Positions 1 through 41,279 of a DNA stretch of 41,279 nucleotides are shown here, in pieces (the stretch's first letter is position 1; every line of letters begins with the position of its first letter). Where the stretch lies: contig JAUJNQ010000001.1 in the NCBI GenBank assembly GCA_030448025.1, forward strand, positions 352,852 to 394,130. The letters run 5' to 3'. The translations under genes and the position numbers were made by a program. The notes below the pieces were generated by a model, which was not told the DNA's origin, made no database searches, and saw only the letters and a program-made list of their open reading frames with translations. This DNA comes from Acidimicrobiales bacterium. GTDB lineage: Bacteria > Actinomycetota > Acidimicrobiia > Acidimicrobiales > GCA-2861595.

Positions 1-1299
<1,299 letters not shown>

Positions 1300-1312
1300 G
1301 CAGGCCCCATCC

Positions 1313-1672
1313 ATGAGACGGGCCTGGCCCCTCGTGGCGACGGTGGTCGTGGTCGGTCTGGTGTTCATCGCCGTCTTCCCGACCCGCACGTACCTTGCAC
1401 AGCGCCGGGATCTCACCAACACCGAGCGACGCCTGGCCGTGCTCTCCAGTCAGAACCAGGAGCTGAGCGGCCGGGTGGCCCGGCTCAACACCGAAGCCGA
1501 GATCGAGCGACTGGCCCGAGAGCAGTACAACCTCGTCCGTCCGGGCGAGGAGGCGTTCGCCATCCTGCCCCCGCCCGGGCCGCCGGCGCTCGGGCGGGAC
1601 GACGAGCGGGCCCCGCAGGAGTCACGCGGGTTCTGGAGCGGGTTCTGGGACCGCGTCACCTTCTGGTCCTGA
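1313..1672 (+). CDS. FtsB/DivIC-like septum formation initiator
   Basis: Small (119 aa) bitopic membrane protein of the septum formation initiator family, which takes part in the FtsQ-FtsL-FtsB subcomplex of the divisome. The ATG at 1313 is followed by a short basic N-terminus and one membrane segment (about residues 5-24). A coiled-coil stretch follows (about 30-70, with ERRLAVLSSQNQELSGRV), and then the family motif IERLAREQYNLVRPGEEAF. The tail is Pro-rich and ends WSGFWDRVTFWS. It follows eno by 13 bp. In M. tuberculosis the equivalent neighbours are eno, an FtsB-like gene, a DUF501 gene and ppx2. Here the order is interrupted by about 1.9 kb before DUF501. Confidence 0.9.
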   Translation: MRRAWPLVATVVVVGLVFIAVFPTRTYLAQRRDLTNTERRLAVLSSQNQELSGRVARLNTEAEIERLAREQYNLVRPGEEAFAILPPPGPPALGRDDERAPQESRGFWSGFWDRVTFWS

Positions 1673-1730
1673 TTCCCATCCACCCTCCCGCTGGACAGGG
1701 GCACTACTACCGAATGGGTGAGTCGTCGGT

Positions 1731-2090
1731 TCAGAGGATCGAGAAGCGCTGCAGCTCCCACACCCACATCAGGGCCAGGCCGGTGACCACGACCCACGTG
1801 GGCGGTAGCGGCACCCGGCTGGGGCGGGCCAGGAGGAGCACGACGGTCAGCACCACGAGGAGGACGCCACCGGGATTGGCCACCAACGCGTCGCCCAGGC
1901 GAAGGCGCATCGTGTCCTTCACGCTGGTGGTCATCCCGCACAGCGGACAGGGGATGCCGGTCAGAGTGCGCAGGGGACAGGGGAGGCCAGGGTTCCCCGG
2001 CAGGGCCGGCAGCAGGGCGCCGACGGCCAGCATGGCGCCGCCCATCCAACGCAGCGGTCGGGTGTCCTGCACCTTGGCCTGCACCGGCAT
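1731..2090 (-). CDS. DUF2752 membrane protein
   Basis: A 119-aa protein with the DUF2752 hallmark CPLCGMTTS (the family's CPxCGxT motif) at about residues 48-56, between hydrophobic segments at about 17-30 and 74-88, with a third at about 95-110. Function is unknown; the Cys pair suggests metal or redox chemistry, which is inference. The reading frame is intact and starts with ATG. It lies immediately downstream of, and in the same direction as, the broken RDD gene, so the two were probably co-transcribed. It converges on the ftsB-like gene with a 58-bp gap in which I see no convincing terminator. Confidence 0.85.
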   Translation of the reverse strand: MPVQAKVQDTRPLRWMGGAMLAVGALLPALPGNPGLPCPLRTLTGIPCPLCGMTTSVKDTMRLRLGDALVANPGGVLLVVLTVVLLLARPSRVPLPPTWVVVTGLALMWVWELQRFSIL

Positions 2091-2913
2091 GGGGGCAGCG
2101 TAGGCCCGCCGGGCTTAGCCGCGGCCCGCTTGGCCGCGGCCACCTCGGCCAGGAACACCTCGGGATGGAGGTCGTCGGGCGGCCCCGACACCTTGGTCCG
2201 CAGGCGCGCGGCCAGCTCGTTGGCCAGGCGACCGCGGGCTTCGGGCGTGAGGAACGGGCGGCGCTCCAGGAACCGTCGCACCGTGCCGAGATCCTCGGCG
2301 CTGACCGCGCTGAGGTCCCAGGACGACCAGTCCGGTAAGAGGGGCCCCGATACCCAGGTCGAGGATGTCCCCGCTTGACCTGATGGCGCCGCGGGGGCTG
2401 GTGGCCGAGTGGTTCGTCGCTCGCGCACGACGAGCGTGCCGGCCGCCAGGTCACCAGCCGCTGGTTCCTGCTGTTGCGAGCAGGGTCACGATGCCCACGC
2501 CGTAGGCAGTGGGAGGAAAGTCCACCAGGCGGAGGAGGTCGCGCACGGCGCTCGGGAGGAAGCTCACCGGAGCGCCGCCAACCCGCACCACCCGGAGCCC
2601 TGTCCACCGCTTGCCCGGCGTGCGCCCCGAGGTCCAGGTCTCGAACGCGACGGGGTAGGCGAAGAAAGACCAGGAACAACGGCGACCACGAGCAACGCCA
2701 GGGCGATGCCCGCCACCAGGCTCCGCTGGAGCTTGTCGATCCCGCCGCCGCCGCCCGACACCACGAGGACCAGGGTGACCAGGGCCATGAAGACCGCGCC
2801 TTGGATCAGGCCGTCGATGAGGGCAGCCACGAAGCGGGAACCGAGGCCGGCAAGCGTGAGGTCGAGTCGACACCCTCCGGGGTGGCGATGGAAATGCGAT
2901 CCTCGTAGCTCAC
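2091..2913 (-). pseudogene. RDD-family membrane protein, multiply frameshifted
   Basis: The pieces of an RDD protein can be read in order on the minus strand but in different frames. They are: a start GTG at 2913 with SYEDRISIATPEGV; then GLGSRFVAALIDGLIQGAVF with two membrane segments; then the RDD-typical FETWTSGRTPGKRWTGLRVV; then a helical tail with LGTVRRFLERRPFLTPEARG. At least three one- or two-base shifts are needed, near 2867 (one missing G would restore VELDLTLAG), near 2665-2680 (an extra C and an extra T) and near 2460. The start codon is 4 bp from the start of the divergent SpoIIM remnant. This divergent RDD / SpoIIM pair is known from actinobacteria (Rv3695 / Rv3694c in M. tuberculosis). 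The 3' boundary is approximate. Confidence 0.75.
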
Positions 2914-2917
2914 TACG

Positions 2918-3310
2918 ATGAACCTAGAGCGATTCCTTCACGACCGGCAGCCCTCCTGGGACGAGCTGGCGGCCTGGTGGCGAAGCCAAGCGGCGGCCCG
3001 AGCGCCTGGGCGCCGCCGGCATGGGCCACATGGGGGCGCTGTACAGGAAGGTGACGGCCGACCTGCCTGGCCCGGCGTCGCTTCCCCCTCGACCCGGTGG
3101 TGCCCGCCCTGGAGGACCTGGTGGGCGGGCCCGCAACCTGGTGTACGACACCGAGGCCCCGGCGCGAATCGATCGTCGAGTTCTTCGCCACCGGGTACTG
3201 GAGGCGGATCAGGGAACGACCGGTGCCGCTGCTCGTGGCCGCAGCCCTCCTCTTCGGCGCCGGGGCGCTGTGCTTCGGGTGGGCCGCGGCCGGATGGGGG
3301 TGTCGGGCGT
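2918..3310 (+). pseudogene. SpoIIM (DUF95) family membrane protein, 5' remnant
   Basis: The ATG at 2918 begins MNLERFLHDRQPSWDELAAWW, written here as MNLERFLHDRQP then SWDELAAWW, the typical N-terminus of the stage II sporulation protein M / DUF95 family. It continues in other frames with GHMGALYRKVTADL, then VPALEDLVGG, then SIVEFFATGYWRRIRERPVP followed by one hydrophobic segment (LLVAAALLFGAGALCFGW). At least two frameshifts are required. The rest of the gene (most of the membrane domain) is missing: from about 3310 the DNA reads as the 5' part of an unrelated gene on the other strand. Intact relatives sit with moxR, DUF58 and DUF4350 genes; none of these is here, so the locus looks deleted or misassembled. 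Confidence 0.65.
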
Positions 3311-3460
3311 CGAGCCTGGACGACGGCCACGACGATCTGCCACCGGGGCCACCACCAGCGCCACGGCCTTGACCAAGGTGGCGAAGTTGGTGCGGTAGAT
3401 CTTGATGGCGACGTCGAGGATCTCGCCTATCCGGAGTGGTCGGAGCTCGGCGGCATCCAC
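3311..3460 (-). pseudogene. Membrane protein, N-terminal remnant only
   Basis: From a GTG at 3460 the minus strand reads VDAAELRPLRIGEILDVAI, then KIYRTNFATLVKAVALVVAPVA, and, after a one-base shift, IVVAVVQA. The motif LRPLRIGEILDxAIxIYRxNF followed by a membrane segment is typical of actinobacterial membrane proteins annotated as glycerophosphoryl diester phosphodiesterase membrane-domain proteins; this is recognition from memory. Only about 50 codons remain. The fragment runs tail-to-tail into the SpoIIM remnant around 3310, with both 3' parts missing, as expected if one deletion removed everything between two convergent genes. The 98 bp between this fragment and the DUF501 start hold nothing else I can identify. 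Confidence 0.5.
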
Positions 3461-3558
3461 GCCGCTTACCGTAGATGGGCTCCAGGCCATGGTGCTGATC
3501 GTCCCAATCGTCGACGAAGGGATGCCGACCGGAAGGTAGGTTCTCGTCGATCAGCGCG

Positions 3559-4053
3559 GTGAACGATCATCGGGAGCGCCAGAGGGTGGCCGAACTGCTC
3601 GGGCGCGAGCCGCGCGGACCCTTCCAGGTCGTGGTGCGGGATCGCCGGGGAGACCCCGTGGTGATCCGCTCCTCGCCCCTGCTCCACGACGCCACCCCGA
3701 TGCCCACCCTCTACTGGCTGGTGGGCGAGGAGCTGCGCAAGGCCGTGTCGCGACTGGAGGCGACGGGCGGCGTGAGGGCTGCGGAAGAGGCGGTCGACGA
3801 TGCCGACCTGGCGAGCGCCCATGCCTGCTATGCCGAGGAGCGAGACGCCGAGGTGCCCACCGGCCACGCGGGTCCCCGGCCGGCCGGGGGTGTGGGAGGC
3901 ACCCGACGGGGCGTCAAGTGCCTTCACGCCCACTACGCATGGTTCCTCGCCGGCGGTGACGACCCGGTGGGGCGGTGGGTCCAAGATCAACTGGGGACTG
4001 GCCAGATGGGGAGCGGCCGGCCGGGGACTGGTCATCTGGGGAGTGCAGGGTGA
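3559..4053 (+). CDS. DUF501 protein
   Basis: A 164-aa member of the DUF501 family, function unknown, nearly always next to ppx/gppA and eno in actinobacteria (Rv1025 in M. tuberculosis). Family landmarks are PMPTLYWLVGEELRKAVSRLE (as PMPTLYWLV then EELRKAVSRLE) at about residues 49-70 and the C-terminal GVKCLHAHYAWFLAGGDDPVG at about 120-140. The start is GTG at 3559. The last about 20 residues (GTGQMGSGRPGTGHLGSAG) are low complexity and come from an imperfect 30-bp tandem duplication. The stop TGA (4051-4053) overlaps the GTG of the next gene by 4 bp, so translation of the two is probably coupled. Confidence 0.88.
   Translation: MNDHRERQRVAELLGREPRGPFQVVVRDRRGDPVVIRSSPLLHDATPMPTLYWLVGEELRKAVSRLEATGGVRAAEEAVDDADLASAHACYAEERDAEVPTGHAGPRPAGGVGGTRRGVKCLHAHYAWFLAGGDDPVGRWVQDQLGTGQMGSGRPGTGHLGSAG
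3991..4050 (+). repeat. Imperfect 30-bp tandem duplication at a gene junction
   Basis: Bases 3991-4020 and 4021-4050 match at 22 of 30 positions; both units carry GGGGACTGG followed by CTGGGGAG-like sequence. The repeat encodes the low-complexity tail of the DUF501 protein, and the second unit supplies the purine-rich stretch (CTGGGGAG) just upstream of the ppx/gppA GTG start. Confidence 0.8.
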
Positions 4054-4967
4054 AGCTGGCGGCCGTGGACTGCGGGACGAACTCGACTCGCCTGCTGGTG
4101 AGCGACAACGGCCGGTCGCCGGGCATCGAGCGGCTGATGCGCATCACCCGGCTGGGCCAAGGGGTCGACGCCACCAGACGCCTCGACCCGGCTGCGGTCG
4201 AGCGCACGGTCCGGGTCCTTGGCGAGTATCGGGAGGTGATGGACCGTCACGGCGTGGAGAAGGCGAGGGTCACCGCCACCTCGGCGGCGCGCGACGCCGT
4301 CAACTGCAACGACTTCTTCGATGCCGCCGAGGCCATCATCGGCACTCGGCCAGAGCTGCTCGGGGGAGAGGAGGAGGGACGGCTCTCCTTCCTGGGGGCG
4401 ACGGCAGGTTTGGACCCCGCCGAGGGTCCCTTCCTCGTGGTGGACATCGGCGGCGGGTCCACCGAGTTCGTGGTGGGCGCCACTGAGCCGGACGAAGTGG
4501 TGTCCGTGGACATGGGATGTGTGCGGGTGACGGAGAAGTTCCTCCGGGCCGACCCTCCCGAGCCCATCGAGCTGTCGCAGGCCATCTCAGTGGTGCACGC
4601 CCACCTGGACGACGTGGAGCGGGAGGCGCCGGCGGCCAAGGAAGCCAGGCGGCTGGTGGGCCTGGCGGGGACGGTGACGACGGTGGCCGCCGTGGAGCTG
4701 GGGCTGGTCAACTACGACCCGGAGCGCATCCACCACTTCGTGCTGACACGTGCCGCCGCCGAGGACGTGTTCCGCACCTTGGCCACCGAACCCCGGGCCG
4801 ACCGCGTCCACAACCCGGGATTGGAAGAGGCCCGAGCCGATGTGATCGTGGGAGGCGCCGCCATCCTGGTCACGGTGATGCGCCACTTCGGCTTCGAGGA
4901 GTGCCTGGTCTCAGAAGCCGACATCCTCGACGGCCTGGTGCTGAGCCAGCTCGCCCCTTCGGCGTAG
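4050..4967 (+). CDS. Ppx/GppA exopolyphosphatase / pppGpp phosphohydrolase
   Basis: A 305-aa protein of the ASKHA-fold Ppx/GppA family, which removes phosphate from polyphosphate or from pppGpp (cytoplasmic). I chose the GTG at 4050 because it gives the canonical start VKLAAVDCGTNSTRLLV, the phosphate-1 loop. Further motifs are TSAARDAVN, the catalytic region EEGRLSFLGA, the second phosphate loop VVDIGGGSTEFV, DMGCVRVTEKFL, LVGLAGTVTTVAAVELG and the C-terminal VGGAAILVTVM with SEADILDGLVL. At about 305 residues it is the short, single-module form usual in actinobacteria, where the M. tuberculosis Ppx1/Ppx2 pair is the model. Substrate preference cannot be read from sequence. The GTG overlaps the upstream stop (GTGA). 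Confidence 0.93.
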   Translation: MKLAAVDCGTNSTRLLVSDNGRSPGIERLMRITRLGQGVDATRRLDPAAVERTVRVLGEYREVMDRHGVEKARVTATSAARDAVNCNDFFDAAEAIIGTRPELLGGEEEGRLSFLGATAGLDPAEGPFLVVDIGGGSTEFVVGATEPDEVVSVDMGCVRVTEKFLRADPPEPIELSQAISVVHAHLDDVEREAPAAKEARRLVGLAGTVTTVAAVELGLVNYDPERIHHFVLTRAAAEDVFRTLATEPRADRVHNPGLEEARADVIVGGAAILVTVMRHFGFEECLVSEADILDGLVLSQLAPSA

Positions 4968-5016
4968 CCGAGCGGTGGCCTCCACCGGCTCCTGTCGCCC
5001 TCTCGGACTCGATCGT

Positions 5017-5022
5017 TAAGGT
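5017..5022 (+). promoter_or_regulatory. Probable -10 box (TAAGGT) of the GNAT gene
   Basis: TAAGGT fits TANNNT and ends 3 nt before GTG 5026 and 6 nt before an in-frame GTG at 5029. That spacing suggests a leaderless transcript starting at or next to the start codon, possibly the second GTG. No -35 element is evident. Confidence 0.45.
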
Positions 5023-5025
5023 TCG

Positions 5026-5634
5026 GTGGTGCTGCGGTCCTTGCCCATTGAGCTGGTCGGCCGACGGGTACTCCTTCGCCCCCTCGGTGCCGACGACTTC
5101 GAGCAATGGCGGGAGGTTCGCCGGCGCGGCGGCGACTGGCTCACCAAGTGGGAGCCCCGGCCCGCCTCCAGCCAGCCCAACATGGTGGAGGACGCCCGGG
5201 CCTTCGCCGCCCGCTGCGGCGCCCGCGATCGGGAACGTCAGATGGGGACGGGCTACGGCTTCGGGGTGTTCGTGAACGGTCGCTTCGCCGGCGAGGTCAA
5301 CCTCAACAACGTGCAGCGGGGGGCGTTTCAGAACGCCTACGTGGGGTATTGGATCGATCGGGCGCTCGCCGGTCAGGGCTACACGCCCGAGGCGGTGGTG
5401 GCCACGTTGCGCTTTGGCTTCGACGAGGCCCGGCTCCACCGGCTCCAGGTGGCCGTGGTGCCTCGCAACACGTCCAGCCGCCGGGTGGCCGAGAAGCTGC
5501 GACTGCGTGACGAGGGCACCGCCGTTCGTTACCTGGAGATCAACGGGCGCTGGGAGGACCACGTCCGCTACGCCATCACCGCCGAGGAGTGGGCCGAGCG
5601 CCGCCGCGACTACCTGAGGGAGTGGCTCGAGTAG
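5026..5634 (+). CDS. GNAT N-acetyltransferase, RimJ/RimL type
   Basis: A 202-aa GNAT-fold acetyltransferase of the RimJ/RimL family, which transfers acetyl from acetyl-CoA to a protein N-terminus or a small amine. It starts LVGRRVLLRPLGADDFEQW, the usual first strand and helix. The acceptor side has GEVNLNNVQRGAFQNAYVGYWID. The acetyl-CoA loop is ALAGQGYTPEAV, a relaxed Q/RxxGxG/A motif, and the C-terminal part has RLQVAVVPRNTSSRRVAEKLRLRDEG, here as VVPRNTSSRRVAEKL, with the conserved Asn. The substrate is unknown; many relatives modify the N-terminal Ala of ribosomal protein bS18 (RimI/J type), but nothing here shows that. It is separated from ppx/gppA by 58 bp and has its own probable promoter. 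Confidence 0.9.
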   Translation: MVLRSLPIELVGRRVLLRPLGADDFEQWREVRRRGGDWLTKWEPRPASSQPNMVEDARAFAARCGARDRERQMGTGYGFGVFVNGRFAGEVNLNNVQRGAFQNAYVGYWIDRALAGQGYTPEAVVATLRFGFDEARLHRLQVAVVPRNTSSRRVAEKLRLRDEGTAVRYLEINGRWEDHVRYAITAEEWAERRRDYLREWLE

Positions 5635-5672
5635 CACGTGCACCTCTTGCTTGCTGAGCACGGACCGGAACG

Positions 5673-5697
5673 TGTCAAGTCCGGTGAGACAACTTCT
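5673..5697 (+). repeat. IS3 element left inverted repeat
   Basis: Pairs with 7184-7208. Shared blocks are TGTCA at the outer edge and GTGAGACA 11-13 bases further in. It overlaps the last base of the transposase stop codon. Confidence 0.7.
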
Positions 5698-6707
5698 CAT
5701 GCGGATTTGATGAGTGCTTCGGGAGTGGGTTCGTTGATCCAGGCGATCGTGGGCAACTTCGGTGGCGTGGGCCGGCGATGGCGGAACCGGGACGGATTGG
5801 CGGCGTAAGCGGCATCGAGGGTGATGGTCCGCTGCTGGCGGATCTCCGTGGCGGTGCCGTAGTGGAGCGACGCAGGGGTGTGCAGGCCGACGCCGGCATG
5901 GCGGTGGATGTGGTTGTAGTGATCGAAGAAGTTGGCGCAGAAGGTGCGGGCGTCTTCGATCGAGCCGAACCGTCCGGGGAACGCCGGGCAGTACTTGAGG
6001 GTCTTGAAGTGCGCCTCAGAGTAGGGATTGTCGTTGCTCACGTGCGGGCGGCTGTGGCTGCGAGCCACGCCCAGGTCGACCAGTAGCTGGGCCACGGGCT
6101 TGGAGGTCATCGACGTTCCCCGATCGGCGTGCAGGGTGAGTTGATCGGCCTTGATCCCGTGGCGGTTCAAGGTGTCGGCGATGAACGCCTCGGCGAGCTC
6201 TCCGGTCTCGGCCGGGGTGACCATCCACCCCACGACGTAGCGGGAGTAGATGTCGATGATCACGAAGCACTCGTAGTACACGCCCCGGGTGGGGCCCTGG
6301 AGTTTGGTGATATCCCACGACCAAACCTGGTTCGGCCGCCGGGCGATCAGCTCGGGCTTCTTCTTGGCCGGATGGGTGCGCTGGCGGCGCCGCTCGCGGC
6401 TCTCGCCGGCGGCGGCCAACAGCCGGTACATGGTCGAGATGGAGCACAGGTAGGTGCCGTCGTCGAGCAGGCGGGCCCATACCTGGGCCGGGGCCAGGTC
6501 GCAGTACTCCTCCGAGCGCAGCACGGCCAGGATCTCCTGGCGCTCGGCCTCACTCAGCGCATTCGGTGGCGTGGACCGAGGGGCAGGCGGGACCGAGGTG
6601 GCTGTGCACCGGCGCCGGTAGTGGGTGGCGCGAGGCTTGCCCAACAGCTCGCACGCCCGCTTGGCCGACGTGGCCTCGACCAGCTCGGCGAAGGCAGGCT
6701 CGATCAC
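5697..6707 (-). CDS. IS3-family transposase OrfB (DDE integrase core)
   Basis: A 336-aa transposase catalytic subunit. The N-terminal part (about 1-110) carries the HTH_21-like segment common in OrfB proteins (SAKRACELLGKPRATHYRR). The rve integrase core has the three acidic catalytic residues: the first D in VWSWDITKL, the second D in LTLHADRGTSM, and the E in NPYSEAHFKTLKY, 35 residues or so after the second D as in the DDE signature. The frame is complete. It begins with GTG at 6707, and that codon overlaps the orfA stop as GTGA. OrfB is therefore probably made by translational coupling; I see no A-rich slippery sequence at the junction that would suggest the -1 frameshift used by many IS3 elements. 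Confidence 0.95.
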   Translation of the reverse strand: MIEPAFAELVEATSAKRACELLGKPRATHYRRRCTATSVPPAPRSTPPNALSEAERQEILAVLRSEEYCDLAPAQVWARLLDDGTYLCSISTMYRLLAAAGESRERRRQRTHPAKKKPELIARRPNQVWSWDITKLQGPTRGVYYECFVIIDIYSRYVVGWMVTPAETGELAEAFIADTLNRHGIKADQLTLHADRGTSMTSKPVAQLLVDLGVARSHSRPHVSNDNPYSEAHFKTLKYCPAFPGRFGSIEDARTFCANFFDHYNHIHRHAGVGLHTPASLHYGTATEIRQQRTITLDAAYAANPSRFRHRRPTPPKLPTIAWINEPTPEALIKSA

Positions 6708-7138
6708 GGCTTCGACTTCGGGTCGCAGTCCGCGCTCTCGGAGAGCAGCTCCAAGAGCGCGTGTGCTTTTCCCGTGATCTCCAGCGCAAGCTTGGTGCGG
6801 GCCAGCTCCGCCTCGAGCCGCTCGGCGCGGCGACGGACCTTGTCCAACTCGACCTGCTCAGGCGAACGCTTGGCCTTGCGGCCCTTGGCGGTCAGGCCTT
6901 CGATGGCACCGGCGTCTCGGACCTTGCGCCACTCGGCGATGTGGGAGGTGTAGAGACCCTCTCGGCGCAGCAGCGCTCCTCGTCCCTCCGAACCAGCCGG
7001 CAGGGCGTCGTACTCGTCGAGGATGCGGGCCTTGTATTCGGCTGTGAACGAGCGTCGGCGAGGCCGGGCGGCCGGGTCAGGCTCGTCCACCGCCCCATCA
7101 TGGGCGCGCGCCATCAAAGATGCAGTCGTCATGGTCAT
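6704..7138 (-). CDS. IS3-family OrfA (HTH_Tnp_1 protein)
   Basis: A 144-aa DNA-binding partner of the transposase. It contains the HTH_Tnp_1 segment RRRSFTAEYKARILDEYDAL (about 27-46), followed by REGLYTSHIAEWRKVRDAGA, the recognition half. A leucine-zipper-like coiled coil follows (about 95-135: VELDKVRRRAERLEAELART, then KLALEITGKAHALLELL) of the kind used for multimerisation and OrfA-OrfB contacts. An earlier start among several in-frame codons (MTMTTASLM) is possible. It ends in the GTGA overlap with orfB. The intact pair suggests that the element could still transpose. Confidence 0.93.
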   Translation of the reverse strand: MTMTTASLMARAHDGAVDEPDPAARPRRRSFTAEYKARILDEYDALPAGSEGRGALLRREGLYTSHIAEWRKVRDAGAIEGLTAKGRKAKRSPEQVELDKVRRRAERLEAELARTKLALEITGKAHALLELLSESADCDPKSKP

Positions 7139-7183
7139 CGGTCTAGGTGTTCCTGTCTCGCCCTGTAGGGATGGTCAGGTGCA

Positions 7184-7208
7184 GCAGGTGTCTCACGTCA
7201 GCCTGACA
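7184..7208 (-). repeat. IS3 element right inverted repeat
   Basis: Reverse complement begins TGTCAGGCTGACGTGAGACA and pairs imperfectly with the left repeat at 5673-5697. Confidence 0.7.
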
Positions 7209-7217
7209 GACAGGGGA

Positions 7218-7255
7218 CTTCGACGGCTGCTCAAAGCTTCGACGGCTGATCAAAG
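7218..7255 (+). repeat. 19-bp tandem repeat beside the insertion sequence
   Basis: CTTCGACGGCTGCTCAAAG (7218-7236) is followed directly by CTTCGACGGCTGATCAAAG (7237-7255), 18 of 19 identical. It starts 9 bp outside the IS right end, in a 72-bp gap between the element and the nuclease gene. Confidence 0.9.
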
Positions 7256-7262
7256 GAGTTGG

Positions 7263-7295
7263 AAGTGCAGCCCGTTGGAACTACGGGCTGCACTT
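7263..7295 (-). terminator. Hairpin over the stop codon of the RecB-like gene
   Basis: A perfect 13-bp stem (AAGTGCAGCCCGT paired with ACGGGCTGCACTT) with a 7-nt loop. On the minus strand the first arm is the last four codons plus the first base of the TAG stop of the nuclease gene. No T-run follows on the minus strand (CCAACTCCTTTGATC), so it is at best a non-canonical terminator or an mRNA 3'-end stabiliser. Confidence 0.55.
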
Positions 7296-8231
7296 GGCGG
7301 CCGCCGGGCAGGCATGGCGGGCCGAGCAGTAGTGGCACACGGGCCCGGCCGACAGGATGGGCGGACGGCGAGCCACCTCCAGCTCGTAGAGCTTGTGAGC
7401 GCCGTCCACCATTCGGCGGGCAGCGGCTTGCAACAGCTCCTCGTCGACGTCCTCCTGGTGGCACTGGCCCGAGTCGAGGTACCAGCTCGCCACCCGGAAA
7501 GGGGGCACCCCGGCCCGGAGCGTCTCCAGCAGGGCGTAGAAGCGCAGGTCGTCGGTGTGGTCCCGGCGGGGCTTGCCGGTCTTGAAGTCGACGATGAGCA
7601 CCCCCGCCGTCGTGCCGTGGGCCTGGCCGAGCGCCAGGTCGACCTTGCCTCGAACGACGATGCGATCGGCGCAGAGCGAGGTGAGCAGGGTGGACTCCAG
7701 GCGGGGCCGCCAGGCCCGCTTGATGGGAGGGAACTCGTCCTCGAACTTGAGAGCGCGGTCGATGGCACCGCCTCGCACCTCGGCGCGGTCCAGCTCTGAC
7801 GCCGCGGCCAACCATGCCCCAGGGCCGCGATCCACATCGGCCGCCATGCGCTCGATGGCCAAGTCGACGAGGCCGGCCAGACCGTCGGCTGGCGCCAGGC
7901 TGACGGACAGCTCGATGGCCTTGTGGGCCACCACCCCGACGGCCGCCGCCGCCGACCACGAGAAGCCGGCCTCCGCCTCGGCCACGTGATGGCCCTCACA
8001 GGTGTGCACACGAGCCAGAGCGGACTTGTGCACCACCAACTGACGCTCCTCGAGTAGCGCCGCCACCGGCGCCAGGCGTTCCTCCAGGTAGGCGCGCAGG
8101 CGCAGCGCCAGGTCGGCCTCGAAGCTGGGCCGAGCCACACCGTTGCCCATGAGATCGCTGAGCACGCGCGCCTGAGTGGGGGTGAGGGCGGCGGCTTCCA
8201 TGGCGCCGACCATAGGACGGAGGTGTGACAC
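7281..8231 (-). CDS. RecB-family PD-(D/E)XK nuclease with Cys cluster
   Basis: A 316-aa protein with a PD-(D/E)XK nuclease core in its second half: VVRGKVDLALG, then VLIVDFKTGKPRRDHTDDLR with the D and the DxK catalytic residues, then the QxxxY-like DDLRFYALLETL. An upstream Cys (VHTCEGHH, about residue 78) and a C-terminal CHYCSARHACPAAAKC make a four-Cys arrangement like the 4Fe-4S clusters of AddB/Cas4/RecB-like nucleases. That suggests an iron-sulfur nuclease in DNA repair or processing; this is inference. In-frame ATGs at 8231, 8213 and 8201 are all possible starts. It is divergent from the small gene at 8280. The C-terminal codons form a hairpin. Confidence 0.85.
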   Translation of the reverse strand: MSHLRPMVGAMEAAALTPTQARVLSDLMGNGVARPSFEADLALRLRAYLEERLAPVAALLEERQLVVHKSALARVHTCEGHHVAEAEAGFSWSAAAAVGVVAHKAIELSVSLAPADGLAGLVDLAIERMAADVDRGPGAWLAAASELDRAEVRGGAIDRALKFEDEFPPIKRAWRPRLESTLLTSLCADRIVVRGKVDLALGQAHGTTAGVLIVDFKTGKPRRDHTDDLRFYALLETLRAGVPPFRVASWYLDSGQCHQEDVDEELLQAAARRMVDGAHKLYELEVARRPPILSAGPVCHYCSARHACPAAAKCSP

Positions 8232-8279
8232 CTCCTTGGATGCCGTGCCTTGCGGCGATTGTCACACCCCGCTGGCAGC

Positions 8280-8600
8280 ATGAATGCGGTGGAGACTTGC
8301 TCTGCTCTGGACTTCGGTGAGATGTCCCGGTTCGTCGCCGGAGAGGCCCGCCGTCATGGGCTGGTCGCGCCGAGCTTCCGCAGCCCACCCCGCCTGGAGG
8401 GCGTCACCCGCAGCGTGCGGCGGTACCCCAATGGCCAATGGCTGGTGTCAGTGCGCTGCAGGGGCCGGCCGGTGGCCGACGTGGCCGCCGACATGGTGGA
8501 CGGTGTGCTGATGGCCAACGGGCTCGACGGCACTGCGGCCGTGGGGTGGCGCATCACCCTGCGGGCGGCCTGCCTCCAGGAGCATCGCCCGGCCGCCTGA
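8280..8600 (+). CDS. Small uncharacterised protein
   Basis: A 106-aa protein from ATG 8280, not recognised. It is soluble, with no membrane segment. The middle (RRYPNGQWLVSVRCRGRPVA at about 46-65) alternates hydrophobic and polar residues like a beta sheet. The next part (DVAADMVDGVLMANG) looks helical, and the end (VGWRITLRAACLQEH) again strand-like, so an alpha/beta fold is likely. It is divergent from the nuclease gene with 48 bp between starts, and 27 bp upstream of tRNA-Leu. Codon use matches its neighbours. Confidence 0.6.
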   Translation: MNAVETCSALDFGEMSRFVAGEARRHGLVAPSFRSPPRLEGVTRSVRRYPNGQWLVSVRCRGRPVADVAADMVDGVLMANGLDGTAAVGWRITLRAACLQEHRPAA

Positions 8601-8613
8601 GCCCGGCCGGGGA

Positions 8614-8619
8614 TAGCGT
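8614..8619 (+). promoter_or_regulatory. Probable -10 box of tRNA-Leu
   Basis: TAGCGT (TANNNT) ends 8 nt before the first base of the mature tRNA, a normal distance for a tRNA promoter. Confidence 0.45.
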
Positions 8620-8627
8620 GGCTCGCT

Positions 8628-8714
8628 GCCCGGGTGGCGGAACAGGTCAGACGCGGAGGGCTTAAACCCCTCTGGCCCACCAGGGCCGTGTGGGTTCGAA
8701 TCCCACCCCGGGCA
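8628..8714 (+). tRNA. tRNA-Leu (anticodon TAA)
   Basis: An 87-nt class II tRNA. The 7-bp acceptor stem GCCCGGG pairs with CCCGGGC (8707-8713), followed by discriminator A. The anticodon stem GAGGG/CCCTC holds the loop CTTAAAC, giving anticodon TAA (reads UUA). There is a long variable arm (about TGGCCCACCAGGGCC). The T stem-loop is GTGGG TTCGAAT CCCAC. The CCA is not encoded (A is followed by CGG). The 3' 21 bases are part of the 30-bp attachment repeat of the integrated element, so integration at this site keeps the tRNA complete. Confidence 0.97.
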
Positions 8715-8723
8715 CGGCCCCTC
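8694..8723 (+). repeat. attL: 30-bp direct repeat in the tRNA-Leu 3' end
   Basis: Runs from GTTCGAATCC through CACGGCCCCTC and is identical to 11540-11569. The first 21 bases are the tRNA T-loop and acceptor 3' strand; 9 bp lie beyond the tRNA. Confidence 0.93.
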
Positions 8724-8787
8724 GGCGTTGAAACCCCAGGTGAGGGCTTTACGGTCTCCGAATGAGGTACAGCGAAGTGCCGTCCGT

Positions 8788-8804
8788 GGTCACAGATTGG
8801 TCAC
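8788..8804 (+). promoter_or_regulatory. Paired GGTCAC site, left end (possible integrase arm site)
   Basis: GGTCACAGATTGGTCAC: two GGTCAC copies with an 11-bp period, 64 bp inside attL and overlapping the integrase stop codon. The same design occurs at 11404-11420. Arm-type integrase binding is inference. Confidence 0.5.
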
Positions 8805-10082
8805 AACCGGCTCGGCAGCGTCCACAAGAAGGGCGACGGCGCTCGCCGCGGCGCTGTCCGCCTCGGGCATCAGATGGCCGTAGCGGTCGTAGGTGAAGGA
8901 GACACTGGCGTGCCCGAGCCGGCGGGAGATCACCTTGGCGTCCTGGCCGGCGGCGATGAGGCCGGCGCAGTGCGTGTGCCTGAGGTCGTGGAAGCGGATT
9001 CGGGTAAGTCCCGAGCGAGCAAGGCGGCGGTCAAAGACCTTCGCCACGCTCTCGGGATGAAGGGGACTGCCGTCGACCTGAGCGAACACGAGGTCGAGGT
9101 CGGTGCGGTACCCGGCTGCGATGGCCAGCCGGTTGGCGGCCTGGCGGGCCCGGAGCGCGCGGAGCGCGGAGACGGTCTTGGCGTCGAGGTCGATGTTGCG
9201 TCGCCCGTGATCGGTCTTGGTGCGCTCGGAGAACATGAGCACGTGATCGACCACGACGAGCTGTTGGCGCACGGTGGCCCGGCCGGCGTCGAGGTCGAGG
9301 TCCGACCACCGGAGTGCACAGACCTCGCCTCTCCTCATGCCCGTCATGGCCGCCACCCGGAACAACGGGGCCAGCTGATCGTCGGCCACGAAGTCGAGGA
9401 AGGCCCGCAGCTCCTCGGGCTGCCACCACGCCATCTCGGGGGCCCGCGCTGACTTGGCCGACGGAGGGCTCGCAGCGTCGGCCACGTTGCGCATGACGAG
9501 CCCTTCCTCACGGCGTCGGCCAGTCCCTTGCGCAGGATGGTGTGGACGTACCGCACGGTGCGGTTGACAGCGGGCCAGCCACCTTCCGGTTGCCCTCGGT
9601 CACGAGGTGGGCGTAGAGCTTGTCGAGCTCCAGTGCGCCAAGGCGCTGGAGTGCCACGCCACCCACGTGAGGCAGGACATGGAGCCGGAGATTGCGGCGG
9701 TAGCTGGCGATCGTGGACGGTCGAATGCCGGTGGTGGTCAGCGAGTCGAGTCACCGCTCGAGGTACTCACCGACAGTCACACGCTCGGGCTTCACGAAAG
9801 TTCCCTCGTGCACGGCTACGCCGGCGCGGACGTGGTGAACAAGCGGGACACCATCGCAGGCATCGCCGTGGCCACGACGAAGCTGTACCGCCTTCGGCTC
9901 CTGATGGCTGCCCGCAACGCCCGGACCCGGAGTCGATCGAGCTCCTCCTGGGCCGCCTTCTTGGTGGGGAAGCCACGCCGGCGAGCCTGGCGGCGCTTGC
10001 CGTCCGGGCCGGGGCCGAGGTCGACGACGAACCACCAGGTTCCAGTCGTCTCGTCTTTGCGGGGCGCTGCTGAGCGGGTCAT
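8790..10082 (-). pseudogene. Tyrosine recombinase (integrase), frameshifted
   Basis: All parts of an actinobacterial phage-type integrase can be read, in several frames. From ATG 10082 comes an arm-binding N-domain (GTWWFVVDLGPGPDGKRRQA, then RRRGFPTKKAAQEELDRLR). Then GTFVKPERVTVGEYLER is followed by TGA at 9751 where TGG (Trp) is expected. Then comes the SAM-like core-binding domain (TTTGIRPSTIASYRRNLRLH). After two more shifts (near 9570 and 9500) there is an open catalytic domain (8790-9494) with R in TGMRRGEVCAL, HDLRHTHCAG, LGHAS and the nucleophile Tyr in FTYDRYGH. A stretch of about 100 bp between the arm and core domains has no counterpart that I recognise. The catalytic half alone is an uninterrupted 234-codon frame, but without its DNA-binding domains it should not be a working integrase. 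Confidence 0.85.
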
Positions 10083-10372
10083 CGGGATCGTCCCTTCTTC
10101 TTGGCGGCCTTCTTGGTGACCTTGGGCGTGCCCTTGGCGGACGGCGGGAGGAGGCCCATCTTGCGAGCCCGGACCACCCAGTGAGCGGCCGTCGAGTAGC
10201 TGACCTTGAACCGCTCTTGAACCGCTCTTGTAGGCGTGCTGCTCTGCTGCTGCGCCTCTCGCCAGACGGCGGCCACGTCAGCGAAGTGGCCCGGTCCATA
10301 GCCCCGTGGGGGCGGAGGCTTGGACCACTGCTCAGCGAAACGCTCTGCCCACGCAATCTCGTCTTGGTCCAT
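10079..10372 (-). CDS. Small HTH protein of the integrated element
   Basis: About 97 aa from ATG 10372; the frame is open upstream to 10558, but the extra part is low-complexity Arg/Pro. The centre reads HFADVAAVWREAQQQSSTPT, then RAVQERFKVSYSTAAHWVVR, ARKMGLLPP, a helix-turn-helix of the kind in which a variable helix (VSYSTAAHWV) contacts DNA. The end is a basic Lys/Arg tail (TKKAAKKKGRSR). Such small proteins commonly sit just upstream of integrases in actinobacterial elements and may regulate integration or excision; the role here is inference. Its stop overlaps the integrase start by 4 bp (ATGA), so the two were translationally coupled. Confidence 0.65.
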   Translation of the reverse strand: MDQDEIAWAERFAEQWSKPPPPRGYGPGHFADVAAVWREAQQQSSTPTRAVQERFKVSYSTAAHWVVRARKMGLLPPSAKGTPKVTKKAAKKKGRSR

Positions 10373-10609
10373 GTCTACCCAGGCGTCGGGTGGTGCCTCC
10401 TCCAAGGGAGCGGCAACCGTCGGACTCGAACAACGACGAGATTTGTGTCTCGGCCGAGGAGGCTGGCGTCGAGCCCTACCGGTCCTCGTAGTCGCTCGGT
10501 TTCGTGCTGGCCAGGGGAGTGGGCTAACAGGGTCTCGCGCTAGTCCGGTGGCGGTCACGGCCGATTCAAGCTAAGACCTGCCGCGCAGCCTGCGGACGGC
10601 CGGTTGCTG

Positions 10610-11380
10610 ATGCTGGGGAGGCGTACGGTGCGGACTAGAGGGCAGGTCATGGTGGTATTGCTCGTAGCCACACTGGCGGCTGGCTGCAGTGGAGACAGTG
10701 ACGACTCCGGGTCCGAGCGAGAACCGGAAAGGGCCACGACGACGACGCAGAACGTTGCTGCTGATCGGGCTGTCGCTGAACAGGCGGTCCTGAAGCTCTC
10801 GGACTTCCCCCCTGGGTGGCAGGCCAAGCCTCACGAGGAGAGCCCCGACGATCCGGATCTCTCTCGCCAGCTGAGCGAGTGCCTGCGCGTCGATCTCTCA
10901 CTGCTCGAAGGGAAAGCGAACGACGCGAGCACTGACTCGCCCGATTTCGAGTCTCCCGACGAGGAAGAGGTCGGTAGCTCCGTCGGACTCGCCCCAACCA
11001 GCACTAAGGCTCAGGAGTTGTTCGCCATCTTTGAGCGACCGGAAACGCCAGGTTGCCTTACCAAGGCAGTGTCACAGTCCATCGAGACGGCGCTGAAGAA
11101 GCCGAAGCCAGGCCAGGAGATCCCGGCCGGGGTGACCGTCGGCCAGGTCTCGATCAATCGCGTCTCATTTCCCACCATTGGCGATCGGACGGTCGCGTTC
11201 CGCGTAACTGTGCCTGTTCGAGCGCTCGGCCTTGCGCTCAGTGTCTATGCCGACCTGGTTGTGGCTCTGCGGGGACGGGCTGCCGCCCTGCTGTCATTCA
11301 CCGATTTCGGTTCGCCGTTCTCGACCGACCAGGCGCAGAGGTTCACCAAGACGGTTGTTGACCGGCTTCCCGCCGCATAG
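10610..11380 (+). CDS. Secreted lipoprotein, cargo of the integrated element
   Basis: A 256-aa predicted lipoprotein. After a basic N-terminus (GRRTVRTRGQ) comes a hydrophobic signal segment ending in a lipobox, LAAGC, so the mature protein starts at the Cys (about residue 26) anchored to the outer face of the membrane. An acidic and Thr-rich linker follows. The mature domain begins AVLKLSDFPPGWQA, a motif I know from actinobacterial lipoproteins of unknown function, and has conserved-looking Cys in LSECLRVD and PGCLTKAVS that could form a disulfide. Starts at ATG 10610, or GTG/ATG further in (10628, 10649), are possible. It is divergent from the HTH gene. The frame is intact, unlike the integrase, so it may still be under selection. 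Confidence 0.75.
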   Translation: MLGRRTVRTRGQVMVVLLVATLAAGCSGDSDDSGSEREPERATTTTQNVAADRAVAEQAVLKLSDFPPGWQAKPHEESPDDPDLSRQLSECLRVDLSLLEGKANDASTDSPDFESPDEEEVGSSVGLAPTSTKAQELFAIFERPETPGCLTKAVSQSIETALKKPKPGQEIPAGVTVGQVSINRVSFPTIGDRTVAFRVTVPVRALGLALSVYADLVVALRGRAAALLSFTDFGSPFSTDQAQRFTKTVVDRLPAA

Positions 11381-11403
11381 GCAAGGGGAACTAGGCGTCT
11401 GCC

Positions 11404-11420
11404 GGTCACACGCTGGTCAC
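11404..11420 (+). promoter_or_regulatory. Paired GGTCAC site, right end (possible integrase arm site)
   Basis: GGTCACACGCTGGTCAC matches the left-end site at 14 of 17 positions: both GGTCAC copies and the 11-bp period are identical. It is 119 bp inside attR in the same orientation. Confidence 0.5.
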
Positions 11421-11539
11421 GGAATGCCCATAACCAAGCCGGACAGGCCAGCACCACGGACACTCACCAGAAGCCGTAGACTGCCTTTGACCTGCGCTTT
11501 CTGGACTCACCCGGACTAGCCCATACGGACTCGGCCGGA

Positions 11540-11569
11540 GTTCGAATCCCACCCCGGGCACGGCCCCTC
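11540..11569 (+). repeat. attR: 30-bp direct repeat
   Basis: Perfect copy of 8694-8723. The upstream bases (CGGCCGGA) do not continue a tRNA, so this is the displaced tRNA 3' end, not a second tRNA gene. Confidence 0.93.
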
Positions 11570-11658
11570 AGTGGTGAGCTCGTAGGTCGTCTGCGCCAAC
11601 CGCTATAGCCGTGGGTGACGGGTTGAGCCCCACCATGGTCGTCGTGTCATGGTCGGGT

Positions 11659-11847
11659 ATGACACGAGCGGAGGCCAGCGCCGGAGCGGCCAGGGCGAAG
11701 CGCTACGCCGAGGAGATGGCCTCCGACCCGGCGGTGTTGGAGGCAGTGGCCGACCACGAGGAACGTGTGGTCGCCGACAGGCCGTATGAGGACGCCCAGC
11801 CCGCCGAGGACTTCGTCGCAGGACTCAGGAGCCGGACCGGCCAGTAG
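11659..11847 (+). CDS. Small acidic protein, possible antitoxin
   Basis: A 62-aa protein from ATG 11659; the frame is open further up, with another ATG at 11635. It is strongly helical and charged (MTRAEASAGAARAKRYAEEM, then ASDPAVLEAVADHEERVVAD) with a short acidic C-terminal tail ending LRSRTGQ. I do not recognise a defined family. Its size, charge and the position just before a broken small gene in the same direction fit an antitoxin of a two-gene module, but that is inference. It lies about 90 bp outside attR, so it belongs to the chromosome and not to the element. Confidence 0.5.
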   Translation: MTRAEASAGAARAKRYAEEMASDPAVLEAVADHEERVVADRPYEDAQPAEDFVAGLRSRTGQ

Positions 11848-12126
11848 TCGGGCTACCAGCTCAGCGGTGACGAGCAGGTCTTCGCCTGGCTGGTGGCCGA
11901 GAGCAACCCCCGAGCAACCCGGAGAGGCGTGAGTGGCTCCTCGCTTGGCTCCCCAAGCTGGCGGCCGATCCTCATGGCCAATCGACAGCGCCCGTGCGGG
12001 CGAACGTCTTCGTCGCGCTGGTCCCGGACCTCGACGTCGTCGTGACGTGGTCAAGAAGACGAGGGTGATCCGATAGTCGAGCGCCTCGACGGAATCTGCG
12101 CCGACTTGAAGCGCGTGAGCATCAAA
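11848..12126 (+). pseudogene. Broken small gene, possible RelE/ParE-like toxin remnant
   Basis: Directly after the preceding stop the DNA reads YQLSGDEQVFAWLVAESN, then, after a frame change near 11912, NPERREWLLAWLPKLAADPH followed by VRANVFVALVPDLDVVVTW, then, after another change, RLDGICADLKRVSIK and a stop (TGA at 12127). Helix followed by strands VFVALVP and DVVVTW resembles the compact RelE/ParE toxin fold, but the match is by eye only. The overlapping CCCGAGCAACCCGGAG near the first break looks like a small local duplication. The rest of the 369 bp up to the next gene holds nothing else. Confidence 0.4.
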
Positions 12127-12216
12127 TGAACGGCACCGTTGTCCAGACGGACCATGCGGAGCGCCGCTCGGCTGGCGTACGTCAGACCTAGGCTCGTCCG
12201 GACGAGGGGAAACCAC

Positions 12217-13237
12217 TTGGGCTTCCGGTTCAGAAAGTCGATCACGATCGCCAACGGCGTGCGTCTCAATGTCTCGAAAGGCGGCCTCGGCTTGTCAGCC
12301 GGTCCCAGAGGGGTGCGGTATTCCGTTCACTCTTCGGGCAGGCGAACTGCCTCGGCGGGAATCCCGGGGACCGGCTTGGGCGTCGTCCAGACCCGAGGCC
12401 GCAGTCGGGCGGGCGCGGCCCCGAGGCGATCGGCACCGGCGCCCCCTCAGCGCGAAGGGCCTGAGAGCGCGGAAGCACTACCAACTCGCAAGCCCTCGCT
12501 GTTTGCCCCAAAGGGCGATAAGGGCTTGTATCAGGCGTGGGCCTCCAATGATGTCTCAGCCATGCGCCAGGTTTCAGCCATGTTTCCCGACTACGCCCTG
12601 GCAGCAGACGCGCTTGTTGGGGTGAAGGCGGCGATTGCAAACGACCTTCCAACTGCCCGAGAGTTGCTGGGCAGAGTATTTGCGTCAGGCCTTGACCCAG
12701 CCGCACACCCCTTTCTGAGCACCTACCTCCCGACGTCACGTGTCGTCGTGGAGATTGCTACGGGGGTCAGCGCCGCCCTTCCCTTCACTCGGATGGGATC
12801 GGTCTACTGCTCGCCGAGGTCCATCAGGCGCTCCGGGATGACCAAGGAGCGATCGACGTCGTCGAGCAGGTCGAGCCGACGGCCCACGCAGCGGTGTCGC
12901 TGGCCCAGCTGTACGCCAAGGCGAGCAGGTTCCAGGACCTCATCGAACTGACGGGGGGATCGCAAACGAAGATGAGGCCACGGCCCTCCTCTGTGTCTTT
13001 CGCGGTATTGCCTTCCGGGAGCAGGGCTACTGCGACGCCACCAGGGAGGCCTTCAAAGAGGTGCTTAAGACCAAGAAACGGGATCCGGTTGTCCGCCATC
13101 GTGCCCTGCTCGAGCGGGCGCGGACGTACGTGTCCGAGGGCAAGAAGGCCCAGGCCAGGAAGGACCTTGAGCGCATCATGGCCGAGGACTCCGACTATGA
13201 GGGCCTCAAGGAGGCGATGGACGACCTGGGCGTATGA
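12217..13237 (+). pseudogene. DUF4236 protein with TPR-like tail, two frameshifts
   Basis: The start is TTG 12217, supported by GAGGGGA 7 nt upstream. The N-terminus is a textbook DUF4236 domain: LGFRFRKSITIANGVRLNVS, then KGGLGLSAGPRGVRYS and GIPGTGLGV. A Pro/Arg linker follows and then helical repeats resembling TPRs (KGLYQAWASNDVSAMRQVSA onward). The frame shifts near 12789 and again at the six-G run near 12952-12957. After the shifts it continues sensibly as LAEVHQALRDDQGAIDVVEQ, SLAQLYAKASRFQDLIEL, then REAFKEVLKTKKRDPVVRHR and ends EAMDDLGV. Restoring one base at each point would give a protein of about 340 residues. It is either a recent pseudogene or carries homopolymer sequencing errors. 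Confidence 0.75.
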
Positions 13238-13300
13238 GATGCATCCAGCGCTGACTCTGAGCGCTGAGGTTGCCCGCTTATCCTCGCTTTGCTTGCTTCG

Positions 13301-13981
13301 ATGAAAGAAATCAACGTCCGGCGGCGCCCGGCCACCGAGCGCGAGCGCATCGCCGGCGAAATTGCCGAGCGGATGGACGGACCGACCGCCCTTCTCGGAG
13401 TCATCTTCCTTCTGGTCGTCCTCGTCGAGAGCATCTCCCAACCGGAAGGGGTCATCGGCACCGTCTTCGAGGCGGCCGGGTGGATCCTGTGGCTCTTCTT
13501 CGTCGCCGAGTTCATTGTCCGCTGGACCGTGGCACCCGACTCTTGGCTCTTTCTCCGGCGGCATTGGTGGGAGCTGATCTTTCTGGTGCTGCCCTTCCTC
13601 CGCTTCGCCCGGATTCTCGCCCGCCTTCGACTCGCCCGGACCGGACGTGTCGTGTCCTCAGCCGTTCGTTCTACCCGGACGGCGGGAGCAGAACTCTCGA
13701 CTCGGCTGGGATGGCTTGCCGCTCTCACCGCCATCGTCATCCTGGCCGCCAGCCAGGTGTTGTACGAACTCGGGAGCTACACCTCTTATGGGATCGCCCT
13801 CTACGACGCCGCCCTCGCGACTATCTCGGGCGAGCCGACCGGCCGCGACCACACCGCTGCTCAGGTCTTGGACGTCGTGCTCGCTCTTTACTCGGTGGTG
13901 GTCTTCGCTTCGCTGGCTGGGGCGCTCGGGGCGTTCTTCTTGAAACGGCGTGAGGACAAGCGACCGTCAGCCAATACGTGA
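13301..13981 (+). CDS. Voltage-gated-type ion channel protein, atypical filter
   Basis: A 226-aa membrane protein of the voltage-gated ion channel superfamily. Segments in order: S1 (about 29-48, ALLGVIFLLVVLVE), S2 (GWILWLFFVAEFIVRW with the family acidic residue), S3 (WWELIFLVLPFL), an Arg-rich S4 (RFARILARLRLARTGRVVSS), S5 (WLAALTAIVILAASQVLYEL), a pore loop (LYDAALATISGEPTG) and S6 (LDVVLALYSVVVFASLAGAL). Where potassium channels have TVGYGD this protein has TISGEP, so potassium selectivity should not be assumed. The start could be TTG 13289 or ATG 13301; TATCCT at 13279-13284 is a possible -10 box. It begins 63 bp after the DUF4236 gene. Confidence 0.8.
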   Translation: MKEINVRRRPATERERIAGEIAERMDGPTALLGVIFLLVVLVESISQPEGVIGTVFEAAGWILWLFFVAEFIVRWTVAPDSWLFLRRHWWELIFLVLPFLRFARILARLRLARTGRVVSSAVRSTRTAGAELSTRLGWLAALTAIVILAASQVLYELGSYTSYGIALYDAALATISGEPTGRDHTAAQVLDVVLALYSVVVFASLAGALGAFFLKRREDKRPSANT

Positions 13982-14188
13982 TTGTCCTTCGTGTGCACTC
14001 AGCGTCTCCCGGGAGGCGTCCCTCACGCTGACTGTGATCGGGTAAGCGAGGCGTCGCCACGTCGTCAAGAGGGAGTGGAGCGTGTTGCTCTAACCTGTCC
14101 GGCACGTCGGCCAAAGAGGGCGTTGTCGCGGGTGAGCAGGTTTCGAGACATGCCACCCGACGCACATAGTCCTTTGAGGACGTGCCGG

Positions 14189-14194
14189 TACACT
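14189..14194 (+). promoter_or_regulatory. Probable -10 box (TACACT) of the PAS-GAF kinase gene
   Basis: TACACT fits TANNNT and is 6 nt before GTG 14201, so the transcript is probably leaderless. The 220 bp between the channel gene and this box hold no gene; a 10-bp palindrome CTCCCGGGAG is at 14006-14015. Confidence 0.5.
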
Positions 14195-14200
14195 CGGCGT

Positions 14201-15784
14201 GTGACGGCGCCCGAGACCTTCAGCGTTGCCCGTGGGTCCATCGGGGAGCTGTTCTGGAAGATCACCGAGGCCGTGGTGGTCTGCGAGCCTGGCCGGGTGG
14301 TGGCCTGGAACCCGGGGGCCGAGGCCATGCTGGGGATGACCGCGCTCGAGGCGTCCAACCCGGACGCAGACCTGCATCCCGCCTTCGGGAACGCCACCAA
14401 GGAGTTCTGGGAGCTCGTCGAGGCGGGCACCGGCGTCGCCCGGCTGGAGACCACCGGGGGGAGCGAGCGCGTCCTCGAGGCGCGAGCGTGGCCTCTCGAC
14501 GGGGACGAGGCGTCGCTTATCCTCGTCGTGCTCCGTGACCTCACCGCCGAATGGCGTCACATGGCCGGTCTGCAGCGCCTCAACGTCCTTGCCAGGGAGC
14601 TCCTGGGCGAGAGCTCTCTGGACGTCCTCCTGGTCCGCATCGTTGACGCGGCCAAGGAGCTGGCCAGGGCCGACTTCAGTGCCCTGCTCCTCCTGAAGGA
14701 AGGGAGCAAGGACGAGGTCACCAACTTCGTCTACAACGCGCCACGGGAGCTGTTCCCCGAGCGCCTCCCGCGTGCCGTGGGCCTCCTTGCCGTGCCCATC
14801 CAGAGCGCGTCGGTGGCCCGCATCGACGACATCCGTGGCCATGTCGCCGGCGTGGGGATTCCGGTGGAGCATCCTCCCATCGCCGCCCTCCTGGCCGTAC
14901 CCATCCTCCTCGGTGAGCGGGTGGTGGGCGAGCTGGCCGTGGCCAACACGCCTGACCGGTTGGCCTTCGACGACATCGACGAGGCCCTGATGAGCGAGCT
15001 GGCCGCCCATGCCGCCATCACCTTGTCGTTGGTCACGGCACGGGAGGCCCAAGAGCACGTGCAGGAGACCAGGCGCGTCCTGATCGACGTCGCCATGCGC
15101 AACATCCGAACGCCGCTCACCGTGGCCCAGGAGTCGCTGGCCGCCGTCCGGGGCCAGGCCGAGGGGCTGAGCGAGGAAGAGCGCAACGGCCCCTTGGAGG
15201 CCGTGGAGCGGGCCCTTGAACGCATCGAGGCGCTCACCGAGGGCTCCCTGCTCGACGAGCACACCCCGGCGGGCGGAACCCCGGTCCAGGAGCTGGGCCC
15301 CATCGACGTGCACGAGCTGGTCGCCGAGCTCTGTGAAGAGTTCGGTGGCAGGCGGCCGGACGTGACGGTGGAGGTGTCGGTGAAGGACGGGTTCTCGGCG
15401 CCGTTCAGGTGCGACCGGCGCCTGGTGCGGGAGCTGCTCGACAGCCTCGTGAGCAACGCCGTCAAGCACTCACCGGCCGGCGAAGTGGTGACGGTCACGG
15501 TGCGATTGGAGGGGAGCTCCATCCGCTTCGACGTGAGCGACCGGGGCTCGGGCATCCCCCCCGACGAGCAGGGCCGCATCTTCGAGCAGTTCTACCGCAC
15601 GGCCCAGAGCGTGGCCGACGGGGTCCCGGGCACGGGCCTCGGCCTCTGGATCGCACGCAGGCTGGCCGACCTCCAGGACGCCACGGTGGGGGTGAGCAGC
15701 CGGACCGGTCAGGGCAGCACGTTCTGGGCCTCCTTCCCCTTGCAGCCGGTGGGGACGACTGCCGTCCCCCCGCCGCCGGCCTAG
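14201..15784 (+). CDS. PAS-GAF histidine kinase lacking the phosphoacceptor His
   Basis: A 527-aa soluble sensor kinase-like protein. It starts at GTG 14201, chosen because of the -10 box and the domain start; the frame is open upstream. A PAS domain (about 11-120) is followed by a GAF domain (about 135-285), then a dimerisation helix and a HATPase_c domain (about 365-515). The ATPase motifs are complete: N box DSLVSNAVKHSP, G1 DRGSGIPP, F box FEQFYR, G2 GTGLGL. The DHp helix reads VAMRNIRTPLTVAQ where active kinases have SHELRTPL: the His is Arg300 and the adjacent acidic residue is Asn301. Autophosphorylation at the usual site is therefore not possible. It may be a pseudokinase that signals by ATP binding or by heterodimerising. 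No response regulator gene is adjacent. Confidence 0.9.
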   Translation: MTAPETFSVARGSIGELFWKITEAVVVCEPGRVVAWNPGAEAMLGMTALEASNPDADLHPAFGNATKEFWELVEAGTGVARLETTGGSERVLEARAWPLDGDEASLILVVLRDLTAEWRHMAGLQRLNVLARELLGESSLDVLLVRIVDAAKELARADFSALLLLKEGSKDEVTNFVYNAPRELFPERLPRAVGLLAVPIQSASVARIDDIRGHVAGVGIPVEHPPIAALLAVPILLGERVVGELAVANTPDRLAFDDIDEALMSELAAHAAITLSLVTAREAQEHVQETRRVLIDVAMRNIRTPLTVAQESLAAVRGQAEGLSEEERNGPLEAVERALERIEALTEGSLLDEHTPAGGTPVQELGPIDVHELVAELCEEFGGRRPDVTVEVSVKDGFSAPFRCDRRLVRELLDSLVSNAVKHSPAGEVVTVTVRLEGSSIRFDVSDRGSGIPPDEQGRIFEQFYRTAQSVADGVPGTGLGLWIARRLADLQDATVGVSSRTGQGSTFWASFPLQPVGTTAVPPPPA

Positions 15785-15807
15785 CGCGCTCGACCAGCAA
15801 CCCGACT

Positions 15808-16263
15808 TCAGCCCAGCGCGTCGAGGGCCTTGGCCACGGCGTCGGGCGGATCCTCGGCCCACAGGACGCCCTCGATGTCCCAGCTCCCGAGGGTCACCAC
15901 CGGGCGGTCCAGGCGGAGCGCCAGCGCGATCTCCGACAGTGTTCCGTAGCCGCCGCCAACAGCAACTACGGCGTCGGCCGTGCGCACGACCACGGCGTTG
16001 CGAGCCTCGCCCATCCCCGTCGCCACCGCCACGTCCACCCAGCGGTTGGCCTTGGTGCGATCTGCTCCGGGCAGGATGCCCACGGTGGCGCCCTCGACGG
16101 CCTTGGCGCCCCGACAGGCGGCGGCCATCACGCCACCCAGGCCGCCGCACACCACCACCGCCCCCCGCTCGGCCAGAAGCCGGCCCACGGCCTCGGCCTC
16201 GGCCTCGACGGCGGGGGACGCCTCGCCGGGGCCGACCACCCCCACGTGGATCGAACCTCTCAC
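15808..16263 (-). CDS. TIGR00725 / LOG-family nucleotide-binding protein
   Basis: A 151-aa Rossmann-like protein of the TIGR00725 group within the LOG / DprA-like superfamily. I chose GTG 16263, giving VRGSIHVGVVGPGEASP, the family's first strand and loop. Other motifs are LLAERGAVVVCGGLGGVMAAA (as VVVCGGLGGVMAAA), ATVGILPG and the LOG-type PGGYGT equivalent VAVGGGYGTLSEIALAL. LOG proteins are cytokinin-activating phosphoribohydrolases, whose PGGxGTxxE motif is partly kept here (GGGYGTLSE), so a nucleotide phosphoribohydrolase role is possible but unproven. It is divergent from the radical SAM gene across a 64-bp region that contains a LexA-type box, so both could be DNA-damage controlled. 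Confidence 0.85.
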   Translation of the reverse strand: MRGSIHVGVVGPGEASPAVEAEAEAVGRLLAERGAVVVCGGLGGVMAAACRGAKAVEGATVGILPGADRTKANRWVDVAVATGMGEARNAVVVRTADAVVAVGGGYGTLSEIALALRLDRPVVTLGSWDIEGVLWAEDPPDAVAKALDALG

Positions 16264-16299
16264 CGGTAGAGGTCTAGCGCGGCGCCGTCCGCTGGCGTA

Positions 16300-16315
16300 G
16301 CGAACACATGTTCGA
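16300..16315. promoter_or_regulatory. LexA (SOS) box
   Basis: CGAACACATGTTCG at 16301-16314 fits the mycobacterial/Gram-positive LexA operator CGAAC-N4-GTTCG; extended to 16 bases it lacks only the outer T on the left. It abuts the -10 box of the radical SAM gene and lies 37 bp upstream of the divergent LOG-family start. Confidence 0.75.
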
Positions 16316-16321
16316 TACAGT
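16316..16321 (+). promoter_or_regulatory. Probable -10 box (TACAGT) of the radical SAM gene
   Basis: TACAGT fits TANNNT and is followed by 6 nt and ATG 16328, so the transcript is likely leaderless. The LexA box ends at its first base, so repressor binding would block polymerase. Confidence 0.6.
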
Positions 16322-16327
16322 TCGGCG

Positions 16328-18241
16328 ATGGGAGAACTGAGGTGGCGCCTGGCCGGGGACGACGGCGGGCAGGGCTCGCTCTTCGCAGACGAGGAGCTGG
16401 TGGAGCGCCACGTCGGCGGTGGCGAATACAGGGGCCTCGAGTTCCTCCACGTCAACGCCCGCCGCATCATCAACGAGGTGCCCGCGGCCTCGCGGATGCC
16501 CTTCGGCTACACCATCAACGCCTACAGGGGATGCAGTCATGCCTGCACCTACTGCCTGTCCGGCGAGACCCCGATACTCATGGGCAGCGGGCGGACGAAG
16601 CCTCTGGCGGAGATCCAGATCGGCGACAAGGTGTACGGCACCGTAAGGGAGGGGAGCTACCGCCGCTACGTCAGCACCCAGGTTGTCGCCCACTGGTCCA
16701 CTCTCAAGCCCGCATATCGGGTGTCGCTGGAGGACGGGACCGAGCTCATCTCGAGCGGTGACCATCGCTTCTTGACAGAGCGCGGCTGGAAGCGCGTCAC
16801 GGGTGCCCAGAGCGGGGCAGCATGCCGGCCACACCTGACCCGCAACGACAAGCTGATGGGCGTTGGACAGCTGGCGGCTCCACCTGGGCACGGCCTGGAG
16901 TATCGGGACGGGTACTTGTGCGGGATCCAGCAGGCGGTCGATGCTCGGGAGTTGCGTGCCATTCGAACCTCGACCAGAGCGAGCGTTGCCGCCATCACGG
17001 CGATCGTCGACTACCCAACCTCGCCCTCCGACGAGTGGTGCAAGGGCTTTCTCGGGGGCATCTTCGACGCCGAGGGCTCGTACAGCCGTGGCATCTTGCG
17101 CATCGCCAACGCGAACCCCGCCATCATCGAGCAGATCTGCCTCTGCATGCGGCGGTTGAGATTCCCGTTCTCCGTCGATCGTGGTCGTGTCTCCTACGTC
17201 CGAGCGGTCGGGGGCCTGCGGGAGCATCTGCGCTTCTTTCAGACAGTGGACCCGGCGATCACCCCAAAGAGGGTCATCGATGGAGCCGCCGTCAAGAGCA
17301 GTGCTCGCTTGGGTGTGGTGGAGGTCGAGCCATTGAGGTTCGACCTTCCCATGTACGACCTGACCACGGGCACCGGTGACTTCATCGCCAATGGAGTGGT
17401 GAGCCACAACTGCTTTGCTCGGCCCACGCACGAGTACCTCGGTCTGGGCATCGGAGAGGACTTCGACCGCAAGCTGGTGGTGAAGGTCAACGCCGTGGAG
17501 CGGGTCCGGGCGGAGCTGGCGGCCCCACGGTGGGCGGGCGAGCACATCGCCATGGGCACGAACACCGACCCCTACCAGCGTTGCGAGGCCAAGTTCCACC
17601 TCACGCGGGGCATCGTGGGCGTGCTGGGCCAGGCCGCCAACCCGTTCTCGGTCCTCACCAAGTCCACCCTGATCCTTCGCGACCTCGACCTGCTGCAGGC
17701 GGCAGCGGAGCGTACCGAGGTGCGGGCCAACTTCTCGATCGGCACGCTCGACGAGGACGTCTGGAAGGCCACCGAGCCGGGCACTCCCCATCCCCGCCGG
17801 CGGGTGGAGGCCGTGGCCCGGCTCAACGAGGCCGGCATCCCCTGTGGTGTCCTCGTGGCGCCCGTGCTTCCCTGCATCTCCGATTCGCCCGAGCAGCTGG
17901 AGGCCGTGGTCAAGGCCTGCGTGGAGGCAGGGGCGGTGTCGGTCTCGGCACTCCCGCTGCACCTGCGTCCCGGCGTGAAGGAGCACTTCATGAGCTGGCT
18001 CCGGGCCAACCGCCCCGACCTGGTGGAGCAGTACGAGCGTCGCTACCGCAGGGCCTATCTGGCCTCCGAGGAGCAGAAGGCGCTGTCGGCCAGGGTCCGC
18101 CGGCTCGTGGACGAGTCGCGGGGCCGCTTCAGCCCACCGTCGGCCACCAGGCCCGTGGGTGGGCGGCAGCGCCGCCGGCCACCACGTTCGGGCCCCCCGC
18201 CGGCCGCCACCGTGCCGGGGCAGCTCGGCTTGAGAATGTGA
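16328..18241 (+). CDS. Rv2578c-family radical SAM protein containing an intein
   Basis: A 637-aa precursor; after removal of a 286-aa intein the enzyme is 351 aa. The host protein is the Rv2578c-type radical SAM family (SPL-like). Its 4Fe-4S motif is GCSHACTYC, with Cys 69, 73 and 76, and the third Cys is exactly the splice site. Downstream are FARPTHEYLGLGIGEDFDRK, a family signature, then AMGTNTDPYQRCEAK, LTKSTLILRDLDLL and APVLPCISDS. The enzyme cannot bind its cluster until splicing joins ACTY to CFARP. The ATG is 6 nt after a -10 box next to a LexA box, pointing to induction by DNA damage. The family has been linked to spore photoproduct lyase-like repair; the true substrate is unknown. 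The C-terminus is Arg/Pro-rich and ends PGQLGLRM. Confidence 0.93.
   Translation: MGELRWRLAGDDGGQGSLFADEELVERHVGGGEYRGLEFLHVNARRIINEVPAASRMPFGYTINAYRGCSHACTYCLSGETPILMGSGRTKPLAEIQIGDKVYGTVREGSYRRYVSTQVVAHWSTLKPAYRVSLEDGTELISSGDHRFLTERGWKRVTGAQSGAACRPHLTRNDKLMGVGQLAAPPGHGLEYRDGYLCGIQQAVDARELRAIRTSTRASVAAITAIVDYPTSPSDEWCKGFLGGIFDAEGSYSRGILRIANANPAIIEQICLCMRRLRFPFSVDRGRVSYVRAVGGLREHLRFFQTVDPAITPKRVIDGAAVKSSARLGVVEVEPLRFDLPMYDLTTGTGDFIANGVVSHNCFARPTHEYLGLGIGEDFDRKLVVKVNAVERVRAELAAPRWAGEHIAMGTNTDPYQRCEAKFHLTRGIVGVLGQAANPFSVLTKSTLILRDLDLLQAAAERTEVRANFSIGTLDEDVWKATEPGTPHPRRRVEAVARLNEAGIPCGVLVAPVLPCISDSPEQLEAVVKACVEAGAVSVSALPLHLRPGVKEHFMSWLRANRPDLVEQYERRYRRAYLASEEQKALSARVRRLVDESRGRFSPPSATRPVGGRQRRRPPRSGPPPAATVPGQLGLRM
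16553..17410 (+). other. Intein with LAGLIDADG endonuclease domain
   Basis: Codons for residues 76-361 of the precursor (286 aa). Block A: CLSGETPILMGSG with Cys1 nucleophile, continuing PLAEIQIGDKVYG. Block B: SSGDHRFLTERGWKRV with the conserved His. An endonuclease domain follows, with one clear LAGLIDADG-type helix, FLGGIFDAEGS (about residues 240-250). A second, weaker copy is not obvious, so the endonuclease may be dimeric or decayed. Blocks F/G: YDLTTGTGDFIANGVVSHN, ending in the penultimate His and terminal Asn, then +1 Cys. All splicing residues are present, so it should be splicing-competent. Its base composition is slightly less GC-rich than the flanking exteins. Confidence 0.93.
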
Positions 18242-18275
18242 CGTCTGCCGGTCCTGCCGTAGGTCCTCCCGAGCC

Positions 18276-18281
18276 TACGCT
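18276..18281 (+). promoter_or_regulatory. Probable -10 box (TACGCT) of the DUF1361 gene
   Basis: TACGCT fits TANNNT and is 5 nt before ATG 18287; a leaderless transcript is likely. Confidence 0.45.
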
Positions 18282-18286
18282 TGGGC

Positions 18287-18976
18287 ATGAAGGAACCTCC
18301 CGTCAACGAACTCCGGAGCGTTGCTCGCTGGCTCCATCAGCGTTCGACGTTCAGCGTGACCGCAGCCAGTTGTCTGGCCCTTGCCGTCTTTGTGGTCGGC
18401 CCCCTGCTTCTCGGCCAGCTGCCCACCCAGCGCTTCCTCGTATGGAACCTCGCCCTGGCCTGGATCCCGTACGTCGCCGCCCTCGGCGTCGAGGTGTTCG
18501 ATCGGGCGCGCCGCCCGCTTGGGGTGCTGGCGGCGGCGGCCATGTGGCTGCTCTTCCTCCCCAACGCCCCCTACCTGGTGTCCGACCTCACCCACCTCCA
18601 CCGGGCGTCGCCTACTCCCTGGCTGGAGCTCGCTCGATTCGTCGCCTTCGCTTGGGCCGGCTGCCTGCTGGCGGTCGCGTCCCTTCGCATCGTCCATCGC
18701 GTCGTCGCCGGCCACGGCGGTTGGCTCGCGGGCTGGGCCGCAGTCTTCGGGGCAGCAGGTGTGAGCGGGGTCGGCGTGGTCGTCGGCCGCTTCGCCCGGC
18801 TGAACAGCTGGGAAGCCCTGACCCGCCCTACGGCCGTCGCCGCCGAGGCCGTTCGGGTGGCGGGCAGCCGCCAAGGACTGGCAGTGGCGGTGTTCTTCAG
18901 CCTCCTCCTGCTCGTCGTCTACGCCGGCCTCGGTGGGGCGGGGGCTTCCTCTCGAGCCGGTGAGTCTCGTCTGTGA
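18287..18976 (+). CDS. DUF1361 membrane protein
   Basis: A 229-aa multi-pass membrane protein of the DUF1361 family, function unknown. Family landmarks are FLVWNLALAWIPYVAALG (about 47-64), WLLFLPNAPYLVSDLTHL (about 86-103) and the late GRFARLNSWEALTRP (about 164-178). About six membrane segments are visible, the last near 200-217 (GLAVAVFFSLLLLVVYAGL). ATG 18287 is preferred over TTG 18281 because of the -10 spacing. It follows the radical SAM gene by 45 bp but seems to have its own promoter. The 220 bp after it, to 19197, contain no gene I can support. Confidence 0.88.
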   Translation: MKEPPVNELRSVARWLHQRSTFSVTAASCLALAVFVVGPLLLGQLPTQRFLVWNLALAWIPYVAALGVEVFDRARRPLGVLAAAAMWLLFLPNAPYLVSDLTHLHRASPTPWLELARFVAFAWAGCLLAVASLRIVHRVVAGHGGWLAGWAAVFGAAGVSGVGVVVGRFARLNSWEALTRPTAVAAEAVRVAGSRQGLAVAVFFSLLLLVVYAGLGGAGASSRAGESRL

Positions 18977-19196
18977 CGTCCTTCAGGGGGGCGGTCGGTG
19001 AGCGTCGCCGGATCGCTCAGGCCCTTCACAAACCGTGATCTGCCTATGCCGTGTCCTGGACGATTTGGCCACGTTCACTCCGGCGAATCTCGGGCTGCTG
19101 GGGGTTGGTCACGGCTTCTTTCTACCCGATGCTTCTGGGTCGCGGGCCTGCTCGGCGACGGAGCCGATCGTTTGACAGCTCCCTTGAGCCTCCGCC

Positions 19197-19910
19197 CTAG
19201 CAGAGCTGCGGCGCTCCCAGGCGCACGGTGACCTCGGGCGCGTAATGCGCCAACGGTTGGTCGCCGCTCGCCGGCAGGCCTGCCGCCTGCAGCAAGCTCT
19301 GATCGAGGCTCTCCACCTCGGCGTGCCAGAGTGGCCACGGCTCGTGCTCCACGGGCACGACGGCCAGCCGGCCCGCGATCGTCGTGTAGGCGCGCCACCG
19401 GCCGGTGAGCCAGTGGTCCAGATGGGAAGCCTCGTCAGCACCGTAGGGCCGCTCCGGACGGACGGTGATGTCGTGGCCCGCAGATGACGCGATCCGGCGC
19501 CCGCTGCGGTAACGGACGGCCTGGCCCTCGTCGACGGACATCTCGGCCCACCGATAGGGCACGCCGTAGCCGAGAGACGCACCGATCACAGTGGGCAGGC
19601 TGTCGGCGTCGAGCGACAGGAACCACAATCCGTCCTTGCCGTCCGGTCGACGGACGTAGGTGCGAACGTTGGTTTCGGGAAAGGTGGACAGTCCGGGGAT
19701 GGGAGGCAGGCAGCCGACGCTGAAGTCGACCATCAAGAACGGCGTGAGCCCCACCCACGCCTTGCCTTCCTGGGTGTCCACCTCCAGGCCGGAGGGCAGC
19801 AGGGGTTGGAGAACCTCCGGCTCGTAGGACCAGTGGAGAAACGTCATCGCTCGCCATCGCTGGCATGCAGCCGCCAGCCGAACGCGCTCCTCGGGGTTTC
19901 GACCCGCCAT
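19197..19910 (-). CDS. YqjF-like DUF2071 protein
   Basis: A 237-aa protein of the DUF2071 (YqjF) family, related by fold to acetoacetate decarboxylase; function unknown. The N-terminus has the family pattern MTFLHWSYEPEVLQPLLPSG (residues 22-41) followed by DTQEGKAWVGLTPFLMVDF. The middle has PETNVRTYVRRPDGKDGLWF and SLDADSLPTVIGASLGYGVP, and a later WLTGRWRAYT and PVEHEPWPLWHAEV are also typical. It is complete and soluble, with no signal peptide. It is transcribed in the same direction as the DUF4383 gene upstream (35 bp gap), so the two may share an mRNA. Confidence 0.88.
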   Translation of the reverse strand: MAGRNPEERVRLAAACQRWRAMTFLHWSYEPEVLQPLLPSGLEVDTQEGKAWVGLTPFLMVDFSVGCLPPIPGLSTFPETNVRTYVRRPDGKDGLWFLSLDADSLPTVIGASLGYGVPYRWAEMSVDEGQAVRYRSGRRIASSAGHDITVRPERPYGADEASHLDHWLTGRWRAYTTIAGRLAVVPVEHEPWPLWHAEVESLDQSLLQAAGLPASGDQPLAHYAPEVTVRLGAPQLC

Positions 19911-19945
19911 CTAAGTGGAGAGCCTTGGTGCCCGAACCGGTTTGG

Positions 19946-20494
19946 CTAAGCCCGAGAGAGCGTCTTGCGGGCGACGGCGATCCCAACCAGACCCAGCACG
20001 ATCATCGCCGTGGAAAGCCCCACGTGCAGGAAGTTGTCGGCGTCGTTCAGGGGCAGGAAGTTGGCATCGCTCGAGTGGTCGATGATGAAGCCATAGGCGG
20101 CTACCCCGAGGTACCCGACCCCGCCTCCGATCAGGTAGAGCTTGGACCAGCTGGCCCGCGCCGCGGCCAACAATCCGATGGCGAACAAGAGGTGCACGAT
20201 GTTGTGGAGGACGCTCACTCGGAACAGACCCACTAGCTCGGCGTTGGAGTCGGTCCCCAGCAAGCTCAGCTCGTCGTAGTTGGAAGTGATCCCGGGGATG
20301 AACCCACCCACACCTGACAGCAGGAAAGTCAGGCCCATGACCCCAGAGAACAGCTGGAGGAGCGAGCGACCGCCAACCGCAGAGCCACCACCGCCTCCCG
20401 AGCCACCCCCAGCTGGAGAAGTGCGGGGGGAGGGCTGGGCGGACGAGGGAGCCTGGACCTGGCCCATGTGTTGGCCCCGGTACTCGTAGGACAT
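19946..20494 (-). CDS. DUF4383 membrane protein
   Basis: A 182-aa membrane protein of the DUF4383 family, function unknown. A disordered Gly/Ser/Pro-rich head (residues 1-42) precedes four membrane segments: LLQLFSGVMGLTFLLSGVGG, NIVHLLFAIGLLAAA, KLYLIGGGVGYLGVAAYGFI and FLHVGLSTAMIVLGLVGIAV. The motif NIVHLLFAIGLL with the later NFLHVGLS is characteristic of the family. Unlike several neighbours it has a leader: a strong Shine-Dalgarno GGAGGGGAG lies 7 nt before ATG 20494, and TAAGGT, about 40 nt upstream on the same strand, could be its -10 box. Confidence 0.85.
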   Translation of the reverse strand: MSYEYRGQHMGQVQAPSSAQPSPRTSPAGGGSGGGGGSAVGGRSLLQLFSGVMGLTFLLSGVGGFIPGITSNYDELSLLGTDSNAELVGLFRVSVLHNIVHLLFAIGLLAAARASWSKLYLIGGGVGYLGVAAYGFIIDHSSDANFLPLNDADNFLHVGLSTAMIVLGLVGIAVARKTLSRA

Positions 20495-20578
20495 CGATGT
20501 CTCCCCTCCAGCGCAGAGTTGCTTCTCGGCGGACCTTAGCTGCCTGACCGCCCGCCGCCTCGGCAGGGGCGGGGTTCG

Positions 20579-22183
20579 TCAGGAGCTGCAAGACAGCATC
20601 GAGCAGCCCACCCGCTCACGGGCCCACTCGGGGCGACGGGCGGAGAACCGCTCCCTGCCCGGCTGCTCGGCGTAGGGATGGCGGAGCACGTCGAGCAGCT
20701 CGGCTACGAGCGATGGGTCGCCGTCCTCGGCGGCGTCGATGGCTTCCTGGGCGAGGTAGTTGCGCAGGACGAAGCGGGGGTTCACGGCGTCCATCCTCCG
20801 GCGCCGATTGTCGTCGGCCAGGCCTCCCTCAGCCGCCCGGCGGCCCCAAGACCGGAGCCAACCCACCACCGCCTCGCGGACCTCGCCCACCACCTCCTCG
20901 GGCTTGTACCAGGCGCCGGCCAGAGGAGCGAGCAGGGCCCCGGCGGGGAGATCGCCGTCGGTATCGACGGGGACTCGAGCCAGGTCGCGGAAGAACAGCA
21001 CCTGGTCGGTCTCCGTGCGCCCGAGCATGACGAAAAGCTCGCTCAGCAGGCGGTCGTCCTCTTGGAGGGGTGATCCCCAACCGAGCCGCTCCGCCATCAT
21101 GGCCTCGAAGCCGCGGTGGTAGCTGGCCACGTAGCTCTCGAGGCCGGCCTGGAGCGGCTCTGGGTCCTCGGTGAGCACCAGCAAGGAGTTGGCGAGCTGG
21201 ACCAGGTTCCAGTGCGCCACCTCCGGTTGGGCCCCGAAGCGGTAGCGGCGGGTGCCGGCGTCGGTGGTGTTGGGCGTCCAGCCGGGGTCGAAGCTCTCGA
21301 GCCAGCCGTAAGGGCCGTAGTCGATGGTCATCCCGAGGATCGACATGTTGTCGCTGTTGAGCACACCATGCACGAACCCGACCCGCATCCAGTCCACGAC
21401 CAACGCCGCGGTGCGGGTACAGATCTCGTCGAACCAGGACCCCACCGCCTCACCGAGGACCGGGAAGCCGTCAGCCGCGAGGTGGGCGAAGTCGGTGCGG
21501 ATCGTGAACCTGACGAGCTGTTCGAGCACGTCCCGCTCTCCGCGCCACGCCGGCAGCTGGAAGTTCCCGAACCGGGTGAACGACGGGGCTACCCGGCACA
21601 CCACGGCACCCGGCTCGGGGCGGGCGTTGCCGTCGTAGAGCACGTCGCGGACCACGGTCTGGCCAGTAGTCACGAGGGAGAGCGCTCGGGTGGTGGCCAC
21701 ACCCAGGTGGTGCATGGCCTCGCTGCACAGGAACTCCCGGATGGAGGATCGCAGCACGGCCCGGCCATCCGCCATGCGGGAGTAGGGCGTGGGGCCGGCC
21801 CCTTTGAGCTGCAGGATCTGGTGCTCGCGGTTACGGTCGAGCACCTCTCCGAGGGCGATGGCTCGCCCGTCTCCCAACTGGCCGGCCCAGCCGCCGAACT
21901 GGTGCCCGCCGTAGTTGGCGGCGAAGGGATCTGCGCCCGCGGGCACCCGGTTGCCGCCGAACACCTGGGCGAAGTCCTCCGACCGGCACACCTCCGGGGC
22001 GAGGCCCAACAGGTCGGCCACCTCCGGTGACCAGGCCAACGTCTTGGGGGCTGACACCGGTGTAGGGACAACCCGGCTGAAGCAGGCCCGGTGCACCTGG
22101 CGACGCCGGTTGGAGCGGTCGGGATCAGCCGGGAGCTCGGCGGTGAAGCGGTTGTCGAAGAGGAGCCTGTCGAGCTCGGTCAC
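20579..22183 (-). CDS. selO: SelO (YdiU/UPF0061) protein adenylyltransferase
   Basis: A 534-aa member of the SelO family, pseudokinases that bind ATP in flipped orientation and transfer AMP to Ser/Thr/Tyr of proteins, with a role in oxidative stress. Landmarks: NYGGHQFGGWAGQLGDGRAI (about 89-108), QLKGAGPTPYSRMADGRAVL, the catalytic-loop and metal region VHGVLNSDNMSILGMTIDYG (about 271-290) with the N and D that bind Mg, and NPRFVLRNYLAQEAI. The C-terminus ends SMLSCSS; the Cys three from the end is the position of selenocysteine in animal SelO and of the redox Cys in E. coli YdiU. It starts at GTG 22183, 5 bp after the preceding gene stop, so it is probably co-transcribed with it. Confidence 0.95.
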   Translation of the reverse strand: MTELDRLLFDNRFTAELPADPDRSNRRRQVHRACFSRVVPTPVSAPKTLAWSPEVADLLGLAPEVCRSEDFAQVFGGNRVPAGADPFAANYGGHQFGGWAGQLGDGRAIALGEVLDRNREHQILQLKGAGPTPYSRMADGRAVLRSSIREFLCSEAMHHLGVATTRALSLVTTGQTVVRDVLYDGNARPEPGAVVCRVAPSFTRFGNFQLPAWRGERDVLEQLVRFTIRTDFAHLAADGFPVLGEAVGSWFDEICTRTAALVVDWMRVGFVHGVLNSDNMSILGMTIDYGPYGWLESFDPGWTPNTTDAGTRRYRFGAQPEVAHWNLVQLANSLLVLTEDPEPLQAGLESYVASYHRGFEAMMAERLGWGSPLQEDDRLLSELFVMLGRTETDQVLFFRDLARVPVDTDGDLPAGALLAPLAGAWYKPEEVVGEVREAVVGWLRSWGRRAAEGGLADDNRRRRMDAVNPRFVLRNYLAQEAIDAAEDGDPSLVAELLDVLRHPYAEQPGRERFSARRPEWARERVGCSMLSCSS

Positions 22184-22188
22184 GGCCC

Positions 22189-22680
22189 TCAGTGGCTTTT
22201 CGTGCCCGTGCGCGATTCCCGCACCGCCGGCACCAGACGGTCGGCCACCGCTCCGGTCACGAACGAGTAGACGGCCTTGTGCAGGATGTCCACACCTTGC
22301 TCACGGCGAGGCCACGTCCAAGGTGGCGCCCCGACGCCGGTGGCGTTCTCGAGCGTCTGGTCCGTGGCGAGGCGGACGACCGTGTGGGCGAGCGACGCGC
22401 GCGGTCCTCGAAGGCCGCTCGCGGCCCAAACGCCGCGGAGGACGCCGACCACCAGCCCTGTCCCCCAGTGCATGGCATGGTTGGCAAGAGCCGGCTGAGA
22501 CCTCTCGGGGGGCCGGCGACCGAACAGGGCGAGCAGCGTGCGGCCCGGGACGTATGAGTTGGGACGCCTCGTCAGACGCTGCTCCAGCTTCTCACCGGCC
22601 GTCATGAAGGCGACGCCCACCAACCCGGCCACCGCTCCCTTCATCGCCGCCTGCTTCAACACGAACTGGAACATACTCAC
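22189..22680 (-). CDS. Small membrane protein of unknown function
   Basis: A 163-aa protein with a hydrophobic N-terminal segment (AAMKGAVAGLVGVAFMTAGE, about 11-30) and a second membrane-compatible stretch HWGTGLVVGVLRGVWAASGL (about 71-90). A further hydrophobic patch with His and Tyr is near 132-150 (ILHKAVYSFVTGAVADRLV). The layout recalls DUF1440-type inner-membrane proteins, but I cannot confirm a family. It sits between the thioredoxin/NHL gene (30 bp upstream) and selO (5 bp downstream) on the same strand, suggesting a transcription unit of these three. Confidence 0.65.
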   Translation of the reverse strand: MSMFQFVLKQAAMKGAVAGLVGVAFMTAGEKLEQRLTRRPNSYVPGRTLLALFGRRPPERSQPALANHAMHWGTGLVVGVLRGVWAASGLRGPRASLAHTVVRLATDQTLENATGVGAPPWTWPRREQGVDILHKAVYSFVTGAVADRLVPAVRESRTGTKSH

Positions 22681-22710
22681 TCGACCGAGCGTCGCGATGG
22701 GCGGGAGCGG

Positions 22711-24357
22711 TCAGCTCACTCGGAGCGCGTGGCGGAAGCGTCGCACCCGCTGCACGCGGCCCGCGGTGCCGTGGGTGGTGGCCACCACCTCGACCAGGAG
22801 CAGACCCGCACCGGGTTCGCCCGCCCGCGGCTCCACCCGCCCCTCGGCCGCTGTCAGGGACCAACGGCTCGGCCCGCCGGACAGCAGGGACGCCGGATGG
22901 CCTTGGACCGTGACACGGACGGGACCCTCTTCGTCCGATGGATCGAGCTCCTCGTTGGCCAGGTCGACGCTGACGGGCACACCCAGGCTCTCACCGGCGG
23001 CGGCCGACAGGGCCGGCCCCGCCGTGCTCATCAACCAGGTCTCGTCGAGGTCCAATGCCTGCGACTCACCCGTGCGGGGGTCCACCACCACCACCCGGTG
23101 GTGGTTGGTGTCTGCCACCACCAGCCGGCCGTCGGCCATCACGTCCAGGCCTCCCGGCTCGTCCAGGCCGTCGACGGCCAACGTGCGCAGCGTTGCGCCG
23201 TCCCACACTCGCAGCAGGGAGTTGAACGTGTCGGCCACGTAGACATGGCGCCCGTCGCCAGAGGCGGCCACTCCGAGGGGGTGCTGGAGGCGGGCATCGT
23301 CGGATCCACCGTCCTCGACGCCCCAGTCGAACAGCCCTTGGCCCACCAGCGTGACAACGTCTCCCGACCTCGTGAGCACACGCAGGGCGCTGGCCGCGGC
23401 GTCGACGAAGACGATGCCCTCGGGCGTGCGGGAGACCCCGCAGGGCTGGGCCAGTAGCGCCTGGGTGGCCGGACCGTCCTCCAGGCCCTCCTCACCCGTT
23501 CCCGCCGCCAGCAGGACTCGCTGCTCGCCGGGCCGCACCCGTGCCAGTCGCTGGCGGCCCGCCTCGGCGATCACCAGGGAACCGTCATCCTCCACCACCA
23601 CGTCCCAGGGCGAGGACATCCCGTCGGCCAGCACCACCCCATCGGTACGGACCACTCGGTTGGCGCCGGCGTCGCACACCATCACCATCTCGCCGTCGAA
23701 GCGCACCCCCTGAGGCTGGACGAAGCCGGTGTGGGCCTCGAGCACCAGCCCATCCGTCGTGCACACCAGCACCTGGTCATGGGCGGTGTCGGCGATGGCG
23801 AGGCGCACTCCGTCGCCTGACACAGCCACCTTGCCCGGGAAGGCCAGCAGCCCGCCGGGAGGCATGCCCGGGTCGAGGTCGATGGGCTCGGTTGCCAGCG
23901 TGCCCCGTGCCTCGTGGCTGGCCACCACTTCGGTGATGACCTTGGCCAACTCCCGGCCGTGGCCCTCGCCGGTGAGGGCGCCCACGACGTAGCCCTTGGG
24001 GTCGACAAGCACGAGCGTGGGCCTGGCCCGGATCCCGTAGCGCTCCCAGGTGGTGAGGTTGGGGTCGTCCAACACCGGATGGGCGATGCGATGGCGGCGC
24101 ACGGCTCGCTCCACCGATTGATGCTCGGCCTCTCGGGGGAACTTGGGCGAGTGCACGCCCACCACCATCAGCTCCTCGCTGAAGCGCCGCTCGATGCGTC
24201 GCAGCTCCTCGATCACCCGCAGGCAGTTGACGCTGGAGTAGGCCCAGAAGTGAAGGAGGACCACCTTGCCGCGGAGTGCCTTCAGGCTGAGGGGGCGATC
24301 CACGCCGATCCAGCCGCCGTCACCGGACAGCTCGGGAGCGCGAGCCCGCGCCGGCAA
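22711..24357 (-). CDS. Thioredoxin-like/NHL-repeat protein (NHLRC2-like)
   Basis: A 548-aa protein with a TlpA-type thioredoxin domain (about 1-150: LKALRGKVVLLHFWAYSSVN, then GIRARPTLVLVDPKGYVVG with the cis-Pro), an NHL beta-propeller (about 165-430; repeats such as GVAASGDGRHVYVADTFNSL and GLDVMADGRLVVADTNHHRV), and a C-terminal beta domain (about 440-548). This is the NHLRC2 architecture. The active site of that group is YCCINC; here it reads YSSVNC (residues 40-45), so only the last Cys remains and normal dithiol chemistry is lost. There is no signal peptide. It lies 6 bp downstream of the NlpC/P60 gene on the same strand. Confidence 0.9.
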   Translation of the reverse strand: MPARARAPELSGDGGWIGVDRPLSLKALRGKVVLLHFWAYSSVNCLRVIEELRRIERRFSEELMVVGVHSPKFPREAEHQSVERAVRRHRIAHPVLDDPNLTTWERYGIRARPTLVLVDPKGYVVGALTGEGHGRELAKVITEVVASHEARGTLATEPIDLDPGMPPGGLLAFPGKVAVSGDGVRLAIADTAHDQVLVCTTDGLVLEAHTGFVQPQGVRFDGEMVMVCDAGANRVVRTDGVVLADGMSSPWDVVVEDDGSLVIAEAGRQRLARVRPGEQRVLLAAGTGEEGLEDGPATQALLAQPCGVSRTPEGIVFVDAAASALRVLTRSGDVVTLVGQGLFDWGVEDGGSDDARLQHPLGVAASGDGRHVYVADTFNSLLRVWDGATLRTLAVDGLDEPGGLDVMADGRLVVADTNHHRVVVVDPRTGESQALDLDETWLMSTAGPALSAAAGESLGVPVSVDLANEELDPSDEEGPVRVTVQGHPASLLSGGPSRWSLTAAEGRVEPRAGEPGAGLLLVEVVATTHGTAGRVQRVRRFRHALRVS

Positions 24358-24363
24358 CTCGTC

Positions 24364-25572
24364 CTAGCCCACCCGGCCGACGCCGGCCATGTCCCGCCGG
24401 TAGATCGACGCGTAGCGCACGGGGGTGCCCGTCTGGGAGGCCTCCACCATGGTGCCGCCGCCGACGTATATCCCCATGTGGTGGATGGGACTGCCGTAGA
24501 AGACCAGGTCGCCGGGCTGGATCTGGGACAAGGGAACCCGGCTGGTGGCGGCGAACTGAGCCCGTGAGGAGTGCGGGAGCGACTTCCCGCCGGCCCGCCA
24601 TGCCCACAGAGTGAGGCCGGAGCAGTCGAAGCTGTCGGGACCGGCGGCGCCCCAGCGGTAGGGCTTGCCGAGCTGTCGCCTAGCCTCGGCGATGGCCGCC
24701 TCCGCTCCTGCGGCAGGGCGGCCGGTGGCCGCGCCGGGCTCAGGCGCCTGGTCGAGGATCGGTGCCGCCTCCGGCCGGCGGGGCGCCGGGGGGCGACCCG
24801 GCGTCGGAGCCGCGGGTGGGGGAACGGCGGCGGCGACGACCGCGGCCCGGGCCTGGCGGGCGGCCAACTCTGCCTGAGCCTTCGACGCCTCTTCGGTGGC
24901 GCGCCTCTCTGCCGCTGCGGCCACCAGGGTGGCGAGCTCTCCCTGCACCCGTTGCAGGGTGGCTTCTTGGGCCCCCGCCGCCTCCTCGGCGGCCCGCCGG
25001 CGGGACTCCACCTGGCCGAGCGCCTCCTTGGCCGAGCGTTGCGCCCCGTCGAGCTGGCTCCGCTCGGACTCCAGGTTCTGGCGGGCGGCGCGAAGATCCT
25101 CCAGAGCGGCCTGCTGGCGCCCGCCCACCTCCTTCACGTAGACGGTGCGCACGGCCAGGTCGTCGCTGGAGCCGGCCACCATGGCCTGCATGGCGGGGAG
25201 CTCGCCGCCCTTCACGTAGGACGCCACGGCCTGGCCCCGGAGGCGGGAGCGGGCCTCGCCCACCCGGAGATCGGTGAGGCGAAGCTTCTCCTCGGCGGTC
25301 CGGGCCCTCCCGCTCACCTCGTCGGCGTGGAGGCGTGCCTGGTCCAGGTCCTCGGACAGCACGCTCACCTTGCGGCCCTGTTCCTCGAGGGCCTCGGCGA
25401 TACGGGCGGCCTGGGCCCGCTTGTCCGCCACGGTGTCGGCGGAGACCGGCGCGGCGCCGATCGCCGTGGCCGTGACCGTGAAGGCCAGGGACGCGGCGAC
25501 AGCCGGAACTTTGCGAAGGAGGGAAGTGAGACGCATTACCCGGTGGGTTCGGCGTGAGCAGCCGGTCTTCAC
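24364..25572 (-). CDS. Secreted NlpC/P60 peptidoglycan endopeptidase, RipA-like
   Basis: A 402-aa exported cell-wall hydrolase. The signal peptide is a basic region, then [20 protein letters not shown] with likely cleavage after PVSA. A long coiled coil (about 45-245, [20 protein letters not shown] onward) precedes a Pro-rich linker and the catalytic NlpC/P60 domain (about 290-402): [20 protein letters not shown] with the nucleophile Cys, [20 protein letters not shown] with the catalytic His. Coiled coil plus NlpC/P60 is the RipA layout for splitting peptide stems during daughter-cell separation. The start at GTG 25572 is supported by a -10 box 5 nt upstream; ATG 25536 would give a cleaner signal peptide. 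Confidence 0.93.
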
Positions 25573-25577
25573 CTCTC

Positions 25578-25583
25578 AGGCTA
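25578..25583 (-). promoter_or_regulatory. Probable -10 box (TAGCCT) of the NlpC/P60 gene
   Basis: On the minus strand TAGCCT is followed by GAGAG and the GTG at 25572: leaderless spacing. It is back to back with the fumC -10 box, all within 69 bp. Confidence 0.5.
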
Positions 25584-25628
25584 CCGGGTGGCCCCCGGGC
25601 GCGGCGAACCGGACGGCACTGGTAGGGC

Positions 25629-25634
25629 TACGGT
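25629..25634 (+). promoter_or_regulatory. Probable -10 box (TACGGT) of fumC
   Basis: TACGGT is followed by exactly 7 nt and ATG 25642; leaderless spacing. Confidence 0.55.
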
Positions 25635-25641
25635 GCGCCCG

Positions 25642-27024
25642 ATGACCGACTCCCGCGTCGAGCGCGACTCGATGGGCGACGTGCGGGTCCCAGGCTTTGC
25701 CAAGTGGGGTGCTCAAACGCAACGCTCCGTCGAGAACTTCCCAGTCTCCGGGTTGCGCCTCGACCCAGGCCTGGTGGCAGCCCTGGGGCGGATAAAGGCC
25801 GCCGCCGCCCTGGAGAACGCCAAGCTCGGAGTGTTGGACGAGGACGTGGCCCGGGCGATCCACCTCGCGGCCACCGAGGTGGCCGAAGGCCATCTCTTCG
25901 ACCAGTTCCCCGTCGACGTGTACCAGACGGGCTCGGGCACGTCGTCGAACATGAACGCCAACGAGGTCATCGCCCACCTGGCGTCGGAGCGGCTCGGCAG
26001 GAGCGTTCACCCCAACGACCACGTGAACGCCTCCCAGTCCTCGAACGACGTCTTTCCTTCTGCCATCCACCTGGCTGCCACTCTGGGCATCAGCACCGGG
26101 CTGATCCCCGCTCTGGAACATCTCTCCCGTTCCCTGAGGCGCAAGCAGGAGCAGTTTGCGACGGTGGTGAAGGCCGGCCGCACCCATCTGATGGACGCCA
26201 CCCCGGTCACCCTGGGCCAGGAGCTGGGGGGCTATGCGCGCGCCGTCGAGGCCGGCGTGGAGCGGCTCCACGCGGCGCTGCCCCGCATCGGTGAGCTGCC
26301 GCTGGGCGGCACGGCGGTGGGCACCGGCGTCAATGCCCCTGCCGGCTTCGCCGCAGGCGTCATCGAGCGCCTGGCCCGTGATCTCGACCTGCCGCTCACC
26401 GAGGCCCGAGACCACTTCGAGGCCCAGGGCAGCCGGGATGCACTGGTGGAGGCGAGCGGGGTGCTCCGCACCGTGGCGCTGTCGCTCTACAAGACGGCCA
26501 ACGACCTTCGGTGGATGTCGAGCGGACCGAACGCTGGCCTGGCCGAGATCCACCTCCCCGACCTGCAGCCCGGCTCGTCGATCATGCCCGGCAAGGTGAA
26601 CCCGGTCATCCCGGAGGCCGTGTGCCAGGTGGTGGCCCAGGTGGTGGGCAACGACGCGGCGGTGGCCTTCGGTGGGGCTGCGGGCAACTTCGAGCTCAAC
26701 GTCATGATGCCGGTCATGGCCCGCAACGTTCTCGAGTCCATCCGTCTCCTCGCCTCGGTCAGCCGCCTCCTCGCCGACCGCTGCGTCGACGGCATCGAGG
26801 CCGACGTGGAGCGCTGCCGGCGCTACGCCGAATCCTCACCGTCCATGGGCACGTCCCTCAACCCCTACCTCGGCTACGAGCTGGCGACCGAGGTCGTGAA
26901 GGAGGCCACCCGGACGGCCCGCTCGATCCGCGAGGTCGTCCTCGGTCGTGGCCTGATGACCGACGAGGAGCTGGATCGGGCCCTCGACGTCATGGCCTCC
27001 ACCAGGGGCGGCGTCGCCAAGTGA
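25642..27024 (+). CDS. fumC: Class II fumarate hydratase
   Basis: Fumarase C interconverts fumarate and malate in the TCA cycle as a cytoplasmic homotetramer without an iron-sulfur cluster. At 460 aa it has the usual length. Motifs: [17 protein letters not shown] near the N-terminus; [14 protein letters not shown] (the S-T-S substrate loop); [35 protein letters not shown] with the catalytic His; and the signature [15 protein letters not shown] holding the catalytic Ser loop. The C-terminal [16 protein letters not shown] is also conserved. Start ATG 25642 is set by the promoter spacing and the family N-terminus; the frame is open upstream to 25588. It converges on the thioredoxin-like gene 7 bp downstream. 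Confidence 0.96.
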
Positions 27025-27031
27025 TCGTTGC

Positions 27032-27523
27032 TCAGCGCAGAGCGGGAGATCCCTCGAACGGACCAGGGTCGTTGGGGTCGGGAAGCGCAGGCGGTATCCA
27101 CGCCATGTTCTTGGCCAGCCGGTTCACCACCGCCCGCCACTGGGAGGGCTCCCAGCCCTCGGCCGCACCCACCACCACGCCGTCGGTCCCCACGTGGACG
27201 ATGGCCGGGAGACGCTGGAACCCGAAGCCGGCAATGGCGCTGCGATCAGGGTCGGCGAACACGAGCAGGCGGTCGGCACGGCTCCCCAGGAACTCCCGGC
27301 ACTCGTCGGCGTCCCCGGCCACCAGAAAGGCCACCCGGCAGTCCGCTTCGTAGAAGTTGGTGAGGACCCGCTCAGCGGTGGGCAGGATCCACCGGCTCGT
27401 CTTCTGCGAGGGGTCGACGGCCACGAATACGAGGTCGAAGCTGGTCAGCCACTGGCCGAGGGAGCGCTCCTCGCCTTCCATGGGCGCCAGGCGCAGTGCC
27501 AGGTCGGGGTTGGTGACCACCAC
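27032..27523 (-). CDS. Thioredoxin-fold protein without a CxxC motif
   Basis: A 163-aa protein, probable thioredoxin-like fold, exact family not recognised. It starts at GTG 27523, 7 nt after a TACCTT box. The first half has a strand FDLVFVAVDPSQKTSRW and Cys in YEADCRVAFLVAGDADECRE. The second half, RLLVFADPDRSAIAGFGFQR, then LPAIVHVGTDGVVVGAAEGW, follows the thioredoxin/peroxiredoxin pattern with a cis-Pro after the strand turn and a beta hairpin. There is no CxxC. The tail WIPPALPDPNDPGPFEGSPA is Pro-rich and disordered. A role in redox sensing is possible, but that is inference. It is divergent from the eIF2B-like gene with 90 bp between starts. Confidence 0.7.
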   Translation of the reverse strand: MVVTNPDLALRLAPMEGEERSLGQWLTSFDLVFVAVDPSQKTSRWILPTAERVLTNFYEADCRVAFLVAGDADECREFLGSRADRLLVFADPDRSAIAGFGFQRLPAIVHVGTDGVVVGAAEGWEPSQWRAVVNRLAKNMAWIPPALPDPNDPGPFEGSPALR

Positions 27524-27530
27524 TGGCGAC

Positions 27531-27536
27531 AAGGTA
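27531..27536 (-). promoter_or_regulatory. Probable -10 box (TACCTT) of the thioredoxin-fold gene
   Basis: On the minus strand TACCTT is followed by 7 nt and GTG 27523. Confidence 0.5.
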
Positions 27537-27603
27537 GCCAAGGAGGGCCGCCGGACGCGGCCTTGGCTCACCTCGCCCAGAGCCGCCCGAGCGCCAACCT
27601 GGC

Positions 27604-27609
27604 TAACGT
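27604..27609 (+). promoter_or_regulatory. Probable -10 box (TAACGT) of the eIF2B-like gene
   Basis: TAACGT is followed by 4 nt and ATG 27614. The 67 bp between it and the divergent -10 box contain no other visible site. Confidence 0.45.
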
Positions 27610-27613
27610 CGCC

Positions 27614-28480
27614 ATGGTGCACCCGATCGAGCGGCTGCGCTCCGTGGCCCGCGCCGAAGGAGCTGGACCTTCGCTCCTCGTGAGGGAGGCGGCCGAGGCG
27701 TTGGTGGGCCTGGACCCCCATTCGCTGTCGGTGAGCTTCACGGGGCCCGCCGTGATGGAGCCCGGCCGGGTCCCGCCCGATCCGAGAGCGTTCGTGATCG
27801 CCCTCCGCCGCCTAGTGGACCGCCACCCGAGGGTTGGCCCCATGTGGTGGTTGGCGGCACGGGTGATGGCCGCCGCCGACCCCGGCACGGAGGCCCGGCG
27901 AGCGTGCGATGCCCTCGAGATGGATTCCACGCCGAAGGTGTTGGGCTCGGCGCTCCCGGATGACACCACCGTCGTCGTCGTGGGTTGGCCGGAGCAGGTG
28001 TCACAGACCCTCCGTCGAAGGGGTGACCTCGAGGTGCTGGTGGTGGACTGCCTGGGCGAGGGCTTCGAGCTCGCTCGCCACCTCCGCAGCTCCGGCATGG
28101 AGGCCGACCTGGTGCCCGACGCCGGCTTGGGGATGGCGGTCTGCGAGGCCGACCTGGTGGTCCTCGAGGCGACGGCGCTCGGCCCTCACGGGTTCCTCGC
28201 CGCCGCCGGCTCTCGGGCCGCTGCGGCCGTGGCGCACTACGCCGGCATCCCCGTCTGGCTGGCCGCGGGGGTGGGACGGGTCCTGCCCGCCCGGTTGTGG
28301 GAAGCGCTCCTGGCGCGCCTGGACCAGGCTTCCGACGAGCCGTGGCACTGCTCCGAGGAGGTGGTGCCCCTGGCGCTGATCGACCACGTGGCCCGCCCCG
28401 AAGGCGTGCTCGCAGCCGACGACGCCCCCGGCCGCGGCGATTGCCCCGCCGTCGCCGAGCTGTTGCGCCCGATCGGGTAG
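27614..28480 (+). CDS. eIF2B / MtnA-like (IF-2B fold) protein
   Basis: A 288-aa protein resembling the IF-2B superfamily (eIF2B alpha/beta/delta, methylthioribose-1-phosphate isomerase, ribose-1,5-bisphosphate isomerase). An N-terminal helical half (about 1-100) is followed by a Rossmann-like half: [58 protein letters not shown], then [20 protein letters not shown] and [18 protein letters not shown]. The family's substrate Cys/Asp pair cannot be assigned with certainty (DAG in the third segment, Cys in AVCEAD), so an enzymatic role is unproven. It leads a co-directional run; the peptidase gene starts 15 bp after its stop. Confidence 0.75.
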
Positions 28481-28494
28481 TTCCGCACGTCTTG

Positions 28495-30660
<2,166 letters not shown>

Positions 30661-30734
30661 CCCACCGGTCATCGACGGTGATGGCCCGTGGTCAGCCTTG
30701 GGCCGCCGAGTCGGTCGGTAGGCTCGGGGTCCTC

Positions 30735-31436
30735 GTGGAGGAGCGCAGCCCTCACATCGTCGACGCCGTGATCGTCGACGCCGTGGTCCCGGCCCGGAAC
30801 GAGGCTCCCACCGTGGCCGATGTCGTCGCCGCCTGCCGGGGTTGCCGGTACGTGCGCGAGGTCATCGTGGTCGACGACGGATCGACCGACGGCACGGCCG
30901 AGCTGGCCGCCGCCGCCGGAGCCAAGGTCATACGCCGCGACGGGGAGGGCTCCAAGGCGCTGGCCATGGAGGCCGGCGTCAACGCATCCGACGCCGATGC
31001 CCTTCTCTTTGCCGACGCGGACCTACTGGGCATCACGAGCCGGCACCTGGACGACATCTGCCGCCCGTTCATGGAGGGACGAGCCACGATGTCGTTCGGC
31101 ATCTTCGACTACGGCGTCTGGAACTGGCTCGTGCTGCGGTTCCCGCCCACCTCGGGCGAGCGCATCGTTCCCCGCTGGGTCTTCGAGGCCGTGCCCCCGG
31201 AGAAGCGGGAGGGCTACCTGATCGAGATCTTCATCAACGAGGTGATCACCGAGGGCCGAATGCCCATCACGGCCCGGGTGATGCGAGGCGTGACGCATCG
31301 CACCAAGCGGATCAAGTTCGGACGCATCGAGGGATACCGCCGCAGCTGGCGCATGCTGCGCGACCTCTGGAAGCTGTGGGGTGTGTGCCGGAAGCGCACG
31401 TACTGGTTCTTCCTGCGCGACGTCACCTTCGAGTAG
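30735..31436 (+). CDS. GT2-family glycosyltransferase
   Basis: A 233-aa glycosyltransferase family 2 protein, GT-A fold: DAVVPARNEAPTVADVVAAC (nucleotide-sugar strand and loop), VREVIVVDDGSTDGTAELAA, GSKALAMEAGV, then the metal-binding FADADLLGI. The rest has RIVPRWVFEAVPPEKREGYL and EIFINEVITEGRMPITARVM, and a basic Trp-rich C-terminus (RRSWRMLRDLWKLWG). It resembles glucosyl-3-phosphoglycerate synthase-like GT2 proteins, but is shorter, so donor and acceptor are open. GTG 30735 is preferred: TAGGCT at 30719 would be a -10 box with a 10-nt leader. ATG 30681 in the same frame is an alternative. It is 74 bp after the peptidase gene. Confidence 0.85.
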   Translation: MEERSPHIVDAVIVDAVVPARNEAPTVADVVAACRGCRYVREVIVVDDGSTDGTAELAAAAGAKVIRRDGEGSKALAMEAGVNASDADALLFADADLLGITSRHLDDICRPFMEGRATMSFGIFDYGVWNWLVLRFPPTSGERIVPRWVFEAVPPEKREGYLIEIFINEVITEGRMPITARVMRGVTHRTKRIKFGRIEGYRRSWRMLRDLWKLWGVCRKRTYWFFLRDVTFE

Positions 31437-31501
31437 CCGTCAGCCCTGCCCCTCGTAGAGGGTGCAACCTCCGGGCCCCTGCACTGGGCCAGACTCGGGC
31501 C

Positions 31502-32416
31502 ATGAACGTTCACCGGAGCGTCCTCGCCATGGTCACCTTGGCTGTGATCCTCACTGCCTGCTCCGGCGGGGATCAGAGCGAGGTGGCCGACCCCACGACG
31601 TCGAGCACCGTGGCCCTCGACACCACGACGACCACCGAGCCGCCCACCACGACCACCACGCCCGCACCGTCGACCACGACCACGGCTCCGGGGCTCGGTC
31701 CCGGAGCAAGGGGACCGGAGGTGCGAGCGCTCGAGCAGCGCCTGTCCGAGCTGCGCTACGACCCAGGCACGGTCGACGGCGTGTTCGACGCCACCACTGG
31801 TCACGCCGTGCTGGCCTTCCAGAAGGTGAACGCCATGGTCCGCACCAGCCGGGCCACCCCCGACGTGGTGGCCGGCGTCTCCCGGGCTCGCCCTCCGGCG
31901 CCCATGCTGGCCAGCGGGGGCGCCAACCGCGTGGAGATCGACCTCAAGCGCCAGGTGCTGTTCCTTTGGATCGACGGCGCGCTCGCCCGCGTCCTGCCCG
32001 TCTCCAGCGGAAACGGGAAGAGGTACTGCGTGCAGGGCGAGTGCGCCACCGCGGTGACGCCGGGAGGGTCATACCGGGTGGGAAGGAAGATCAGGGGGCT
32101 TCGTGTCAGCCGCCTGGGCCAGCTCCACAACCCGCTGTACTTCAACGGGGGAATCGCCATCCACGGCGCGTCGTCGGTCCCCGCCCAGCCCGCCTCCCAC
32201 GGCTGCGTCCGCATCCCCATGTCGGCCTCCTTGTGGTTCTTCGACGCCGTGCCGTCGGGCACGCCGGTCTACGTGTTCGGCGGGCCGAGGGCGCCGGTGC
32301 CGTTCGGCGAGGCAGCTCCCGGTGAAGCTCCCCCCGGCCCACCGCCGCCCACGCTCCCTGACCCCACGCCCACCCCGCCGCCTCCGTCCCCGGCACCCCT
32401 CCTTCCCCTGCCCTAG
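31502..32416 (+). CDS. L,D-transpeptidase lipoprotein with PG-binding domain
   Basis: A 304-aa cell-wall enzyme forming 3-3 peptide cross-links or anchoring. A lipoprotein signal ends in the lipobox LTAC (Cys about residue 21). Then comes a Thr-rich extended linker (about 32-64, runs of T with E/P), then a PG_binding_1 domain (GPEVRALEQRLSELRYDPGT, DGVFDATTGHAVLAFQ), then the YkuD catalytic domain with VEIDLKRQVLFLWIDG and the motif HGASSVPAQPASHGCVRIPM, whose HGC contains the catalytic Cys. A Pro-rich tail closes the protein. ATG 31502 is well placed for the signal peptide. The peptidoglycan theme is shared with the NlpC/P60 gene at 24-25.5 kb. Confidence 0.93.
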   Translation: MNVHRSVLAMVTLAVILTACSGGDQSEVADPTTSSTVALDTTTTTEPPTTTTTPAPSTTTTAPGLGPGARGPEVRALEQRLSELRYDPGTVDGVFDATTGHAVLAFQKVNAMVRTSRATPDVVAGVSRARPPAPMLASGGANRVEIDLKRQVLFLWIDGALARVLPVSSGNGKRYCVQGECATAVTPGGSYRVGRKIRGLRVSRLGQLHNPLYFNGGIAIHGASSVPAQPASHGCVRIPMSASLWFFDAVPSGTPVYVFGGPRAPVPFGEAAPGEAPPGPPPPTLPDPTPTPPPPSPAPLLPLP

Positions 32417-32428
32417 GGCCGGCTGGCG

Positions 32429-33172
32429 ATGGACAGCTCCATGCGGCCGGTGCTCCGGAGCGACGAGCTGAGCGCCGGCGTCAGCCCCACCCAGCCGGAG
32501 ATCCGCCGTGTGAGCGCCGGTGAGACGGACGTCTTGCTGGCGCGCCTCGAAGGCGGGCGAGTGATCGCCTTCACGCCGACGTGCCCGCACCAGGACACGA
32601 GCTTGGAGGACGCCACGGTTTGGGATGGCAGCCTGCGTTGTCCCCGCCATCTGTACCTCTACGACCCGGACACGGGCGAGAACATCCTCCCTGCCCGTGA
32701 CGCCCTCCCCGGCACGCTGTGGAAGCTCCGCCCCGGCTACCTCAGCGTGTACCGGGTGGAGGAGCGGGAGGGCTGGATCTGGGTCGCCGGCGCCCCCGAG
32801 CCTCCACCTGCGACCTACGACCCGGATCAGGAACGCCGCCCCTCCCGTCCGCCCGAGCCAGACGCGCCCGCCAACGCCGCCCCCACTGGGCCCCTGGTGC
32901 ATCCGAGCGAGGAGCTGGGTGCAACCGCAGGCGAGGAGCTCGAGGTGGAGTTGGCCACCTCGCTCCGGCCTGGGTACCTGTGGCGGGGAGAGGTGGGCGA
33001 TGGGCTGGTCGTGGTGAGCCAGCGCATCGACCCCGGCAGCGGCGCCACCTTCCGCGTGCGCATCCGTGCCGGCGACCCCGGCGAGGCCACCATGCGATGG
33101 ATCTACGCCCGTCCGTGGGACGTGGAGCCGGCCGAGGTCCGCATCTTCGTGGTCCGCATCGCTCCGTCGTAG
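32429..33172 (+). CDS. Rieske 2Fe-2S protein fused to a chagasin-like domain
   Basis: A 247-aa protein, no signal peptide. Residues 10-120 are a Rieske ferredoxin domain with both ligand pairs: CPH (52-54) and CPRH (71-74), separated by SLEDATVWDGSLR. A Pro-rich linker (about 123-155) leads to a second domain (about 165-246): ELEVELATSLRPGYLWRGEV, then GATFRVRIRAGDPGEATMRW, then YARPWDVEPAEVRIFVVRI. This follows the three loops of chagasin / inhibitor family I42 (N-P-T-T-G-Y-x-W, central Gly loop, R-P-W); the first is altered to RPGYLW. The Rieske part implies electron transfer. The I42-like part normally inhibits papain-family proteases, or here may just be a beta-sandwich. It starts 12 bp after the transpeptidase stop, so it is co-transcribed. 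Confidence 0.85.
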   Translation: MDSSMRPVLRSDELSAGVSPTQPEIRRVSAGETDVLLARLEGGRVIAFTPTCPHQDTSLEDATVWDGSLRCPRHLYLYDPDTGENILPARDALPGTLWKLRPGYLSVYRVEEREGWIWVAGAPEPPPATYDPDQERRPSRPPEPDAPANAAPTGPLVHPSEELGATAGEELEVELATSLRPGYLWRGEVGDGLVVVSQRIDPGSGATFRVRIRAGDPGEATMRWIYARPWDVEPAEVRIFVVRIAPS

Positions 33173-33387
33173 GCCTGGTCGAGCAACGTCTGGCCGGCGC
33201 ACCCGGCGCCCGATGCGCGTCGAGCTGCTGCCCTGAGCAAGCTCTCACTCGTCGAGTCGCCCGCCACCACGCCGCTTTGGTCGAGCCGCACGGTCGCCAC
33301 CTCTTGGAGCAGGACACAGGCTCCATCGGAGGGTGCAAGGATGTGGGCCAGGGCCATCGGGTGTGGGCTTAACTTCAGCACATCAGA

Positions 33388-33829
33388 ATGCACATAGACA
33401 TGGATGACGAGCTCGTCGCCGATGTGGATGCCCTGGCCGGCCGGCGGGGGAGGAGCCGGTTCGTACGAGAAGCCGTGATCGCCGCTCTTGACCAGCGCAA
33501 GCGCGCCGCCATGATCCGTTCGGCTCGGGGGTCTGACGCTTGCTACCACTGGCATCAACGTGGAGGAGATCGCCCGGGGCCTGCGTGGGAACGAGCAGGA
33601 ACCAGCGGAGGCGCTGTTCTCGGGTCTGTTCGTCATCCCCGTTGGCGCAGAGGAAGGCTGGCTTGCGGGCGCCTGGCGTCGAAAGGCGGCAGCAGCGGGA
33701 GTCACCATGACCCAAGCCGACTGCCTCATCGCTGCCGCCGTGACCGCTGGAGCCCGCCTCGCAACCGGGAACCCGAAGGATTTCGGATCCATACCGGCTC
33801 CGGTGGAGCACTGGCCCGTGGGCCAGTAG
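33388..33829 (+). pseudogene. VapBC toxin-antitoxin remnant with internal deletion
   Basis: From ATG 33388 the DNA encodes a ribbon-helix-helix antitoxin, MHIDMDDELVADVDALAGRR, then GRSRFVREAVIAALDQRKRA, until about 33530. Then, in another frame, it reads LTLATTGINVEEIARGLRG, then LFVIPVGAEEGWLAGAWRRK, TMTQADCLIAAAVTAGARLA, TGNPKDF, the C-terminal two thirds of a VapC PIN-domain RNase. The second Glu of the PIN site (VEEIARG) and the Asp of TQADCLIAA are there, but the first strand with its catalytic Asp, and the antitoxin C-terminus, are missing. A deletion of the middle explains this. The 215 bp before it (33173-33387) hold no gene I can support. Confidence 0.7.
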
Positions 33830-33953
33830 CTCGGTCAGGGGAGGCGGCTGGCCAACCCTGAAGGCTCAAGAGTCCCGGCTCGATGGACGAGTAGTAACTG
33901 GTTGCGCCTGCCGGTCGTGGCAGCGGTCCCGGATCAACGGCTCCAACCATCAT

Positions 33954-35768
33954 GTGGACCAAGCCTCGGAGCGGCGGAGAACCCAAGTGACGAACTTGAC
34001 CGGCAAGGACCCCGCTGCCACCAGGGCACCCGCTCGCTTGGGCTGGCTTCCCCGCGGCAGCACTCTTCCGACCGACGTGTGGGTCCAGCGACATCGAGCG
34101 ATCCTGGTCGTGCTCTGGCTCCACGTCCCGGGACTCTTCGGCTTCGGCCTGGTTGGCAACCAGAGCCTGTCGCACAGCCTCGGGGAGGCAGCCGTAGTGG
34201 CAATCTTCGCCACCGCGGCAACGGTCCTGCGGCCACACCGGTTGCTCAGCACGGTCCTGGCGGCCCTCGGTCTCTTCACCTGTTCGGCGGTGCTCGTCCA
34301 CCTCTCCGGCGGCTTCATCGAGATGCACTTCCACTACTTCGTGATGGTGGGGGTAGTCACGCTCTACCAGGACTGGCGACCGTTCATCATCGCCATTGGC
34401 TACGTGGTCTTGCAGCACGGCTTGGCTGGGGCGCTCGCACCTGCCTCGGTGTACAACCACCAGACGGCGATCGAACACCCATGGCAATGGGCCGGCGTCC
34501 ATGGCCTCTTCGTCCTGGCCATGAGCTCGGCCGGTGTGGCTTCCTGGAAGCTGAACGAGTCGTTGCTCCAGGCCGCCGCTGACCGCGAAGACAAGCTTGC
34601 CGAAGCCCAAGAGGTGGCCATGCTCGGGAGCTGGGAATGGGACGTCTCCACCGAGACCGTTACCTGGTCCCACGAGATGTTCCGATTGTTTGGCACGACT
34701 CCAGAGGAGCTCACGCCTTCCTACGACGCGTTCTTCTCCTACGTGCACCCCGATGACAAGGACGAGCTTGCCCTCGACGTCCACCGAGCGGTCGATGAGG
34801 GTGCGCCGTATGCCAGGGACTTTCGCGTCCTCACCGAGGACGGCCTCCTTCGGTGGCTGCACGGCCGGGGCGAGGTCATCACTTGGGAGGCAGGACAGAC
34901 GAGGCTCCTCACGGGAACCGTCCAAGACGTCACCGAACGAAAGCGCCTCGAGGACGAGCTCGCCCACCAGGCGTTCCACGATGCGCTGACCAACCTCGCC
35001 AATCAGGCCCTGTTCCGGAATCGGGTCGAGCACGCCACGACACGGGCCGCCCGCCGGGAGAGTCCGCTCGCGGTGCTCTTCCTCGACCTCGACAACTTCA
35101 AGACCGTGAACGACAGTCTGGGTCATACGGTGGGCGATGAGCTGCTGGTGGCGGTGGCGCAGCGCCTGCAGCGCCACGTTCGGGGTGCGGACACCGCAGC
35201 GCGCCTCGGCGGCGACGAGTTCGCCGTGCTGCTGGACGACATCGAGGCCGAGGGTGATGCGACCAGGCTGGCCGAGCGCCTGATCCTGGCCTTGAGCGCG
35301 CCATTCAGTTCCGGTGGGCGGGAGGTGGTCGTCGGTGTCAGCATCGGGATCGCGTTCCACGATCCCGCCCTGAGCAGCGACCAGCTGCTGAGGAACGCAG
35401 ATCTGGCCATGTACCGGGCCAAGGCCGCCGGCAAGGGCCGGGCCCAGGTCTTCGAGCCGGAGATGCACACCGCTGCGCTGGAGCGCCTGGACATGGAGTC
35501 GGACCTTCGGCGGGCGCTCGGTCGGGGAGAGCTCAGCGTTCAATACCAGCCGATCGTCGCCGTGGGCGTTGGTGTGATCTCGTCGGTGGAGGCCCTCGTA
35601 CGTTGGCGCCACCCCGTGCGAGGGCTGCTGTCTCCGGTCACGTTCATCCCGCTGGCCGAAGAGACGGGGCTCATCCATGAGCTCGGCCGCCAGGTGCTCT
35701 TCGAGGCCTGCCTGCAGGCCCGTCGCTGGCAGTTGGACCACCCGAGCGTTCCCGGGCTCACGCGGTGA
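33954..35768 (+). CDS. Membrane PAS-GGDEF-EAL protein, truncated in EAL
   Basis: A 604-aa c-di-GMP regulator cut short. The N-terminal membrane module has about six segments (about 45-205), including the pattern GGFIEMHFHYFVMVGVVTLY with paired His. A PAS domain follows (about 220-335, LGSWEWDVSTETVTWSHEMF). The GGDEF domain (about 345-505) has an intact RLGGDEFAVL active site, so it can make c-di-GMP. The EAL domain begins with SSVEALVRWRHP, but the frame stops at 35768 after HPSVPGLTR. One missing G at 35757-35763 would join it to the next frame. GTG 33954 is the longest start; GTG 33987 is possible. It lies 124 bp after the VapBC remnant. Confidence 0.85.
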   Translation: MDQASERRRTQVTNLTGKDPAATRAPARLGWLPRGSTLPTDVWVQRHRAILVVLWLHVPGLFGFGLVGNQSLSHSLGEAAVVAIFATAATVLRPHRLLSTVLAALGLFTCSAVLVHLSGGFIEMHFHYFVMVGVVTLYQDWRPFIIAIGYVVLQHGLAGALAPASVYNHQTAIEHPWQWAGVHGLFVLAMSSAGVASWKLNESLLQAAADREDKLAEAQEVAMLGSWEWDVSTETVTWSHEMFRLFGTTPEELTPSYDAFFSYVHPDDKDELALDVHRAVDEGAPYARDFRVLTEDGLLRWLHGRGEVITWEAGQTRLLTGTVQDVTERKRLEDELAHQAFHDALTNLANQALFRNRVEHATTRAARRESPLAVLFLDLDNFKTVNDSLGHTVGDELLVAVAQRLQRHVRGADTAARLGGDEFAVLLDDIEAEGDATRLAERLILALSAPFSSGGREVVVGVSIGIAFHDPALSSDQLLRNADLAMYRAKAAGKGRAQVFEPEMHTAALERLDMESDLRRALGRGELSVQYQPIVAVGVGVISSVEALVRWRHPVRGLLSPVTFIPLAEETGLIHELGRQVLFEACLQARRWQLDHPSVPGLTR

Positions 35769-36286
35769 GCGTGAACCTCTCGCCTCGCCAGCTGACGCAC
35801 GCCGACATCGTGGATCAGGTCCAACGCGCACTCGATGCCTCAGGGCTCCCTGCTCCTTGTCTCGTGCTCGAGATCACCGAGGGAGCGATGATGGCCGACA
35901 CCGAGGTGGCCATCGCCAAGCTGACCGCTCTGAAGGCAATGGGCGTGAGGCTGGCCATCGACGACTTCGGGACCGGCTACTCCTCGCTCAGCTACCTCCA
36001 GCGCTTTCCCGTGGAGATCGTGAAGATCGATCGCTCGTTCGTCGCCGCCATGGAGACCGACGACCAGAAGGCATCCCTTCCCCGAGCCATCATCTCCCTG
36101 GCCCGGACCATGCAGCTCCAGGTGGTGGCGGAGGGAGTGGAGACGGCCGCCCAGCTCGAGCTGCTCTCCGAGCTTGGCTGTGACTTTGCCCAGGGCTATT
36201 ACCTCGCCCGACCCCAGGACAGCGAGGCCCTGGGATGTCTGCTGCGCGACGGCTCGCTTCGACAACCGTCCCTTCCGGTTGGCTAG
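35765..36286 (+). CDS. C-terminal half of the EAL domain (separate frame)
   Basis: A 173-aa frame from GTG 35765 overlapping the previous stop by 4 bp (GTGA). It continues the EAL domain exactly where the first half ends: VSVNLSPRQL, then the catalytic LEITEGAMM (Glu, Mg), LAIDDFGTGYSSLSYLQRFP with the DDFGTG loop, VKIDRSFV (Lys/Asp), VVAEGVETAAQ and DFAQGYYLARP. All phosphodiesterase residues of this half are present. It could be one protein broken by a single-base deletion or sequencing error, or two polypeptides coupled by the GTGA overlap that assemble in trans. It overlaps the convergent phnE stop by 4 bp. Confidence 0.8.
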   Translation: MSVNLSPRQLTHADIVDQVQRALDASGLPAPCLVLEITEGAMMADTEVAIAKLTALKAMGVRLAIDDFGTGYSSLSYLQRFPVEIVKIDRSFVAAMETDDQKASLPRAIISLARTMQLQVVAEGVETAAQLELLSELGCDFAQGYYLARPQDSEALGCLLRDGSLRQPSLPVG

Positions 36287-37182
36287 CGGAGCGCTCGACG
36301 GACCACGGTGGACAGGGCGTCGGCGGCGAAGACCATCACGAGGATGGTGAGGATGAGGGTGGAGGTCTCCGAGTAGCGGAAGAGCCGGATGGAAACGTCC
36401 ACCTGCTGGCCGATACCGCCCGCCCCCACGAAGCCCACGATGGTGGCCGCCCGGACGTTGCATTCCCACTGGTACATGCCGAGCGAGATGAGGTTGCGTC
36501 GGGCCTGAGGCACGACGGCCAGTGAGGCCACGCCCAGGCGGCCCACGCCGAGGAGGCGCACGGCGTCGACCGGGGCGGGGTCCACGCCCTCGAGCTGCTC
36601 GGCCCAGAGCTTGCCCAGCAGCCCGCCGGCGTGGATGCCGATGGCCAGGGCGCCGGCGAAGGGCCCGAGTCCCACCGCGGTGATGAAGATCAACGCCCAC
36701 ACCAGCTCGGGTATGGCCCGGAGCAAGTTGAGGATCCCCCGCGCCACCCAGTAGGGAGCGAAGCGCAGCGCCCGCTGCCACCTGGGCAGGCCGGACCCGG
36801 CGCCCGTGGACAGGTTGGAGGCGGCGAAGAGGGACAGCGGGGCCCCGATCAGGATGCCGATCACCAGGCTGGTGATGGAGATGTGCAGGGTCTCGATGGC
36901 GGCCGAGCCCACCTCCGCCAGGTAACTCAGGCCGAGCTCGGGGTGAACGAACTCGGAGAGGAACTCAGCCATCTTGGTTCGGGCGTCGCCGCCGCCAAGG
37001 GTCCCCGGCGACACGCCCGCACCGCGCATGCTCCAGACCACGAGGACGGCCAGGAGCGTGGCCCACACCAGCCTGCGGCCCATCGACTGAGGTGCCAGGA
37101 AGTGACGAGCAGGTGGGTGACCGTCATCGTCGGGGACGAGGGCCGGTGCGGTGCGGCTGGTGGAGCCGGTGGTCGTGGTCAT
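36283..37182 (-). CDS. phnE: Phosphonate/phosphite-type ABC transporter permease PhnE
   Basis: A 299-aa inner-membrane permease. Six or so membrane segments follow a Thr-rich head, the first RLVWATLLAVLVVWSM (about 39-54). ABC permease hallmarks are the EAA-like loop LWAEQLEGVDPAPVDAVRLL followed by GVGRLGVASLAVVPQ, and the PhnE-type IVGFVGAGGIGQQVDVSIRL near the C-terminus. It starts at ATG 37182, overlapping the phnC stop as ATGA, so translation is coupled. It is last in the phnD-phnC-phnE operon. The substrate could be phosphonates, phosphite or phosphate esters; no C-P lyase or other catabolic gene is in the window. Confidence 0.92.
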   Translation of the reverse strand: MTTTTGSTSRTAPALVPDDDGHPPARHFLAPQSMGRRLVWATLLAVLVVWSMRGAGVSPGTLGGGDARTKMAEFLSEFVHPELGLSYLAEVGSAAIETLHISITSLVIGILIGAPLSLFAASNLSTGAGSGLPRWQRALRFAPYWVARGILNLLRAIPELVWALIFITAVGLGPFAGALAIGIHAGGLLGKLWAEQLEGVDPAPVDAVRLLGVGRLGVASLAVVPQARRNLISLGMYQWECNVRAATIVGFVGAGGIGQQVDVSIRLFRYSETSTLILTILVMVFAADALSTVVRRALR

Positions 37183-37976
37183 CGGCAACCCCAGGAGAGC
37201 GGTCGGCCGCCCGCCTCCGGTGCGGATGCGGGGTCGGCGGCGTAGACCCGCTCCACCACGTCGGCTGCCAGCTCCTCGGGCCCCCCGGCGAAAGCCAGCC
37301 GCCCGTGCTGGAGGGCGAGTATCCGGTGCTGACGACGGGCGATGGAGAGGTCGTGGGTGGCGAGCAGGAGCGTGGCGCCTGCCGTGGCCAGGCGCTCGAG
37401 GGCGTCCAGCACGACCCCGGCTGAACGGGGGTCGACCGAAGCCGTCGGCTCGTCGGCCATGATCAGCGCCGGTCGCTGCATCAGGAGCCGGGCCACGGCC
37501 ACCCGCTGGCGTTGGCCTCCGGACAGCTCGTCCACCCGAGCGTGAGCCAGCGAGGCGATCCCCACCTCGTCGAGCGCCTCGTAGGCGCGCCGTGCCGTGT
37601 CCCCCGACGGCCCTCGAAGCGACAGTCGCAGCGCGCTTCGGCTTCCCATGCCACCCAGCGCGCCGGCGGCCACGTTGGTGAGGGCGCTGGACATGGGCAC
37701 CAGGTCGCCCCGCTGGTGGATGACTCCCATGCGCCGGCGGAGGGCGCGCAGGTCCCGGTGGCCCAAGCGGTCGAGCTCGGCCCCTCCCACCCTCACCCTC
37801 CCCGAGTCGGGCACCAGGCTGCGGGTGAGCAGGCGGAAAAGCGTGGTCTTGCCTGCCCCGGAGGGTCCGATCACCGAGAGCCGCTCACCCGCCTCGACGT
37901 CCAGGCTGATCCCTGCCACCGCCGGCGCCTGCCCAGGCCGGTAGCGCTTGGTGACGTCCTCCAGAACGACCTGCAC
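37179..37976 (-). CDS. phnC: Phosphonate/phosphite-type ABC transporter ATPase PhnC
   Basis: A 265-aa cytoplasmic ATPase subunit. Start GTG 37976, 5 bp after the phnD stop (TAG TCCAG GTG), gives VQVVLEDVTKRYRPGQAPAV. Walker A is IGPSGAGKTTLFRLL; the Q loop is RRRMGVIHQRGDLVP; the ABC signature is LSGGQRQRVAVARLL; Walker B is ALIMADEPTASVDP; the H loop is LLATHDLS. The spacing of the helical domain (SALTNVAAGALGGMGSRSAL) matches PhnC proteins. An upstream frame extension to 38345 runs antisense to nothing meaningful and lies within phnD, so it is not used. Confidence 0.93.
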   Translation of the reverse strand: MQVVLEDVTKRYRPGQAPAVAGISLDVEAGERLSVIGPSGAGKTTLFRLLTRSLVPDSGRVRVGGAELDRLGHRDLRALRRRMGVIHQRGDLVPMSSALTNVAAGALGGMGSRSALRLSLRGPSGDTARRAYEALDEVGIASLAHARVDELSGGQRQRVAVARLLMQRPALIMADEPTASVDPRSAGVVLDALERLATAGATLLLATHDLSIARRQHRILALQHGRLAFAGGPEELAADVVERVYAADPASAPEAGGRPLSWGCR

Positions 37977-37981
37977 CTGGA

Positions 37982-38989
37982 CTAGCCCGTGTTCAGCAGG
38001 CCGAGCTTGCGGGCCAGCTCGTCGACTTCCTTGTAGTCGTCGGCCGTCACCGGCACGTAGCTCTTGGCTCTGAGCAGGTCGAGCAGCGCGGGATCTTGAA
38101 TGTCCTGGAACGCCTCGGCGAGGCGTCGCCGGAAGCCCTGGTCGACGGAGCTGGGCGAGACCCACGGATAACCCATCACCTTCCGTTCGCTCAGCACCTT
38201 CAGGTCGCCCGGCACCTTCCCTTCCTTCTGGAGGCGGTGGAGGATGCGGGCTTCGAGCCCGGCGGCGGCCACCTGGCCCTTGGCCACGGCCTGGGCGGCG
38301 GCATCGTGGCCACCGGAGTACAGCACCCGCTCGAGCGGCGGGCACGAATCGAGGGTGGTGGCCGAGCAGTTGAACCTGGCGTCGACCAGCATGGCCCGGG
38401 GGTAGAGCGATCCCGAGGTGGAGCTCGGGTCCCCGAAGGCGAAGTCCTTGCCCGCCAGGTCCTCCAGCTTGCTCACGCCCGAGTCGGCCCTGGTGACGAT
38501 CTGGCTCAGGTACTCGCGCTCGCCCGTCTCCCGGTCCACCTCGGTGACGAGGGGCTCGATCTTGGTGCGTTCCCTCGCCTGCACGTAGGTGAGCCCGCCG
38601 AGGTAGGCCAAGTCCAGCTGCCCGGCTTCGAGGGCCCGGACGGTGCCCGCGTAGTTGGTGGCCACGAACAGCTCCACCTTCACGCCCAGCCGGTCCTGGA
38701 GGTAGCGGGCGAAGGGCTGGTACTTGGCCCGCTGCTCCTCAGGAGCGATGTTGGGGACCAGCCCGATGCGCAGTGTCTTGGGCGCGCCCTTGTCTGTTTC
38801 CCTGCTCGCCTCTGGCTCCTGGTCGCTCCCACAGGCCCCGGCCATCAAGGCCAGGGCGAGGAACGCCACGAGCAGTCTGCCTACAGAACCTCTGCCCCTG
38901 TGCGCCCTACCGCTGGGCGCCCCACCGCTGTTCGCCTTGTTGTTTTGACCGTTGCCGACCCGACCGGGTGGCTCGTGGCGGGGCCTCAC
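37982..38989 (-). CDS. phnD: Phosphonate/phosphite-type ABC substrate-binding lipoprotein PhnD
   Basis: About 335 aa, exported and lipid-anchored. The signal segment LLVAFLALALMAGAC ends in a lipobox with Cys about 18 residues after the Arg-rich region. The mature protein has LRIGLVPNIAPEEQRAKYQP (as LRIGLVPNIAPEE), the PhnD ligand-site signatures ATNYAGTVRALEAGQLDLAY and LGGLTYVQA, then FAFGDPSSTSGSLYPRAML and VLYSGGHDAAAQAVAKGQVA. The start is uncertain: GTG 38989 keeps 82 bp to the divergent gene; GTG 39055 is in frame and adds 22 residues. Its stop is 5 bp before phnC. The lipoprotein anchor replaces the periplasmic protein of Gram-negatives. Confidence 0.92.
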   Translation of the reverse strand: MRPRHEPPGRVGNGQNNKANSGGAPSGRAHRGRGSVGRLLVAFLALALMAGACGSDQEPEASRETDKGAPKTLRIGLVPNIAPEEQRAKYQPFARYLQDRLGVKVELFVATNYAGTVRALEAGQLDLAYLGGLTYVQARERTKIEPLVTEVDRETGEREYLSQIVTRADSGVSKLEDLAGKDFAFGDPSSTSGSLYPRAMLVDARFNCSATTLDSCPPLERVLYSGGHDAAAQAVAKGQVAAAGLEARILHRLQKEGKVPGDLKVLSERKVMGYPWVSPSSVDQGFRRRLAEAFQDIQDPALLDLLRAKSYVPVTADDYKEVDELARKLGLLNTG

Positions 38990-39070
38990 CGATGGGGTGA
39001 GGTCGGGGAGCGCATCGGCTCCGGGTGGACGTTCAGCACCTCGGCTTCTTAGCACGTCTCATGCGGTCCC

Positions 39071-40375
39071 ATGAGGGCGCGACCGCTCCTCGATATCCTG
39101 CGCGACGTGAGCGAGGTGCCCATCGTCATAGAGAACCGCAAGGAGCTGACGTACCTGCTCTCCGAGGCCGCCGAGCTCGAGCACGGCCTCATGTGCGAGT
39201 ACCTCTACGCCGCCTTCAGCCTCAAGACCGACGCCGGGCCGGGCGTCACTGCATCGCAGCTCGAGGCTGTAGAGCGATGGCGCAAGGTGCTGCTGGAGGT
39301 CGCGGCCCAGGAGATGCTGCACTGGGCGCTGGTCAACAACATCCTCACAGCCGTGGGGTCGGCGCCCTACGTGAGCCGGCCGCACCTGCCGCACCAGGCC
39401 AAGGGGTATCCGGCAGGGGTGCAGCTGGCGCTCGTGCCCTTCGGAGAGCGCGCCCTGCGCCACTTCCTCTTCCTCGAGCGCCCCGAGGGCATGGAGCTGG
39501 CCGACGCCGACGGCTTCACCCCGAGTGGCCCTGCCCTGCCGATCATGTCGGAACGTGACCTCATTCCATGGGGCCAGGAGTTCGCCACCGTCGGCCACCT
39601 CTACCGCTCCATCGAGGCGGGCCTCACCCGCCTCGCCGAGAAGCACGGTGAGGATGGGCTGTTCATCGGTCCGCCGGCTGGGCAGGCCACCGCTTTGTGG
39701 CCGGAGCTGATGGCCATCGTGGACCTGGCATCCGCCGGCCGGGCCATCGAGCTCATCGTGGAGCAGGGCGAAGGGGCGCGGGGGGAATGGTCCAAGGCTC
39801 ATTACGGCCGCTTCCTCGCCACGCTCGACGAGTACCGGGAGGCGCTTGCCGCCGACCCCAGCTTCGAGCCCGCCCACCCGGTGAGGGCAGCCGGTGTGCG
39901 ACCTGTCGAAGGCGTCGAGCCGGATATGTACATCACCGACCCCGCCACCGCCGCCGTTTCCGACCTGTTCAACGTGGTCTACGACCTGATCCTGCAGATG
40001 ATCGTGCGCTACTTCGCCGCGGTCGAGGAGACCGAGGACCAGCGGGGCGCGCTGGGGTACGCCTTCGTGGTTCTGATGGTCGTGGTCATCAAGCCCCTCG
40101 GGCTCCTGTTGGCCACCCTTCCTGTCGGGCCCGACCACCCGGGCGCCACCGCAGGCGCCAACTTCCAACTCGCCTACCGGGGGAACTTCCTCCTCCCGCA
40201 CCGGCGCGTGGCGTTCATCCGCTTTCGCGAGCGGCTCGACGAGGCGGCGACGTTCGCCGACGGCATCGACGTCGGCACGTCTGGGGCATCCCGTGCAAGG
40301 GCGGTGCTCGACGCCGCGGCCGCCACTCTGCGATCGCTCAGCGCCGGGCTCAGCGCTCACATCGACAGCTGGTAA
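39071..40375 (+). CDS. Ferritin-like domain protein (VioB/RebD-related type)
   Basis: A 434-aa protein with an N-terminal ferritin-like four-helix domain (about 20-250) of the kind that also occurs in iminophenyl-pyruvate dimer synthases. Metal-ligand candidates: AELEHGLMCEYLYAAF (Glu-His and Glu, about 34-49), LLEVAAQEMLHWALVNNIL (Glu and His) and, later, PWGQEFATVGHLYRSIEAGL. The second part (about 280-434) is helical with a hydrophobic stretch GYAFVVLMVVVIKPLGLLLA and ends LRSLSAGLSAHIDSW. Function unknown; iron-dependent oxidation is inference. An in-frame GTG at 39108 (VSEVPIVIE) may be the true start. It is divergent from phnD. Confidence 0.8.
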   Translation: MRARPLLDILRDVSEVPIVIENRKELTYLLSEAAELEHGLMCEYLYAAFSLKTDAGPGVTASQLEAVERWRKVLLEVAAQEMLHWALVNNILTAVGSAPYVSRPHLPHQAKGYPAGVQLALVPFGERALRHFLFLERPEGMELADADGFTPSGPALPIMSERDLIPWGQEFATVGHLYRSIEAGLTRLAEKHGEDGLFIGPPAGQATALWPELMAIVDLASAGRAIELIVEQGEGARGEWSKAHYGRFLATLDEYREALAADPSFEPAHPVRAAGVRPVEGVEPDMYITDPATAAVSDLFNVVYDLILQMIVRYFAAVEETEDQRGALGYAFVVLMVVVIKPLGLLLATLPVGPDHPGATAGANFQLAYRGNFLLPHRRVAFIRFRERLDEAATFADGIDVGTSGASRARAVLDAAAATLRSLSAGLSAHIDSW

Positions 40376-40386
40376 CGGCGCAAGGA

Positions 40387-41279
40387 TTGACCCCTCGTAT
40401 CAGCGCCGGTGGGCTGCGGCGTGTCCGGGCGCGAGCGCAGTTGCTCGACTTGCTCGACGCGAGCGGTGCGGAGGCCGGCCGGAGCCCCGCTGACGTGGTC
40501 TCGAAGGTGGTGGGTGTCCAGGCGCAGGATGGCGCCGCCGCCGCTCTCGCCGTTCGTGCTCGCACCTACGGCTTCCAGCTCAGCGATGTGGACGCTGAGC
40601 TCGGTGACCGAGGAGCGTTGGTGCTCACGTGGAGTCTCCGGGGCACTCGCCATCTTCATTGTCGTGAGGACCTTCGGTGGCTCGTCGGGCTGCTCGGGCC
40701 GAGGTTCGGCCACCCGCGTCGCCGCGCCCGGCAGCTCGGCATTGCCGGCGAGGCCGGCGACAGGGCCGTGCGTCTCGTCCGTGATGCCCTTGCTTCCGAC
40801 GGGCCGCTCGAGCGTCAGGAGCTGAAGGGACGCCTGGTCGCGGACGGCGTGGATCCTTCAGGGCAGGCCGTGATCCACGTGTTGCGTCGCGCTGCGTTCG
40901 AGGGCTTTGCCTGTGTCCTGCCCGGCCCGGGCCGGCGGGAGCGCTACGTGCTCGTCGACGACTTGATCGACGCCGCGCCGCCGATCGAACCTGACCAGGC
41001 GGCTGTCCTTCTGGCCCGGCGTTATCTGGCCGCCTTTGCCCCCGCCTCTCCAGCCGACTTCGCGGCCTGGTCGGGGCTCGGCGTGGGTGTGGCCAGGAAG
41101 GCATGGTCGGCACTCGGCCCCTACCTGACCGAGGTTGACGTCGCCGGCCGCACGTCGTGGCTACTGACCGAGTGCCGCGACTATCTCATGTCGGCGGCCG
41201 ACGCACCGTCCCCCCTCCGGCTCCTGGGCGGCTTCGACACGCTCTTGTTGGGCTACGCCGATCGAAGCAGCCTCGTCGA
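40387..41279 (+). CDS. Winged-helix DNA-binding domain protein, 3' end cut by window edge
   Basis: The frame is open from TTG 40387 to the window end (297 codons, no stop). The protein matches the winged helix DNA-binding domain family PF06224 (AlkX / YcaQ-like): DVVSKVVGVQAQDGAAAALA near the start, then LVLTWSLRGTRHLHCREDLR, a middle winged-helix part, LLARRYLAAFAPASPADFAA with WSGLGVGVARKAW, and LLGGFDTLLLGYADRSSLV at the edge, all typical. YcaQ-type relatives are DNA glycosylases for interstrand cross-links; the actinobacterial group is mostly uncharacterised, so repair is inference. The start is uncertain: the AAGGA next to TTG is too close to act as a ribosome site. It is 11 bp after the ferritin-like gene. 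Confidence 0.85.
   Translation, partial: MTPRISAGGLRRVRARAQLLDLLDASGAEAGRSPADVVSKVVGVQAQDGAAAALAVRARTYGFQLSDVDAELGDRGALVLTWSLRGTRHLHCREDLRWLVGLLGPRFGHPRRRARQLGIAGEAGDRAVRLVRDALASDGPLERQELKGRLVADGVDPSGQAVIHVLRRAAFEGFACVLPGPGRRERYVLVDDLIDAAPPIEPDQAAVLLARRYLAAFAPASPADFAAWSGLGVGVARKAWSALGPYLTEVDVAGRTSWLLTECRDYLMSAADAPSPLRLLGGFDTLLLGYADRSSLV

Follow-up and report, generated by a model that had tools for sequence, protein, structure and literature searches.

We consider it probable that the intein encoded in the window (the whole 41,279-nucleotide stretch of DNA analysed here) is a class 1 intein from a known Actinomycetota lineage with a single homing site, namely, the third cluster Cys of a LexA-controlled, Rv2578c-like radical SAM gene, and that it is a passenger, perhaps incidentally redox-sensitive. 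The case for a lineage that homed into this site stems from the exact insertion site in 49 loci, retention of the catalytic residues, size classes pointing to endonuclease decay, and discord between the intein and extein trees. The arrangement itself is already known, as the named NCBIfam family NF038136; in the literature available to us, a search for Rv2578c with an intein found none. New, as far as we checked, are the site-wide survey with its size classes, the decay stage of the window copy, the LexA box over most of the family, and the congeneric pairs with which the idea of a splicing switch can be tested.

The precursor open reading frame (16328..18241, + strand; 637 aa plus stop) encodes a radical SAM protein with an in-frame intein. 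This intein-bearing gene is present in a single copy in the window genome, which consists of 13 contigs, and the window intein is known from this one assembly only. The N-extein (16328..16552, +; residues 1-75) includes the cluster ligands Cys69 (16532-16534) and Cys73 (16544-16546), the latter being Cys-3 with respect to the intein. The C-extein (17411..18238, +; residues 362-637) begins with Cys362, the +1 nucleophile, followed by FARPTHEYLGL; after splicing, Cys362 would complete the CX3CX2C cluster motif as its third Cys. The top NCBIfam match of the 637-aa protein is NF038136, "intein-containing Rv2578c family radical SAM protein" (678.3 bits, E=1e-203, residues 18-596), with which it shares the host family and the insertion position: in the model, the N-extein stops near position 76 and the joined C-extein begins at position 335, which places the intein at the third cluster Cys. 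The window copy differs in that its endonuclease is partly deleted and its score misses the curated cut-off of 700 bits, as does that of the congener with a full endonuclease (687 bits). For the joined exteins, the best family is NF038135, the intein-free Rv2578c model, with a full-length match of 397.8 bits, and an intein-free relative scores 388.5 bits; because both are under the NF038135 cut-off of 430 bits, we refer to the host as Rv2578c-like. An Rv2578c-like host, as in the initial sequence-only reading, is supported. Among solved radical SAM folds, spore photoproduct lyase is closest to the window extein, although the similarity is weak (26 bits against a cut-off of 400).

The intein itself (16553..17410, +; residues 76-361) lies exactly where the sequence-only reading had placed it, down to the residue numbers. 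It shows the class 1 layout (Cys1 ... His-Asn), with Cys1 (Cys76; 16553..16555, +) at the third cluster-Cys position of the precursor; the block B motif SGDH with the catalytic His146 (residues 143-146; 16754..16765, +); and blocks F and G, which run from Asp344 to TTGTGDFIANGVVSHN and include His360 and Asn361 (17357..17410, +; TIGR01443 match of 18.2 bits, above the cut-off of 15.6). The AlphaFold model of the intein core is confident and adopts the Hint fold, and Foldseek matches it to inteins, among them PI-PfuI, Ssp DnaB and 3nzm, a DnaE redox-trap structure. Cys1, His146, Asp344, His360, Asn361 and Cys+1 are kept in 49/49 inteins, the window copy included. Inactivation of blocks A, F and G in homologues, the outcome that would have spoken against a functional intein, was thus seen in none of the 49, and because all catalytic residues are retained, all these inteins are probably splicing-competent.

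These comparisons come from a tblastn survey of the family, order, class and phylum of the window (1,096 genomes), in which the matches broke repeatedly at the same residues. We read 93 distinct loci, 44 without and 49 with an insert (window included), a ratio that is not a frequency estimate because loci were chosen by match score and intein-bearing ones were added deliberately. Besides the window intein, 48 inteins reside at exactly this site in Actinomycetota. The insert, 137-355 aa long, always falls between the third cluster Cys and the residue preceding it, whereas CX3CX2(C)F is uninterrupted in the 44 intein-free relatives; with 44 relatives reading straight through and 49 carrying an insert between the same two residues, insertion exactly at the third cluster Cys, as proposed originally, is not a chance reading. 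The inteins fall into three size classes: those of 341-355 aa contain both LAGLIDADG motifs (under a strict pattern, motif 1 in 29/30), the four of 286-312 aa, including the window copy, only motif 2, and the 15 of 137-165 aa neither motif. Judged from these sequences, the size classes show repeated endonuclease decay. A distant intein-bearing clade (L084-L088, L092 and L093) comprises seven genes that share one family code, several of which have CYAR instead of CFAR.

The window copy captures one stage of this decay. Alignment of its DNA with that of the congener, whose intein (locus L002) is 341 aa long, has a mean column identity of 84% and reveals an in-frame loss of 162+3 nt (about 55 codons), without a stop, that starts inside LAGLIDADG motif 1. 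Of this motif, kept by the congener, only a stump (GYLCGI; 16910..16927, +) is left, whereas motif 2 (GFLGGIFDAEG; 17045..17077, +) is kept, with a match to Pfam LAGLIDADG_3 (E=0.013) that is below the cut-off of that family. An active LAGLIDADG endonuclease has two motifs with the catalytic Asp; given the missing motif, the nuclease function of the 286-aa intein is probably lost. For the window-congener pair, to which the dN/dS estimates pertain, the ratio is 0.087 in the extein, indicative of strong purifying selection, 0.228 in the splicing part and 0.261 in the endonuclease remnant, with similar synonymous divergence along the whole gene. Since the remnant is still constrained, the loss may be recent. 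In terms of its sequence, then, the window copy combines an intact splicing domain with the wreck of a homing endonuclease.

The distribution of the intein is patchy. When presence is mapped on the extein tree, 19 changes are required, at least 10 of which are forced by strongly supported branches, compared with a mean of 31 for shuffled presence; therefore, presence is clustered, yet the intein has been gained or lost many times. Path lengths in the intein and extein trees are uncorrelated across 49 inteins (Mantel r -0.02, or 0.09 without the far clade), a discord that is partly noise, given that the intein tree is built from 138 columns and few of its branches are strongly supported. Close relatives differ as well. 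Loci L065 and L067 have exteins that are 93.0% and inteins that are 87.1% identical; for L069 and L071, the exteins are 91.6% but the inteins 58.0% identical, as would be expected had each received a different intein. In one genus, L014 carries a 155-aa intein that is missing from L025 and L029, with exteins 94% and 90% identical. Cultured bacteria differ in the same way: a 295-aa intein is present in Actinoallomurus iriomotensis but absent from A. spadix and A. soli. The patchy distribution together with the tree discord better fits a mobile element than an adapted switch.

The strongest competing explanation, which we nevertheless regard as unlikely, is that of an evolved redox or metal switch. 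Under oxidising conditions, Cys76 would be trapped in a disulfide with Cys73 or by a metal bound to CX3CX2C, so that the enzyme would be delayed until the cell is reducing and able to build the cluster; the intein would have been kept for this reason. MoaA is a radical SAM enzyme, and because it hosts a redox-trap intein, the switch idea has a direct precedent. In the Pyrococcus abyssi (P. abyssi) MoaA intein, a native Cys-3/Cys1 disulfide blocks splicing under oxidation, and addition of a Cys-3 to Ssp DnaE produced an engineered redox trap (reviews PMC3922620, PMC10663303). The MoaA intein resembles that of the window in its radical SAM host and in the position of Cys1 three residues past an N-extein Cys, a spacing from which we infer that its site, too, is the third cluster Cys; it differs in that its host is archaeal and synthesises the molybdenum cofactor. 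Mycobacterial SufB and DnaB inteins likewise occupy functional sites, and their splicing responds to oxidants and zinc: in mycobacteria, both H2O2 and zinc inhibit DnaB inteins, and zinc bound to the nucleophilic Cys stops one mycobacterial DnaB intein (PMC7360933). In DnaBi1, the +1 Ser doubles as a residue of the active site once the enzyme is mature, comparable to Cys362 of the window protein, although these inteins have other hosts and DnaBi1 is a class 3 intein with the disulfide partner within the intein.

Cys73 and Cys76 form a CXXC that is found in 49/49 precursors, in agreement with such a switch, but Cys-3 is fixed in 44/44 intein-free alleles as well, a degree of conservation for which the cluster accounts. 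A second invariant intein Cys that could serve as the disulfide partner was sought across the inteins and none was found, so this candidate was rejected; the best, Cys198 (28/35), sits inside LAGLIDADG motif 1. The claim that the 4Fe-4S cluster cannot form before splicing is not established either, because Cys1 of the intein completes an unbroken CX3CX2C in the precursor. A contrast between AlphaFold models of the precursor and of an intein-free homologue was dropped as proof of cluster-loop disruption, the loop being of low confidence in both (residues 68-73 and 69-78, respectively). That the CX3CX2C of the precursor binds iron or a cluster, or that a Cys73-Cys76 disulfide forms, and that splicing is thereby gated by iron or redox state, appears improbable to us; if true, such gating would be a second check on an SOS-induced enzyme. 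The proposed redox response of splicing thus retains its precedent, in the Cys-3/Cys1 spacing identical to that of the P. abyssi MoaA trap, but we see no sign of selection for a switch, with Cys-3 fixed without the intein, no other invariant Cys, patchy presence and common endonuclease decay. We rate the passenger above the switch for the first two of these reasons and because relatives, including sister species, live without the intein.

LexA control of the host gene, also part of the sequence-only reading, is well supported. A predicted LexA/SOS box, GAACACATGTTC (16302..16313, +), lies 14 nt upstream of the ATG and overlaps the putative promoter, with a likely -10 element, TACAGT (16316..16321, +), 2 nt past the box and 6 nt ahead of the ATG, at the TANNNT position of the relatives. 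The GAACN4GTTC box is found upstream in 77/90 loci, compared with about 0.4 expected from shuffles. A -10-like TANNNT element follows a few bases after the box in 70/79 loci; since it is usually located 6-8 nt upstream of the start codon, it suggests a leaderless mRNA with a promoter that LexA would cover. In the window genome, CGAACN4GTTCG occurs at 19 sites versus one for the reversed pattern, and the box also lies upstream of recA-, lexA- and ruvC-like open reading frames (identities read by eye from the translations). In Streptomyces venezuelae (S. venezuelae), ChIP identified the radical SAM gene vnz_31145 as a LexA target, and mitomycin C raises its expression 20-fold (PMC9380542); it resembles the window gene in combining a radical SAM protein with a LexA link, which does not imply orthology. 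That most of the family has the box in front of the gene supports a role in DNA damage for this uncharacterised enzyme. Seven of the box-less loci are the distant clade noted above, which possibly uses a different LexA motif or lacks SOS control.

Given that the host gene appears to be SOS-controlled, the intein might provide DNA-damage-specific post-translational control layered over LexA, but this is very unlikely. Among the genes with enough upstream sequence, GAAC-N4-GTTC is as common without the intein (42 of 44, 0.11 expected) as with it (35 of 46, 0.25 expected), we see no damage sensor in the intein, and the site is also occupied by mini-inteins of about 150 aa. Because intein-free relatives carry it too, the predicted box is a trait of the host gene and its family; specificity of the box to intein alleles was rejected, the box being present in both classes. 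Hardly any more credible is a splicing-dead insertion that would make the precursor a broken gene, a reading to which the Ser in place of Thr in the block B TxxH motif and the partly deleted endonuclease might point, but Ser at this position is normal for the lineage (45/49 inteins), no catalytic residue is missing, and strong purifying selection acts on the extein.

The passenger reading accommodates these features in the following sequence of events. DNA damage would lift LexA from the box over the promoter, and the gene would be expressed as one 637-aa precursor with all splicing residues in place. Cys76 would attack, the chain would move to Cys362, and Asn361 would cyclise, whereupon the joined enzyme would regain ACTY-CFARP and be able to take up the 4Fe-4S cluster. 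Without the first LAGLIDADG motif, the window copy would no longer be able to home; it may persist because imprecise removal would leave a broken enzyme. If splicing is redox-sensitive at all, whether through a Cys73-Cys76 disulfide or metal on the precursor CX3CX2C, this would be a side effect of where the intein inserted and not a switch that evolved. Congeneric alleles that share the LexA promoter but differ in carrying the intein offer a clean natural system in which to test if inteins at metal-ligand cysteines control their hosts or are passengers and no more.

Several other genes in the window and its genome were noted. Divergent from the intein gene is a SLOG cluster 4/LOG-like protein (15808-16473, - strand; PF18306, E=1.5e-44), the true start of which is probably further downstream because the listed frame runs past the SOS box. 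A sensor histidine kinase with PAS and GAF domains (13982-15784, +), the listed start of which may be over-extended, and a SelO protein adenylyltransferase (20579-22183, -; PF02696, E=1.9e-115) are also encoded in the window. Elsewhere in the genome, three more SOS boxes (L124, L131 and L136) lie 13-14 nt ahead of similar paralogous open reading frames that share "...VCGALNATT.RLVSLI..." and apparently represent a multi-copy SOS-linked family.
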